A stretch of DNA of 48,242 nucleotides from Lentisphaerota bacterium (GTDB lineage: Bacteria > Verrucomicrobiota > Kiritimatiellia > PWTM01), in the NCBI GenBank assembly GCA_016873715.1, contig VGWF01000016.1:1-48242 (forward strand), given 5' to 3'. The notes below the pieces were generated by a model. That model saw nothing but the letters and a program-made list of their open reading frames with translations, did not search any database and was not told the DNA's origin. Below are positions 1 through 48,242 of this stretch, one piece after another. The translations under genes and the position numbers were made by a program. Numbering within the stretch: position 1 is the first letter of the stretch; each line of letters starts with the position of its first letter.

Positions 1-337
1 AGTCGGGCTGCGGATCGTTCTTCTCGACGAGGATGTTCCCCTTGCCGCCGATCTCGTACTCGCGCAGGAGATCCTCGACCGACCGGGCGAAGGTCCGCAG
101 CGCAGGCGGCACCTGGGGATCGCTGCCGTTGAAGAAGAGCTTCAGCGTCACGGGCCCGTCGAGGCCCTTGAGCACGTCCTTCGTGCCGTCCGAGAGCGTG
201 TAGATGCGGTCCTGGGTCAGGTCGAGACGCCAGACGGCGCCGCCGAGCAGGACGTTGACCGCCGCCACGATGACCGCGACGACGACGAAGGCGATGAGGC
301 TGCTTCCGAACAGCCGGTTTCCACGGGGTTGGCTCAT
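1..337 (-). CDS. GldG-like ABC auxiliary protein, N-terminal part (3' end outside window)
   Basis: The ATG at 337 opens 112 codons that run off the left edge, so only the N-terminus is visible. It starts with a short basic stretch and one strong hydrophobic helix (about residues 13-36, rich in V, A, I and L). The next part, WRLDLTQDRIYTLSDGTKDVLKGLDGPV, then VTLKLFF, is the usual beginning of the periplasmic domain of GldG-type proteins (ABC-type gliding-motility auxiliary component, PF09822). It follows the permease gene by 17 nt on the same strand, in the order ATPase, permease, auxiliary protein seen in such operons. In the PVC group these proteins occur without proven gliding, so a motility role should not be assumed. 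The family call is good; the substrate is unknown. Confidence 0.85.
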   Translation of the reverse strand, partial: MSQPRGNRLFGSSLIAFVVVAVIVAAVNVLLGGAVWRLDLTQDRIYTLSDGTKDVLKGLDGPVTLKLFFNGSDPQVPPALRTFARSVEDLLREYEIGGKGNILVEKNDPQPD

Positions 338-354
338 GGGGTGGGTTCCTCCGG

Positions 355-1104
355 TCACGACGACTTGCGGTTTTCCAGGACGAGATGCGCGCCGAACAGC
401 GCCAGCGCCATCACGCTGACGTAGTAGATCACGTCACGCACATCGATCACGCCGCGCTGCAACGACTCGAAATGCGGCATCACGCTCAGCGACGCGATGC
501 CGTTGACCAGCCAGCCGGGCGCCCACTTGTTGACGATCTCCATCACCGGCGGCCATCCGGCCAGGGCCAGGAAGAGGCAGATGACGAAGGCGATCACAAA
601 ACTGATCACCTGGTTCCGCGTCATCGCCGAGGTCAGCGTGCCGACCGCCACGTAGGCGCCCGAGAGCAGGATCGCCCCGGCGTAGCCGCCGATCACCGCG
701 CCCGCATCGGGGCTGCCGAGGTAGATCGTCGTGAACACGACCGGCAGCGTCAGCAGGACCCCGATCATCATGAACAGCCAGGCCGCAAGGAACTTCCCGA
801 CCAGCGCCTGCGGCAGGGTGACCGGCAGGGTCATCAGGAGTTCCAGCGTGCCCGTGCGGCGCTCCTCGGTCCAGAGCCGCATCGTCGCGGCCGGAACCAG
901 CAGGAGGTTCACCCAGGGGAACCAGAAGAAGAAGTACTTCAGGTCCGCCTGGTTGGCCTCGTAGAACCGGCTGACGAAGAACGTCAGGAAACCGATCAGC
1001 ATCAGGTAGAAGACCAGGAAGACATAGGCCACCGGCGAGGCGAAGTAGGCCCTGAACTCCCGCTTGAAGATCTCGAACATGTTGCCCGTAAATGCATTCA
1101 TCAT
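355..1104 (-). CDS. ABC-2 type transporter permease (GldF-like)
   Basis: This 249-aa integral membrane protein has about six hydrophobic segments. Its N-terminus (FEIFKREFRAYFASPVAYVF) is typical of ABC-2 permeases of the GldF/CcmB type, and the cytoplasmic signature LWTEERRTGTLELLMTLPVT (about residues 77-96) is the conserved stretch that contacts the ATPase. Length matches GldF homologues (about 240 aa). It lies 22 nt after the ATPase gene and 17 nt before the GldG-like gene, all on the minus strand, so the three probably form one transporter complex in the inner membrane. The start could be either of two adjacent ATG codons (1104 or 1101). The transported substrate cannot be read from sequence. 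Confidence 0.92.
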   Translation of the reverse strand: MMNAFTGNMFEIFKREFRAYFASPVAYVFLVFYLMLIGFLTFFVSRFYEANQADLKYFFFWFPWVNLLLVPAATMRLWTEERRTGTLELLMTLPVTLPQALVGKFLAAWLFMMIGVLLTLPVVFTTIYLGSPDAGAVIGGYAGAILLSGAYVAVGTLTSAMTRNQVISFVIAFVICLFLALAGWPPVMEIVNKWAPGWLVNGIASLSVMPHFESLQRGVIDVRDVIYYVSVMALALFGAHLVLENRKSS

Positions 1105-1126
1105 CGTGCGTCCTCCGGTGCGGCGC

Positions 1127-1864
1127 TCAGCGCTTGGTGGTCTTCTCGGCCGTGCCCTGGGTCAGGGACCGGAACACCTCGTCGAGCCGTCCCGACGGGT
1201 GCCGCGCCTTCAACTCGACCGGCGTGCCCTCGGCAACGATCCGGCCCTCGTTGATGATCATCGCGCGGGTGCAGACGGCCTCGACCTCCTCGAGGATGTG
1301 GGTGGAGATGATGATCGCCTTCTCGGCGGCCATCGTCTTGATCATGTCGCGGACGAGATGCTTCTGGTTCGGATCGAGGCCGTCGGTCGGTTCGTCCATC
1401 ACCAGCAGCGAGGGGTCGTGCAGCACCGCCTGGGCGAAGCAGACGCGCTGCTTGTAGCCCTTCGAGAGCGTCTCGACCATCTGGTGCCGCACCGCGCCCA
1501 GCCGGCAGCACTCCACCGCGGAGTCCACCCTGCGCGCCCGCTCGGCGCCGCAGTAGCCGCGGACGCCCGCCACGAAATCCAGGAAGCCCGCGACCGTCAT
1601 CTCCGGATAGACCGGCGCGTTCTCCGGCAGGTAGCCGATCAGCGCCTTGGCGGGAATCGGGGTCTCGACGATGTCGTGGCCGCCGATCAGCGCCGTCCCC
1701 GACGTCGGGGGGAGGAATCCGGTCACCATCCTCATGGTGGTCGACTTGCCGGCCCCGTTGGGGCCGAGGAAGCCGAGGATCTCGCCCTGCTTCACGGTGA
1801 AGCTGATCCCCTTCACCGCCTCGAACGAACCATAGTTCTTGCGCAGTTGTCTGACTTCCAGCAT
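1127..1864 (-). CDS. ABC transporter ATP-binding protein (GldA-like)
   Basis: This 245-aa nucleotide-binding subunit has Walker A GPNGAGKST at residues 34-42, the ABC signature in the variant form LSKGYKQR at 133-140, Walker B LLVMDEP at 153-159 followed by the D-loop GLDP, and the switch histidine in STHILEE. YLPENAPVYPEMTV takes the Q-loop position, as in the GldA/CcmA-type subfamily. A purine-rich ribosome site (GAGGGGTG) precedes the ATG at 1864. It is the first gene of the three-gene ABC operon and should energise the permease encoded next to it. A candidate promoter lies about 60 nt upstream. Confidence 0.95.
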   Translation of the reverse strand: MLEVRQLRKNYGSFEAVKGISFTVKQGEILGFLGPNGAGKSTTMRMVTGFLPPTSGTALIGGHDIVETPIPAKALIGYLPENAPVYPEMTVAGFLDFVAGVRGYCGAERARRVDSAVECCRLGAVRHQMVETLSKGYKQRVCFAQAVLHDPSLLVMDEPTDGLDPNQKHLVRDMIKTMAAEKAIIISTHILEEVEAVCTRAMIINEGRIVAEGTPVELKARHPSGRLDEVFRSLTQGTAEKTTKR

Positions 1865-1925
1865 GGGTCACCCCTCGTCCGTCCGGACGATCCACGTGCC
1901 GGCGGAGAGCCGGACGTGGCCGTTT

Positions 1926-1953
1926 AGAGTACGGATATCGGCCGCGCGTTCAA
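1926..1953 (-). promoter_or_regulatory. Candidate sigma70-type promoter of the ABC operon
   Basis: Read on the minus strand, TTGAAC (1953-1948) is followed after 16 nt by TACTCT (1931-1926). The site is about 60 nt upstream of the ATPase start, in the only AT-richer patch of this gap. The -10 match is moderate, so this is a candidate only. Confidence 0.35.
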
Positions 1954-2065
1954 TATTTTTCCGCACCGTCCCGGCGACGCGGTGCCGGACGGAATGCCGG
2001 ACCCTCCCGGCGGCGGTCCCATCCGCCTTGCGAGCGGGCGCCGATCCGCGCTAGGCTCCGCGCCC

Positions 2066-3064
2066 GTGAAGGACCCGGTCGTCAGCTTCGTCATCCCGAC
2101 GCTCAACGCGGAACGCCTCCTGCCGGGGTGCCTCGCGTCGATCCGGGCGCAGGACGTCGATCCGGCGACGGTGGAGATCCTCGTCGCCGACGGCGGCTCG
2201 CGCGACGGAACGGCCGCCGTCGCCTCGCGCCACGGTGCAACGATGGTCGATGCGGCGGGCCTGATGGCCGAGGCGGCCAAGCGCAAGGCGTTCGAGGCGT
2301 CGCGGGCCCGGTACATCGCCCTGTTGGACGCCGACAACGAGATCGTCGGCACCGCGTGGCTGCCGCGCGCGCTCGCGGCCCTCGACCGGCACCCGGAGGC
2401 GCTGGGCTTCGAGTCCTACTACCTCAAGTCCCCCGCCCATACCGCGCTCAACCGCTACCTGACCTCCTGCCTGCAGATCAGCGACCCCTATGCCCGGTTC
2501 CTGGCCGGCCGGCCCCGGCTGGCCGCGCGCGAGACCGGGGACGTGGAGGTCTACCAACTCCCCGCCGACGGCTCCTACCCGACCGGCGCCAACGGGTTCA
2601 TCTTCCGCCGCGAACTGGCCGGCCGCCTTCCCCGCGGCGAGGCCTACCACGAGGCGGTGTTCTTCCCTGCGCTGATGCGCGAGGGCCTGCAGACGCTGCT
2701 CAAGATCCGCGGATGCGGCGTGCTGCACCACTACGTGACATCGTGGGGCGACTACTACCGCAAGCGGCAGCGCGCGATGATCATCCGCGGCCTGCGCCGC
2801 GAGGAGGCCCCCGCGACGTGGGACGCCGGCGGCGGCGGGCGGAAGCTGGCGGCGCTGCTCTACTTCGGAACCGCGGCCGGTCCGGCGGTCGAGGGGCTGG
2901 TCCGCGCCGTCGCGTCGGGCGACCCCGACTGGCTCCTCCATCCCCTCGCGGGCCTCGTCTCCACCGCCGGCAACGCGCTCGGGATCCTCCGCGCCCGAAG
3001 CCGGGTCGACCGCGCGGCGCGCGAGCGCATGACCAAGGCGCTGCACGACCGGGCGCAGCGATAG
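2066..3064 (+). CDS. Family 2 glycosyltransferase
   Basis: This is a GT-A fold transferase of about 332 aa. The strand-turn VSFVIPTLN near the N-terminus, the VEILVADGGSRDGT segment and the ALLDADNEI motif (DxD-type metal/nucleotide site) are standard for GT2. A GTG at 2066 places the conserved start of the fold at residue 4. An in-frame ATG at 1982 would add 28 residues of Pro/Gly/Arg-rich sequence with no resemblance to the family, so the GTG is preferred although its ribosome site is weak. No membrane segments are evident. It ends 5 nt before the convergent end of another GT2 gene. It probably adds a sugar to a surface polysaccharide; donor and acceptor are unknown. Confidence 0.88.
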   Translation: MKDPVVSFVIPTLNAERLLPGCLASIRAQDVDPATVEILVADGGSRDGTAAVASRHGATMVDAAGLMAEAAKRKAFEASRARYIALLDADNEIVGTAWLPRALAALDRHPEALGFESYYLKSPAHTALNRYLTSCLQISDPYARFLAGRPRLAARETGDVEVYQLPADGSYPTGANGFIFRRELAGRLPRGEAYHEAVFFPALMREGLQTLLKIRGCGVLHHYVTSWGDYYRKRQRAMIIRGLRREEAPATWDAGGGGRKLAALLYFGTAAGPAVEGLVRAVASGDPDWLLHPLAGLVSTAGNALGILRARSRVDRAARERMTKALHDRAQR

Positions 3065-3069
3065 AGGGG

Positions 3070-3966
3070 TCATCCCCGCCGCAGGAACAGCCGGTCGAAC
3101 AGGAACCTCCAGGCCGAGGCGCGGAACAGCGACCGCCAGTTCTTCTGCGCGAAATCCAGCGGATGCAGCAGCATGTTGCGGAGCATGGCCTTCCGGGCCA
3201 TCTCGGTCGGCGCGAACGGATCGAGTTCCGGCAGCGCGAGTTCGTCGCGGAGCCACGTCAGGTAGGCGATCCACTTCTGGTCGATGGCCACCCACTGGCC
3301 GTCGGGCGGCGGCGGACGGTCGTCCCGCGTGCTGATCACCGGCTCCCCGGCCACGACCACCTTCGCGCCGGCGGCGGCGAGCGGACGAATCATCCCGAAC
3401 ATGTGCGGGAAGTCCGTCGCGAGGCTGGCGCGCGCGTAGGCGGCGTCATAGCAGTCGGTCCGGAAGATGTTGCTCGAAAGAAGCGTGTGCTCGGTCAGGG
3501 CGCCGGGATTGCGGGCGGCGCACGCGCGGGCGAACGCGCGGTAGTCGGCGAAGACGGCCGGCACGTCGAGGCCGAGGCGGTACTTCGTGTCGTAGACCAG
3601 AAGCAGGCCGGGGTCGTGCGCTTCGAGCAGGGCCAGCACGCTGTCCAGGGCGCGGGGATCGAGGATCTCGTCGTCGCCCAGCAGCCAGCAGAAGCGGCCC
3701 TTCGCCATCTCGCACGCGGTGCAGAGGTTCGGGTTGATGCCGAGGTTCCGCTCGTTGCGCGAGGACGCCAGCGGCAGGCCCTCCCCCTGGAAGCGACGCA
3801 CAACCTCCGGCGTCCCGTCCGGCGACCCGTTGTCCGACACCGCCAGCGCCACCCGGTCCGGTCCGTGGCCGCCGGCGCGGATCTGCGCGGCCAGCGACCC
3901 GAGCATCTCGCCCAGGTACGCGGCCCGGTTGTAGGTCGGAATGCAGACGGTCAGAAACGCAGCCAT
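3070..3966 (-). CDS. Family 2 glycosyltransferase
   Basis: This GT2 protein of about 298 aa begins MAAFLTVCIPTYNRAAYLGE, then has VALAVSDNGSPDGT and WLLGDDEIL, which carries the DDE form of the metal-binding motif. The open frame extends further upstream, but the ATG at 3966 has GGAG 9-10 nt ahead of it and starts exactly at the fold, so it is chosen. It is divergent from the methyltransferase gene at 4263. A perfect 16-bp inverted repeat lies between the two genes. The C-terminal region lacks membrane helices, so a soluble or membrane-associated inner-leaflet enzyme of polysaccharide assembly is likely. Sugar specificity cannot be predicted. Confidence 0.9.
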   Translation of the reverse strand: MAAFLTVCIPTYNRAAYLGEMLGSLAAQIRAGGHGPDRVALAVSDNGSPDGTPEVVRRFQGEGLPLASSRNERNLGINPNLCTACEMAKGRFCWLLGDDEILDPRALDSVLALLEAHDPGLLLVYDTKYRLGLDVPAVFADYRAFARACAARNPGALTEHTLLSSNIFRTDCYDAAYARASLATDFPHMFGMIRPLAAAGAKVVVAGEPVISTRDDRPPPPDGQWVAIDQKWIAYLTWLRDELALPELDPFAPTEMARKAMLRNMLLHPLDFAQKNWRSLFRASAWRFLFDRLFLRRG

Positions 3967-4052
3967 GTCGTGGTCTCCAGGGCCCACCGTCTCCCATCCA
4001 ACCGCCCGTTGACAAGTGGAATCAACCTCCGACTCCATGCCGTCTTCACGCA

Positions 4053-4098
4053 AGGTGTAACATTATCGAGTGCGACCGCATCCGATAATGTTACACCT
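4053..4098. repeat. 46-nt near-perfect inverted repeat in a divergent promoter region
   Basis: The left arm 4053-4068 (AGGTGTAACATTATCG) is exactly complementary to the right arm 4083-4098. The interior (4069-4082) continues with one mismatch, one G-T pair and four more pairs (TGCG/CGCA), so the whole 46 nt can form one hairpin. The arms are AT-rich compared with the surroundings. It lies 86 nt upstream of the minus-strand GT2 start and 164 nt upstream of the methyltransferase start. It could be a repressor operator, a cruciform or a REP/MITE-type mobile palindrome. Confidence 0.85.
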
Positions 4099-4262
4099 GC
4101 CAGGCGGGTCCCGGGCGCGGCAACGGGGAGATTGGCGGCCGCGAACCGGGGCGGAACGGCACGCCGGCCTTGTCCGTCCCCGCGGAAAGGATTGATCGGG
4201 CGCCTCGAAACCGCTATGAAGTCGCGGATTCGCGCGCGGGCGCGGGGAAAGGTCTGGATTTC

Positions 4263-5546
4263 GTGAGCGTCATCGAACGGACGACGTGCCGGGTGTGCGG
4301 GAAGGGCGGGATGGCCCCGATCCTCTCCCTGGGCGACCAGTATGCCGTGGGGTTCCTGGACACCGCGGATGAGACGACCGTCAAGGCGCCTCTGGACCTC
4401 GTGCTCTGCGAGTCCTCCAGGGGCGGCTGCGGGCTCCTGCAGCTCCGCCATACGCTCGATCACGAACTGCTCTACCGCCGCTACTGGTACCAGTCCGGCA
4501 TCAGCACGACGATGGTCGCCGCCCTGGCCGACCTCGCCGGGGCCGCGACGCGTGTCGCGGGGCTGAAGGCCGGCGACCTGGTCATCGACATCGGCTGCAA
4601 CGACGGGACGCTCCTCAAGCAGTACGCCGTCCAAGGCCTGGACCGGGTCGGCTTCGAGCCTTCCAACCTCTGGAAACTGGCCGAGTCCAGCGGCGCCCGG
4701 ATCCTGAACGACTACTTCAACGCCGCCACGTTCCGCCGCGAACTGGGCGCCCGGCGCGCGCGCGCGATCACGAGCATCGCGATGTTCTACGACCTCGAGG
4801 ATCCCAACGCCTTCGTGCACGACATCACGGAGTGCCTCGAACCCGACGGCCTGTGGATCGTCCAGATGAACTACCTCGGCCTGATGCTGACCGAGAACAC
4901 CTTCGACAACATCAGCCACGAGCATCTCGAGTACTACTCCCTGCTCTCCGTCGAGGCCCTGCTGAAGCGGCACGGTCTCGAGGTGATGGATGTCGAACTC
5001 AACGACGTGAACGGCGGCAGCTACCGGCTCTACATCCGGCGCGCCGGCGCCCGCATCGGACCGGCCCCCGGCGCGGCCGGGCGGCTCGCCGCCGTGCGCG
5101 GCGACGAGGCCCGCCGCGGCTTCGACGGCCGCGAGGTCTACGACGCGTTCTCCCGCCGGATCGCCGGCATCCGCGACCGCGTCCGGGGCATCCTGGAGGC
5201 GGAGAAGGCCGCCGGGCGGCGGACCTACATCTACGGCGCCTCGACGCGCGGGCTCGTCGTGCTCCAGTACGCGGGCATCACGTCGGATCTGATCCCCGCC
5301 GCGGTGGACAAGAACCGCGACAAGTGGGGACGCTTCATCGCGGGCACCGGCATCCCGGTGATCCCGTTCGACGACTACCGCGCGAACCCGCCGGACGTGC
5401 TGCTCGTCCTTCCCTACCAGTTCAAGCGCGAGATCATGCTGCAGGAGGCGGACTTCCTGCGCCGCGGCGGGCGGATGGTCTTCGCGATGCCCGAGGTCAG
5501 CGTCGTGGGCGCGGCCGACCTGGCCGCCCTGGAGGCCGCATCATGA
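4263..5546 (+). CDS. SAM-dependent sugar C-methyltransferase-like protein
   Basis: This protein of about 427 aa has the three-part layout of the NovU/TylCIII-like C-methyltransferases. An N-terminal zinc-type region (TTCRVCGKGG, later LCESSRGGCGLLQL) is followed by a class I SAM-binding domain with the glycine motif VIDIGCNDGTLL and the SNISHEHLEYYSL segment. The C-terminal domain (YGASTRGLVVLQYAG, AVDKNRDKWGRF) is characteristic of Methyltransf_14. Start: the GTG at 4263 begins just before the zinc motif and has GGGGAAAGG upstream; a TTG at 4170 would add non-conserved residues. Its stop overlaps the next gene by 4 nt. It probably methylates a keto-deoxy sugar nucleotide made by the neighbouring dehydratase. 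Confidence 0.88.
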   Translation: MSVIERTTCRVCGKGGMAPILSLGDQYAVGFLDTADETTVKAPLDLVLCESSRGGCGLLQLRHTLDHELLYRRYWYQSGISTTMVAALADLAGAATRVAGLKAGDLVIDIGCNDGTLLKQYAVQGLDRVGFEPSNLWKLAESSGARILNDYFNAATFRRELGARRARAITSIAMFYDLEDPNAFVHDITECLEPDGLWIVQMNYLGLMLTENTFDNISHEHLEYYSLLSVEALLKRHGLEVMDVELNDVNGGSYRLYIRRAGARIGPAPGAAGRLAAVRGDEARRGFDGREVYDAFSRRIAGIRDRVRGILEAEKAAGRRTYIYGASTRGLVVLQYAGITSDLIPAAVDKNRDKWGRFIAGTGIPVIPFDDYRANPPDVLLVLPYQFKREIMLQEADFLRRGGRMVFAMPEVSVVGAADLAALEAAS

Positions 5547-6505
5547 GCCGCATCCTGATCACCGGCGTCACCGGCTTCATCGGAAGCCATCTCGCGCAGT
5601 CCCTGCGCCGCGAGCACGAGGTCTTCGGCCTCATCCGCCACGCGACCAGCCGCGACATGACGCGTCTCGGCCCGTTCCTCGAGGGCGTGACGCTCGTCAC
5701 CAGCGACCTGTGCGACCTGTTCGGCATCCAGGGCGTGCTGCGGAAGACCAACCCGGACGTGGTCGTCCACCTCGCCGCGATGAGCCCCGTCCGCAACTCG
5801 TTCGAGATGCCCTTCGCCTACGTGCAGGCGAACGTCACCGGCACGCTCAACCTCGCGCACGGCATGCTCGATCTGCCGCGGTTCCGGAAGCGCAAGCTGA
5901 TCTACGCCGCGACGGCGGAGGTCTACGGCATCCAGGCGAAGCCGCCGATCCCCGAGGACGCGGTGCTCCAGCCGTCCAGCCCCTACGCGAACACGAAGTC
6001 GATGACCGACACCTACCTCCGGATGATGACGCCGGTCTACGGCCTCAACACGACCGTGATGCGCTGCGTGAACACCTACGGGCGGAAGATCGAGACCAAC
6101 TTCATGGTGGAGTACCTCGTCACCGCGATGCTGAAGGGCGAGCGCGTCTACATCGGCGCGCCGGACTCGCTGCGCGACTACATGTACGTGACGGACCACG
6201 TCGACGCCTACCGCGCGGCGATCCGCCACGCCGACATCGCCGGGGAGGCGTTCAACGCGGCGGCGGGGTTCGTCGTGTCCAACCGCGACCTCGCCCTCCG
6301 GATCGCGAAGCTGACCGGGTTCCCGCGGCGCAAGCTGGTGATGGGCGAGTATCCGCCGGGCTACCCGAGCCGCCCGCTGGCGTCGGACCAGCCGTTCATC
6401 GAGCTCGATGCGACCAAGATCCGGACGATGCTCGGATGGAAGGCGAAGGTCGGGCTCGACGACGGCCTCCAGCGCACCGTCGCGCACTGGCGCAAGACGC
6501 TCTAG
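5543..6505 (+). CDS. NAD(P)-dependent sugar-nucleotide epimerase/dehydratase (GMD-like)
   Basis: This 320-aa short-chain extended-family enzyme has the Rossmann motif TGVTGFIG at residues 7-14, AATAEVYG in the position of the Thr-x-Glu catalytic pair of GDP-mannose 4,6-dehydratases, and SPYANTK with the Tyr-x3-Lys pair. RDYMYVTDHVDAY is the usual substrate-domain motif. The Thr-x-Glu arrangement favours a 4,6-dehydratase over a simple 4-epimerase. Because GDP-heptose genes lie nearby, a GDP-heptose 4,6-dehydratase (DmhA-type) is possible, but this is inference. It is translationally coupled (ATGA) to the methyltransferase upstream, and its end overlaps by 4 nt the convergent end of the nucleotidyltransferase gene. 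Confidence 0.88.
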   Translation: MSRILITGVTGFIGSHLAQSLRREHEVFGLIRHATSRDMTRLGPFLEGVTLVTSDLCDLFGIQGVLRKTNPDVVVHLAAMSPVRNSFEMPFAYVQANVTGTLNLAHGMLDLPRFRKRKLIYAATAEVYGIQAKPPIPEDAVLQPSSPYANTKSMTDTYLRMMTPVYGLNTTVMRCVNTYGRKIETNFMVEYLVTAMLKGERVYIGAPDSLRDYMYVTDHVDAYRAAIRHADIAGEAFNAAAGFVVSNRDLALRIAKLTGFPRRKLVMGEYPPGYPSRPLASDQPFIELDATKIRTMLGWKAKVGLDDGLQRTVAHWRKTL

Positions 6506-7221
6506 GCGGGCAGCGCCCCGAACCGCCGCAGGGCCTCCTCGGCCTCGCGGATGTTCTTCATGTCGTTGACCGACACCCATTCCTCGCCGCCGGAGAGCAT
6601 GTAGCCGGCCAGCTTCCCATCCGCCGCAAGGCGCGTGAAGACGGCATCCTCGATCGACCCGGTCTGCGGCAGCAGCGGACGGATCGCGCGGTTGAACAGG
6701 TAGACCCCGATGCTGACCGGAACCTGCGGCAGCTGGCGGCCGTACTTGAAGCCGGAGATGCGGCCGTCCGGCTCGTGATCGACCACGCTGAACCGGCAGA
6801 AGAACGGCGCGAGGGCCATTGTCACGACGGACCCGCACCGGCGGTGCACCGCCTCGAGGTTCGGCAGCGAGAGGTTCGTGATCTCGTCGCAGTTCATCGC
6901 GAGGAAGTCCTCCTCGTCCGCCGGAACGTGCCGCTCGATGGCCAGGCGGAAACCCTGCGCCGTGCCGCCGTCGAGCGTGTGCTCGCTGATGCGCACGTCC
7001 ATGCCCAGGCCGCCGCCGGCGGCGATGTGGTTCACGATCACGTCGCCGCGGTAGGCGACGCCGATGACCACGCGCCGGATGCCCTGCGACTGGAGCCAGC
7101 GGAGCACCCAGTGCAGGAGCGGCTGGCCGCCCGCCGGCACCATGCCCTTGGGCCGGTCGTCCGTCAGCGGCTTCAGCCGCTCGCCCCGCCCGCCCGCGAT
7201 CACCACCGCCGTGCGAATCAT
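6502..7221 (-). CDS. Sugar-1-phosphate nucleotidyltransferase
   Basis: This 239-aa GT-A-like pyrophosphorylase begins TAVVIAGGRGERLKPLTDDRPKG, the classic G-x-G-x-R...K signature that binds the NTP, followed by the LHWVLRWLQSQGI helix. FLAMNCDEI carries the metal-binding Asp, and GVYLFN and SVNDMKNIREAE match the core of the family. It is short, without the left-handed beta-helix domain of bifunctional enzymes. It is the last gene of the long minus-strand operon and overlaps the preceding methyltransferase stop by 4 nt. It activates a sugar phosphate, but whether with GTP, CTP, UTP or dTTP cannot be decided. It is a second nucleotidyltransferase besides the HddC-like one at 10492. Confidence 0.9.
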   Translation of the reverse strand: MIRTAVVIAGGRGERLKPLTDDRPKGMVPAGGQPLLHWVLRWLQSQGIRRVVIGVAYRGDVIVNHIAAGGGLGMDVRISEHTLDGGTAQGFRLAIERHVPADEEDFLAMNCDEITNLSLPNLEAVHRRCGSVVTMALAPFFCRFSVVDHEPDGRISGFKYGRQLPQVPVSIGVYLFNRAIRPLLPQTGSIEDAVFTRLAADGKLAGYMLSGGEEWVSVNDMKNIREAEEALRRFGALPA

Positions 7222-7961
7222 GCCCCCACCCCCCGCCCGGCTTCGGGCGCGCGAACGCGGCCGACGACGAGCGCGTTCGCGCAACCGTAGGGCGTTCCGA
7301 ACTTCGCGCCCCGGACCTCCGGCCACGTCGCCTCGACCCACCGGTTGTCCGTCGAGATCCGCCGGAGGAAGCGGCGCTCCGTGAACGGCAGCGCGTCGGC
7401 CTCCAGCAGCCGGTCGAGATTCCCGTTGTAGCCCAGCGGCATCGTGACGAGCAGTTCGCCGCCCGGGGCCAGCATCCGCGACATCGCGCCGAGAGCCACG
7501 CCGAGCTTGGCGTCGTCCCGCGGCGTCTCGTCCCACCCCACGTGCTCCAGCGTCGAGAGGCACAGGATCAGGTCGAAGGGGCGCTCCGGCCGGTAGTCGA
7601 CGATGTCCGCGTTGATCACGCCCGTCGCCTTCTCGTACTTGTCGACGACCGTGTGCTCGAAGCGCCGGTAGGCCGCCAGCACGTTGCCGACCTCGAGGAT
7701 CCTCGCGCCCGGCCGCCGCTCGACGAGCCGCAGCGCCAGCGGGATCTCCACCGTGCGCTCGTTGTCGAGGATGAACGGGTGGATCAGGTGCGTGAACCGC
7801 TCGCCCCCGAGATCGAACGGCCGAGCGCCGCCGAGCTTGCGGCCGGCATACTTCAGGCCGCGGTCGATCACCACGCCCGCGGCGCGCAGAGGGTTGTTCC
7901 CCGGCTCCGCAAGCCAGCGCCGCATCTGCTCGATCGAACCGGACAGGGTCGACTGGCTCAT
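7218..7961 (-). CDS. Class I SAM-dependent methyltransferase-like protein
   Basis: In this 247-aa protein the region ARILEVGNVLAAY is a divergent SAM motif I (E-x-G-N instead of D-x-G-x-G). PFDLILCLSTLEHVGWDE is the usual post-motif region, with the LEHVGW signature seen in sugar-modifying methyltransferases, and MLAPGGELLVTMPLGYN follows. The conserved RFTHLIHPFILDNERTVEIPLALRL segment before motif I is common in polysaccharide-locus methyltransferases. The ATG at 7961 overlaps the stop of the gmhB gene (ATGA), so translation is coupled. The substrate is probably a sugar of the polysaccharide made here; this is inferred from context only. Confidence 0.8.
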   Translation of the reverse strand: MSQSTLSGSIEQMRRWLAEPGNNPLRAAGVVIDRGLKYAGRKLGGARPFDLGGERFTHLIHPFILDNERTVEIPLALRLVERRPGARILEVGNVLAAYRRFEHTVVDKYEKATGVINADIVDYRPERPFDLILCLSTLEHVGWDETPRDDAKLGVALGAMSRMLAPGGELLVTMPLGYNGNLDRLLEADALPFTERRFLRRISTDNRWVEATWPEVRGAKFGTPYGCANALVVGRVRAPEAGRGVGA

Positions 7962-8914
7962 GCGCGCGGCTCCGTCGGGACGATGATGGACAAGGCCCCG
8001 GCCAGGTTGCGGGCGACGTGATCCGGCTCGCCGTGCTCGAAGGCGAGGAACCGCTCGATCTGTTCGATCTTGAGGTTCGCCACGAGGATCGTCCGGCACC
8101 CGGCGGCGCGGCCCGCGCCGATGTCGACCAGGCCGTCGCCGACCATCCAGCTCCGGGCGAGGTCGAGGCCATGCTCCCGCGCGGCCTGGAGCAGCAGGCC
8201 GGGCTTCGGCTTGCGGCAGTCGCACGCGGAGACGCCGGGATGATGCGGACAGACGTAAACCGCATCCCACGCCGCCCCGCCGGCCGCCAGCAGCTCCGCG
8301 AGCCGGCCGTGGACGGCGTCGAGGTCCGCCTGCGTCAGCGTCCCCTTGGCGAACCCGGGCTGGTTGGTGACGAGGATGGCGCGGAAGCCGGCGGCCTTCA
8401 CGCCGCGAACGAACTCCGCCGCGCCGGGACGCAGGCGGACCTGCTCCGCGCGACGGGGCGAATCGAACGTCCCATGGGTCCCGTCGTACACCATGTCGTT
8501 CATCGTCCCGTCGCGATCGATGAAAACGGCCGGGACCAGCCCTGTCTCACGCACCATCGGCGGGCCGGAGACATCCGTTTCACGGCGCAGACGCAGGATC
8601 TCGCGATGGAAGCCGGGAAGCACACGGGCAACAACGTCCCAGACAAGATCGAGGTCCACGCCGAAATCTCCGGGGATCACCCGGTTCCTCAGTCCCACGA
8701 TGCGATGCCATTCGATCCCGGCATGGAGCGCACGAAAGGACGGCGGAAGACGCGAAACGGCCTCGCCGATGGTTTCCAGGTTTCGCAGGGTCGCGTCGGC
8801 GGCCATCGAGGTCCGCGGGAATGACTCCGCGGTCAACCCGAGCGTGTACTCCTCGATCCGCGCGAGGGCGTCGAGGATATCGTCCAGGAGAAGCACTATG
8901 GGCCGGCTAGACAT
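7958..8914 (-). CDS. gmhB: HepT-like domain fused in frame to D,D-heptose bisphosphate phosphatase (GmhB)
   Basis: One open frame of 318 codons encodes two unrelated proteins. Residues 1-112 are a HepT/DUF86 toxin domain (ILDALARIEEYT, NLETIGEAVSRLP, WHRIVGLRN, DLDLVWDVV). From about residue 120 a complete GmhB-type HAD phosphatase follows: catalytic FIDRDGT (Asp133, Asp135), LVTNQPGFAKG, the zinc loop CPHHPGVSACDC (Cys222, His224, Cys231, Cys233) and MVGDGLVDI. No stop codon separates them. The Met at residue 120 (codon 8557-8555) has no clear ribosome site. In HepT the toxin motif should read R-x4-H-x-Y; here it reads RNRVIPGDF, so His is Pro81 and Tyr is Asp83. The toxin half is therefore probably inactive as an RNase. 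GmhB removes the 7-phosphate in heptose activation. It starts 8 nt inside the mntA gene. Confidence 0.9.
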   Translation of the reverse strand: MSSRPIVLLLDDILDALARIEEYTLGLTAESFPRTSMAADATLRNLETIGEAVSRLPPSFRALHAGIEWHRIVGLRNRVIPGDFGVDLDLVWDVVARVLPGFHREILRLRRETDVSGPPMVRETGLVPAVFIDRDGTMNDMVYDGTHGTFDSPRRAEQVRLRPGAAEFVRGVKAAGFRAILVTNQPGFAKGTLTQADLDAVHGRLAELLAAGGAAWDAVYVCPHHPGVSACDCRKPKPGLLLQAAREHGLDLARSWMVGDGLVDIGAGRAAGCRTILVANLKIEQIERFLAFEHGEPDHVARNLAGALSIIVPTEPRA

Positions 8915-9197
8915 AGACCAGGTCCGCCTCAATCGCCTTTCGGTGCCGCGGGGCCAGCGCACGAGTCGATACGAGATCGACATGCAGCCCCAGTCGCTGC
9001 TCCATGACCTCCGCCAGATCGACAAACTCAAGCCCCACCCGGGGATCGATGTCGATCAGTACGTCCACGTCGCTCGTCGCGCGGGCATCGCCCCGGGCAC
9101 GAGAGCCGAACAGCGCCAGACTCCGGATGCCGTATCGCGCCGACACCTCCGCCTTGATGGCGGCCAGTGCGGCCAGGATCTGTTCCCGTGAGATCAT
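8907..9197 (-). CDS. mntA: MntA-type antitoxin nucleotidyltransferase
   Basis: This 96-aa minimal nucleotidyltransferase has the motif GSRARGDARATSDVDV (residues 31-46), a perfect GS-x10-DxD, and a third acidic residue in LHVDLVS. Family knowledge: MntA antitoxins inactivate HepT by AMPylating a tyrosine near its RNase motif. The gene overlaps the HepT-coding start by 8 nt and begins 4 nt after the DUF4143 ATPase stop, so the three are one transcription unit. The antitoxin looks intact although the target tyrosine in the adjacent HepT is missing. It may be a relic or may have another partner. Confidence 0.9.
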   Translation of the reverse strand: MISREQILAALAAIKAEVSARYGIRSLALFGSRARGDARATSDVDVLIDIDPRVGLEFVDLAEVMEQRLGLHVDLVSTRALAPRHRKAIEADLVYV

Positions 9198-9201
9198 GTC
9201 G

Positions 9202-10431
9202 TCAACCTATCAGGTCCCCGCCGGGAGATCGAGACGAGGCACGGCCAACCCCTGTCCGGCCGGGGATCGACTCCTGCGGGGCTTCACCGCGCGGGTTCCC
9301 GAACATGCCTCGCAGGTCCTCGACCCGGGCAAACCAGACCTCGAGCCCCGCCCGGTGCCGGCGATAGGCGGGCTGGGACTGCGGCGAAACCACCAGATTG
9401 CGTCCCTTGGGATGCAGGCGACGGAACTCGGCCAGGTTGCGTGGCTCCCATGCATCCGCATTCCACTTCACCTCGATGGCATCCTGGGCGCCATCGCCGC
9501 GGGGTGCGACAAAGTCCACCTCGCGTCCCTGCTTGTCCCGCCAGTAGTACAGCCGGGGGTGGACCTCGAGCGTCAGCAGCGTTTCGAGGACCAGGTGCTC
9601 GAAGAGCGCCCCGCAATCCTCGGGACGAAGGTCCGACCAGCCTCGTGCGAAGGCTGCGAATCCGGTGTCGAACGCATACACCTTCGGCCGGCGCACGAGT
9701 TCCTGTCCGCCCGAGCCGTGAAACGGACGGAGAACGTGGATCAGATGCGTGATCTGCATGGCATCCAGGTAGGTCATGACGGTCGGTCGTGAGATCCCGA
9801 TGTCACGGGACAACGACGCGACCTCCATCAGCCCTCCGCTCTGCCGGAACAGGGCTTCGGCCAAGTGCAGGAAGCCGGCCCGCTTGTCGATATTGAACAG
9901 TTCCGCGACGTCGCGTGCAAAGTATGAATCCATCCACTCGGCATAGTATCCCGGGTCACGCTCCCGCCCGAGCAGGGGCTCCGGGAGCCCGCCGCGCAAA
10001 AGGCGAACGCGCAGATCGGCGCATCCGAAACGGTCCAGTTCCTCGGCCAGGACGGGCATCAGCGTCAGCATCCGCTTTCGCCCGGTCAGCGAATCCCGGA
10101 ACTTCCGCGTCGCCTCCAGGGTCGAGGATCCCGTGGCGAGGATCCTGACCCGCGGCCTGTGGTCGGCTCCGATCTTGAGGAGCCGGCTCGGGTCCCGCAA
10201 CTGATGCACCTCATCCAGCACCACGATCCGCCCGGCGGCGTCCCGGTAGAAGGCCTCCGGGTCGCCCAGCAGCGTCTGCACGGAAGGCAGATCGCAGTTC
10301 AGGTAGAGCGCTTCGCGCAGGGACCGCGCAAGCGTGGTCTTGCCGGAGCGGCGCACACCGGAAAGCCACACGATGGGCGCCTTCTCCCAGAGCGCCGCCA
10401 TCCGCGCCATCCAGTACGGTCTCTCGATCAT
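9202..10431 (-). CDS. AAA+ ATPase with DUF4143 domain
   Basis: This 409-aa protein has a P-loop GVRRSGKTT at residues 25-33, Walker B VVLDE at 70-74, and the sensor-like LATGSS. A winged-helix segment (LSRDIGISRPTVMTYLDAM) follows. The C-terminal DUF4143 domain contains REVDFVAP and AIEVKW, matching a PD-(D/E)xK nuclease-like core. Such proteins are common accessory genes, often beside toxin-antitoxin pairs; their cellular role is unsettled. Here it heads the ATPase-mntA-hepT unit. Its 60-nt upstream gap holds three copies of an operator-like half-site, suggesting autoregulation. The last 25 residues are Gly/Arg/Ser-rich and may be non-essential. Confidence 0.9.
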   Translation of the reverse strand: MIERPYWMARMAALWEKAPIVWLSGVRRSGKTTLARSLREALYLNCDLPSVQTLLGDPEAFYRDAAGRIVVLDEVHQLRDPSRLLKIGADHRPRVRILATGSSTLEATRKFRDSLTGRKRMLTLMPVLAEELDRFGCADLRVRLLRGGLPEPLLGRERDPGYYAEWMDSYFARDVAELFNIDKRAGFLHLAEALFRQSGGLMEVASLSRDIGISRPTVMTYLDAMQITHLIHVLRPFHGSGGQELVRRPKVYAFDTGFAAFARGWSDLRPEDCGALFEHLVLETLLTLEVHPRLYYWRDKQGREVDFVAPRGDGAQDAIEVKWNADAWEPRNLAEFRRLHPKGRNLVVSPQSQPAYRRHRAGLEVWFARVEDLRGMFGNPRGEAPQESIPGRTGVGRASSRSPGGDLIG

Positions 10432-10439
10432 CGCTGCGT

Positions 10440-10483
10440 TTTACACTTGGAGGATCCAAATGTAAATAGCACTTTACATTTGG
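10440..10483. promoter_or_regulatory. Three-half-site operator-like palindrome upstream of the DUF4143 ATPase
   Basis: Half-sites TTTACACTTGG (10440-10450), CCAAATGTAAA (10456-10466) and TTTACATTTGG (10473-10483) alternate in orientation. The second and third form a perfect 11-bp inverted repeat with a 6-nt spacer. The first and second form one with a single mismatch and a 5-nt spacer. The site lies directly before the ATPase start at 10431 and is much richer in AT than its surroundings. It probably holds the promoter and an operator of the accessory module. Confidence 0.75.
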
Positions 10484-10491
10484 AAACACCC

Positions 10492-11190
10492 TCAGTTCGG
10501 CCGAAGCAGGGCATCCAGCTCGGCCAGGCCCTCGGGCTTGCCGATTTCGTAGAAGCGGTCGGGGGTTTCGTAGGCGGCGACGCGACCGGCCGGGACGAGG
10601 TCGCCGAGGATCGCCGCCATGTCGAGAGGCATCGGCGCGGAGCGGCGCTCCTCGATGATGCGCCGGCGGAACGCGGTCAGGCCGTAGTCGATCCACGCGG
10701 CCTCGCCGGGGCGCGACTTCTTCGAGTAGAAAACCACCCGCCCGTCTTCGACGCGCGTGTTGCTGGCGTCCCAGCGGCCTTCGTTGCGGTAGACCGTCAT
10801 CAACGCGGGACATCCGGACGCCTCGAAGGCCGCCGCGACGGCGCGATAGTCGACGGTCAGGTACGAATCGCCGTACATGACGAGGAAGGACTCGGCAAGA
10901 TGAGGCAGCGCGTTCACCAGGGCGCCGCCGGTGCCGAGCAGCCGGTCCGGCGACTCGCGCGAGTAGGCCACCCGCACGCCCCACCTCGCCCCGTCGCCGA
11001 CGTGGGCCTCGATCCGGTCGCCGCCGATGCCGACGAGCAGGAGGACCTCGCGCAGGCCGCAGGCCGCAAGCCGGTCGAACTGATGTTCGATGAACGGACG
11101 TCCGGCCACCGGGATCAGCGCCTTCGGCAGGCCCCGGGCGACGGCGGCGATCCGGGTGCCCATGCCGCCGCAGAGGATCACCGTCTGCAC
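10492..11190 (-). CDS. hddC: HddC-like D-glycero-D-manno-heptose 1-phosphate nucleotidyltransferase
   Basis: This protein of about 232 aa starts VQTVILCGGMGTR, with the NTP-binding G-x-G-x-R and later LPKALIPVAGRPFIEHQ. LGTGGAL and FLVMYGDSYL (metal-binding Asp) complete the pyrophosphorylase core. The GTG at 11190 is chosen because GGAGG lies about 4 nt upstream and it begins at the fold; an upstream ATG at 11229 adds a Thr/Pro tail. It starts 1 nt after the kinase stop. Together with the kinase, isomerase and phosphatase it fits HddC, which makes GDP-D-glycero-alpha-D-manno-heptose. The nucleotide (GDP or ADP) is inferred from the kinase type, not seen in sequence. Confidence 0.85.
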   Translation of the reverse strand: MQTVILCGGMGTRIAAVARGLPKALIPVAGRPFIEHQFDRLAACGLREVLLLVGIGGDRIEAHVGDGARWGVRVAYSRESPDRLLGTGGALVNALPHLAESFLVMYGDSYLTVDYRAVAAAFEASGCPALMTVYRNEGRWDASNTRVEDGRVVFYSKKSRPGEAAWIDYGLTAFRRRIIEERRSAPMPLDMAAILGDLVPAGRVAAYETPDRFYEIGKPEGLAELDALLRPN

Positions 11191-11191
11191 A

Positions 11192-12229
11192 TCACCTCCG
11201 CTGGGCGTCGTAGTCGTCGGAGTCGGCAAGATCGGCGACGATGCGCGAACCGTGCATGCAGGGGAACCACGCGACGCGCGGCATGCCCTGGGCGGCCATG
11301 AACTCGTCGAGGGCGCGGCCCTTCTCCGGGCAGTAGAGCAACACGAACCCGCCGCCGCCGGCGCCGATGATCTTCCCGCCGAGGACGCCGAAATCGCGCT
11401 TCACGGCGTCGTAGAGGCCGTCGATCGAGGAGAGGCTCACCGAGGCCGACAACTGCCGCTTGGACTGCCAGTGTTCGTCCATCAGGCGCGCGAAGGCATC
11501 CATGTCGCGATCGAGGAAGGCCTGCCGGATCCGGCGGCCGATCTCCTTGATCTTCAGGAGCGAATCCACCACGCGGGCGTGGTCGGGGCGGTCGGCGCGG
11601 CGGCTGGCTTCGTCCTGGTTCTTCAGCACGGCCGTCGCGGACCGCTGGATGCCGGTGTAGTACATGCGCGCCTTGTGGGCGAGTTCCATGGCGGAGGTCG
11701 AATCGACCGCGACCGTGCCGACCGTGACCGCGCCGTCCTTCGCGATCTCCAGCGTGCGGAAGCCGCCGAAGGCCGCGATGTACTGGTCCTGCTTGCCGAC
11801 GGGCTCCCGGAGGATGTCCATCTCGATGCGGCAGGCGTCGTCCGCGACCTGCGCCAGCGGGGCCGGATTCCGCTGGTAGGCGCGGATCGCGGTCAGGAGG
11901 CCGACGAGGTAGGCGCCGGAGGACCCGAGACCCGTTCGCGCCGGAAGGTCGGCCATGCTGGTCAGTTCGACGTAGTCCGTCAGGTTCATCATCCGGAAGG
12001 CCTCCCGCGCGAGCGGGTGGCGGATCTCGTCGATCGTGCTCACGGTCTCGACCTGCGTGTAGCGGAGGATCGACTTGCGCTCCGTCACCGGGAGGCGGTG
12101 AAGCATCACGTACATGAACTTGTCGATGGCCATCGTGAACACGAAGCCGCCGTGCTCGCGGTAGAACGACGGAAGATCGGTCCCGCCGCCGCCGAGGGTG
12201 ATGCGGAAAGGGGTTTGGGAGATGATCAT
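11192..12229 (-). CDS. hddA: GHMP kinase, D-glycero-alpha-D-manno-heptose-7-phosphate kinase (HddA-like)
   Basis: This 345-aa GHMP kinase has the N-terminal PFRITLGGGGTDLP (residues 7-20), the ATP-binding motif 2 PARTGLGSSGAYL at 96-108, and motif 3 KIIGAGGGGFVLLY near the C-terminus. The G-G-G-G-T-D-L-P start is typical of heptose and fucose kinases of the HddA/FKP group. HddA phosphorylates the C1 position of D-glycero-alpha-D-manno-heptose 7-phosphate, committing the sugar to GDP-heptose. Its ATG overlaps the transaldolase stop (ATGA at 12226-12229), and its end abuts the HddC-like gene. The operon context (GmhA, GmhB, HddC) supports the assignment. Confidence 0.88.
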   Translation of the reverse strand: MIISQTPFRITLGGGGTDLPSFYREHGGFVFTMAIDKFMYVMLHRLPVTERKSILRYTQVETVSTIDEIRHPLAREAFRMMNLTDYVELTSMADLPARTGLGSSGAYLVGLLTAIRAYQRNPAPLAQVADDACRIEMDILREPVGKQDQYIAAFGGFRTLEIAKDGAVTVGTVAVDSTSAMELAHKARMYYTGIQRSATAVLKNQDEASRRADRPDHARVVDSLLKIKEIGRRIRQAFLDRDMDAFARLMDEHWQSKRQLSASVSLSSIDGLYDAVKRDFGVLGGKIIGAGGGGFVLLYCPEKGRALDEFMAAQGMPRVAWFPCMHGSRIVADLADSDDYDAQRR

Positions 12230-12948
12230 ATGCTGAACCCGCTCTTTTGCGCGTCGTTGTAGAACATCTTCACGGTGTCGAGGGAGAACGCGTCGAGGTC
12301 CTTGCCGAAGTTCGCGGCCTTCGCGAGGAGGTCGGGCGTGACGGTGATGATCGGGCAGCCCATCCACTCGGCCTGCAGGATGTTCAGCGCCTCGCGCGGG
12401 CTGGCCCACAGCAGTTCCGCCCGCGGCTTCGGGCGCAGGACCTCCAGCGCCTCCTTCATCAGCGGGAGCGGGTCGCGGCCGGCGTCGGCGATGCGGCCGG
12501 CGAAGACGGAGATGAAGGCCGACGACCCCGGCGACAGCACGGACTCCACGTCGCGGACCTGCTGGAGGGTCATCATCGCCGTGATATTGAGCTTGGTCCC
12601 GCGGGCCGAGAGCTCGCCGATGAGCGGACAGGCGGACGCGCCCTTCGTATTCGTGATCGGGATTTTCACGTACACGTTCGGCGCCAGGCCGTCGAGCACC
12701 TCCGCCTGCTTCCGCATCTCGGCGAAGTCGTCCGAGAAGACCTCGAACGACACCGGCAGGTCGGTGACGATGCGCAGGACCTCGCGCGCGAACATCAGGT
12801 AGTTCGTCACGCCCGCCTTCGCCATCAGCGTCGGGTTCGTCGTGAAGCCCTTCACGAGTCCGCGCTGGCGCGCCTCGACGATCGAATCGAGGTCGGCGCC
12901 GTCGGAGAAGATCTTGATCTTCAGGTCCTGCAGACGGGGAACGTTCAT
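12226..12948 (-). CDS. Transaldolase family protein
   Basis: This TIM-barrel aldolase of about 240 aa resembles the short transaldolases and fructose-6-phosphate aldolases. Seen: KGFTTNPTLMAKAG, the Schiff-base lysine in NVYVKIPIT (Lys95), LNITAMMTLQQV, FISVFAGRIADAGRDP and ASPREALNILQAEWMGCPIITVTPDLL. The ATG at 12948 has CGGAG at a good distance; an ATG at 12972 overlapping the isomerase stop would add eight residues. Transaldolase activity would interconvert fructose 6-phosphate and sedoheptulose 7-phosphate, the substrate of the GmhA-like isomerase encoded just before it. Its place in the middle of a heptose operon suggests a dedicated precursor supply. Confidence 0.88.
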   Translation of the reverse strand: MNVPRLQDLKIKIFSDGADLDSIVEARQRGLVKGFTTNPTLMAKAGVTNYLMFAREVLRIVTDLPVSFEVFSDDFAEMRKQAEVLDGLAPNVYVKIPITNTKGASACPLIGELSARGTKLNITAMMTLQQVRDVESVLSPGSSAFISVFAGRIADAGRDPLPLMKEALEVLRPKPRAELLWASPREALNILQAEWMGCPIITVTPDLLAKAANFGKDLDAFSLDTVKMFYNDAQKSGFSI

Positions 12949-12968
12949 CGCTCGGGTCTCCGGGGCGG

Positions 12969-13586
12969 TCATGGGGCGGACGCCGGGGCGGTGCTCTCCC
13001 ACTTCGTCGGCGCGGCCTTCAGCAGCGGGTGCGAAACCAGCAGGTGCCAGACGACCGCCTGGAAGGCCTCGGTGTGCGGCGTCACGGCCGCGGGATTCAC
13101 GACCGGGATCACGACGCAGGCGTCGGCCGACCTCGCCGTGTAGCCGCCGTCGCGGCCGACGATGCCCGCCACCTTCGCCCCCACCCCTTTCGCGTAACGG
13201 ATCGCCTCGATCAGGTTCGGGCTGACGTTGTGCTCCGCGTCGCCGCCGCCGACCGAAAAGACCAGGACGCCGTCGCCCGACCGAAGACGGCTCGCCTGGA
13301 GCCATCCGACGAAGACCCCCGCCCAGCCCTCGTCGTTGATGCGGGCGGTCAGTTCCGAGACGTTGTCCGTCGGCGCGTAGGTCTCGATCGCGCAGAGCTT
13401 GCGGAAGTCGTTCACGGCGTGCGAGGCGTTCGCCGCGCTGCCGCCCACGCCGAGCAGGAAGAGGCGTCCGCCGGCCGCGCGCACGCCGGCCAGGAGCGAC
13501 GCGACCCGCGCGATGGCGTCGCGGTCGAGCCGCCGTACGACCTCCACGGTCTCGGCCAGGTGCTTCTCGATGAAATCGTCACTCAT
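12969..13586 (-). CDS. SIS-domain phosphoheptose isomerase (GmhA-like)
   Basis: This 205-aa single-SIS protein has the sugar-phosphate loop GVGGSAANASH at residues 46-56 and the second loop VFSVGGGDAEHNVSPNLIEAI. The metal/catalytic helix of Escherichia coli GmhA (HFAAE) corresponds to HAVND here, so Glu is replaced by Asp. The C-terminal TPHTEAFQAVVWHLL resembles the GmhA active-site helix. It should convert sedoheptulose 7-phosphate to D-glycero-D-manno-heptose 7-phosphate; the divergence leaves room for another ketose substrate. It overlaps the Gfo/Idh stop by 4 nt and precedes the transaldolase by 20 nt. Confidence 0.82.
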   Translation of the reverse strand: MSDDFIEKHLAETVEVVRRLDRDAIARVASLLAGVRAAGGRLFLLGVGGSAANASHAVNDFRKLCAIETYAPTDNVSELTARINDEGWAGVFVGWLQASRLRSGDGVLVFSVGGGDAEHNVSPNLIEAIRYAKGVGAKVAGIVGRDGGYTARSADACVVIPVVNPAAVTPHTEAFQAVVWHLLVSHPLLKAAPTKWESTAPASAP

Positions 13587-14575
13587 GCCCCGTATCCTGA
13601 CATGTCATAGACCCTGCCGACAACCTTCAACGCCGCCCGGGCCGCCGGCAGGCCGGCGGACGGCTCGCGGCCGAGGCGGATATCCTCGAGGAACTCGGCG
13701 AACTCCAGGGCCCAGGACGAGTCGGCGCCGGGGTATTCCCAGAGCGTGGTCTCCGGGGGCCCCATCTGCGGTAGCATGCGGTAGTACGCGAGCCGCTCGA
13801 CTCCGTAGCTGCCGCCCAATCCGTCGATGTGGAGCTTCGCGTCGCGCCCGTAGATCTCGAGCGAGAAGAGGTTCTTCCACTCGGTGCAACTGACGTGGAG
13901 AAACGCGGTCTGTCCGCCGGCCGTCCGGAGCGTGAGGAAGGCATTGTCGTCCACCGGCATCTTCCAGAACATCGTCGCCGCGTGGCCCGCCACGTCCGTG
14001 AAGTCCCCGAGGAAGCAGCCGGCGAGGTCGATGAGGTGGACGCCCTGGTCGATCAGTTCGCCGCCGCCGGACTTCGCCGGGTCGGCGCGCCATTCCTTCT
14101 CGTAGCCCACGCGTCCGCCGTGACCGTAGCGGCCGCGGACGAACATCATGGGCCCGAGCGCGCCGGCATCGAACAGCTCCCGGGCCTTCCGGAGGGCCGG
14201 ATGGTAGCGGTGGTTGAAGCCGACGCGGACCAGGCGCCCGGACGCCCGGGCGGCGGCGATGACTCGATCCAGCTCCGCCACATTCCGCGCGGCGGGCTTC
14301 TCGACGAGCACGTGCTTGCCGGCCTCCAGCGCGGCGATCGAGATCTCCGCGAGCGCGTCGTTGGTGGTGGCCACCACGACCACGGCGACGTCCTCCCGCC
14401 GGACGAGGTCGCGCCAGTCGCAGGCCGCCGCGCCCGCGGGAGCCGCCAGCGACCGCGCGCGCGACGCATCGGCATCCGCGCAGGCCGCCAGGCGGGCCCC
14501 GGCCAGCGCGGCCGCGCGCTTCCGCCCGATCAGGCCGCATCCGACGATTCCGATTCCGGCCGGCGCCGTGTTCAT
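13583..14575 (-). CDS. Gfo/Idh/MocA-family NAD(P)-dependent oxidoreductase
   Basis: This 330-aa dehydrogenase begins IGIVGCGLIGRKRAAAL (Rossmann fold) and has GKHVLVEKPAARNVAEL with the conserved EKP motif. GGGELIDQGVHLIDLAGCFLG is the catalytic-domain segment with the His in the usual HxxD position. Such enzymes oxidise or reduce sugars and sugar nucleotides. Within a polysaccharide operon it probably acts on a sugar-nucleotide intermediate, for example at C3 or C2. It is coupled by ATGA/TGA overlaps on both sides, to the SDR gene upstream and the isomerase gene downstream. The substrate is not predictable. Confidence 0.88.
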   Translation of the reverse strand: MNTAPAGIGIVGCGLIGRKRAAALAGARLAACADADASRARSLAAPAGAAACDWRDLVRREDVAVVVVATTNDALAEISIAALEAGKHVLVEKPAARNVAELDRVIAAARASGRLVRVGFNHRYHPALRKARELFDAGALGPMMFVRGRYGHGGRVGYEKEWRADPAKSGGGELIDQGVHLIDLAGCFLGDFTDVAGHAATMFWKMPVDDNAFLTLRTAGGQTAFLHVSCTEWKNLFSLEIYGRDAKLHIDGLGGSYGVERLAYYRMLPQMGPPETTLWEYPGADSSWALEFAEFLEDIRLGREPSAGLPAARAALKVVGRVYDMSGYGA

Positions 14576-15453
14576 CTCGCCCCCTCCCAGTCCAGGCCGC
14601 GATCCCTCGCCGTGATGCGGCGCAGGGTGTAGACATCGCCCGCGGCCAGGTCGGCGGCGTGCGTCGGCAGGTCGCGCCACGGGTCCCACATCGCGCTGAG
14701 CAGCCGCCCGCTGATCCCCTTCGACGCGGCCGACGCCAGGAAGACGCACAGGGCGGCGGGGGCCTCGAACGCCCGGGCGTCGGCGGCCTCCAGGGAGCGG
14801 TGCGCGGTCTCGAAGTCCTTCGCCCCGGCGGCCCCGATTCCGGCCTTTCGGACTTCCCGCAGCATGTCGGTCGGGAGGACGCCCGGCGCGACGGCGTTCA
14901 CGCGGACGCCGAGCCCGCGGGCCTCGTCCGCGAGCACCTCGGTGAAGCGGACGAGGCCGGTCTTGGCGACGGCGTAGGCCGAGAAGTTCGGACGCGAGCC
15001 GGTCGCGCCGCCGCCGGCCAGGTTGATGATGCTCCCGCCCCCTCCGCGCCCCATCCACGGAACCGCGAGCCGGCAGAGACGCACGGGCCCCATCAGGTCG
15101 GTCTCGATCGCGGCGCGCCATGCGTCCCAATCGTTCTCCCAGGCCGGTCCGATCGGCCCCTGGACCGCGGCGTTGTTCACGAGCACGTCGAGACGGTCGA
15201 ACGAGGCATGCGCCGCGTCGAGCACGCGCTGCGCGCCGGCATCGGTGCCCACGTCGGCGTCCACCGTGAGCACGCGTCCGCCGGGCTCGTCGCCGAGATC
15301 CTCGGCGAGACGGTCGAGCGTCCGCTCCGTTCGCGCGGCCAGCAGGAGGTCGGCCCCGGCGCGGCGGAAGGCGCGCGCAAGTTCGGCGCCGAGCCCGCGC
15401 GATGCGCCGGTGATCACGGCGTTGAGGCCGGCGAGCGGACGGTCCCCGCTCAC
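14572..15453 (-). CDS. Short-chain dehydrogenase/reductase
   Basis: This 293-aa classical SDR has TGASRGLG at residues 15-22, DVLVNNAA, SIINLAGGG (the catalytic Ser position appears as Ala/Gly in this variant), and SAYAVAKTGL with the Tyr-x3-Lys pair. The catalytic Ser usually found in the ISS motif is not obvious, so activity may be atypical. A GTG at 15453 overlaps the previous stop (GTGA) and is the only start close to the fold. The extra C-terminal 40 residues (SAMWDPWRDLPTHAADL) are characteristic of polysaccharide-cluster SDRs. It probably modifies a sugar intermediate together with the Gfo/Idh and epimerase enzymes. Confidence 0.85.
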   Translation of the reverse strand: MSGDRPLAGLNAVITGASRGLGAELARAFRRAGADLLLAARTERTLDRLAEDLGDEPGGRVLTVDADVGTDAGAQRVLDAAHASFDRLDVLVNNAAVQGPIGPAWENDWDAWRAAIETDLMGPVRLCRLAVPWMGRGGGGSIINLAGGGATGSRPNFSAYAVAKTGLVRFTEVLADEARGLGVRVNAVAPGVLPTDMLREVRKAGIGAAGAKDFETAHRSLEAADARAFEAPAALCVFLASAASKGISGRLLSAMWDPWRDLPTHAADLAAGDVYTLRRITARDRGLDWEGAR

Positions 15454-16406
15454 GCCCGGGACTCCAGCAGCCAGGGCGCGCTGCGCAGGTAGTCGAGCGT
15501 GCGGAGAATGCCCTCGCGGATCGAGAGCTTCGGCTGCCAGCCGAGCGCGCGGATCCTGGCCGTGTCGAGGAAGATGAAGGGACTGTCGCCGATCCAGCCG
15601 CGGGTGCCGCCGCTGTAGACGAGACGAGGGGTCACACCCAGGGCCTCGCAGATCCAGCCGATCGAATCGTTGACCTCGCAGTACTCCCCGGTTCCGAGAT
15701 TGAACCGGTTCACCCGGCCGCCGGCCTTCTCCATCGCGAGGAAGATCGCGTCCACGCAGTCCTGCACGTAGAGGTAGGACTTCCGCTGGTGCCCGTCGCC
15801 GAGCACGGCCAGTTCCGCCGGGTTGGCGCGCAGCTTCCGGTAGAAGTCGAAGACGTGCCCGTGGGAGTAGTGCTCGCCGAGGATCGACACGAACCGGAAG
15901 ATCCATGCCTGCATACCGAAGCCTTCGCAGTAGGCCTCGATGAGCCCCTCGCACGCGAGCTTGGACGCGCCGTAGAGCGAGGTCTGCACGGGGAACGGCG
16001 CGGACTCGGGGGTCGGGAAGACCTCGGGCTCGCCGTAGATCGAGCCGGTCGAGGAGAACGCGATGCGCCGGATGCCGTTCGCCCGCATCGCCTCCAGCAC
16101 GTTGTAGGTGGCGATCGTGTTCTGCTCGAGGTCGCGTCGGGGATGCTGCGTGCCGAACCGCACGTCGGCGTTGGCGGCCAGGTGGAACACGGTGTCGCAC
16201 CCGGCGGCGGCGGCGGAGAGGACGCGTTCGTCGAGCAGGTCCCCCCGGACGAGGGAGAATCCGGCGGCCGCGCGGACGCCATCGAGGAAACGCTCCTGGC
16301 CCGTCGAGAAGTTGTCGTAGGCGCGGACCTCATGGCCGGCGGCCAGAAGCCGTGCCGCCAAGTTGCTGCCGATGAAGCCGGCGCCGCCGGTGACGAGGGC
16401 CTTCAT
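15450..16406 (-). CDS. NAD-dependent epimerase/dehydratase (GalE-like extended SDR)
   Basis: This 318-aa protein has the Rossmann motif TGGAGFIGSNL near residue 6, the HLAANADV segment, IAFSSTGSIYGE with the catalytic Ser/Thr, and SLYGASK with Tyr-x3-Lys. QRKSYLYVQDCVDA is the substrate-domain motif of UDP-glucose 4-epimerase relatives. The ATG at 16406 lies inside the stop of the GT9 gene (ATGA). It probably epimerises a nucleotide sugar for this polysaccharide. TGS in place of a GMD-type TxE pair favours an epimerase rather than a 4,6-dehydratase, unlike the enzyme at 5543. Confidence 0.9.
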   Translation of the reverse strand: MKALVTGGAGFIGSNLAARLLAAGHEVRAYDNFSTGQERFLDGVRAAAGFSLVRGDLLDERVLSAAAAGCDTVFHLAANADVRFGTQHPRRDLEQNTIATYNVLEAMRANGIRRIAFSSTGSIYGEPEVFPTPESAPFPVQTSLYGASKLACEGLIEAYCEGFGMQAWIFRFVSILGEHYSHGHVFDFYRKLRANPAELAVLGDGHQRKSYLYVQDCVDAIFLAMEKAGGRVNRFNLGTGEYCEVNDSIGWICEALGVTPRLVYSGGTRGWIGDSPFIFLDTARIRALGWQPKLSIREGILRTLDYLRSAPWLLESRA

Positions 16407-17539
16407 GAAACGTCGTCGTCCTTCCCGGGGCCACTCTGCCCTGTTTCGCGCATCAACTCCAGCATGGCGGCCTCGACGCGCGCGGCATCCAGGTCCTTCA
16501 GGCAGGCCATCGGCGTCGCATGCGTGCAATGAATGCCGTGCTTCGAGAAGAAATAGCACGGGCTGCACGGCAGGCCGAGCCGGACGATGCGGTGCGGCAC
16601 CTTGTAGGGGCCCGTGGCCGCGGGATCGGTCGGACCGACGATCTCAACGACCGGCGTTCCCACCGCGGCCGCCACGTGGGTCAGGAGCGTGTCGCCGCAC
16701 ACGAAGCACGCCATCCGCCGGATCAGGGCGGCGGTCGCGCGGACGGAACCGTCGGGGGCCAGGCCGATGCGGTCCGCGGGCAGACCGCTCGCGGCGGCGA
16801 TCCCGCGGCGCAGCGGAGTCTCGTCCGGGCTGCCGAAGAGCACGACATGGAGCGCCGGATCCGACGCCGCGATGCGCCGGGCCAGCTCGGCCCAGTTCGC
16901 GGCCGGCCACCGCTTGAGAACCAGGTTCTTGGTCGTGCCGGAGCCGGGATGGAAGCCGACGAGCGTCCGTCCCGCGACCGGGGACTGCGAGCAGAACGCG
17001 GCGGCAGCGGCCTCGTGATCGGGCCCCAGGTGGAGTTCCGGGCGCGGGTCCGGCGAGGCAAGCGGGAGGCCGAGACCCTCCGTGAAGAGCCGGAGATCGT
17101 TGTCGACCACGTGCAGGCGGCGGTCCTCGCGCACGACGCGGGTGAGGAACCACCGCGGCCTCGCCCCGCAATCGCAGACGAACTCGAACCCGAGCCGCTC
17201 CCGGGCGCCGATGAGCCAGGAAATGGCGTTGTACTCGAGCCGGTTCTGCGGCATCAGCGTCAGCGACAGGTCGTAGCCGCGCCGTCGCAGGGAGAGACAG
17301 AAGGCGACCGAGCGGGCGCGCCCCTCGCGCAGGAAGTCGAAATGAAGCCACTCCGTCACGCACGGATTCCCGTCGAGGACCTCGCGCGGCACGGCGCCCT
17401 GCATCGTCAGGACATCGATCGCGGCGGCGGGGTACGCGGTCCGGAGTTCCCGGAGCACGGGCGTGGACAGGAGCGTGTCCCCCGCCCCCGCGAGGGAGAT
17501 GGCGAGGATGCGAGAGGGCGCCGGCCCCGTCGTCGTCAC
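16403..17539 (-). CDS. Family 9 glycosyltransferase (heptosyltransferase-like)
   Basis: This GT-B fold enzyme of about 378 aa begins RILAISLAGAGDTLLSTPVLRELR, the signature start of GT9/WaaC-WaaF proteins. Later motifs are VGFHPGSGTTKNLVLKRWP, which binds the donor phosphate, and VCGDTLLTHVAAAVGTPVVEIVGPTDPAATGP, the D-x-x-x-x-H core. A GTG at 17539 overlaps the flippase stop (GTGA) and is preceded by GGGAGAGGGG. The Cys-rich C-terminal segment (LPCSPCYFFSKHGIHCTHATPMAC) is common in non-canonical GT9 members. Given the heptose genes in the same operon, transfer of an activated heptose is the natural hypothesis. Confidence 0.92.
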   Translation of the reverse strand: MTTTGPAPSRILAISLAGAGDTLLSTPVLRELRTAYPAAAIDVLTMQGAVPREVLDGNPCVTEWLHFDFLREGRARSVAFCLSLRRRGYDLSLTLMPQNRLEYNAISWLIGARERLGFEFVCDCGARPRWFLTRVVREDRRLHVVDNDLRLFTEGLGLPLASPDPRPELHLGPDHEAAAAAFCSQSPVAGRTLVGFHPGSGTTKNLVLKRWPAANWAELARRIAASDPALHVVLFGSPDETPLRRGIAAASGLPADRIGLAPDGSVRATAALIRRMACFVCGDTLLTHVAAAVGTPVVEIVGPTDPAATGPYKVPHRIVRLGLPCSPCYFFSKHGIHCTHATPMACLKDLDAARVEAAMLELMRETGQSGPGKDDDVS

Positions 17540-18774
17540 GATCCCCTCTCCCGCCGGACGAGCCGCCGCGTGATCGCGACGAGCACCGCCAGCGCCGCCG
17601 CGTTGCCCACCGCCAGCAGGCCGGTCATTCCGAAGGCATCGCCCCGCCCGCCATACCACAGGGCGGCGACGTAGCCCGCGGCCACCGGGGCGAGCCAGAG
17701 CATCGACCGCGCGGCATGCCGCGCCCAGACGTACTGCGCAAGCACCATCGTCATGGCCAGCGGCACCGCGGCCCACGCATAGGCCCGGAGCAGCCGTTCG
17801 ACCACCTGTCCCTCGACCCCGTACATGATCTTCAGCGCGAGCCCCGGAAGGAGCGACACGCCGGCCGCCAGTCCCGCCGCCAGGGCGAGCGCGATCCCCG
17901 CGGGCATGATGAGCGTCTTCACGTCCGACGACACCACCGCCCGGGGGAACATCGCCAGGACGACCGGCATGGGGAGGAACAGGACCGTGCGAGCGAGCAT
18001 GGACGCCTTGCCGTAGGCGGCGAACACCGCCCCGTCGAGCATGCGCGACATGAGGATCAGGTCCGCGTTCATGAAGACGTACAGCAGGAGCTGCCCGGCC
18101 GCCACGGGCCAGAAGAACGCGTTGAACGGCCGCAGGTCCAGCGGCAGCGAGGGCTGGTCCCCGAGGCTGCGGCGGACGGGCACGTAGGCGACCGCAAGGC
18201 CGGCGACCACGCTCGTCGCGAAGACCGCGAGCATCGCGGTCACCCCGCCGCCCGCCAGGCAGACCGGGATGGTCAGCCCCAGGCGGATCGCGCCGGGCGC
18301 GATGCCGGCCGCGGCCATCCACCCGAAGCGCCGCGCTCCCTGGAGCGCCCCGGTGACCACCGGCGTGTACATGCTGACGAGCGCGATGGACCCGAGCCAC
18401 AGCAGCGCCGGGGTCGAGGCGGACGCCAGCACGCCGCGGAGCACCGGGCTGGCCGCGGCCCACAGGCAGAAGCCGATGATCCCGCCGATCGTCACCACGC
18501 GCACGACCGAGCGGAAGAGCCGCGCCCAGAGGTCCTGGGCGTTCGCGTGGCAGTACTCCGATGCATAGCGCGCCACGGCAACCTGGAGCGCCGCGGAGGG
18601 GACCATGATGATCCACAGGAGGCCGAGCATGGAGACCAGGGCGGCGTAGCCGGAGGGCTCCATCCAGCGGCCCGCGACCATGTGGACGCCCATGAACAGG
18701 ACGCCCGCAAGGCCGTTGCTGACGACCATGATGCCGGCGTCCCGCGCGAACGACATGTCGAGCCACTTCTTCAT
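17536..18774 (-). CDS. Polysaccharide flippase-like membrane protein (Wzx/MATE superfamily)
   Basis: This 412-aa protein has about 12 predicted hydrophobic segments spread evenly, small polar loops, and a cationic N-terminus and C-terminus (RRLVRRERGS). The pattern, length and N-terminal AGIMVVSNGLAGVLFMGVHMVAGRWMEPSGYAAL match oligosaccharide flippases of the MOP superfamily. It would move lipid-linked glycan units across the inner membrane. It is the first gene of the sugar operon, 40 nt after leuD, and its stop overlaps the GT9 start. No separate promoter is obvious in the 40-nt gap, so read-through from leuCD is possible. Confidence 0.87.
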   Translation of the reverse strand: MKKWLDMSFARDAGIMVVSNGLAGVLFMGVHMVAGRWMEPSGYAALVSMLGLLWIIMVPSAALQVAVARYASEYCHANAQDLWARLFRSVVRVVTIGGIIGFCLWAAASPVLRGVLASASTPALLWLGSIALVSMYTPVVTGALQGARRFGWMAAAGIAPGAIRLGLTIPVCLAGGGVTAMLAVFATSVVAGLAVAYVPVRRSLGDQPSLPLDLRPFNAFFWPVAAGQLLLYVFMNADLILMSRMLDGAVFAAYGKASMLARTVLFLPMPVVLAMFPRAVVSSDVKTLIMPAGIALALAAGLAAGVSLLPGLALKIMYGVEGQVVERLLRAYAWAAVPLAMTMVLAQYVWARHAARSMLWLAPVAAGYVAALWYGGRGDAFGMTGLLAVGNAAALAVLVAITRRLVRRERGS

Positions 18775-18814
18775 GCAGCAGCGTTCCGCGGCGCGGCGGC
18801 GGCGGAACGGCGCA

Positions 18815-19465
18815 TCAGCCCACGGCGGCGGCCGGAAGCTGGGCGTCGTGCCCCGCCTCGAACCGCCGGATGTCCGCCTCGAACTGCAGCGTCTGCTGGA
18901 CCTCGTCCAGCCCTCCCAGCAGCGTTTCGCGCACGGTCGGATCGATCTCGAAGCGCAGCTCCATCGGCGACGGGCCGGCGAGCGACACCGTCTGCCGCTC
19001 GAGGTCGACCGTCGCCCGCAGGCCGGGCGTCGCCGCGACGGCCACCACGATCGCGTCGATCTCGGCCTCGGCCAGTTCCACCGTCAGCAGCCCGTTTTTC
19101 ACGGAGTTGTTGCGGAAGATGTCCGCAAACGCCGGCACGCGCGTCTCGCCGCGCATCTGCCACGGGGCGATCACCACGCGGAAACCGTACTGGCGGACCG
19201 CCCACACCGCATGCTCGCGGCTGGACCCGCATCCGAAGTTGTTGCGCGTCACCAGCACCGACGCCCCGGCGAACCGGGGCGCGTTCAGCTCGAACGCGGG
19301 GTCCGGGGAGGCGTCCGCCAGATAGCGCCAGTCGAAGAAGAGCGCCGGCCCGAAGCCGGTCCGCCGGATCGACTTCAGGAACTGCTTCGGAATGATCTGG
19401 TCCGTGTCGACGTTCGCGCGATCGAGCACCGCGACCAGCCCGGTATGCTTCACAAACGGTTCCAT
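18815..19465 (-). CDS. leuD: 3-isopropylmalate dehydratase small subunit
   Basis: This 216-aa protein begins [33 protein letters not shown] and has [16 protein letters not shown], the swivel-domain motif, and [18 protein letters not shown]. Length is the usual 200-216 aa of bacterial LeuD. With LeuC it isomerises 2-isopropylmalate to 3-isopropylmalate in leucine synthesis in the cytoplasm. It follows leuC by 10 nt on the same strand. The last 15 residues are Ala-rich and variable. Confidence 0.97.
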
Positions 19466-19475
19466 CGCTCTCCTC

Positions 19476-20876
19476 CTACCGCCACGTCCGGATGTCGACG
19501 AACCGCCCGGCGACGGCCGCCGCGGCGGCCATGGCGGGGCCGACGAGATGCGTGCGACCGCCCTTGCCCTGGCGTCCCTCGAAGTTGCGGTTCGACGTCG
19601 CCGCGCATCGCTGCCCCTCGTCCAGGCGGTCCGGGTTCATGGCCAGGCACATGCTGCAGCCCGGCAGGCGCCATTCGAAGCCGGCGGCCCGGAACACGCG
19701 GTCCAGCCCCTCGGCCTCGGCCTGGCGGCGAACCGCCCCGGAGCCGGGCACGACCATCGCGCGGACCTTCGGCGACACCGTGCGGCCCCGGACCGTCGCC
19801 GCGGCCTCGCGGAGATCCTCGATCCGGCCGTTGGTGCAGCTGCCGATGAAGACCACGTCGACCGGGACATCCGTCAGCCGGGTGCCGGCCTTCAGGCCCA
19901 TGTAGGCCAGCGCCTTCTCGGCGTCGGAGCGGCTGTAGCCCGGGACGCGGTCCGGAGCCGGAACCGGGACGTCGATGTCGATGACCATCCCCGGGCTGGT
20001 GCCCCAGGTGACCTGCGGCGCGATGGTGGAGGCGTCGATCGTCAACTCGCGGTCGACAACCGCCCCGGGGTCGCTGGGCAGGGTCCGCCACCGCGCGATG
20101 GCGGCGTCGAGCGCGGCGCCCCGCGGCGCGAAGGGGCGGTCGCCCGAGGCGATGTACTGGAAAGTCGTGTCGTCCGGCGCGACCAGGCCCGCGCGCGCGC
20201 CCGCCTCGATGCTCATGTTGCAGACCGTCATCCGGCCTTCCATGGACAGCGCGCGGATCGCCGCCCCGGCGTACTCCAGCACGAAGCCGGTCCCGCCCGC
20301 GGCGCCGATCGCCCCGATCAGCTTCAGGATCATGTCCTTCGCGGTCACGCCCGGCTTCAGCGCGCCGGTGTACTCGACGCGGAACGTGCGGGAGGTCTTC
20401 TGGCGGAGCGTCTGGGTGGCCAGCACGTGCTCGACCTCGGAGGTGCCGATGCCGAACGCCAGCGCGCCGAACGCGCCGTGCGTCGCGGTGTGCGAATCGC
20501 CGCAGACGATCGTCGTGCCGGGCAGCGTGATGCCCAGTTCGGGGCCGATGATGTGGACGACGCCGTTGTTGCCGTCCTCCAGGTCGTACAGGCGGATCCC
20601 GAACTCGCGGCAGTTCGCCGCCAGCGTTGCGATCTGCTCCTTCGCGACCGGATCGCGGATCGTGTCGACGTCGTCCGTCGGGACGTTGTGATCCATCGTC
20701 GCGAACGTCTGCGCCGGCCGCCGCACCGTCCGGCCCGCCAGCCGCAACGCCTCAAACGCCTGCGGGCTCGTCACCTCGTGGACCAGTTGCCGGTCGATGT
20801 ACAGAAGCGTCGATCCGTCCGGCAGGCTCCGCACGACGTGAGCGTCCCAGACCTTCTGGTAAATCGTCTTGCTCAT
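19476..20876 (-). CDS. leuC: 3-isopropylmalate dehydratase large subunit
   Basis: This 466-aa aconitase-family protein begins [15 protein letters not shown] and has [43 protein letters not shown] and the pair of cluster cysteines in [12 protein letters not shown]. The latter, with the Cys of GSCTNGR, bind the [4Fe-4S] cluster. The length is exactly that of typical LeuC. The start is the ATG at 20876. A well-spaced promoter ends only nine nucleotides upstream, so the message may be nearly leaderless. leuA and leuB are not in the window. Confidence 0.97.
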
Positions 20877-20885
20877 AGACGTTCC

Positions 20886-20914
20886 ATTGTAGGGGCAGCC
20901 GACCGCGCGCGCAA
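20886..20914 (-). promoter_or_regulatory. Candidate promoter of leuC with a very short leader
   Basis: On the minus strand TTGCGC (20914-20909) and TACAAT (20891-20886) are separated by exactly 17 nt. TACAAT lies 9 nt before the leuC ATG, so transcription would begin 2-4 nt before the start codon. No other good promoter is seen in the 151-nt gap to the divergent gene at 21028. Confidence 0.55.
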
Positions 20915-21027
20915 GGCACGCCGGATTCGGCCCGCGCCGGCACCGCCGCGCCGTCCTCCGGGGCATTCTCCTCCTTTGAAATCGCCCCGCGATCCCTCAG
21001 AATGGCCCGGCAGGGGAGACCCGGACG

Positions 21028-24000
21028 ATGACGACCACCCGAGGAAGCGCGAACCCGACGATCCGTTGCCTTGCCGCCGCCCTTCTCGGGGCCGCGGGGC
21101 CGACCGCCGGAGCCGCCGACGCCCCGGACCCCGTCGGCGTGCGGCCCTACGAACTGGACTGGGCCCACCGTGTCACGGACGACGTCCCCGCGCTCGTCGA
21201 CTTCGAGGCCCCGGCGGAATGGACCGTCCGGACGCGCAACGCCGCGGCTTCCTTCGTCCGCACCCGCCGCCAGCAGATCTGGGGGCAGTGGGTCGGCGAA
21301 CTGACCTACCGCGGAACGAACTCCGGCCCGGAGATCCGCGCCGGCCCCGCGGCGCCGGTGCCGGTCGCCGCCCCGTTCGACGCCGTCCAGGCGTGGGTGT
21401 ACGGCAACAACTGGGGCTACGCCCGCGACGCGTCGACGCCGCCCGTCAGCCTTGCGTTCGTGTTCCGCGATGCCAGGGGCGAATTCGAGGTTCCTCTCGC
21501 GACCGTCAACTGGAAGGAGTGGCACCTCTGCCGGCGGCGGCTCGACGCGGCGATGATCGAGCGCGTCCGCGGCGGCGGCGTGTCGTTCGTCGCCCTGGCC
21601 GTCCGCGGCGCGAAGAACACCGACGACCGCACGATCTGGTTCGACAACCCCGCCGTGCTGACCGAGGCCTTCCCCCCGCTGACGTTCTCCGCGCGTCCGC
21701 GACGCGGGATCGATCCGCCCCCCGGTGGAATCGCCGGGGTCCACACGGGCGACGGCCGGCTCCCCTTCCCCACCCGGCCCGAGACGATCCTGCCGCCCGC
21801 GCTCGACCCGAAGTGCCGCGTCACCGCGCGGCGCGTCGGCGACGCCTTCCTCTTCACCAGCGACAGCCGCGACGGGCGCGTCACGTGGCGCTACACGCCG
21901 GCGACCGGCACGTTCGACGATCTCGAGGTCCGCTGCGAAGGACGCGGCGGCGCGGTCCGTCCCTGCGTCGGGGGCGGGGTCTTCCTGGCGGGCCCCGCCC
22001 ACGAGGCGGTCGCCCCGGAGCGCATCGAGCCGCGCGGCGCCGGTTTCACGAACGGCGTGGTCACCGCGCGCTGGCGCATGACCTCCGGCGCGGCCGCGGC
22101 CGACGTCACCTTCACGATCCGCATGCAGGCGCGTTCGCTCGTGGTCGACGTGGATGCGCCCGGCGGCGCGGTCGCCGAGGTCCGCTACGGCCGCGCCACC
22201 GGGCTCGACGACCCGCGCCTCGTCACGAACCCCTACTACGTGATCCACGGCGGCCATCCGGCGGTGGCGGTGTCGGGACCGCCCTCGCAACCGCTCTTCC
22301 TGGCCGGACACACGGATTGGTATCTCTCCAACGCCTCGATCCCGTGGGCCGGGCCCGGAATCGCCACGAACGGCGTCCGCTACAACGGCGGCACGCGCTA
22401 CATCGCCCGCACCGACGGCGTCCGCAACGGCTGCTTCGAGCGGTTCTTCCTGACGCTCTCCACGCGCTACGAGGAGATGCTGCCCGTGGTCGCGAACCCG
22501 GTCTCGCCCTGGAAGCACGTCACGGGCACGCGCGCGTGGCGCGCTCACGGCGCCTCGAACCGCGGGCAGGATGCCGCCCACTGGCGCAACGTCCGCCGCC
22601 ACGGCATGACGCAGGTCGTCGTGACCGACCACGAGACCGGCTGGCGCGACGGCGGCGAGAGCTTCACGTTCCGCACGCGCCCGGCGCCCGGCAAGGGCGG
22701 CGACGAGGGGCAGTTCGCGTACGCGCGCGTCATGCAGGACGAACTCGGCTTCGTCTACGGCCCCTACAACAACTTCACCGACTTCGCCCCCGTCAACGGC
22801 TTCTGGACGCCCGACCTGGTCTCGCGCACGGCGGAGAACCAGCTCCAAGGCGCCTGGATGCGCTGCTACGCGCCCAAGCCCGCGCGCGCGGTCGAATTCT
22901 GTGAGCGGCTGGCGCCGGAGATCGAGCGGAAGTTCGGCTTCAGCACCGCCTACTGCGACGTGCACACGGCGGTCGCGCCGTGGGACCGCGTCGACTACGA
23001 CCCGCGCGTGCCGGGCGCCGGCACGTTCGCGGCCACGTTCTACGCCTACGGGGAGATCATGCTGCTTCAGAAGCGGGCGTGGGGCGGGCCGGTCTACTCC
23101 GAGGGCAACAACCACGCGATCTACTGTGGTCTCACCGACGGCAACTACGCGCAGGACCAGCGCTACCGCCCGGCCGAGAACCCGTGGCTGGTCGACTTCG
23201 ACCTCCGGCGCCTCCACGATCTCGGCTGCAACTTCGGCATGGGCAACCCCGACATGTTCTTCGCCGGCGACGTCAAGCGCGGGCGGCGCAAGCTCGCCGG
23301 CGACGACGAATGGCTCGACCACTTCCTCGCCGCGACCGTCGCGTTCGGTCATCCCGGCTTCCTGACGCTCGACGGCGGCATGCCGAACGCGCTTCGCAGC
23401 TACTACCTGCTCCAGCAGCTGCACAGCCGCTACTGCCTCACCAACGCCGACTCGATCCGCTACGCCGACGCGGACGGCCGCCTGCTCGATACGACGGCGG
23501 CGGTCGCCTCCGGCGCGTATCGCCGCTCGCAGGTCGTCACGCGCTACGCCGACGGCACCATCACCGCCGTCAACGGCCACCCCGCGGAACGCATGCGCGT
23601 GCGCGCGTTCGGGCGCGACCTGGACCTCCCGCCGCACGGCTACGCCGGGTGGACGGAGGACGGCGCGATCGAGGTGTCGAGCGGCGACCGCGACGGACGA
23701 CGCGCCGACTACGCGGCGACCCCCGCCTACCTCTACGCGGACGGACGCGGCCGCTTCACGCGCTTCGCGAAGGCGGCGTCGGACGGCATCGGCATATGCC
23801 GCCTCCTGCCCGGCGGCGCGGCGGAGGTGATTCCCGTCGGAGGGGCCGACTGCGGCTTCGCCTTCGACGCGGCCTCCGCCGTCGCTCTCGACCGGGACAA
23901 CCGCGAGCTCGGCCCGGCCGCGCTGCGGCGGTCGCGCGGCCTGACCTACGCCGTGCCGGTCCCGAACGCCTTCAGCTACCGCCTCGCACCCGGCCCCGCC

Positions 24001-25500
24001 GCAGGCCGCGGACTGACCTGCGCGCGCGACGCGGTCGTGCCGGGCGAGACGGTCGTCGTGAAGGGCCGCGAGCGCCACGAGTTCACCATCCCGGCCGATG
24101 CGCCTCCCGGCCGGCGGATCTGGCAGACCTTCGAGGACGAATGGATCGATTTCACCGTCGTCCCGCTCGTCGATACGGACGTGTCGCTGGCGTCCCCGGG
24201 CGACGTTCGCGGAGGGCCGACCGCCGTGCCGGCCGCGGCCCGGACGGAGCCGGGCCCTCCATCCACCGCGCACACGGGCGACACGCTGTCCATCGCCCTG
24301 ACGTCGCACGCGCCCGCGGCGGCAGAGTTCGCCGTCACGGCCGGGCCGCACCAGGGCGGCATCCTCCTCGAACCCGGGCGAACCGGCACAATCCGCTTCG
24401 ACCTGGGCGCACCCGGGCGCGAGGATGCGCAGCGCTGGGACGTCGGCATCGTCGCCGGCGGCCTGTCGAACTCGTTTGCGATCGGCCTGCGGACCGTCCG
24501 CGAGGTCGTCCGGTTGGCGCCGGTGCCGGACCTCTTCGAGGCCGGGATCCAGGTCCGCGGCAAGGCGCCGACGCAGGACTTCGGAACGACGCGCGGCTAC
24601 GCAAGGCGCGGCCCGGTCACCTGCGGCGGCGTCGACCGCGAGGGCCTCGCGATGCACCCGCCCTACGACGGCGCCACGGGATGCGCCTTCGCCCTGTTCC
24701 GCGGCGTGCGGCTGCCCGCCACGCCCGCCGCCGCGTTCCGAGCTCTCGCCGGGAAGGGCGACGGAAGCGACCCCGGGGACGGCATCCTCTACCGGGTCAT
24801 GGTCGGCGAGCCCGGCGGCGCCGAGCGCGAGGCCGCAGGCGTGACGGTGACGAACCACGCGTGGATTCCGGTCGAGGCCGACCTGTCCGCCTGGGCCGGC
24901 CGCGAGGTGTCGATCCGCCTCGTCGCGGACGTCGGCCCGCGCGACAACTCCAGCGGGGACTGGGCGGGATGGGCGGACCTCCGGATCGAGAGCCGCGAGC
25001 CGCAGCCGCGACGCGTCCTCGTCGATTCACCCGGGGCCCTGCGGACGGAACCCCCGCCCCACCCGTGCGCGGGCCTCACGACCGACGTCGCGCGCAAGGC
25101 CGTGCGGGCCTGGCTGCGTTACGAGGGCCAGGGACTGCAGGGCGCCGGCACGTACGAGACGCGCGCCGTGGTCAACGGCATCGACATCGGCCCGATGGCG
25201 GCGGCCGGCGGCAGCGAGACCGCGAACCGGTGGTCGCCGACCGTCGGCGTGCCGCTCACGCGCGAGGCCATCGCGACGCTCGGCCGCCGCAACCGGTTCG
25301 AGCTGCGGAACCCCGGGGGCGACCACTTCAAGATCCGGCGCCTCTGGCTCGACCTGGAACTGGCCGACGGCCGGCGGGCGGCAACCTCGATTGCCGCCGC
25401 GACCTGGACGCAGCCGCCCTCCTGGCCGCACGGCGAAGGCATCCGCGTGCCGGCGGACGAAACGATCGCGACGGACCTGTGGCTCGACGTGGGTCCCTAG
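21028..25500 (+). CDS. Very large secreted protein, possibly glycoside-hydrolase-like (1490 aa)
   Basis: I do not recognise a named family. A signal-like N-terminus (hydrophobic stretch LAAALLGAAG, Ala-rich cleavage region ending AGAADA) indicates export. An N-terminal beta-rich part (to about 250) resembles a carbohydrate-binding fold. The central 500-900 region has Trp/Tyr/Asp-rich motifs such as FGFSTAYCDVHTAV, VYSEGNNHAIYCGLTDG and GCNFGMGNPDMFF, which look like the beta-strand ends of a large glycoside hydrolase barrel. The C-terminal third has CBM-like stretches (VDREGLAMHPPYDG, similar to NPCBM domains). GGGGAG precedes the ATG. It stands alone, divergent from leuC and convergent with the TIM-barrel gene. 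One copy of the ACGGAG hairpin lies at codons around 1070, in a Pro/Ala linker. Coding is certain; function is a guess. Confidence 0.9.
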   Translation: MTTTRGSANPTIRCLAAALLGAAGPTAGAADAPDPVGVRPYELDWAHRVTDDVPALVDFEAPAEWTVRTRNAAASFVRTRRQQIWGQWVGELTYRGTNSGPEIRAGPAAPVPVAAPFDAVQAWVYGNNWGYARDASTPPVSLAFVFRDARGEFEVPLATVNWKEWHLCRRRLDAAMIERVRGGGVSFVALAVRGAKNTDDRTIWFDNPAVLTEAFPPLTFSARPRRGIDPPPGGIAGVHTGDGRLPFPTRPETILPPALDPKCRVTARRVGDAFLFTSDSRDGRVTWRYTPATGTFDDLEVRCEGRGGAVRPCVGGGVFLAGPAHEAVAPERIEPRGAGFTNGVVTARWRMTSGAAAADVTFTIRMQARSLVVDVDAPGGAVAEVRYGRATGLDDPRLVTNPYYVIHGGHPAVAVSGPPSQPLFLAGHTDWYLSNASIPWAGPGIATNGVRYNGGTRYIARTDGVRNGCFERFFLTLSTRYEEMLPVVANPVSPWKHVTGTRAWRAHGASNRGQDAAHWRNVRRHGMTQVVVTDHETGWRDGGESFTFRTRPAPGKGGDEGQFAYARVMQDELGFVYGPYNNFTDFAPVNGFWTPDLVSRTAENQLQGAWMRCYAPKPARAVEFCERLAPEIERKFGFSTAYCDVHTAVAPWDRVDYDPRVPGAGTFAATFYAYGEIMLLQKRAWGGPVYSEGNNHAIYCGLTDGNYAQDQRYRPAENPWLVDFDLRRLHDLGCNFGMGNPDMFFAGDVKRGRRKLAGDDEWLDHFLAATVAFGHPGFLTLDGGMPNALRSYYLLQQLHSRYCLTNADSIRYADADGRLLDTTAAVASGAYRRSQVVTRYADGTITAVNGHPAERMRVRAFGRDLDLPPHGYAGWTEDGAIEVSSGDRDGRRADYAATPAYLYADGRGRFTRFAKAASDGIGICRLLPGGAAEVIPVGGADCGFAFDAASAVALDRDNRELGPAALRRSRGLTYAVPVPNAFSYRLAPGPAAGRGLTCARDAVVPGETVVVKGRERHEFTIPADAPPGRRIWQTFEDEWIDFTVVPLVDTDVSLASPGDVRGGPTAVPAAARTEPGPPSTAHTGDTLSIALTSHAPAAAEFAVTAGPHQGGILLEPGRTGTIRFDLGAPGREDAQRWDVGIVAGGLSNSFAIGLRTVREVVRLAPVPDLFEAGIQVRGKAPTQDFGTTRGYARRGPVTCGGVDREGLAMHPPYDGATGCAFALFRGVRLPATPAAAFRALAGKGDGSDPGDGILYRVMVGEPGGAEREAAGVTVTNHAWIPVEADLSAWAGREVSIRLVADVGPRDNSSGDWAGWADLRIESREPQPRRVLVDSPGALRTEPPPHPCAGLTTDVARKAVRAWLRYEGQGLQGAGTYETRAVVNGIDIGPMAAAGGSETANRWSPTVGVPLTREAIATLGRRNRFELRNPGGDHFKIRRLWLDLELADGRRAATSIAAATWTQPPSWPHGEGIRVPADETIATDLWLDVGP
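24237..24261 (+). repeat. ACGGAG hairpin repeat, copy 1 (inside a coding region)
   Basis: Arm GGCCCGG (24237-24243), loop ACGGAG (24244-24249), arm CCGGGCC (24250-24256) and foot CTCCA (24257-24261). The arms are a third sequence variant of the family. The repeat is translated as part of a Pro/Ala-rich linker (PAAARTEPGPPST) of the 1490-aa protein. Confidence 0.65.
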
Positions 25501-25533
25501 CGGGACAGGGTGAAGAACGGAGGGATGGAAGGG

Positions 25534-25586
25534 CGGATGACCGGACAAGCATCGAAGGCCCGGAAACCACCCCATCCGGTCATCCG
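25534..25586. terminator. 12-bp inverted repeat between convergent genes
   Basis: CGGATGACCGGA (25534-25545) is perfectly complementary to TCCGGTCATCCG (25575-25586), with a 29-nt loop. It lies between the stop of the 1490-aa protein gene and the stop of the minus-strand TIM-barrel gene. There is no T-run, so it may be a bidirectional terminator or an mRNA 3'-end protecting hairpin. Confidence 0.5.
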
Positions 25587-25608
25587 ATCGTCGGCGTAGC
25601 CGCCAAGA

Positions 25609-26604
25609 TCACGCCACCCACGGGCGCGGGCGGGACTTGGCGGCCGCAATGGCCTTGGCGGCGAAGGCGACGTCCTCGGCGATCTGGAAGTCGAACATGC
25701 CGACGACGCAGAAGTCCGCGCCGTTCTCGAACGCGTGCTTGAACCCGGCCTGGGGCGGGATGCCGCCGGCGGCGAGGACCTTGTACGCCAGCCACGGCTT
25801 CCGGATGTCCTTCATGAACGCGATGGTCTCGTCGCAATCCTTGCACCAGTAGTTGTCGCCGCCGCGGCCGTAGTTGTCGATGACATCCTTGGTCTGGTCC
25901 GGCCGGCGGGCGGAGAAGTAGTCGCTGCCGTGCAGCGTCTTCATGTAGAAGTCCGGTCCGATGCCGGCCTTCTCGCAGGCCATGGCGGTGCGCAGTTCGT
26001 GGCCCGCGACCCCGCACGGAATCCCGTTCGCCTGGACCTTGATCACGAAGTCGCGGATCTGGGCGAGGCCCGCCTCGCCCTCGCGCGACCACTTGTCGCC
26101 GAGGTTGCCGACGAGGAGCATCGCGGTGGCGCCGGCGTCGACCGCCTGCTGGATGCAGCGGTCCATTCCCTCCGGCTTCCCGTCGAGCTGGGCGATGAAC
26201 TGGATCTTCCCGCCCTGCGCCGCGTACTTCTTGTAGATCTCCAGCGCGCGGAGGTCCGACGGGTTGAAGATCATCGTGTTGACGCCGTGCTGCTCGCAGA
26301 GCGCCCAGGTCTCCATGATCTTCGTCTCGGTGAAGTAGGCCTTGAGGAGCTTCGACACGTAGACGAGATCGCGGCTGTGCGCGTAGCCGCTGATGAGGTT
26401 GCCGCCGCAGATGATGCGGCTGACGGAGGCGCTGCCGAGCGTCCCGCAGGGCATCGCGACCGCGGACCCCGGCGCGGGGCCCGACGCCGCCGCGGGGGCG
26501 GCCTGGGCCATCAGGTTGCGCTCCTCGTGGCTGACCACGAGAGGAGTGGCGAGCGTGGCGGCCATCGAGGCCTTCAGGAACCTGCGGCGGCTGTGCGTCG
26601 TCAT
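25609..26604 (-). CDS. Tat-exported TIM-barrel protein, aldo/keto reductase-like
   Basis: This 331-aa protein starts MTTHSRRRFLKASMAATLATPLVV, a clear twin-arginine signal (SRRRFLK), so it is exported folded. The mature part begins MPCGTLGSASVSRIICGGNLI, which resembles the start of aldo/keto reductases, and continues with repeating strand-helix units ending VVGMFDFQIAEDVAFAAKAIA as in a (beta/alpha)8 barrel. The Asp/Tyr/Lys/His tetrad of true aldo/keto reductases is not obvious, so this is probably a relative of unknown function, a type frequent in PVC bacteria. The ATG at 26604 has GGGAG upstream. A Cys-x2-Cys (WCKDCDE) is present. Confidence 0.85.
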   Translation of the reverse strand: MTTHSRRRFLKASMAATLATPLVVSHEERNLMAQAAPAAASGPAPGSAVAMPCGTLGSASVSRIICGGNLISGYAHSRDLVYVSKLLKAYFTETKIMETWALCEQHGVNTMIFNPSDLRALEIYKKYAAQGGKIQFIAQLDGKPEGMDRCIQQAVDAGATAMLLVGNLGDKWSREGEAGLAQIRDFVIKVQANGIPCGVAGHELRTAMACEKAGIGPDFYMKTLHGSDYFSARRPDQTKDVIDNYGRGGDNYWCKDCDETIAFMKDIRKPWLAYKVLAAGGIPPQAGFKHAFENGADFCVVGMFDFQIAEDVAFAAKAIAAAKSRPRPWVA

Positions 26605-26713
26605 GAGGTGACTCCCGGCTGACGGCGCCGTTATCCCCGAATCCGCGGTCCGTGACAAGGCCGGATCCTCGGCCAAACCCCGGCGATCCGCGACGAACGA
26701 TGCCCCGGGGTCG

Positions 26714-26778
26714 GTTGCACAGCGCCGACGGAGCGGCGCCCTCCAGGGCCGTCCACCCGTCGCCGTATGGAACGGGCA
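26714..26778 (+). repeat. ACGGAG hairpin repeat, copy 2 with conserved downstream tail
   Basis: GTTGCAC precedes the arm AGCGCCG (26721-26727), loop ACGGAG (26728-26733), arm CGGCGCC (26734-26740) and CTCCA. The outermost pair is lost (A-C). The tail ending ATGGAACGGGC is shared with copy 5 at the same distance (20-21 nt) from CTCCA. It lies in the 180-nt gap between aat and the TIM-barrel gene. Confidence 0.8.
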
Positions 26779-26784
26779 CCGGCG

Positions 26785-27435
26785 TCACGGCGGCGGATTG
26801 CGAAGCCAGCCGAGGAACTCAGCGCGCGGAATGAGGCGCGCCCCCAGCGACTCCAGCAGCGGGGTCCGCATCTGGCAGTCGATGATTCCGATCCCCTGCG
26901 CCGTCGCCGACCGCGCGAGGAGGACGATCGCAACCTTGGCGGCATTCGGAACGCGGTGGAACGCGGACTCGCCCGAGAAGACCCTGCCGCTCCGAACGCC
27001 GTAGAGGCCGCCGGCGAGCCGCCCGTCCTGCCAGAGTTCCAGCGAATGGGCGTGGCCCGCCTCGTGAAGCCGGCAGTAGGCCTCCAGCATGTCGCGCCGG
27101 ATCCAGGTGCCCGACTGTCCCGGGCGCTCCTGGGTCCGGCAGGCGGTGATGACCTCGCGGAACGCGCGGTTCCACGTCACCTCGAAGGCGCGCCGGTTCA
27201 GGAGCGGCTTCACGCAACGCGGCAGGCGGACCTCGTCCGGGAAGAGGACGCACCGCGGGTCCGGAGAGCACCAGGGCAGCGGCCAGCCCGGCATCGGCCA
27301 GGGGAAGATCCCGCGGCGGTAGGCCAGAACGAGCCGCTCGACCGAAAGATCCCCCCCGACGGCGACAAGCCCCTCCGGGTCGGCCTCCTCGGCCGGCGGA
27401 AACGCAAGTCGTTCGTCCAGGATGCGGATCGCCAT
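26785..27435 (-). CDS. aat: Leucyl/phenylalanyl-tRNA-protein transferase
   Basis: This 216-aa protein has the Aat core: GLVAVGGDLSVERLVLAYRRGIFPW, WCSPDPRCVLFPDEV, VITACRTQER, TWIRRDMLEAYCRLHEAGHAHSLELW, LAGGLYGVRSGRVFSGESAFHRVPNAAKVA and IIDCQMRTPLLESLGA. It transfers Leu or Phe from aminoacyl-tRNA to N-terminal Lys or Arg, creating an N-degron. It starts 2 nt after clpS, whose product recognises exactly such N-degrons, so the pair forms a functional operon. The ATG at 27435 is used; the open frame upstream is the clpS region in another phase. Confidence 0.96.
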   Translation of the reverse strand: MAIRILDERLAFPPAEEADPEGLVAVGGDLSVERLVLAYRRGIFPWPMPGWPLPWCSPDPRCVLFPDEVRLPRCVKPLLNRRAFEVTWNRAFREVITACRTQERPGQSGTWIRRDMLEAYCRLHEAGHAHSLELWQDGRLAGGLYGVRSGRVFSGESAFHRVPNAAKVAIVLLARSATAQGIGIIDCQMRTPLLESLGARLIPRAEFLGWLRNPPP

Positions 27436-27437
27436 CG

Positions 27438-27740
27438 CTAGCCGATCCGCTCGACCGTGGCCCGGAGGCGGTGGCCGTGCAACAGCTTCGCGTGGGTGCG
27501 CGCCGGCGGCTCGGGCTCGACCTGCGCGATCGCGCGGCCGGTGCGATGGGCTTCCAGCATGATCTTCCGGGCCAGCGCCCTCGGATGGCCGAAGACCCTC
27601 ATCAGGATCGTGACGACGCGGCCCGCCTCGTTGACGTCGTCGTTGAAAAGGATGACCTGCCAGTCGCCGCCGGGATCCACGCCCGCGGTGTCGTCCACCG
27701 CAACCCCGGGATCGGCCACTTCCACCGTGCGTCCCGCCAT
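27438..27740 (-). CDS. clpS: ATP-dependent Clp protease adaptor ClpS
   Basis: This 100-aa protein has WQVILFNDDVNEAGRVVTILMRVFGH, the ClpS N-end-residue pocket (LFNDD), followed by RKIMLEAHRTGRAIAQV and the conserved HAKLLHGHRLRATVE end. It delivers substrates bearing N-terminal Leu, Phe, Trp or Tyr to ClpAP. The N-terminal 25 residues are a flexible extension. GGGGTGGGG precedes the ATG. It is followed at 2 nt by aat, so degron creation and recognition are co-expressed. Confidence 0.96.
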   Translation of the reverse strand: MAGRTVEVADPGVAVDDTAGVDPGGDWQVILFNDDVNEAGRVVTILMRVFGHPRALARKIMLEAHRTGRAIAQVEPEPPARTHAKLLHGHRLRATVERIG

Positions 27741-28191
27741 CGCCCCACCCCATGCTCCGTCGATCCGACACCGAACCGCATCGACCGCCCGAGTTTCCCC
27801 CGACGACTGCCCGGATCAAGCCGGAAATCGCCGTCCGCCGGATTCCTGCCCCTTTCGGCCGCTCTCCATGAGCTACATTCCTGTATCGAAGGCCCGTTCT
27901 AGAGACGCATCTGTCGCCGATCCGGGCGACATTCATGAAGCAGGATCGAAACGTGATGATCCTATACAATTGCCTGTTATATATTTATGAAACACGCAGA
28001 ATCATGACACAATCGGATGGCACGCGCGTTGCTGCTTTGACGAGCGCTTGGAAAGGGTGTCGTGGCGCGGGCGGTCCCTGCGGCCGCTGGCGTCATGGGC
28101 TGAGGCTGTACTCGGGACGGAAACAGGAACATAGTGACCGGCGCAAACCGGCGTCGGGCTGGAACAACGAAGAAGGAACGGAGGAGACTCG
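27741..28191. other. Divergent intergenic region between clpS and glnN
   Basis: These 451 nt hold no supported gene. An AT-rich block at about 27950-28010 (ACAATTG, TTATATATTTATG) is the likely promoter area for glnN and/or clpS. It is followed by about 190 nt of GC-rich leader before the glnN start, including a CCGGCGCAAACCGGCG direct repeat near 28140. No known riboswitch is recognised. GGAGGAG lies just upstream of the glnN ATG. Confidence 0.5.
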
Positions 28192-30375
28192 ATGAGTGGG
28201 TCCAACGAATCAAGGCAGGCGGCGATTTCGGCGGTGACGAACTACAAGCCGATCGAGAAGCCGCTGAACTTTCTCGATACGCCGGCGAAGCAGGTGTTCG
28301 CCGCGAACGTCTTCAGTGACGACGTCATGCGCGAGCGTCTTCCGAAGTCGGTCTACAAGGCTCTCCGCCGGACGATCGACCGCGGCGAGAAGCTGGACGT
28401 CTCCGTCGCCGATGCGGTGGCGGTTGCGATGCGCGACTGGGCGATCGAGAAGGGCGCGACGCACTACGCGCACGTCTTCTACCCCCTGACCGGCCTCACG
28501 GCCGAGAAGCACGATTCCTTCCTTGAGCCCGACGGCAAGGGCGGCGTCCTGGCGGAGTTCTCCGCGAAGCAGCTGATCCAGGGCGAGCCCGACGCGTCGA
28601 GCTTCCCCTCGGGCGGCATCCGCGCAACGTTCGAGGCCCGCGGCTACACCGCGTGGGACGTGACGAGCCCGGCCTACATCCTCGAGAACCCGAACGGCAC
28701 GACGCTGTGCATCCCGACGGCCTTCTGCTCGTGGACGGGCGAGGCGCTGGACAAGAAGGTCCCGCTGCTGCGCTCGATGCAGGCGCTGAACCTGCAGGCC
28801 CAGCGCATCCTGAAGCTCTTCGGCCACGCCGACCCGGGCCTGGTGTTCTCGACGGCGGGCTGCGAGCAGGAGTACTTCCTGATCGACCGCAACTTCTACT
28901 TCGCCCGGCCCGACCTGATCAACGCCGGCCGCACGCTGTTCGGCGCCCGCCCGCCCAAGGGGCAGGAGCTGGAGGACCAGTACTTCGGCGCGATCCCGGA
29001 CCGCGTTCTTGCGTGCATGCTCGAGGCCGAGCGCGAGCTCTACAAGCTCGGCGTCCCGGTCAAGACGCGCCACAACGAGGTCGCGCCGGCCCAGTACGAA
29101 CTGGCGCCGGTCTATGAGAACGCGAACGTCGCAACGGACCACCAGTACCTCGTGATGCTGCACCTGCAGCGCATCGCGCAGAAGTACGGGATGACCTGCC
29201 TGCTGCACGAGAAACCCTTCGCGGGCATCAACGGCTCGGGCAAGCACCTGAACTGGTCCCTCGGCACGAAGTCGGCCAACCTGCTCGAGCCGGGTTCGAC
29301 CCCGCACCAGAACGCGCAGTTCCTCGTGTTCTGCGCCGCGGTCATCCGCGCGGTGAACAAGTACGGCAAGCTGCTGCGCGCGGCCGTGGCCCACGCGAGC
29401 AACGACCACCGCCTCGGCGCGAACGAGGCCCCTCCCGCGATCATCTCGGTCTTCCTGGGCGAGCAGCTCACGGACGTCTTCGAGCAGATCAAGCGCGGCG
29501 CGGCGAAGCGCTCCAAGCAGCCCGGGTTCCTCAGCGTCGGCGTCGACACGCTGCCGCCGCTGCCGAAGGACGCGGGCGACCGCAACCGCACGAGCCCGTT
29601 CGCCTTCACCGGGAACAAGTTCGAGTTCCGCGCGGTCGGGTCGAGCCAGTCCGTCGCCGGGCCGCTGGTCGTGCTGAACACGATCGTCGCCGAGTCGCTC
29701 GACTACGTCGCCACGAAACTCGAGGCCGCCCCGAAGGGATCCGCCGAGAAGTTCAACGCCGCCGTGCAGAAGGTCCTGCAGGACCTGATCCGCGAGAACG
29801 ACCGGATCATCTTCAACGGCGACAACTACTGCGAGGCGTGGCACAAGGAGGCCGCGAAGCGCGGCCTGCCGAACCTGCGCAACACGGTCGATGCCCTCCC
29901 CGCGCTGATCGAGCCGGAGAACATCGAGGTCTTCGAGCGCTTCAAGGTCTTCTCGCGGCGCGAAATCGAAAGCCGCCACGAGATCTACCTCGAACGGTAC
30001 GTGAAGGACGTGAACATCGAGGCCCGGCTGGCCGTCCGGATCGCGAAGACGCAGATCTTCCCGGCCGCCGTCGCCTACGAGGCGCGCCTCGCGTCGGCCT
30101 CGCACTCGCTGAAGGGCCTCGGCATCCATCACTGCACGACCGTGCTGGAGGAACTCACCGGCCTGCTCGCGAAGTTCCAGCCGGCGATCGCCCGGCTCGA
30201 CCAGGCGGTGCACCATCACACGGAGGGAACCACGCTGGACCACGCGAAGTACGCGCGGGACACGCTGATCCCGGCCATGGTCGAGGTGCGCCAGATCGCG
30301 GACACGCTCGAGGGCGTCGTCGGCGACGAGTTCTGGCCGCTGCCGACCTACCAGGAGATGCTCTTCATCAAGTAG
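28192..30375 (+). CDS. glnN: Glutamine synthetase type III
   Basis: This 727-aa protein has the length and motifs of [28 protein letters not shown]-type loop ([20 protein letters not shown]), [52 protein letters not shown] and [23 protein letters not shown]. It joins ammonia to glutamate using ATP in the cytoplasm. GSIII is typical of Bacteroidota, cyanobacteria and PVC bacteria. GGAGGAG lies about 5 nt before the ATG. A strong terminator follows. There is no adjacent PII or glutamate synthase gene. Confidence 0.98.
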
Positions 30376-30396
30376 GCCCCTGCGCCTGCTGAAACG

Positions 30397-30434
30397 AACC
30401 GCCCCGGTTCCGCATGGAGCCGGGGCGGTTTCCG
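30397..30434 (+). terminator. Rho-independent terminator of glnN
   Basis: AACCGCCCCGGTTCC pairs with GGAGCCGGGGCGGTT (15 bp including one G-T) around the tetraloop GCAT, followed by TTTCCGTT. It begins 21 nt after the glnN stop. It lies between convergent genes and may also work for the minus-strand gene ending at 30454. Confidence 0.85.
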
Positions 30435-30453
30435 TTGGCCCGGAATCGCGGAT

Positions 30454-31134
30454 CTACCGCGGCTCGCGGGGACCGCGGGGTGCGGTCTCGCCGCCCCGTT
30501 CCCGGAGCGACCTCAGTTCCTGCTGCATGCGTTCGACCTGCTGGCGCAGTTCGCGAACCACGCCGGTGAGTTCCTCGACGTGCCGCCGCAGGGCCTCCGG
30601 CGGCGCCTGCGGGGGCTGCGCGCCGGGGCGCCCGCCGCCCTCGCGAAGGCGACGCTCCATCGCCTCGGACTCCTGCAGGATCCGGTGGGCCGCATCCTCC
30701 ATGCCCGCGGCGGCGAGGTTCTCGGCCGCCACGCGCATGTGACGCAGGCGCCTCTCGATCTCCTCCCGGTCCGGGTCGGGCCGTCCCTCCCGCGCCCCGG
30801 CCTCCGCCCCGCGCGCCCGGGCGCGGTCGAGATTCTGCGCGACCTCGCGCGCCTCGCGCTCCAGCTCCCCGGCCTCCTCGCGCTTCCCCTCCTCCGCGAG
30901 CGCATGGATCCGGCGCTTGAGTTCCTCCAGCCTCCGCTCCATCGCCTCCACCTCGGTGCGCGGCTCGGCGCGTTCGCGGACCGCCCGCTCCTTTCGCGCC
31001 TCGGACTCGGCCGCCTCTCCGCGACCCCGCTCCCCGGCCTGCGCACCGGTGATCGCCAGGCCGACAAGCCCGGCGAACAGAAGGCCGACCCGCACCCTCG
31101 CGAGACGGCCAGGAACCCATGAACGTGTGCTCAT
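30454..31134 (-). CDS. Secreted coiled-coil protein of unknown function
   Basis: This 226-aa protein has a signal peptide (VRVGLLFAGLVGLAITGAQA) followed by a very Glu/Arg/Ala-rich region with heptad-like spacing: repeated RRLEELKRRIHALAEEG and HMRVAAENLAAAGMEDAAHRIL units, then a Pro/Gly linker and a final coiled coil (VVRELRQQVERMQQELRSLRE). The ATG at 31134 has GGAGG 6 nt upstream and begins right at the signal peptide; the open frame beyond it is not coding. It is divergent from the esterase gene at 31313. No family is recognised; an envelope or periplasmic structural role is possible. Confidence 0.8.
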   Translation of the reverse strand: MSTRSWVPGRLARVRVGLLFAGLVGLAITGAQAGERGRGEAAESEARKERAVRERAEPRTEVEAMERRLEELKRRIHALAEEGKREEAGELEREAREVAQNLDRARARGAEAGAREGRPDPDREEIERRLRHMRVAAENLAAAGMEDAAHRILQESEAMERRLREGGGRPGAQPPQAPPEALRRHVEELTGVVRELRQQVERMQQELRSLRERGGETAPRGPREPR

Positions 31135-31312
31135 CTCTGCCTCCGTCGGTGATGCCGGAGCCCGCTCCGTTCCCCATCCCGCGATCAACCACCGGGGAGC
31201 CCGGCCCGGCCCGGGGGTATCGCTACTCCTGCCGGGGCCGGAATGCAACCGCCATCGAACCGTTCCGATGGTCGTCCTTGCCCGCCCACCGGCACTCTGG
31301 CAGCATCCGCCC

Positions 31313-33262
31313 ATGAAAGCACCCGTTCTGACCGCCCTCTGTCTCGCGGCGACGGCCGCGCTCCGCGCCGCGGAGACGAAGCCGATGCCGCGGGCCGACG
31401 TGGTGGAGGTTCCCTCCATCAGCCCGGGCCTGTGCGTCGCCAATCTCTTCCAGTCCCACATGGTGCTCCAGCGCGACAAGCCGCTGCGCATCTGGGGCTG
31501 GGCCGCGCCGGGCGAGGAGGTTGCCGTGTCGTTCGCCGGCCAGGCGGCGCGGGCCACGGCCGCCGCAGACCGCGCATGGGAGCTGACGCTGCAGCCGGTG
31601 CCCGCCAACGCATCCCCGCAGGTCATGACCGTCCAGGGGAAGCAGTCCACCCTGACGCTGGAGGACATCCTCGTCGGCGACGTCTGGGTGCTGGGCGGCC
31701 AGAGCAACATGGAGTTTCCCCTCGGCAACGTGGACGACGGCGAGCTGGAAATCGTGTCGGCCAACTTCCCCCGGATCCGGCTCCTGACCCTGCCGCAGGG
31801 CAAGGGCTTCGCCTCCGTCCGCAGTTTCGAGCGACTGCACGAATGGAGCGCTTGGTTCAGCCGGCACTTCCGCAAGGGCGACTGGGATCCCTGCACGCCC
31901 GAGACCGTCCGGGAGTTCTCCGCCATCGGCTACATCTTCGGCCGCCGGATCCACATGGCCTCGGGCATCCCGATCGGCCTGAAAAACGCCTCCATCGGCG
32001 GAACCACGGTCGAAACCTGGACGCCGGAGGACGTTCTCCGCAAGGTCGACGGCGCCGAGACGCGGGCCGTGCTCAAGGAATGGGACGACAAGATCGCCGT
32101 GTTCGACCCGAAGGCCGACCTGGAGGCCCGCGCCAGGTCCCACGAGGACCGCATCGGCCGAATGAAGGCCAAGGGCGAGGCGATCCCCCCCACCCTCCAA
32201 CCGCCGACGGACTTGCGGCCCGGCCCGGCCGAGGATCAGAACCGGCCCGGCCGCTGCTACGCCGGCGTCATCGGACCGCTGCGCGGGCTGGCCGCGGCCG
32301 GCGCGGTCTGGCACCAGGGCTTCAACAACTGCTTCAACGGAACGGCCGGCGCGCGGATGTACCACCAGGTGTTCGGAAAGATGATCGGCGCGTGGCGGGA
32401 GACGTTCGGCGACCCGAAGATGGAGTTCTGCATCATCTCGCTCTGCACGGCGGGCGAGCCGCAGACGCGGGAGAACTTCCTCGCGCCGATGCATGACGCG
32501 GGATCCTACATCCGCGAGGCGCAGTACCGCACCTTCCTCGACCTCCGCGCGGCCGGGGACCGGAACGTCGGCTTCGTGAGCAGCTTCGACCTGCGGAAAT
32601 CCTGGTATCACCCGCAGATCAAGATCCCCGCCGGCGAGCGGGCGGCCACGTGGGCGCTGGCGACGCGCTACGGCATCCTCAAGGGCCGCGACGCGGAGAA
32701 CCTGTGGCTGCCGCCGACCATCGACAAGGTGGAGATCGCGGGCGGGGAGATGCGGCTGAGCATGAGCACGGAGGTGAAGACGCGCGACGACAGCGAGGGC
32801 CGCCTGGTCGGATTCGCCATCGCAGGGAACGATCGCCGTTTCCACCCGGCCGATGCGGACTGGCTCTCCACCGGCGGGAAGGACGGGCGCAACCGCGAGG
32901 AGAAGGACCGCAAGGTTCTCGTGCTGAAGAGCCGGTTCGTTCCCGAGCCCGTCCATTACCGTTACGCCTGGGCCCGGAACCCGATGGGCAACATCGTCGG
33001 CGCACAGCGGGTGTCCCTGCCCGCGCAGCGCAGCGACGACTGGCCGCTCGAGGAGACGCCGCTGCAGTCGGCCGCGCCTCCGGGCACGCCCGACGACGCC
33101 GCGCGACGGGCCGCGACCGCTCGAAACCGCCAGGCGCTCGAGCTGGGCGACCTGGAGCGCCGCGTGCTCGAGGCCGAGGCAACGATCGAGGACCTGCGGC
33201 CGGCCCTGGAGAAGGCCCGCAGGGCCACCGGCGAAACGAACCCAACCCGAGGGACGCCTTGA
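31313..33262 (+). CDS. Sialate O-acetylesterase-like secreted SGNH protein
   Basis: This 649-aa protein with a signal peptide (VLTALCLAATAALRA) has LFQSHMVLQRDKPLRIWGWAAPGE, the typical N-terminal beta domain of the SASA family, VWVLGGQSNMEFPL with the nucleophile Ser, IGLKNASIGGTTVETW, AAGAVWHQGFNN and KSWYHPQIKIPAGERAA, which carries the catalytic His. In most relatives the residue two before this His is Asp; here it is Trp, so the usual Ser-His-Asp set is altered. The C-terminus (LEKARRATGETNPTRG) is a coiled tail. Such enzymes act on acetylated sugars or complex glycans outside the cytoplasm. It is coupled to the next gene by a TTGA overlap. Confidence 0.88.
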   Translation: MKAPVLTALCLAATAALRAAETKPMPRADVVEVPSISPGLCVANLFQSHMVLQRDKPLRIWGWAAPGEEVAVSFAGQAARATAAADRAWELTLQPVPANASPQVMTVQGKQSTLTLEDILVGDVWVLGGQSNMEFPLGNVDDGELEIVSANFPRIRLLTLPQGKGFASVRSFERLHEWSAWFSRHFRKGDWDPCTPETVREFSAIGYIFGRRIHMASGIPIGLKNASIGGTTVETWTPEDVLRKVDGAETRAVLKEWDDKIAVFDPKADLEARARSHEDRIGRMKAKGEAIPPTLQPPTDLRPGPAEDQNRPGRCYAGVIGPLRGLAAAGAVWHQGFNNCFNGTAGARMYHQVFGKMIGAWRETFGDPKMEFCIISLCTAGEPQTRENFLAPMHDAGSYIREAQYRTFLDLRAAGDRNVGFVSSFDLRKSWYHPQIKIPAGERAATWALATRYGILKGRDAENLWLPPTIDKVEIAGGEMRLSMSTEVKTRDDSEGRLVGFAIAGNDRRFHPADADWLSTGGKDGRNREEKDRKVLVLKSRFVPEPVHYRYAWARNPMGNIVGAQRVSLPAQRSDDWPLEETPLQSAAPPGTPDDAARRAATARNRQALELGDLERRVLEAEATIEDLRPALEKARRATGETNPTRGTP

Positions 33263-34884
33263 AACCGCATCTCCCCATCCTCGCCCTCCTCCCCGTCCTG
33301 CTGCAGGCGCCGGGTCCCGCCGCGGCTGCGCCGGCCGGCACGGTCACGTCGCACTCGCAGGGCCTCCACGGCTATATCGGCTTCGGCCACGAGAAACTGC
33401 CGCCCGGGGGCGGCTACACGGCCGGCATGGGCTTCTACGCCGCCGTGTGGCCGCTGGTGGATCAGCCGTTGGCCGGGTTCCAGATCGGCCTGCCCAGCTC
33501 GTGGATCCAGCCGGACAACTCCGACAACAGGAACGTTCCGCTCGCGCCGGAGGGCACCCTCGCGCGGACATGGAAGGAGCGCGGTCCGACGTGGAGCAGC
33601 GTGTTCCAGACGGTGGAGGGCGGCCTGGGCTACTGGGCCCGCACGCATTTCCGCTACGGCCCGCCGAAGTTCAGCATGAACGGGACGCCGCAGTGCTACG
33701 ACTACGAGGTGGCCTCGCCGGGCTGGTCCTTCTTCTACAGCGACAAGGCGCTGCCGGACCATCGGCTCGGCATCGCGCAGCTCAGCCATCGGCTGCTCAT
33801 TCCTCCCGACGCGCTGCCGTTCCAGGGCCATCCCAACGGCGAGTTCCTCGGCTACTCGTGGATGGCGCTGCCGTTCACCGATCCCGACCCGGGCGACCCG
33901 CCGACCGGCGACCAGAGCTGGACCTGCTTCCTGAGCGCGGCCAACTTCAGCGGCCCGATCGCCTATTACATCCCGGAGACATGGAGCAAGATCGGCAAGC
34001 TGTTCCACGAGCCGTTCCTCCACGGCCGCGGCCTCGACGCGCGGCCCGGCGTCATGGGCGGCGGCGCGATGGAGATCAACACGGTGCCGCGATTCGACGC
34101 GCCGGACGCGCACGGCACCGTCTATTCCAAGCTGCCGAAGCTCCAGTGGCCCGTGGATGCCGACGGACGCGCCTTCCTTGTGCAGGACGTGACCTACTAC
34201 TCGAAGTCCGCCCTCCACGATGCGTTCAAGTCCTGGCGCGACGGCGGCCCCGCCTGTTCCGGCCGCTTCGATGAACGGGGCGCCTTCAAGCCCGCGCTCA
34301 CCACGCGCACGACGCGCTACGACCAGGCCGGCCGGAAGATCACCGGCGTGGAGCGCGCCTTCGACACGCGCATCTTCGAGGGCAACGTGTGGGGCCTCCA
34401 GTGGTTCACCAACCGCGTCGCCGCGAACGGGGTGTTCCCGCAGTACTTCCGTCAGGCCGGGGAGGAGCGGATCGCCGTCGCCGCCGCCGAGGTGCCGGAG
34501 GAAACCGGACTGATCGCGCAGGAATTCAAGCACGCCGCGACGGGCGCGCCCTACACCTCGCCCGCCGTGGGCGCGTGGGCCAGCCCCGGCCCGAAGCGCG
34601 GCCCGTTCACCGCGGAACTCGCGGACGGGTCGGTAGTGACCTACTCGTGGTACCGCTTCGTGGATCAGCCCTCGTTCCAGCAATACAACTGGAGCGCGGA
34701 GAAGAAGGCCCGGTTGCAGGCCTTCGTCGAGAAGCTCCACGCGAGCTGGCCGATCGGGCGCGACTACATGGCGCCGCCGACCCGCGGCCGGCGGGTCGCC
34801 CTCGATCCCGCCCTGCTGGTGACGCCTCCCGTGGGCCTGGAGACCGGCTATGTTCCGATCGTGACCCGCCAGGCGGCGCGTTGA
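33259..34884 (+). CDS. Secreted protein of unknown family
   Basis: A TTG at 33259 overlaps the previous stop (TTGA) with GAGGGA upstream and gives a 541-aa protein that begins with an excellent signal peptide (ILALLPVLLQAPGPAAA). A later start would lose the signal. The mature protein is rich in Trp, Tyr, Phe and Pro (SWIQPDNSDN, THFRYGPPKFSMNG, AYYIPETWSKIGKLFHEPF) and has no motif I can assign. The overlap with the sialate O-acetylesterase-like gene suggests that both act in the same extracellular process. The next gene begins 13 nt downstream on the same strand. Function is unknown. Confidence 0.85.
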   Translation: MKPHLPILALLPVLLQAPGPAAAAPAGTVTSHSQGLHGYIGFGHEKLPPGGGYTAGMGFYAAVWPLVDQPLAGFQIGLPSSWIQPDNSDNRNVPLAPEGTLARTWKERGPTWSSVFQTVEGGLGYWARTHFRYGPPKFSMNGTPQCYDYEVASPGWSFFYSDKALPDHRLGIAQLSHRLLIPPDALPFQGHPNGEFLGYSWMALPFTDPDPGDPPTGDQSWTCFLSAANFSGPIAYYIPETWSKIGKLFHEPFLHGRGLDARPGVMGGGAMEINTVPRFDAPDAHGTVYSKLPKLQWPVDADGRAFLVQDVTYYSKSALHDAFKSWRDGGPACSGRFDERGAFKPALTTRTTRYDQAGRKITGVERAFDTRIFEGNVWGLQWFTNRVAANGVFPQYFRQAGEERIAVAAAEVPEETGLIAQEFKHAATGAPYTSPAVGAWASPGPKRGPFTAELADGSVVTYSWYRFVDQPSFQQYNWSAEKKARLQAFVEKLHASWPIGRDYMAPPTRGRRVALDPALLVTPPVGLETGYVPIVTRQAAR

Positions 34885-34897
34885 CACGGTACCCGGC

Positions 34898-36478
34898 ATG
34901 ACTCCCGTCTCCATCTTCAACGACGTGATCGGCCCCGTGATGCGGGGACCGTCGAGCTCCCACTGCGCCGCGGCGCTGCGGATCGGGCGGCTCGCGCGCG
35001 ACCTGATGGATGGCGAGATCGGCGACGTCCTGGTCGAGTTCGACCGCAACGGATCGCTCCCGACCACCCACGACACCCAGGGCTCGGACATGGGGCTCTT
35101 CGGCGGACTGATGGGCTGGGACGCGGCGGACGAGCGGCTGCCCGGCTCGCTCCAGGCGTTCCGGGACACGGGCGCGCGCATCCGCATCGAGACCGTGGAT
35201 GCGGGCGATCCGCATCCGAACACCTACCGGCTCACGCTTCGCAACGCGCGCGGGCGCCATTCGCTGATCGCCATCTCGACGGGCGGGGGCATGATGCAGG
35301 TCACCGCGGTGGACGGCTTCGCGGTCTCCATGGCCGGCGACTGCTTCGAGACGTTGCTGTGGGTGGACGGCTGCGGCCGCGCCGTGGTCGAGACCCTCGG
35401 CGCGCGGTTCGACGCCGACGAGATCCTGCTGCACGAGTCGGACGGCCGCCAGCTCGTCGAGGTGAAGGCGATGGCCTTCGTCGGCGACGACCTCCTCCGG
35501 GAACTCCCTGCGACCGCCGGCATCCGCGCGGTGAAACGGCTCGCGCCGGTGCTGCCGGTGCTGTCCCGCAAGGGCCTGCGCGTGCCCTTCACGACCGGCG
35601 GCGAGATGCTGCGCTTCGATGCGGGCCGGAACACGCCGCTCTGGAGGCTGGCGGTGGAGTACGAGGCGGCCCGCGGCCAACTGGCCGAGGCGGACGTGCT
35701 CGCGCGGATGGCGGAGATCGCCCGCATCCTGCGCCGTTCGATCCGGCAGGGCGTCGCCGGCACGCACTACGGGGACCGCATCCTCGGCAACCAATCGGGC
35801 GCGTTCAAGGCACGGATGGACGCCGGGCAGCTGCTGGACGCGGGCGCGATGAACCGCGTGGTGCTCTACGTCACGGCCCTGATGGAGGTGAAGAGTTCGA
35901 TGGGCGTGATCGTGGCCGCGCCGACCGCCGGCGCCTGCGCCGCGCTGCCGGCCGCGGTGATGGCGATGGCGGAGGCCATGGGATGGTCCGAGGAACGGGT
36001 GGCCAGGGCGTTGCTGGCCGCCGGACTGATCGGCGTCTTCATCGCCACGCGCTGGACGTTCGCCGCGGAGGTGGGCGGGTGCCAGGCGGAATGCGGCTCC
36101 GCGGCCAGCATGGCCGCCGCGGCCCTGGTGACGCTCGCCGACGGCACGCTCGCGCAGGCCATGGCGGCGGCCTCCATGGCGCTCCAGGACATGCTCGGGC
36201 TGATCTGCGACCCCGTCGCATCCCGGGTCGAGGTGCCCTGCCTGGGCAAGAACGTCCTGGCGGCGGGCCACGCCCTCGCCTGCGCGAACATGGCGCTGGC
36301 GGGGTACGATCCCGTCATCCCGCTCGACGAGGTGATCGAGGCGGCCCGGCGCGTGTCGGACCAGATGCCCCGCGAACTGCGGTGTACCGCGCTCGGCGGA
36401 CTGTCCCTCGCCCCCGCGGCGCTGGCCCTGAAACCCGGCTGCTGCCGCGCCGCGTCCCCACCCTGCGTGCAACCATGA
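34898..36478 (+). CDS. sdaA: L-serine dehydratase, iron-sulfur-dependent, single chain
   Basis: This 526-aa protein has the beta domain (IFNDVIGPVMRGPSSSHCAAALRIGRLAR, SHGSFA-equivalent segment GSLPTTHDTQGSD) followed by the alpha domain with APTAGACAALPA, GGCQAECGSAASMAAAAL and ICDPVASRVEVPCLGKN. The cysteines in these motifs bind the [4Fe-4S] cluster. It deaminates L-serine to pyruvate in the cytoplasm. The fused domain order beta-alpha matches the single-chain SdaA type. It overlaps the next gene by ATGA. The C-terminal CCRAASPPCVQP is unusually Cys/Pro-rich. Confidence 0.93.
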   Translation: MTPVSIFNDVIGPVMRGPSSSHCAAALRIGRLARDLMDGEIGDVLVEFDRNGSLPTTHDTQGSDMGLFGGLMGWDAADERLPGSLQAFRDTGARIRIETVDAGDPHPNTYRLTLRNARGRHSLIAISTGGGMMQVTAVDGFAVSMAGDCFETLLWVDGCGRAVVETLGARFDADEILLHESDGRQLVEVKAMAFVGDDLLRELPATAGIRAVKRLAPVLPVLSRKGLRVPFTTGGEMLRFDAGRNTPLWRLAVEYEAARGQLAEADVLARMAEIARILRRSIRQGVAGTHYGDRILGNQSGAFKARMDAGQLLDAGAMNRVVLYVTALMEVKSSMGVIVAAPTAGACAALPAAVMAMAEAMGWSEERVARALLAAGLIGVFIATRWTFAAEVGGCQAECGSAASMAAAALVTLADGTLAQAMAAASMALQDMLGLICDPVASRVEVPCLGKNVLAAGHALACANMALAGYDPVIPLDEVIEAARRVSDQMPRELRCTALGGLSLAPAALALKPGCCRAASPPCVQP

Positions 36479-37473
36479 ATCCCACCCTCCTCCACCTCAC
36501 CGCCGACGACGTTCGCCGCGCGCTGCCGATGGCCGAAGCCATCGACGCCATGCGCGAGGCGTTCGCGCAACTGGCTCGCGGCGAGGTCACGCTGCCCGCG
36601 CGCACCCGTATCGATGCGCCCGCCGACCATGGCGTGGCGCTGGTCATGCCCTGCCATTCCGCCACGCTGAAGCTGTTTTCGGTGAAGTTCATCACGCTGT
36701 TCTACGACAACCCGCGGCGCGGCCTCCCGGTCATCCAGTCCACCGTCCTTCTGTGCGATGGCGCCACGGGGGTTCCGCTGGCGTTGATGGACGGCGCCAG
36801 TCTGACCGCCCTGCGCGCCGGCGCGGCCTCGGGCCTCGCCACCGGGTTGCTCGCGCGGCCGGAGGCCGCGACCGTGGCCATCGTCGGGAGCGGCGTCCAG
36901 GCGCGCACCCAACTGGAGGCGGTCGCGTGCGTACGCCGCATCCGGCGGGCGTGGGTCTTCGACGGCGACGTCGCGTCGGCCAGGCGCTTCGCCGGTGACA
37001 TGCGGCAGCGCCTGGGCATCGACGTGGAATGCGCCGCGTCGCCGTCCGCCGCGCTGGCGGAGGCCGATATCGTCTGCACGGCCACCACGTCACCCACGCC
37101 GGTCTTCGACGACCGCGATCTCCGGCCCGGATCGCACATCAACGCCATCGGCGTCTTCCATCCCGACCAGGCCGAGATCCCCGCCGCCACGGTGTGCCGG
37201 GCCCGCGTGGTGGTGGACCACCGCGTCTCCGCGCACGACGAGGCCGGGGATCTGCTCATCCCGCTGCGGGCCGGGCTGATCGGCGAGGCGCACGTCTCCA
37301 CCGAACTGGGGCAGCTTGTGCTCGGCCGGGAGCCGGCCCGGACATCGGCGGACGAGATCACGCTCTTCAAGTCCGTCGGGGTGGCGATTCAGGACCTGTG
37401 CGCGGCCGCCCGCACCCTTGCCAACGCCCGGCGGCTCGGGCTCGGGGAACCGCTGCCATCCCCGGCACGCTGA
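36475..37473 (+). CDS. Ornithine cyclodeaminase/alanine dehydrogenase (mu-crystallin) family protein
   Basis: This 332-aa protein has LTADDVRRALPMAEAIDAMREAF, the family start, KFITLFYDNPRRGLPVIQ with the substrate Lys, and LMDGASLTALRAGAASGLAT. VAIVGSGVQARTQLEA is the NAD-binding G-x-G-x-Q, and GSHINAIGVFHPDQAEI carries the usual N-A-x-G motif. Family members deaminate or reductively aminate amino acids. Overlap with the serine dehydratase gene suggests a common pathway, such as amino-acid catabolism or alanine formation from the pyruvate released. The exact substrate cannot be told. Confidence 0.9.
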   Translation: MNPTLLHLTADDVRRALPMAEAIDAMREAFAQLARGEVTLPARTRIDAPADHGVALVMPCHSATLKLFSVKFITLFYDNPRRGLPVIQSTVLLCDGATGVPLALMDGASLTALRAGAASGLATGLLARPEAATVAIVGSGVQARTQLEAVACVRRIRRAWVFDGDVASARRFAGDMRQRLGIDVECAASPSAALAEADIVCTATTSPTPVFDDRDLRPGSHINAIGVFHPDQAEIPAATVCRARVVVDHRVSAHDEAGDLLIPLRAGLIGEAHVSTELGQLVLGREPARTSADEITLFKSVGVAIQDLCAAARTLANARRLGLGEPLPSPAR

Positions 37474-37486
37474 GGGATACGCGCCC

Positions 37487-37500
37487 GCACGGATCCGTGC
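37487..37500. terminator. 14-bp perfect palindrome between convergent genes
   Basis: GCACGGATCCGTGC lies in the 31-nt gap between the stops of the cyclodeaminase-like and SGNH genes. An alternative pairing CCGGCAC (37462-37468) with GTGCCGG (37497-37503) also exists. No T-run follows, so termination is only possible. Confidence 0.3.
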
Positions 37501-37504
37501 CGGC

Positions 37505-38716
37505 TCAGTTCTGCTGACCGGGGAGGTCGGACTGCGACGGAGGCGCGTCACCCGCGGGGGCGTGGGTCGGCGGCCGGGCACGCCCGTTTCCGTTTCCGTG
37601 CACCGGGGGCGGCTCCGCGTGGTTCAGCGCCCGGATCTTCCGCTCCCAGATCCCGCGAAGGCCCTGCATCGACGTGTAAACCTTGGGCGCATAGGCTTTC
37701 GGAATCAGGTTCTGATCCAGCAACGCCTCCAGGATGGCCTCGGCGGCGATATGGTGCGCCACCTCGCTCGGGTGCGGGTCGATGCCCGGAACCGCCTGCA
37801 TCCGCTCCGGCGAGGTCTCGGCATACACCGCCAGGAGATCGAGGTACGGAAGACCGTTGGTCTCCATCACGCCGCGGATCCGGTCGTGCACGAACTGAAA
37901 CGGATACCGCCCGGGCGTGAGGTCGTTGGACAGCAGCGGAAACACCACCGGAAGCAACGGCACCTGGTTCGACGCGCAGATGTCGCGGAACTCCGTTACG
38001 GCGCGGGCGAACCGGTGGAATCCCGAGTAGCCCGGGTCGTAGAGGTGCTGGTAGTACTTGCGGATCCCGATCTGCGACTTGACGGCGCGGACCCTCCCGT
38101 GCAACGCGGCCAGCACGCGGGAATGCCGCAGGAACCACTCCGCCGTCTTCGAGGGCTTCGATGTGGCCAGGAAGATCCACTCGTTCAGCCAGCGCCAGGT
38201 CTCCGCCGGATTCGTCCAGTCCTCCGTGTCGTTGAGACAGATCCCGAGCACGACGATCCGCGGATGGTATTCGGCCAGGGCCCGGCGGAGAATGTCCACC
38301 TGCTGGAAGGTCGAGGTGCCGGGCGACCCCCTCACCCGCACCTCCGCAGGCATGACGCGGGCGTTGAGGTTGAGCATTCGTTCCAGCTGGGATCCATACC
38401 GTTCGTCGATCTGCACCCCGACCCCGTCGGTGAACGAGTCGCCGATGATCACGATGCGGAGCACGTTCGTCGGATCGAGCGTCCACGGATGGCTCCGCTC
38501 CGGCGCCATCCGGTAGAAGACGGCCGGCCGGTCCGCCAGGGGATTGTCGTGAGGAAGGGGAGCGACCCTCAGCACCAGCTCCAGGCCGCCCACCGCAATC
38601 AGGAGGGTGACCAGCAGCAGACCGAGCCGCTTCCCCAGCCTGACCACCCACCGTTCACGTGGTGCGGATGCCGCCATCGACAACGGATCGGCCCCGCGGC
38701 CGGTTTCTGCGTTCAT
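37505..38716 (-). CDS. Membrane-anchored SGNH/GDSL hydrolase-like protein
   Basis: This protein of about 403 aa has one N-terminal membrane helix (LGLLLVTLLIAVGGLELVL). The SGNH fold follows: block I VIIGDSFTDGVGV with the Ser nucleophile, block III GICLNDTEDW, and block V GIDPHPSEVAHHI with Asp-x-His. The C-terminus is Pro-rich and disordered (AEPPPVHGNGNG). Starts at 38746 (TTG), 38716 (ATG) and 38677 (ATG) are possible; none has a good ribosome site, and 38716 is chosen. It lies in the inner membrane with the domain outside, resembling acyl/acetyl-transfer or esterase proteins of polysaccharide modification. It follows fabI on the same strand. Confidence 0.82.
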   Translation of the reverse strand: MNAETGRGADPLSMAASAPRERWVVRLGKRLGLLLVTLLIAVGGLELVLRVAPLPHDNPLADRPAVFYRMAPERSHPWTLDPTNVLRIVIIGDSFTDGVGVQIDERYGSQLERMLNLNARVMPAEVRVRGSPGTSTFQQVDILRRALAEYHPRIVVLGICLNDTEDWTNPAETWRWLNEWIFLATSKPSKTAEWFLRHSRVLAALHGRVRAVKSQIGIRKYYQHLYDPGYSGFHRFARAVTEFRDICASNQVPLLPVVFPLLSNDLTPGRYPFQFVHDRIRGVMETNGLPYLDLLAVYAETSPERMQAVPGIDPHPSEVAHHIAAEAILEALLDQNLIPKAYAPKVYTSMQGLRGIWERKIRALNHAEPPPVHGNGNGRARPPTHAPAGDAPPSQSDLPGQQN

Positions 38717-38771
38717 GGAGGCCGGATTCTGGACTTTTCCCTTCAAAAGGCAAGACGTCGCCGAAGGCCCC

Positions 38772-39635
38772 TCAGGCCCGGAGGACCGGCCCCGTGTGCT
38801 CCTCGTGCGGATCGTCGGTCAGGGCCGTCGGGTACTGCCACTGCTCGAACGGCATCAGCATGCCGGCGACCACCGAGGCACCGCCGTCGACGTGAATGAC
38901 CTGCCCCGTGACCTTCCGGGTCAGCGGGCCGAGCAGGAAGACGGCCATGTGGGCGACCTCGTCCTTGTCCGCCTCGACATCCCATGGAAGCGGGCTGACG
39001 GCACGCCAGATCCTGTGAAGCTTGTTGAACCCGGGGATCTTCGAGGCCGCCTTGCTGTGGAGGGGACCGGCCGACACGGCGTTGACGCGGATCAGGTCGC
39101 GCCCGTGGCGCCGCGCGAGCGCACGGACCAGGGCCTCGAGCGCGGCCTTGTTGACGCCCATCCAGTTGTAGTAGGCGTACGCGCGGGCGGCGTCGAAGGT
39201 CATGGCCACCAGCGACCCGCCGTCGGCCATGACCGGCTTCGCGTGGAATGCGACCCGCGCCAGCGAGGCGCAGCTGATGTGGTAGGCCATCTTGAGGTCG
39301 TCGATCGCACCGGTGTGGAACTCCTCGCCGAGGCACGTCCGCGGGTTCGCGTAGGCGATGGAGTGGACGATGCCGGCCACCGGCCCGGTGCCGGCGAAGA
39401 GCGCGGCGATCTGCTCGTCGACCGTCACGTCGCAGAACCGGATGTCGAGACGCGCGATCTCCTCGGCCGGAAGGCGCTTGTCCGAGCGGTCGAGGAAGAT
39501 GCTCTTCATCCGCTCGCTCTGCACCGTGTAGATGACCCGGCCCCCGAGGTCCCCGATCCGCTTCCCGATCGCATAGGCGATCGAGTCGGAATCGAGCAAC
39601 CCCATCACGACGTATGTCTTCCCGGCTTCGATCAT
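38772..39635 (-). CDS. fabI: Enoyl-[acyl-carrier-protein] reductase (NADH)
   Basis: This 287-aa SDR-fold enzyme has KTYVVMGLLDSDSIAYAIGKRI at the N-terminus, VHSIAYAN, and the FabI catalytic pair Tyr156-x6-Lys163 in AYYNWMGVNKAAL. VNAVSAGPLHSKAASKIPGF and QVIHVDGGASV complete the fold. It reduces trans-2-enoyl-ACP in the last step of each fatty-acid elongation cycle. The ATG at 39635 has GGGGGAA 8-9 nt upstream. A candidate promoter lies 29-56 nt upstream. It is rather long for FabI (usually about 260 aa), with a C-terminal tail (PYEQ-type end followed by HEEHTGPVLRA). Confidence 0.95.
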   Translation of the reverse strand: MIEAGKTYVVMGLLDSDSIAYAIGKRIGDLGGRVIYTVQSERMKSIFLDRSDKRLPAEEIARLDIRFCDVTVDEQIAALFAGTGPVAGIVHSIAYANPRTCLGEEFHTGAIDDLKMAYHISCASLARVAFHAKPVMADGGSLVAMTFDAARAYAYYNWMGVNKAALEALVRALARRHGRDLIRVNAVSAGPLHSKAASKIPGFNKLHRIWRAVSPLPWDVEADKDEVAHMAVFLLGPLTRKVTGQVIHVDGGASVVAGMLMPFEQWQYPTALTDDPHEEHTGPVLRA

Positions 39636-39663
39636 GGTGGAATTCCCCCGTGCAATGCGTCGA

Positions 39664-39691
39664 AACCTACGCGGGATCGGGGAGATTGCAA
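39664..39691 (-). promoter_or_regulatory. Candidate promoter of fabI
   Basis: On the minus strand TTGCAA (39691-39686) is followed after 16 nt by TAGGTT (39669-39664), 28 nt before the fabI ATG. The -10 box lies inside a 21-nt sequence (39657-39677) that recurs with two transitions at 43407-43427. Confidence 0.4.
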
Positions 39692-39759
39692 GCCGGGCAC
39701 GACGGTCCCGCCGGATCCTCCCCGACCGGCGAGGCGCCCCGCGGTTCCCTCCTCCCGCG

Positions 39760-40818
39760 TCAGGCCGTCCCCCCGGCCTCCACGGGGACGGCGCGGCCGG
39801 TCCGCGCGGACTCGTAGCAGGCCTCGAGGGTCCTCTGGCTTCGGAGTCCCGGGTCCGCGCCGTGGGACGGCTCGCGTCCCTCCCGGATCGCCGCCCCGAA
39901 CTCCTCGATCTCCGCACGGTACATGTTCACGGGCTCCGGATCGATCGCAACGCCCCCGCCGCCCGCACGAGCCTGCTGCGCGTCGTATCCTCCCGCGCCG
40001 TCGGCGAGGAACGCCGTCATCGCGCCCCGCTCCCCCTGCCCGATCGTGCCCGAGGCCAGGATGCTCCCGAGCGACCCGTACAGTTCGAGCCGGTTCTGGC
40101 TCGCCTCGTCGGGGATGCAGAAGAACGTGTCCACGATCCCCACCGCCCCGTTCTCGAAGGCCAGCGTGGCCACCGCGCCGTCCTCCGACGCGTAGGCGTG
40201 GACCAGCCGGCCGGTGACGCAGGAGACCTGCCGCACGGGACCGAAGAACATCTCCAGGAGATCGATGCAGTGCCCCCCCATGTCGATCAGCGATCCGCCG
40301 CCCCCGGTGGCGGGATCCTGCCGCCACGCGCCCGGGAGGGGCGGGTACCAGCAGGACAACTGCGCGCGGGCCAGCACGGGACGTCCCAGCCGCCCCTCGC
40401 GGACCCGCCGGAGGGCCGCCTGGTGCTGGGCGTGAAACCGCATCATGAAGGCGCAGCCCAGCCGGCGGTCCGCGCGACGGAACCCGTCGACCATCGCCCC
40501 GGCCTCGGCCACGCTCATGCCCAGCGGCTTCTCGCAGAGCACGTGCTTCCCGGCGCGCGCGCACGCCGCCGCCTGCCCGGCATGCGCCGCGGGCGGCGAG
40601 GCGATGTAGACCGCGTCGACATCCTCCCGAAGGAGATCCCCCAGGTCCGCCGCCGCCCGCGCGCCGAACTGCGAGGCCACGTCGCGGGTCGCCGCACCGT
40701 CGAGGTCCCAGACCGCCGCGAGGCGCCCGTTGCAGGCCCGGACGATGCCCTCGGGGATCGTGCGCCGGCGCGCGATCCCCCCGCACCCCACGACCCCCCA
40801 TCGAATCCGATCCGCCAT
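39760..40818 (-). CDS. Gfo/Idh/MocA-family oxidoreductase
   Basis: This 352-aa protein has WGVVGCGGIARRRTIPEG (Rossmann), AVYIASPPAAHAGQ, GKHVLCEKPLGMSVAEA with EKP, and GGGSLIDMGGHCIDLLEMFFG, the catalytic segment with His. MNMYRAEIEEF-type sequence (VNMYRAEIEEFGAAI) closes the domain. AAGGAGGAGGG lies a few nt before the ATG at 40818. It follows the DegT aminotransferase gene by 26 nt on the same strand. Members act on free sugars, inositols or sugar nucleotides; the AraC regulator nearby favours sugar catabolism or sugar modification. Confidence 0.92.
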   Translation of the reverse strand: MADRIRWGVVGCGGIARRRTIPEGIVRACNGRLAAVWDLDGAATRDVASQFGARAAADLGDLLREDVDAVYIASPPAAHAGQAAACARAGKHVLCEKPLGMSVAEAGAMVDGFRRADRRLGCAFMMRFHAQHQAALRRVREGRLGRPVLARAQLSCWYPPLPGAWRQDPATGGGGSLIDMGGHCIDLLEMFFGPVRQVSCVTGRLVHAYASEDGAVATLAFENGAVGIVDTFFCIPDEASQNRLELYGSLGSILASGTIGQGERGAMTAFLADGAGGYDAQQARAGGGGVAIDPEPVNMYRAEIEEFGAAIREGREPSHGADPGLRSQRTLEACYESARTGRAVPVEAGGTA

Positions 40819-40844
40819 GACCGCCCTCCTCCTTCGCTCCGGCC

Positions 40845-42155
40845 TCAGCTGTACGCCCGGATGACCTTGACCAGCGCGCCGGCGATCTCGGGCATGGCCT
40901 CCTCGGTGTACACCGGGTACGCGAAGCACGTGAACGTGTGCCCCTCGTGCCAGATCGCGTTGGGCACCTCCACGTGGGCGTAGTCCGCGCTGGCGGGATC
41001 GGTGTACTCCCGCGACGCGAACGGGAAGCCCGACCGCCCGAAGCCGCGGTGCTCCTGGAAGGCCTTCTCCGTGTGGCACTGCGGCCAGAAGACCTTCCAC
41101 GCGGGCGCGCCCTCGGCGCCGGCGGCCTTGACGAACTGCCGGATGTCGCACCCCATCCGCTCGATGTCGAGGGAGAAGGCGCAGACGTACCACCCGTTCC
41201 GGCGGTCCGGCGTGTCGACCGGCGTGTGCAGGACCTGCGGCAGCCCGCCGAGCGTCTCGAGCAGGATCCGCCCGTTGCGCCGGCGGGCCGGCATGTTCCA
41301 CGAGTCCATCCGCGCCAGTTCGGCCAGCCCGATCGCCGACTGCATCTCGGTCATCCGGTAGTTCCAGCCGACCCGGTTGTGGATGTACGGCAGCTTCTGC
41401 TCCAGCGCGAGGAGGTTCATGCGCTCGCGCACGTCGTAGCCGTGGTCGCGGAAGCTGCGCGCCTCCCACGCGAGGTCCTCGTCGTCGGTCGTGACCATCC
41501 CCCCCTCGCCGCCGGTGGTGAAGGTCTTGTTCTGGCAGAAGCTGCAGCCCGCGATGTCCCCGAGCGTTCCGGTCTTGCGACCCTTGTAGACGCCGCCGAA
41601 CGCCTCGGCGTTGTCCTCGATGACGCGGAGGTTGTGGCGCGCCGCGAAGGCCCGGACCCGGTCCATGTCGCAGACGTTGCCGTAGAGGTGCACCGGCATG
41701 ATCGCCTTCGTGCGCGGGGTCACCAGCTTCTCCGCGGACTCCAGGTTGATGCAGTGGTCGTCGCGGTTCACGTCGGCGAAACGCGGAATCGCCCCCGCCT
41801 GCACGATGGAGAAGCTCGACGCGATGAACGTGTAGCTCGGCACGATGACCTCGTCGCCGGGCCCGATGCCCAGCGTCGCGAGCGCCACGTGCAGCGCGGC
41901 CGTCCCGGTCGCCACGCTGATCCCGTGGCCGCTCCCCTGCCATTCCGCGAACCGGCGCTCGAACTCCATGCCGTGCGGCCCGGTCCAGTAGTTGACCTTC
42001 CCGGAGCGAAGGACCGCCTCGACGGAGCGGATGGCCTCGTCGCTGAAGGAGGGCCAGTGCGCCAGCGGCGCCGAGACGGCGCGCGGACCGCCGTCGAGAA
42101 CGAGCTTCTGGGACGCGATCCGTTCGATCGTCGCGAGGATGTGGGAGTTGTTCAT
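40845..42155 (-). CDS. DegT/DnrJ/EryC1 family aminotransferase
   Basis: This 436-aa PLP enzyme has TGTAALHVALATLGIGPGDEVIVPSYTF, the Asp of VIEDNAEAFGG that binds the PLP nitrogen (Asp181), and FCQNKTFTTGGEGGM with the PLP lysine (Lys210). RMTEMQSAIGLAEL is the usual dimer segment. Members transfer an amino group to 3- or 4-keto sugars or to scyllo-inosose. Paired with a Gfo/Idh dehydrogenase, an oxidation-then-amination step on a sugar or inositol is plausible. It ends 26 nt before the oxidoreductase and begins 59 nt after the AraC gene. Confidence 0.93.
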   Translation of the reverse strand: MNNSHILATIERIASQKLVLDGGPRAVSAPLAHWPSFSDEAIRSVEAVLRSGKVNYWTGPHGMEFERRFAEWQGSGHGISVATGTAALHVALATLGIGPGDEVIVPSYTFIASSFSIVQAGAIPRFADVNRDDHCINLESAEKLVTPRTKAIMPVHLYGNVCDMDRVRAFAARHNLRVIEDNAEAFGGVYKGRKTGTLGDIAGCSFCQNKTFTTGGEGGMVTTDDEDLAWEARSFRDHGYDVRERMNLLALEQKLPYIHNRVGWNYRMTEMQSAIGLAELARMDSWNMPARRRNGRILLETLGGLPQVLHTPVDTPDRRNGWYVCAFSLDIERMGCDIRQFVKAAGAEGAPAWKVFWPQCHTEKAFQEHRGFGRSGFPFASREYTDPASADYAHVEVPNAIWHEGHTFTCFAYPVYTEEAMPEIAGALVKVIRAYS

Positions 42156-42214
42156 GCCGCGACGATGCGCCCGTCGCCCGCGGCCCGCAACGCCAAAGAC
42201 GGCGAGTTCCGATA

Positions 42215-43150
42215 CTATTCGAACGTCCCCGGGCGCCGCCGGGGCCGGGCGGCGGATGGCGGCCCCGCCGCCGCCCGGTCCGCCGCGCCCGCGCCCGTCA
42301 CCGCCGCCCGGAGGCGGCTCGGGCTGACGCCCCTCCGGCGGAGGAACTGCCGGTTGAAGTTCGAGAGATTCTCGAAGCCGCAGGCGAACGCGATCTCGGT
42401 CACGCTCGACTCCCCCTCCGCCAGCAACCGGCAGGCGCGCCCCACCCTCAGCTCGTTGACGAACCTCGGGAAGGTGGTGCCGGTGTGCGCCCGGAAGAAC
42501 CGGCTGAAGGCGCCCGCGCTGAGGTGGACCAGCCCCGCCGCCTCGGCCAGGAAGACCGGCCGGTCGAAGTGCTCGTGGATGAAGCGGAACACGCGGTTCA
42601 TGCGCTCCTGGTCGAACGGGCTGCCGCCGGCGGCGTAGTCCGGGCTGGCCAGCGGCCGGCACTCCCGCGACCGCGCCAGGAGGTCCAGGATCTCCAGAAA
42701 CAGCGCGATCCGGCGCACGCCGGAGAGCCGCCCCATCCGGCCCATGCAGTCGGCGACCTGCGCCCGCGTCCGCCCGCGCACGTCCAGCCCCAGCGTGGCC
42801 CGCCGCAGAAGCCGGAGCACCGGCGCCAGGGCCGGCAGCCCCATCAGCCCCCCGCCCAGGCAGTCCGCCTCGAACTGGATCAGCAGCGCGTGCACGGGCG
42901 GCGCCCCGCCGGGCGCGTCCTCGTCGTTGCGGTAGAGGTGCGGGAGGTTGGGCCCCACCAGCACGAGATCGCCGGGCCGCAGCGCGGCGAGGTGGTCGCC
43001 CAGCATCCGGAATCCGCCGCCCGCAAGCACCAGGATCAGCTCGCACTCGCTGTGGAAATGCCAGGGACAGTCGAACCCCCGCCCCCGGATCTCCTTGAAG
43101 GCGAATCCCTCCTCCGGGGCGGTCGTCAGTTTCTGGTAGATCGGCTTCAT
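42215..43150 (-). CDS. AraC-family transcriptional regulator
   Basis: This 311-aa protein has an N-terminal cupin region (CPWHFHSECELILVLAGGG, LRPGDLVLVGPNLPHLY) and a C-terminal pair of helix-turn-helix motifs (VFLAEAAGLVHLSAGAFSRFFRAHTG, VTEIAFACGFENLSNFNRQFLRRRGVSPS). The His-rich cupin probably senses a sugar. It starts a minus-strand run that continues with the DegT and Gfo/Idh genes (59-nt gap), and it is divergent from the Gfo/Idh gene at 43480. It is therefore the likely regulator of this locus. The last 30 residues (GAGAADRAAAGPPSAARPRRR) are a disordered tail. Confidence 0.93.
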   Translation of the reverse strand: MKPIYQKLTTAPEEGFAFKEIRGRGFDCPWHFHSECELILVLAGGGFRMLGDHLAALRPGDLVLVGPNLPHLYRNDEDAPGGAPPVHALLIQFEADCLGGGLMGLPALAPVLRLLRRATLGLDVRGRTRAQVADCMGRMGRLSGVRRIALFLEILDLLARSRECRPLASPDYAAGGSPFDQERMNRVFRFIHEHFDRPVFLAEAAGLVHLSAGAFSRFFRAHTGTTFPRFVNELRVGRACRLLAEGESSVTEIAFACGFENLSNFNRQFLRRRGVSPSRLRAAVTGAGAADRAAAGPPSAARPRRRPGTFE

Positions 43151-43256
43151 CGCACACGGCGCGGACCGGAACGGTCGGTAAAGTATCGGTTTTCACCCGG
43201 GGACGCATAGCGGAAACGGCGGCAGCTCTGTTTTCCATCGGAGTACGCATGATCAC

Positions 43257-43281
43257 GGCCGCGACGGAGCGCGGCCCTCCA
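43257..43281 (+). repeat. ACGGAG hairpin repeat, copy 3
   Basis: Arm GGCCGCG (43257-43263), loop ACGGAG (43264-43269), arm CGCGGCC (43270-43276) and foot CTCCA (43277-43281). The arms differ at several positions from copies 2, 4 and 5, but every change is compensated on the other side. It faces copy 4. Confidence 0.82.
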
Positions 43282-43290
43282 TCGCTCATT

Positions 43291-43347
43291 CAATGGATAG
43301 GCAGGAGGATGGCCCTGGAGGGCGCCGCTCCGTCGGCGCCGTGCAAC
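43291..43347 (-). repeat. ACGGAG hairpin repeat, copy 4 (inverted)
   Basis: On the minus strand it reads GTTGCAC, arm GGCGCCG (43340-43334), loop ACGGAG (43333-43328), arm CGGCGCC (43327-43321), CTCCA, then a tail like that of copy 2 (GGGCC, later TATCCATTGAA). It lies 35 nt from copy 3 in opposite orientation, forming a BIME-like pair. Confidence 0.82.
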
Positions 43348-43479
43348 AGATCCTCGGCGCAACGTTCGCCACCGGTCTCAGCCGAGCACGTGGGAACCCT
43401 GCATGCGCGTTGAAACCTGCGCGGGATGGGTTCATCATCCGCTCATCCGCGAGGATCCACGGAGACGGAGGGAGCGCGC

Positions 43480-44520
43480 ATGAAGAAGTACAACGTCGGG
43501 ATCGTCGGATACGGCTGGGCCGCCGAGGCGCACATCCAGGCCATCGATGCGACCCCCCTCGCCCAGGTCACCGCGGTCTGCTCGTCGCGCCCCCTTGACC
43601 CCGCGGCCCTGGCCGCCAAGCACGGGCATCCCCTCCGGGTCTTTCGCAGCCTCGACGAGATGCTCGCGCAGCCGGATCTCCACGTCGTGTCGGTCTGCTC
43701 CTATCACAAGCAGCACCCGGAGCACATCGTCGCCGCGGCCCGGGCCGGCAAGCACATCATCGCGGAGAAGCCGCTCGCGTTGAACGCGGCGGACATGCGC
43801 GCGATCGAGCAGGCCGTGAAGTCCGCCGGCGTCGCTTTCTGCGTCTGCTTCGAACTGCGGTTCTCGTCGCAGTTCCTCGCCGTGCGCTCCGTGATCGATC
43901 GCGGACTACTCGGACGGCTTCACTACGCCGAGGTCGACTACTACCACGGCATCGGCCCCTGGTACCGCGAGTTCCTTTGGTGCACCACGAAGGAGGACTG
44001 CGGCAGCAGCCTGCTCGAGGCGGGGATCCACGCGATGGACGCGCTCCTCCTGTGCATCGGCGACGAGGTCGAGGAGGTCTTCACGTACGGCTCGAAGTCC
44101 TCGCACGCGACCTACGCCCCGTACGAGTACCCGTCGACCACGTCCACGCTCGTCCGCTTCAAGGGCGGCGCGGTGGGCAAATGCGCGTCGGTCATCGACT
44201 GCTGGCAGCCGTACTACTTCCACACCCACCTCGTCGGCAGCGAAGGAAGCCTCCTCGACGACCGCTTCCACAGCCAGCTTCTCGCCGGCGTGCCCCGCAC
44301 CGCGTGGAGCCGGCTCGCCTACAAGCCCGTCGACTCCGGCGACGTGCACGACCATCCCTACCAGACGCAGTTCGGGGCGTTCTTCGACGCGATCGACCGC
44401 GGCGCCGCCATGCCGCTGACCGGCATCGACGAGGCCGCGCGCACGCACGACGCCGTCTTCGCCGCGATGCGCTCGCTCGACCTCGGCCGCCCCGTCCGCA
44501 TGGACGAAATCCGCGGCTGA
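43480..44520 (+). CDS. Gfo/Idh/MocA-family oxidoreductase
   Basis: This 346-aa protein has YNVGIVGYGWAAEAHIQAID (Rossmann), HVVSVCSYHKQHPEHIVAAARAGKHIIAEKPLAL with EKP, and CGSSLLEAGIHAMDALLLCIG, the catalytic segment. YYHGIGPWYREFLW is a variant substrate loop. GGAGGGAG lies 6-8 nt before the ATG at 43480. It is divergent from the AraC regulator and may be under its control. It could be the second dehydrogenase of a sugar or inositol pathway, with the DegT aminotransferase and the oxidoreductase at 39760. Confidence 0.92.
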   Translation: MKKYNVGIVGYGWAAEAHIQAIDATPLAQVTAVCSSRPLDPAALAAKHGHPLRVFRSLDEMLAQPDLHVVSVCSYHKQHPEHIVAAARAGKHIIAEKPLALNAADMRAIEQAVKSAGVAFCVCFELRFSSQFLAVRSVIDRGLLGRLHYAEVDYYHGIGPWYREFLWCTTKEDCGSSLLEAGIHAMDALLLCIGDEVEEVFTYGSKSSHATYAPYEYPSTTSTLVRFKGGAVGKCASVIDCWQPYYFHTHLVGSEGSLLDDRFHSQLLAGVPRTAWSRLAYKPVDSGDVHDHPYQTQFGAFFDAIDRGAAMPLTGIDEAARTHDAVFAAMRSLDLGRPVRMDEIRG

Positions 44521-44532
44521 CAACAAGCCGGC

Positions 44533-44597
44533 CCGAACGGCGCCGACGGAGCGGCGCCCTCCAGCCCGTTCTCGCGTATCTCCATGGAACGGGCTGC
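44533..44597 (+). repeat. ACGGAG hairpin repeat, copy 5, with a second hairpin
   Basis: Arm GGCGCCG (44539-44545), loop ACGGAG (44546-44551), arm CGGCGCC (44552-44558) and CTCCA. A second hairpin follows: CAGCCCGTTC (44562-44571) pairs perfectly with GAACGGGCTG (44587-44596). The first arm starts 18 nt after the stop of the Gfo/Idh gene, so the element may also end its transcript. Confidence 0.85.
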
Positions 44598-45029
44598 GCC
44601 TCGGCCCGCCGTCCTGTCGTCTCGAAGGCGGATGGCCGCGGCCGTGACTTTGTGCACTTCCCTCAGGTGATCGCCCGATACCCGGGACTTGGCAGAAGAT
44701 CAGTGCGCGAACCCGGGCATGCGTTCCGCTCACTTCATGTGTGGACACCCCCGCCCACCCTTGCGCGACACCTCAACAAGGCCACCGCACCAAGCCGTTT
44801 TCCAAGGCTTGGACGCCATGGCTGCGCGGTCGTCCAAGGGTTGGAAAACGCCATCGCCTCGATAGTGTTCGCGAGGTTCTGCAAGAAAGGAGAAGGGTCA
44901 TGGATTGCCCTCTGGGGGGCTGAAGAACCCGCAGGAGGAGACTTCCTCAAGCCGACGATCGGCGGCGGAGACGAGAACCGCGCCGCCGCCTGGGGTCCCA
45001 GCCTGCGAAGGGCCCGGTCGCCCCGAAAG
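44598..45029. other. Intergenic region without a supported gene
   Basis: These 432 nt lie between convergent genes. They contain the inverted repeat 44796-44850, a possible promoter on its right side, and a tiny 7-codon frame (44899-44922, encoding MDCPLGG) with AAGGAG upstream. A GGCGGCG/CGCCGCC hairpin near 44961-44990 could end the outer-membrane protein transcript. No protein gene is supported. Confidence 0.5.
44796..44850. promoter_or_regulatory. TTTTCCAAGG-type inverted repeat overlapping a possible promoter
   Basis: The left arm 44796-44812 (CGTTTTCCAAGGCTTGG) and right arm 44834-44850 (CCAAGGGTTGGAAAACG) pair with two mismatches. Each arm is itself a small palindrome (TCCAAGGCTTGGA; TCCAAGGGTTGGA). 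TTGGAA in the right arm, 16 nt and TAGTGT form a moderate plus-strand promoter. The repeat could be the operator of this promoter. Confidence 0.5.
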
Positions 45030-46073
45030 TCAGAAGCGCATCGAGCCCGAGAAGTTGATCGAGTAATCCGCGAACGCAGCGTCACCGCGCGAGATGCGGC
45101 CGTAGGTCAGGGTGCGATTGCGATAGACCGCAATCGGAACCGTCAACCCCGCGTGCCAGCGGCCCTTGGTCCACGAGATGCCGGGCTCAAGCCCCACGGA
45201 GTAGCCGGGGCGGCGAGTGCCCCGGCTGCCGCCGATGACGTCTTCCGAAGGCACGCCCTCGACGCGGCCGCCGAAGCTCAGCGCCAGCCTCTGCGAGGGC
45301 CAGACGACGTAGTTCAGACCCATCCGGCCCATGTAGGAATCGGGAACCGAGTAGCCCGTCTCCGGGACGAGTTCACGCGGATTGAAGAGGTAGAACCCCT
45401 GCATGTACGACGACAAGTTGCCCGCAATCGCGAGGAAGCCCTCCGTGCTCGCGTAGAACCCCCACCCGCCGTCGCCCGGCTGGATGGAGGAATCCACATA
45501 ACTCAGCGTAGGACCGTTGGTCGAATAGGAGATGTCCGTCGCCCTGTAGTCGCCGGTCGGCGCCTTGCCGCCGAGGCCCACGGCGATGTTGCCGCGATGA
45601 TGGGTCTCGGGCTTGAGCAACCAGTACTGAAGACCGAGCCGGACATCGGCCAGGCCGTACGCGTACGTCGAATGGCGGTTGATGCCGTCATGCTCGTAAA
45701 GCGAGGAGCGCTCGTGCCAGACGAACGGCATCGTGAAGTTCACCGAGAAACGCTGGGTGGCATTGTAGGCGATGATGGTGTCGAGGAAGTTGCTCCAGTT
45801 GTCCACCTGCGTTCCTTCCGCCTGTCGCTGCGTCTGTTCCTCGTCTCCACTGAAATGGCGGTCGGAGTGAAAGTAGCGGTAGGCGAGGCTCAACTGCCAC
45901 TCGCCCGGCTCGGGAAAGCCATCGCCATGCATGACCATCGCGCCGCAGCCGCCGCCGCGGGCAATGACACAGCCTTGAGCCAAGGCGTCGGTGGGGGCCA
46001 GGATCCCGGCCAGCAAGCAGGTGATCCCCGCCAGCCGCCGGGCGATTCGTCGGATCGTGTTGTTGGTTCGCAT
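45030..46073 (-). CDS. Outer-membrane beta-barrel protein (transporter-like)
   Basis: This protein of about 347 aa has a signal peptide (RRLAGITCLLAGILAPTDALA). Alternating-strand sequence follows: EWQLSLAYRYFHSDRHF, QRFSVNFTMPFVWHER, DVRLGLQYWLLKP, IAVGLGGKAPTGDYRA, GWGFYASTEGFLAI, HAGLTVPIAVYRNRTLTYG and the end YSINFSGSMRF with C-terminal Phe, the outer-membrane assembly signal. GLGGKAPTGDY is typical of the phenol-degradation MetA-like or other transporter barrels. The Cys/Gly-rich start of the mature part (CVIARGGGCGAMVMHG) is unusual and could bind metal. An upstream ATG at 46160 is less likely. Confidence 0.85.
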   Translation of the reverse strand: MRTNNTIRRIARRLAGITCLLAGILAPTDALAQGCVIARGGGCGAMVMHGDGFPEPGEWQLSLAYRYFHSDRHFSGDEEQTQRQAEGTQVDNWSNFLDTIIAYNATQRFSVNFTMPFVWHERSSLYEHDGINRHSTYAYGLADVRLGLQYWLLKPETHHRGNIAVGLGGKAPTGDYRATDISYSTNGPTLSYVDSSIQPGDGGWGFYASTEGFLAIAGNLSSYMQGFYLFNPRELVPETGYSVPDSYMGRMGLNYVVWPSQRLALSFGGRVEGVPSEDVIGGSRGTRRPGYSVGLEPGISWTKGRWHAGLTVPIAVYRNRTLTYGRISRGDAAFADYSINFSGSMRF

Positions 46074-46755
46074 GGTTCGCACGGGTTGCCTGACGAGGAT
46101 TCGCTCTTCGGGCGGCACGGGCAAGCGCCCGTCGGGACCGGCCTGGGGCAGCGTCCTCATGGCGGCGAAGCTGCCAGAGTACCGGGGGGAAGGCAAGAAC
46201 GAGATGCGGAGGGACCCCGGGCCGGTCGTGGCCTGCACCGGCACGTCCGGAGCGCGCGTTGACGGGGTCGAAGCGCGAGGGAGAGACCGACGTTCGACCG
46301 GAGTTTGGTGTTGGAGGCGCAAACCCATGAGAAGATCAGCGGGCGGCCGTGGAATTACCGACGTGATGGGGAATCGCTTTCCGGGTGGCGTGGGCACCCG
46401 CCCTGCTTCGCAATCCGGACCGCGGGCGCCCTGGTAGCCCATCCTGCGCGATCAGAAACCGCTTGCGCCGCGCTCGCCGGCGGGCTTACAACCGACACGA
46501 GCCTGCGGTCAACCCGCCGCCGGCACGTTGGAGGAACGGGGCTTGAGGGGACGAGCGGAGAACGCAAGGAACGGTCGGCCACGGGCAGTGACGCATATCA
46601 GCTTCTTGCCGATGACCTGCTACGCCTCAACACACGTCCGCAAGTCGCGTGATTGCAACGAACCGCTTGAGGTTCTCCACGCGCGCGCCGGGGCCACGCT
46701 CCGGTCTCTTTGGGCATAAGACCTTTCGGCAATCATAGAGAGAAAGGAACGAGAG
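46074..46755. other. Intergenic region without a supported gene
   Basis: These 682 nt lie between divergent genes. Open frames here (for example 46305-46652) have no recognisable protein features or ribosome sites and are not accepted. A small inverted repeat GGTCT...AGACC around 46705-46725 and a weak TTGGGC/TCATAG pair precede the gene at 46756. I see no RNA gene. Confidence 0.5.
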
Positions 46756-47307
46756 ATGAAGCGATTGGGCATGATGGTGTGCGTGTTGGGTGTCTTCGTG
46801 TGCAACGCGCCGGCGGACGAGTCATCCGCAGGTGCGGCCGACGCGAAAGTCCGGGTCGGCGTGTACGATTCACGAGCCATTGCGGTGGCATTCGTCGGTT
46901 CTCCCCTCTACCAATCCTCCGACGGCAAGAAGCTGTCAGACATGATGGCGGAGCACAGCAAGGCAAAGGCGGAAGGCAACCAGAAGCGGGTCGCCGAACT
47001 GGAGGCATGGGTCAAGGCCCAACAGGCCCTGTTGCACAAGCAGGGGTTCAGCACTGCGCCGGTTGACGACATCCTGAGACAGATCAAGGATCAGATGCCG
47101 GCGATCGCGAAGGCGGCGGGCGTCGGTCCGATCGTGTCAAAATGGGACACAGCAGCCCTCTCGAAGTATCCATCGGCGGAGCTGGTGGACGTGACGATGG
47201 AACTGGTAAAGGCCTTTCATCCGACCGAGAAACAGCTGAAGGCGGCTACCGATATTCAGAAACACAAGCCAATCCCGCTGGAGAAGGCGGAAAAGACCGA
47301 CGACTGA
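46756..47307 (+). CDS. Exported protein of unknown function, Skp-like composition
   Basis: This 183-aa protein has a signal peptide (MKRLGMMVCVLGVFVCNAPA). The mature part starts KVRVGVYDSRAIAVAFVGS, and continues with a Lys/Glu-rich helical region (MMAEHSKAKAEGNQKRVAELEAWVKAQQALL) and FSTAPVDDILRQIKDQMPAIAKAAGVGPIVSKWD. The overall plan (short strand, long helix, strand) resembles OmpH/Skp periplasmic chaperones, but I cannot confirm the family. GAAAGGA is found upstream. It is followed after 94 nt by a lipoprotein gene on the same strand; both may work in the periplasm. Confidence 0.8.
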   Translation: MKRLGMMVCVLGVFVCNAPADESSAGAADAKVRVGVYDSRAIAVAFVGSPLYQSSDGKKLSDMMAEHSKAKAEGNQKRVAELEAWVKAQQALLHKQGFSTAPVDDILRQIKDQMPAIAKAAGVGPIVSKWDTAALSKYPSAELVDVTMELVKAFHPTEKQLKAATDIQKHKPIPLEKAEKTDD

Positions 47308-47401
47308 AGAACCGGATGCCAACAACGGCGTCCGTGATTGCCTCGACCCGCGGCGGGTCTCGGCATCATCACGCCGGGCGTTCGCCGGCGAGAAGAATGA
47401 C

Positions 47402-47788
47402 ATGAAACGCTGTTTCCACAGCTTTCTCGCACCCGTGTTGCTGCTCGCTGCCTCTTGCACGACACCACAGCACCAGACCCCCTGGCGCGTCGAGAAAACG
47501 GAGATCGCGCTCTACCATTCGAGCACGGTTGATCCGCAATCCGGATTCATCCTTCACATTGAGTACTGCGCCGCCAAGCTATCACGCGGGTCGGACGTAC
47601 TACACGTTGTCTACAGACCCATCGACTTCCCGGGCAGGAATCCAGGGTTCGCAGAAGGCGACACTGTCATCGTTGGTGGAATCGACAAGGCGAAGGATTT
47701 CGGTGCGGTGGAGGGGAACGATTACTGGATCAGCGACATCAAGGTAGCCCAATCGGCCAACAAGCCGGATGCAGGCAACGGCAAGTAG
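47402..47788 (+). CDS. Small lipoprotein of unknown function
   Basis: This 128-aa protein begins MKRCFHSFLAPVLLLAASC, a signal with lipobox AASC, so it should be lipidated at Cys19. The rest is beta-rich (FILHIEYCAAKLSRGSDVLHVVYRP, DTVIVGGIDKAKDFGAVEGNDYWISDIKVAQ) with no known domain. The ribosome site is weak. It lies downstream of the exported protein gene. A GACCCGC/GCGGGTC hairpin at 47345-47359 separates the two and could weaken read-through. Confidence 0.72.
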   Translation: MKRCFHSFLAPVLLLAASCTTPQHQTPWRVEKTEIALYHSSTVDPQSGFILHIEYCAAKLSRGSDVLHVVYRPIDFPGRNPGFAEGDTVIVGGIDKAKDFGAVEGNDYWISDIKVAQSANKPDAGNGK

Positions 47789-48173
47789 TCGCGCCTGACC
47801 CAAACCGCAGGCCCGCGCCTGGTGCAGCCCTGACCCGCATCGCTTCTCGGCTCCGCCCCTTGCCCGCGCCCCCGCCCATGCGACCATGCGGCCATGATCC
47901 GGCTTCCCAGAGGGCGGAAGCACTACAACCCGCTCCACGGCCTGACCAGGGCGCGGCGCGTGTCCCTGGAGGAGGTCCTCGACCGTGATGCCCTCCAACC
48001 CCTGCAACTCTCGCATCACCCACGCGAGGGACGCCATGGACGAGCCGTATGATGTCCACGCGCCGGCCCGGACGCCCGCCGGTTCTCGATTCCCCGCCGC
48101 CGGCTCCCTCCCCGCCCCGCGCTTCCGGCGTGCATCGGTCCGGCCGCTCCGCTACCATCCGCAGCCGTGGTTC
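47789..48173. other. Region between the lipoprotein gene and the selenocysteine tRNA
   Basis: These 385 nt have no firm gene. A 52-codon plus-strand frame (47894-48052, beginning MIRLPRGRKHYNPLHG) and a minus-strand frame are open, but neither has a ribosome site or a recognisable family. selA and selB are not seen here. Confidence 0.4.
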
Positions 48174-48242
48174 GGAGGTGGCTGGGGCCCGGTGGCCCTT
48201 GCGGTCTTCAAAACCGTTGTGCCGTCGCAAGGCGGCGGGTAG
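48174..48242 (+). tRNA. selC: tRNA-Sec (anticodon TCA), truncated at the window end
   Basis: The start GGAGGTGG (48174-48181) can form the 8-bp acceptor stem typical of tRNA-Sec. The D-stem has 6 bp (GGGGCC/GGCCCT) with loop CGGT. The anticodon loop CTTCAAA (48206-48212) shows TCA at 48208-48210, held by GCGGT/ACCGT. A long variable arm GCCGTC-GCAA-GGCGGC follows, then GGGTAG begins the T-arm and the window ends. The 6-bp D-stem, UCA anticodon and long variable arm are together specific for selenocysteine tRNA. The missing 3' part should pair with the acceptor start. Confidence 0.92.

What the first reader, a model, noticed from the sequence alone, without database searches (positions are those of the whole stretch)
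7958..8914. HepT toxin domain fused in frame to GmhB, with the toxin active site lost
No stop codon separates the DUF86/HepT domain from the heptose phosphatase. The RNase motif R-x4-H-x-Y reads RNRVIPGDF: the catalytic His is Pro81 and the tyrosine modified by MntA is Asp83. Each change could arise from a single base change. The toxin was probably disarmed when it became tied to a needed enzyme, or the dimeric HepT fold now serves another function, such as a dimerisation or regulatory domain controlled by MntA.
Basis: partly seen in the sequence, partly recalled or inferred. Interest (0 to 1): 0.75.

Follow-up and report, generated by a model that had tools for sequence, protein, structure and literature searches.

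The report
Dead toxin fused to sugar phosphatase
A foreign toxin-antitoxin gene pair landed inside a sugar-nucleotide operon, and the toxin, which has lost the two key residues of its active site, now reads straight into the neighbouring heptose phosphatase as one protein; it is most likely a harmless passenger left over from the insertion.

Summary
One minus-strand frame (8914-7958, 318 aa, no internal stop) joins a HepT-like domain (Pfam PF01934, 67 bits, aa 13-106) to an intact GmhB-type HAD phosphatase (aa 126-311). The HepT motif R-x4-H-x-Y reads R76-NRVI-P81-G-D83. Of 114 other HepT homologues that cover the motif, 112 have R, H and Y; the window is the only full-length one lacking both H and Y. 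Other strongly conserved HepT positions are kept, and the adjacent MntA has its full GSX10DXD motif.

The origin is clear. In a genome of the same family the heptose operon reads hddA-hddC-gmhB-methyltransferase-NTP transferase with nothing between hddC and gmhB. In the window an AAA/DUF4143 gene, mntA and hepT lie exactly there, with foreign codon usage. Met120 is at the ancestral gmhB start. No other HepT-GmhB fusion was found in the class and phylum genomes searched. Two relatives have hddC, whole or a fragment, fused to gmhB in the same way, so in-frame joining is recurrent and tolerated.

Most likely: a recently acquired, inactivated HepT carried as an N-terminal passenger on a working GmhB. 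A regulatory role through MntA is possible but has no positive evidence.

The parts
7958..8914 (-). HepT-GmhB fusion gene, 318 aa plus stop
   Evidence: Open frame without stop; Pfam HepT-like plus HAD
8561..8914 (-). HepT-like part (aa 1-118); motif RNRVIPGD in place of R-x4-H-x-Y at aa 76-83
   Evidence: predicted fold pLDDT 90.5, best PDB match by fold 5YEP, S. oneidensis HepT
7958..8557 (-). GmhB part starting at Met120, the ancestral gmhB start position; catalytic and zinc-loop residues kept
   Evidence: Alignment with 19 relatives; NCBIfam HAD-IIIA/histidinol-phosphatase domain; 2GMW GmhB 4e-24
8907..9197 (-). mntA, minimal nucleotidyltransferase, 96 aa, GSX10DXD intact; its stop overlaps the hepT start (ATGTCTAG)
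9202..10431 (-). AAA ATPase with DUF4143, part of the foreign stretch
10456..10483 (.). Palindrome CCAAATGTAAA-N6-TTTACATTTGG in front of the AAA gene, probable operator of that gene
10492..11229 (-). hddC-like sugar-1-phosphate nucleotidyltransferase, right-hand native neighbour of the insertion
11192..12232 (-). hddA-like heptose 7-phosphate kinase (GHMP)
12969..13586 (-). gmhA-like sedoheptulose 7-phosphate isomerase (SIS)
7218..7961 (-). Methyltransferase downstream of gmhB, left-hand native neighbour

Best explanation
A stretch of foreign DNA carrying an AAA/DUF4143 gene and a class I mntA-hepT pair inserted between hddC and gmhB of a GDP-heptose type operon (shown). The hepT gene has no stop of its own and lies in frame with gmhB, so ribosomes starting at the hepT ATG, which overlaps the mntA stop, make one HepT-GmhB protein (frame shown, translation inferred). 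The HepT RNase is inactive because its catalytic His is Pro, and MntA cannot modify it because the acceptor Tyr is Asp (residues shown, loss of activity inferred). The GmhB half keeps its active site and works as heptose bisphosphatase on a flexible tether (inferred). HepT is a tolerated passenger; MntA is intact because the event is recent or because its translation feeds that of the fusion (inferred).
For: Same-family genome G007 has hddA-hddC-gmhB-MT-NTP without the three genes. AAA, MntA and HepT have GC3 0.75-0.81 and codon adaptation 0.46-0.52, against 0.87-0.98 and 0.65-0.88 for 16 host genes and 0.91 and 0.72 for the GmhB part. Met120 aligns at the same distance from the DRDG motif as the G007 start. 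Closest HepT homologues (44-48%) are separate genes with intact motifs and end near aa 109-117. H and Y lost together in no other full-length homologue. MntA keeps every position that is at least 95% conserved. GmhB invariant residues kept. Two domains with a low-confidence linker in the model. G040 and G047 carry whole or partial HddC joined in frame to GmhB, so such joins are tolerated.
Against: No sign of general decay in HepT: apart from His and Tyr only one of the 13 most conserved positions differs, and the fold is predicted with confidence, which would also fit a retained function. The codon-usage switch cannot be placed exactly at the junction; the supported interval is codons 125-175. 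The AAA and mntA-hepT genes are not neighbours in relatives, so one or two insertions are possible. No expression data.
Confidence: 0.68

Rival explanations
1. Domesticated module: the HepT half now works as a dimerisation or docking domain, and MntA binds it to control GmhB and so heptose supply.
For: MntA intact; HepT fold and most conserved positions kept; PDB entries show that HEPN variants altered at these same positions still form complexes with MNT (6M6W Y104A, 7AE2 H107A-Y109F; titles); mntA and the fusion overlap, so they are probably made together.
Against: No second HepT-GmhB fusion in the genomes searched; foreign codon usage argues for a recent arrival; no known role of HepT as a regulatory domain of metabolic enzymes; the acceptor Tyr is gone.
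Confidence: 0.12
2. Two proteins in practice: GmhB is made from the internal start Met120, and HepT-GmhB is a minor or unimportant product.
For: Met120 is at the ancestral start position.
Against: No Shine-Dalgarno-like stretch before Met120; the best match is three bases at an unsuitable distance, although several neighbouring genes also have weak ones. No stop lies between the domains, so any ribosome on hepT makes the fusion.
Confidence: 0.12
3. The HepT half is still an active RNase through a metal site in helix 2, as reported for the Legionella HEPN, and is no longer controllable by modification.
For: In Legionella R98A and H103A did not matter, Q44 and E47 did; the window keeps E47 and E51 in helix 2, E51 being 99% conserved.
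Against: The Legionella site could not be mapped onto this sequence; in Shewanella H102A abolished toxicity; an uncontrolled RNase fused to a metabolic enzyme would be costly.
Confidence: 0.05
4. A sequence or assembly error hides a stop codon or alters the motif codons.
For: The genome is a 289-contig draft; reads are not available.
Against: Both insertion flanks agree with the intact operon of G007; two independent errors at exactly the two catalytic codons plus a lost stop are improbable; the frame aligns with homologues up to about aa 107.
Confidence: 0.03

Closest known systems
Class I HepT/MntA (type VII) toxin-antitoxin module, S. oneidensis SO_3166/SO_3165
   Same: PF01934 next to PF01909, overlapping genes with antitoxin first, GSX10DXD in MntA, best fold match 5YEP
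   Different: RX4HXY reads RX4PXD; toxin gene has no stop and is fused to GmhB; scores 23 bits against the NCBIfam HepT cut-off of 60; MntA 96 aa against 139
GmhB, D,D-heptose 1,7-bisphosphate phosphatase (2GMW)
   Same: HAD-IIIA motifs and zinc loop kept; operon with gmhA-, hddA- and hddC-like genes
   Different: N-terminal 119-residue HepT extension; scores below the NCBIfam GmhB equivalog cut-offs, so exact substrate not tested
HddC-GmhB joined frames in G040 (L010) and G047 (L015/L092)
   Same: Upstream gene joined in frame to gmhB
   Different: The joined partner is the native upstream enzyme, whole or a fragment, not a foreign toxin
HEPN variants H107A-Y109F (7AE2) and Y104A (6M6W)
   Same: Laboratory replacements at the same His and Tyr positions
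   Different: Engineered, separate proteins, not fused

Membership tests
Class I HepT toxin | PF01934 domain above its cut-off | tested here: met
   67 bits, cut-off 23.5
Class I HepT toxin | RX4HXY motif | tested here: not met
   R76, P81, D83
Class I HepT toxin | Neighbouring MNT protein with GSX10DXD | tested here: met
   GSRARGDARATSDVD
Class I HepT toxin | HEPN helical-bundle fold | tested here: met
   pLDDT 90.5; best match 5YEP, probability 1.00, TM 0.67, E 0.017
Class I HepT toxin | RNase activity and growth inhibition | not testable with these tools
   Needs experiment
MntA antitoxin | NCBIfam equivalog cut-off | tested here: not met
   40.9 bits against 60, although the catalytic motif is complete
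MntA antitoxin | AMP transfer to HepT tyrosine | not testable with these tools
   The acceptor tyrosine is absent from the fusion
GmhB phosphatase | HAD-IIIA catalytic residues and Cys/His zinc loop | tested here: met
   DRDGTMN, TNQPG, CPHH...CDCRKPKPG, GDGLVD conserved with relatives
GmhB phosphatase | NCBIfam GmhB equivalog cut-offs | tested here: not met
   Best 125 bits against 178; histidinol-phosphatase domain TIGR01656 met, 134 against 84
GmhB phosphatase | Operon context of GDP-heptose synthesis | tested here: met
   gmhA-, hddA-, hddC-like neighbours, conserved in G007

The most novel reading that the evidence does not exclude
HepT has been turned into a regulatory or oligomerising domain of a heptose phosphatase, and MntA has been kept as its binding partner: a domesticated type VII toxin-antitoxin pair that controls surface-sugar synthesis.
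Probability: 0.1. Interest if true: 0.75.

Novelty: new variant of a known kind. Interest (0 to 1): 0.36.

Why it matters
It is a rare, readable case of a toxin-antitoxin pair caught after insertion into a metabolic operon: the toxin has lost exactly its catalytic and its modified residue, the antitoxin is intact, and the remains are physically joined to a host enzyme. It makes it testable whether MntA still binds an unmodifiable HepT and how toxin genes become harmless parts of host proteins.

Tried and rejected
Search for the same fusion: class (346 genomes, HepT query), phylum (388 genomes, fusion query) and relatives gave none; the search of named genomes with HepT gave 23 loci, whose HepT frames are all under 270 aa and none of which was seen joined to gmhB. 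Close HepT relatives were not found on viral contigs or phages; plasmid hits are below 60% identity. A conserved AAA-mntA-hepT cassette was considered and rejected: relatives of either part lack the other nearby. Placing the junction by codon usage failed for lack of resolution. A combined alignment of HepT and GmhB rows for the fusion model was misaligned, so the HepT domain was modelled with its own alignment and the fusion with GmhB rows only. The Legionella active site could not be mapped. Fold search among viral proteins gave nothing significant. No paper on DUF4143 with toxin-antitoxin systems was found. The species could not be named with the tools used.

Full report
What is there. The minus strand from 8914 to 7958 is one open frame of 318 residues. 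Residues 13-106 match PF01934 (HepT-like, 67 bits) and residues from about 126 on match HAD-IIIA phosphatases of the GmhB/histidinol-phosphatase type. The HepT start overlaps the stop of a minimal nucleotidyltransferase gene, mntA (8907-9197), as ATGTCTAG. Upstream lies an AAA/DUF4143 gene (9202-10431).

The motif. R-x4-H-x-Y reads RNRVIPGD: R76, P81, D83. I collected HepT homologues from the class and from named genomes. Of 117 rows besides the window, 114 cover the motif: 112 have R, H and Y, one (L055, Acetomicrobium) has Ser for Arg, one (L125, a short frame) is altered at both H and Y (aligned as R, Y, S), and three are truncated. L125 is a broken copy, so among full-length frames the window is alone in lacking both; these counts are not corrected for relatedness. 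In the window the other positions at least 94% conserved (G50, E51, A52, R76, W92) are kept; among the 13 columns above 70% only positions 65, 81 and 83 differ. MntA keeps GSX10DXD and every column that is at least 95% conserved.

Where it came from. In G007, of the same family, the order hddA-hddC-gmhB-methyltransferase-NTP transferase is undisturbed; in the window the AAA, mntA and hepT genes sit between hddC and gmhB. These three have GC3 of 0.75-0.81 and low codon adaptation (0.46-0.52), against 0.87-0.98 and 0.65-0.88 for host genes; the GmhB part is host-like (0.91, 0.72). The likelihood switch from foreign to host codon usage is only located to about codons 125-175. The AAA gene and the mntA-hepT pair are not neighbours in relatives, so one or two insertions are possible. 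Met120 has the same spacing to the DRDG motif as the G007 start, so it is the old gmhB start.

How unusual the join is. The closest HepT relatives (L025, L026, L027, 44-48% identity) are separate genes with intact motif, overlapping MntA at their start and ending near residue 109-117. No other HepT-GmhB frame was found among 346 class genomes or 388 phylum genomes. But in G040 the whole hddC runs in frame into gmhB, and in G047 a 30-residue N-terminal piece of HddC does. In-frame extension of GmhB at its N-terminus is thus recurrent and evidently tolerated; the window is the case in which the upstream gene happened to be a foreign hepT.

How it probably works. The GmhB half keeps the residues invariant among 19 relatives and should be active. 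In S. oneidensis HepT, R97G or H102A abolished toxicity while Y104A did not (PMC4621449); Y104 is the site that MntA poly-adenylylates (PMC7641770). By that model P81 kills the RNase and D83 removes the site of control. The caveat is the Legionella HEPN, where the R and H of the motif were dispensable and a metal site in helix 2 was used (PMC11586414); I could not map that site here. The HepT half is predicted to fold well (pLDDT 90.5), its best match in the PDB is S. oneidensis HepT (E 0.017, probability 1.00), and in the fusion model a low-confidence linker around 115-123 joins two domains (the HepT half had no alignment there). Complexes of HEPN variants altered at the same positions with MNT are in the PDB (6M6W, 7AE2; titles), so MntA may still bind.

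Verdict. Best reading: a recently acquired toxin, disarmed, carried as a passenger on a working phosphatase. Whether disarming came before or after the fusion cannot be told. A second GmhB-like gene in the genome (C67, 46%) weakens the argument that the enzyme was indispensable.

Noticed in passing
window 10456-10483; L079, L082, L083, L085 upstream of the AAA gene: DUF4143 AAA genes of this subfamily have similar TTTACATTTGG...CCAAATGTAAA-like elements just upstream, with promoter-like spacing; probably an operator for self-regulation. The perfect palindrome occurs once in the genome.
   Followed up: partly
L010 (G040:C20): Whole hddC joined in frame to gmhB, a likely bifunctional heptose enzyme.
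   Followed up: partly
L092 1540-2251 (G047:C540): gmhB carries about 30 N-terminal residues of HddC, with the rest of hddC missing there and a DUF4143 gene just upstream.
   Followed up: partly
L054, L055, L057: Three Acetomicrobium HepT copies: one intact, one with Arg to Ser in the motif, one truncated by a stop, an example of toxin decay within a genus.
   Followed up: no
L001 (G000:C31) and L002 (G000:C43): Two other HepT genes in the same genome, of the Shewanella-like subfamily, with intact RX4HXY and GSX10DXD proteins nearby.
   Followed up: partly
window 8907-9197 and 9202-10431: MntA and the AAA protein match PADLOC candidate defence families PDC-S09 and PDC-S01.
   Followed up: no

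Follow-up and report, generated by a model that had tools for sequence, protein, structure and literature searches.

A selenocysteine tRNA gene split by a contig end leads a sel cluster followed by probable selenoproteins of the CptL and CptG families

The last 69 bases of the window (the whole 48,242-nucleotide stretch analysed; contig G000:C16 of a 5.13 Mb MAG of 289 contigs, 97.6% complete) are the 5′ three quarters of an intact bacterial selC gene, split by a contig break. On a second contig, G000:C12, the gene heads a selC-selA-selD-selB cluster. Leaving aside the electron relay proposed below, the clients of this cluster are very probably the deiodinase-like, CptL and CptG selenoproteins encoded downstream, with UGA read through a SECIS. 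The tRNA gene is ordinary by itself; the interest lies in the two possibly Sec-only families beside it, whose names, cptL and cptG, were coined in this analysis. Ordinary gene calling would read both proteins as ending at the TGA. As selenoproteins, they would connect the use of Sec with a conserved redox cassette, often linked to sel genes, that occurs in four or more phyla of uncultured bacteria.

The selenocysteine tRNA gene

A first-pass annotation had taken positions 48174-48242 for a tRNA-Sec gene cut by the window edge, and this reading held. Analysis of window positions 47800-48242 with cmscan gave a plus-strand match to bacterial tRNA-Sec (RF01852) over these bases, with the 3′ end missing (43.1 bits, E 1.9e-07). 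The fragment lies under the RF01852 gathering score of 47, and a whole-window scan at that threshold, together with ARAGORN, called no tRNA-Sec. The last ~170 bases of the window are repeated at the start of C12 with 99% identity, after which C12 runs on. The complete gene was identified there by ARAGORN as tRNA-SeC (109-202, anticodon TCA) and scored well over the gathering threshold (79.3 bits, E 2.6e-15, 91/91 positions). Features in the window are as follows.

48070..48242, no strand assigned: overlap with the start of G000:C12; selC-selA-selD-selB-cptL-napH go on outside the window
48174..48242, plus strand: selC, 5′ part, 69 of 94 bases (GCCA included in the 94); the rest is C12:178-202
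48174..48181, plus strand: acceptor stem 5′ half, GGAGGTGG, 8/8 pairs with CCACCTCC at C12:191-198
48184..48199, plus strand: D-arm, 6-bp stem GGGGCC/GGCCCT (one G-U) and 4-nt loop CGGT
48208..48210, plus strand: anticodon TCA inside the loop CTTCAAA (48206-48212), as assigned by ARAGORN on the complete copy
48221..48236, plus strand: long variable arm GCCGT-CGCAAG-GCGGC, 5 bp

The 6-bp D-stem, TCA anticodon and long variable arm on which the annotation had relied are all present, and its 8-bp-type acceptor was borne out by the full pairing of GGAGGTGG with CCACCTCC. It had pointed to the 30 nt past the edge as the place where pairing could fail; the T-arm lies there (5-bp stem, one G-U) and the acceptor 3′ half pairs perfectly. 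The 8+5 acceptor/T stems, 6-bp D-stem, TCA anticodon, long variable arm and encoded GCCA are those of bacterial tRNA-Sec, from which the gene shows no difference of note. Anatomy and score rule out an ordinary tRNA-Ser or tRNA-Leu.

The aligned C16/C12 overlap contains one indel and one mismatch, as might be expected if the C16 fragment were a further copy of tRNA-Sec, either separate or degenerate, and distinct from the C12 gene. Both differences fall outside the tRNA, however, and both contigs end inside the common stretch, as at an assembly break. Moreover, no other complete tRNA-Sec copy was found in the MAG, and we consider a second copy very unlikely. The overlap differences (48070-48242), including first bases that are also unlike, suggest strain variation or contig-end errors. 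Ten RF01852 matches were obtained across the MAG, the weakest two at 32 and 31 bits; among the eight strongest, the C12 gene was the only genuine tRNA-Sec. A match on C64, over threshold at 49.9 bits, is a tRNA-Ser according to ARAGORN, and the six next matches were assigned to tRNA-Ser, -Leu or -Cys.

The sel cluster and Sec use in relatives

The annotation had expected selA and selB outside the window and had proposed a search for selA, selB and selD, whose absence would speak against it. All three were recovered on C12 directly past selC, in the overlapping order selA-selD-selB starting ~15 nt after the tRNA. Their products exceeded the curated cut-offs for SelA (517 bits), SelD (345 bits) and SelB (258 bits), and identification of the tRNA-Sec and sel cluster is virtually certain. 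Four further genes lie past selB, the last on the opposite strand (coordinates on C12, locus L003):

218-1663: selA (TIGR00474)
1660-2931: selD (TIGR00476)
2928-4919: selB (TIGR00475)
4939-5217: cptL, 92-residue protein
5492-6379: napH-like Fe-S gene, Fer4_5 domain
6406-7068: deiodinase-like gene (PF00837)
7591-7085, minus strand: cptG, Sec part

The closest taxon-labelled relative of SelA is from a Kiritimatiellae MAG (L014, 73% identity). Sec use is patchy among relatives: of 97 genomes searched, 13 have tRNA-Sec, the present one among them. One relative (G011) has two tRNA-Sec matches over cut-off, on C133 and C38 (L096 and L106; 71.9 and 63 bits). FdhA is described in a 2026 review (PMC13188914) as the most widespread selenoprotein client. 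No match to molybdopterin oxidoreductase (PF00384) was found in the present genome, with the control positive in 11/14, which rules out FdhA as a client here.

The first-pass annotation had further suggested that TGA-ended genes elsewhere in the genome may be selenoproteins. Three such genes (cptL, the deiodinase-like gene and cptG) occur just downstream; inside the window, a reading-frame composition scan and the cptL and cptG family profiles revealed no TGA-interrupted gene. Over the window and most of C12 the scan flagged five TGAs, one of them in the deiodinase-like gene. The other four (L012, L013) look like gene boundaries.

The deiodinase-like gene is present in single copy with one internal TGA. 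Its PF00837 match (79.4 bits, over cut-off) spans this TGA, and in alignments with the iodothyronine deiodinases of type III (4tr3) and type II (9h48) the TGA codon coincides with the catalytic position. In both respects the gene resembles the deiodinase-like bacterial selenoprotein listed in PMC13188914. It differs in its location within a sel cluster, in its motif (TUPPF, against UxxC in the review table) and in scoring under the NCBIfam NF038285 cut-off (171 of 250 bits). The hairpin of the gene folds no more stably than shuffled sequence does (z 0.36); it satisfies the published bSECIS model, as do 19/100 shuffles.

CptL and its NapH-like neighbour

CptL has an N-terminal hydrophobic helix and is a predicted small membrane protein. 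Its gene ends in CPT-TGA-CTG-TGA (CPT-TGA-Leu-stop). We assembled 20 cptL homologues: the gene at hand, those of 15 of 50 SelA-bearing genomes, and four more from a search of 68 genomes belonging to the phylum of a Hydrogenedentota MAG (cptL in seven, three of these already counted). The taxon-labelled carriers belong to Kiritimatiellae, Opitutia/Verrucomicrobia, Hydrogenedentota, Sumerlaeota/BRC1 and Omnitrophota. The CPT-TGA motif is present in 20/20, and in all of them a second in-frame stop follows 0-2 codons on, so that the TGA codon (Sec) would specify the last, penultimate or third-last residue.

The NapH-like gene lies 3′ of cptL on the same strand at 20/20 loci. Its match starts 125-406 nt past the cptL TGA in 19/20, the twentieth being cut by a contig end. 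The order selC-selA-selD-selB-cptL is found in seven loci (the present one, L014, L016, L017, L020, L027 and L040). The encoded protein shares the Fer4_5 domain with the NapH/MauN ferredoxin-type membrane proteins (TIGR02163) but scores far under the cut-off of that family (52.2 vs 213 bits), for which reason we label it NapH-like rather than NapH. Unlike NapH/MauN, its gene neighbours encode putative CxxU selenoproteins.

If the cptL TGA were an ordinary stop, the hairpin behind it would be a terminator or a chance structure of GC-rich DNA, and the same would hold for cptG. TGA is the commonest stop here, accounting for 10 of the 19 readable stops of the neighbouring napH genes used as a control. 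Against this, another stop within three codons occurs in just 1/19 of those genes, whereas the second cptL stop is invariant. A terminator role for the hairpins was rejected, as no plus-strand terminator-like site was found between cptL and napH in the present genome.

CptG

Motif-bearing CptG was found at 17 loci, distributed over 12 genomes, and the position of the TGA is identical in 17/17. The protein is conserved for some 30-50 residues past the TGA in every case, giving conserved coding on both sides, which is at odds with an ordinary stop. Five more homologues (C46 of the present genome, G002, G006, G007 and G081) cross the same region with neither a stop nor the CxxU motif, again against that reading. 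Two truncated pieces in G063 (L134, L135) were left out of the count because the site lies outside them. Some variants carry C-A-S, C-R-S or C-S-H in place of C-P-T/S before U. An N-terminal stretch resembling a signal peptide can be made out by eye in CptG relatives, and two Sec-form relatives matched SHD1 at 25.9 and 30.1 bits (cut-off 23.7). In L101, L112 and L184 cptG adjoins napH-like genes.

The CptG of the present genome reads MCPT-TGA-GGGGGYLGEVAKPG, where the residues after the TGA are GGGGG. Its SHD1 part (L003:7917-7546, minus strand; 27.8 bits) does not share a reading frame with the Sec part (7591-7085); this copy may therefore be broken or misassembled, the frameshift being either real or an assembly error. 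The paralogue at G000:C46:23559-23978 (L132) has SHD1, lacks CxxU and has a frame without a stop. A Kiritimatiellaeota MAG (G353; contigs C43 and C195; L187, L190 and L191) encodes three Sec-type CptG proteins, two of them ~1 kb apart on one contig. Structural comparison contributed little: the best PDB relative (E 0.069) was not used, and a single-sequence AlphaFold model was discarded (mean pLDDT 47), leaving the relay proposed below without support from a fold.

Co-occurrence with tRNA-Sec was evaluated in 288 genomes of the phylum, calling tRNA-Sec at 57 bits or more on RF01852. Where relatives scored 48-54 bits, the match was counted as a tRNA-Ser cross-match, after the example in the present genome. 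TGA-type cptG occurs in 8/288 genomes and tRNA-Sec in 15/288; seven have both (hypergeometric 1.7e-9, relatedness ignored). cptL is present in 2/288, both tRNA-Sec positive. In the four genomes with motif-less CptG only, tRNA-Sec of at least 57 bits is absent, the matches of 50.8 and 52.3 bits in G002 and G006 being taken as tRNA-Ser. G190 departs from the pattern, having two TGA-type cptG genes (L128, L133) but no tRNA-Sec match and no SelB over cut-off. This may reflect missing sequence, as that MAG is in 590 contigs and 91% complete. The 50 SelA-bearing genomes are uninformative on this association, having been chosen for SelA.

SECIS-like hairpins and decoding of the TGA

Conservation of the hairpins also speaks against ordinary stops in the two families. 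In an alignment of 16 cptL sequences, 88.2% of 110 cells of the helix are paired, 16 are changed on both sides, and six of the seven pairs show such a change (covariation 0.505). The alignment retained L180, which is visibly misaligned; four sequences of the 68-genome search were not in it. None of 500 shuffles was as high on pairing, double changes or covariation, and sliding the helix reduced pairing to 27-64%. As the cptL helix sits past the true stop codon, protein constraint cannot produce it. For cptG (17 sequences), 94.8% of 153 cells are paired with 13 double changes and a covariation of 0.366; 0/500 shuffles were as high on the same three measures, although here the coding sequence also constrains the helix.

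The published bSECIS model was satisfied by 15/17 cptG hairpins (all but L129 and L186) compared with 116/1700 shuffles (6.8%). Strict agreement was seen for 10/20 cptL hairpins compared with 110/2000 shuffles (5.5%), the failing ten having mostly AUGGC-type loops with Gs at loop positions 3-4. GC-rich DNA folds easily, and the cptG hairpin of the present genome taken alone is weak in this regard (z -0.94; 36/200 shuffles as good), which favours chance folding. Set against the covariation of both helices, the conserved protein past the cptG TGA and the paired cptL stops, the view that these TGAs are ordinary stops appears very improbable.

Several genes with an in-frame TGA would also be expected if TGA had been reassigned to sense (e.g. 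Trp or Gly), the tRNA-Sec being incidental. Yet selA, selD and selB of this genome themselves end in TGA, and the TCA-anticodon tRNA has the full tRNA-Sec anatomy. Each internal TGA, moreover, lies in a CxxU motif or the deiodinase active site and is then followed by a hairpin. Reassignment is a negligible prospect.

CptL and CptG are highly likely to be selenoproteins, a judgement drawn from comparative sequence evidence. The selC-selA-selD-selB cluster would make Sec-tRNA and deliver it to UGA codons. SelB would decode the client UGA as Sec because the hairpin ~20 nt downstream acts as a SECIS.

Novelty and Sec-only character

Neither family was recognised by existing models. Eight CptL and five CptG members gave no match in NCBIfam 20.0, and Pfam returned chance-level matches only (best E 0.0095), the N-terminal SHD1 of CptG apart. 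None of the 119 families tabulated in the 2026 review (PMC13188914) could be recognised as CptL or CptG. A literature search retrieved no paper on CptL or CptG; the Sao and Tso papers and the groundwater-MAG survey cited in PMC13188914 lay outside its scope. Among known families in the review table, SaoC and KCU-star resemble CptL and CptG in having a Cys/Sec redox pair and, judged by their names alone, share the C-terminal Sec of CptL. They carry CU, unlike the C-P-T/S-U of CptL and CptG (PMC13188914).

A selenoprotein family is usually accompanied by Cys-containing homologues. No Cys form of either family occurred among the matches in the 288 and 50 genomes, nor any of CptL in the 68. The deep-Sep authors (PMC12013277) write that Cys-containing homologues now seem to exist for every known selenoprotein and that their method may filter out selenoproteins without them. 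Homology methods that require Cys/TGA pairs can thus miss selenoproteins. CptL and CptG appear to be examples of this: in genomes without tRNA-Sec, the CptG relatives are devoid of the motif and no CptL relative turned up.

A possible electron relay

NapH-type proteins carry electrons across membranes, and mammalian thioredoxin reductase has a flexible Cys-Sec tail. The layout of CptL, putatively membrane-anchored with a CPTUx end, resembles this tail. From these two parallels we tentatively propose a relay from the NapH-like protein through CptL to CptG or another substrate; its electron flow, topology and substrate are deduced by analogy. The NapH-like membrane Fe-S protein would hand electrons to the CxxU selenyl-sulfide of the CptL C-terminal tail, and membrane-anchored CptL would then reduce a periplasmic partner. 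CptG, with its signal-peptide-like N-terminus, SHD1 and CxxU, is a candidate for that partner, or could be a parallel client of the NapH-like protein. The CxxU motif may alternatively bind metal.

On a broader and equally speculative proposal, CptL and CptG are Sec-only families lacking a Cys counterpart and, together with the NapH-like protein, make up an extracytoplasmic selenothiol relay. This relay, not formate dehydrogenase, might sustain Sec decoding in some lineages of Kiritimatiellae, Hydrogenedentota, Sumerlaeota and Omnitrophota.

The CptL-NapH pair could instead serve selenium supply, reducing selenium or delivering it to SelD, rather than act as a general redox client. Its position directly after selB in the seven loci above, which span at least three phyla, would suit such a role, as would the Cys-rich N-terminal extension of the SelDs at these loci. 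Client selenoproteins, however, often adjoin sel genes. The presence of cptL in just 15 of the 50 SelA-bearing genomes, together with the occurrence of the same extension where a genome gave no cptL match, indicates that Sec synthesis can proceed without cptL. We regard a selenium-supply role as rather unlikely.

The SelD extension is an observation in its own right. It is a Cys-rich stretch of ~55 residues (GHCVCNxxxxCPCxxFxxxNVCPCAGE), present at L003:1660-1830 and at about 30 other loci and conserved across many phyla. Both the SelD and the AIRS model begin past it, and its role is perhaps in metal or selenium handling.
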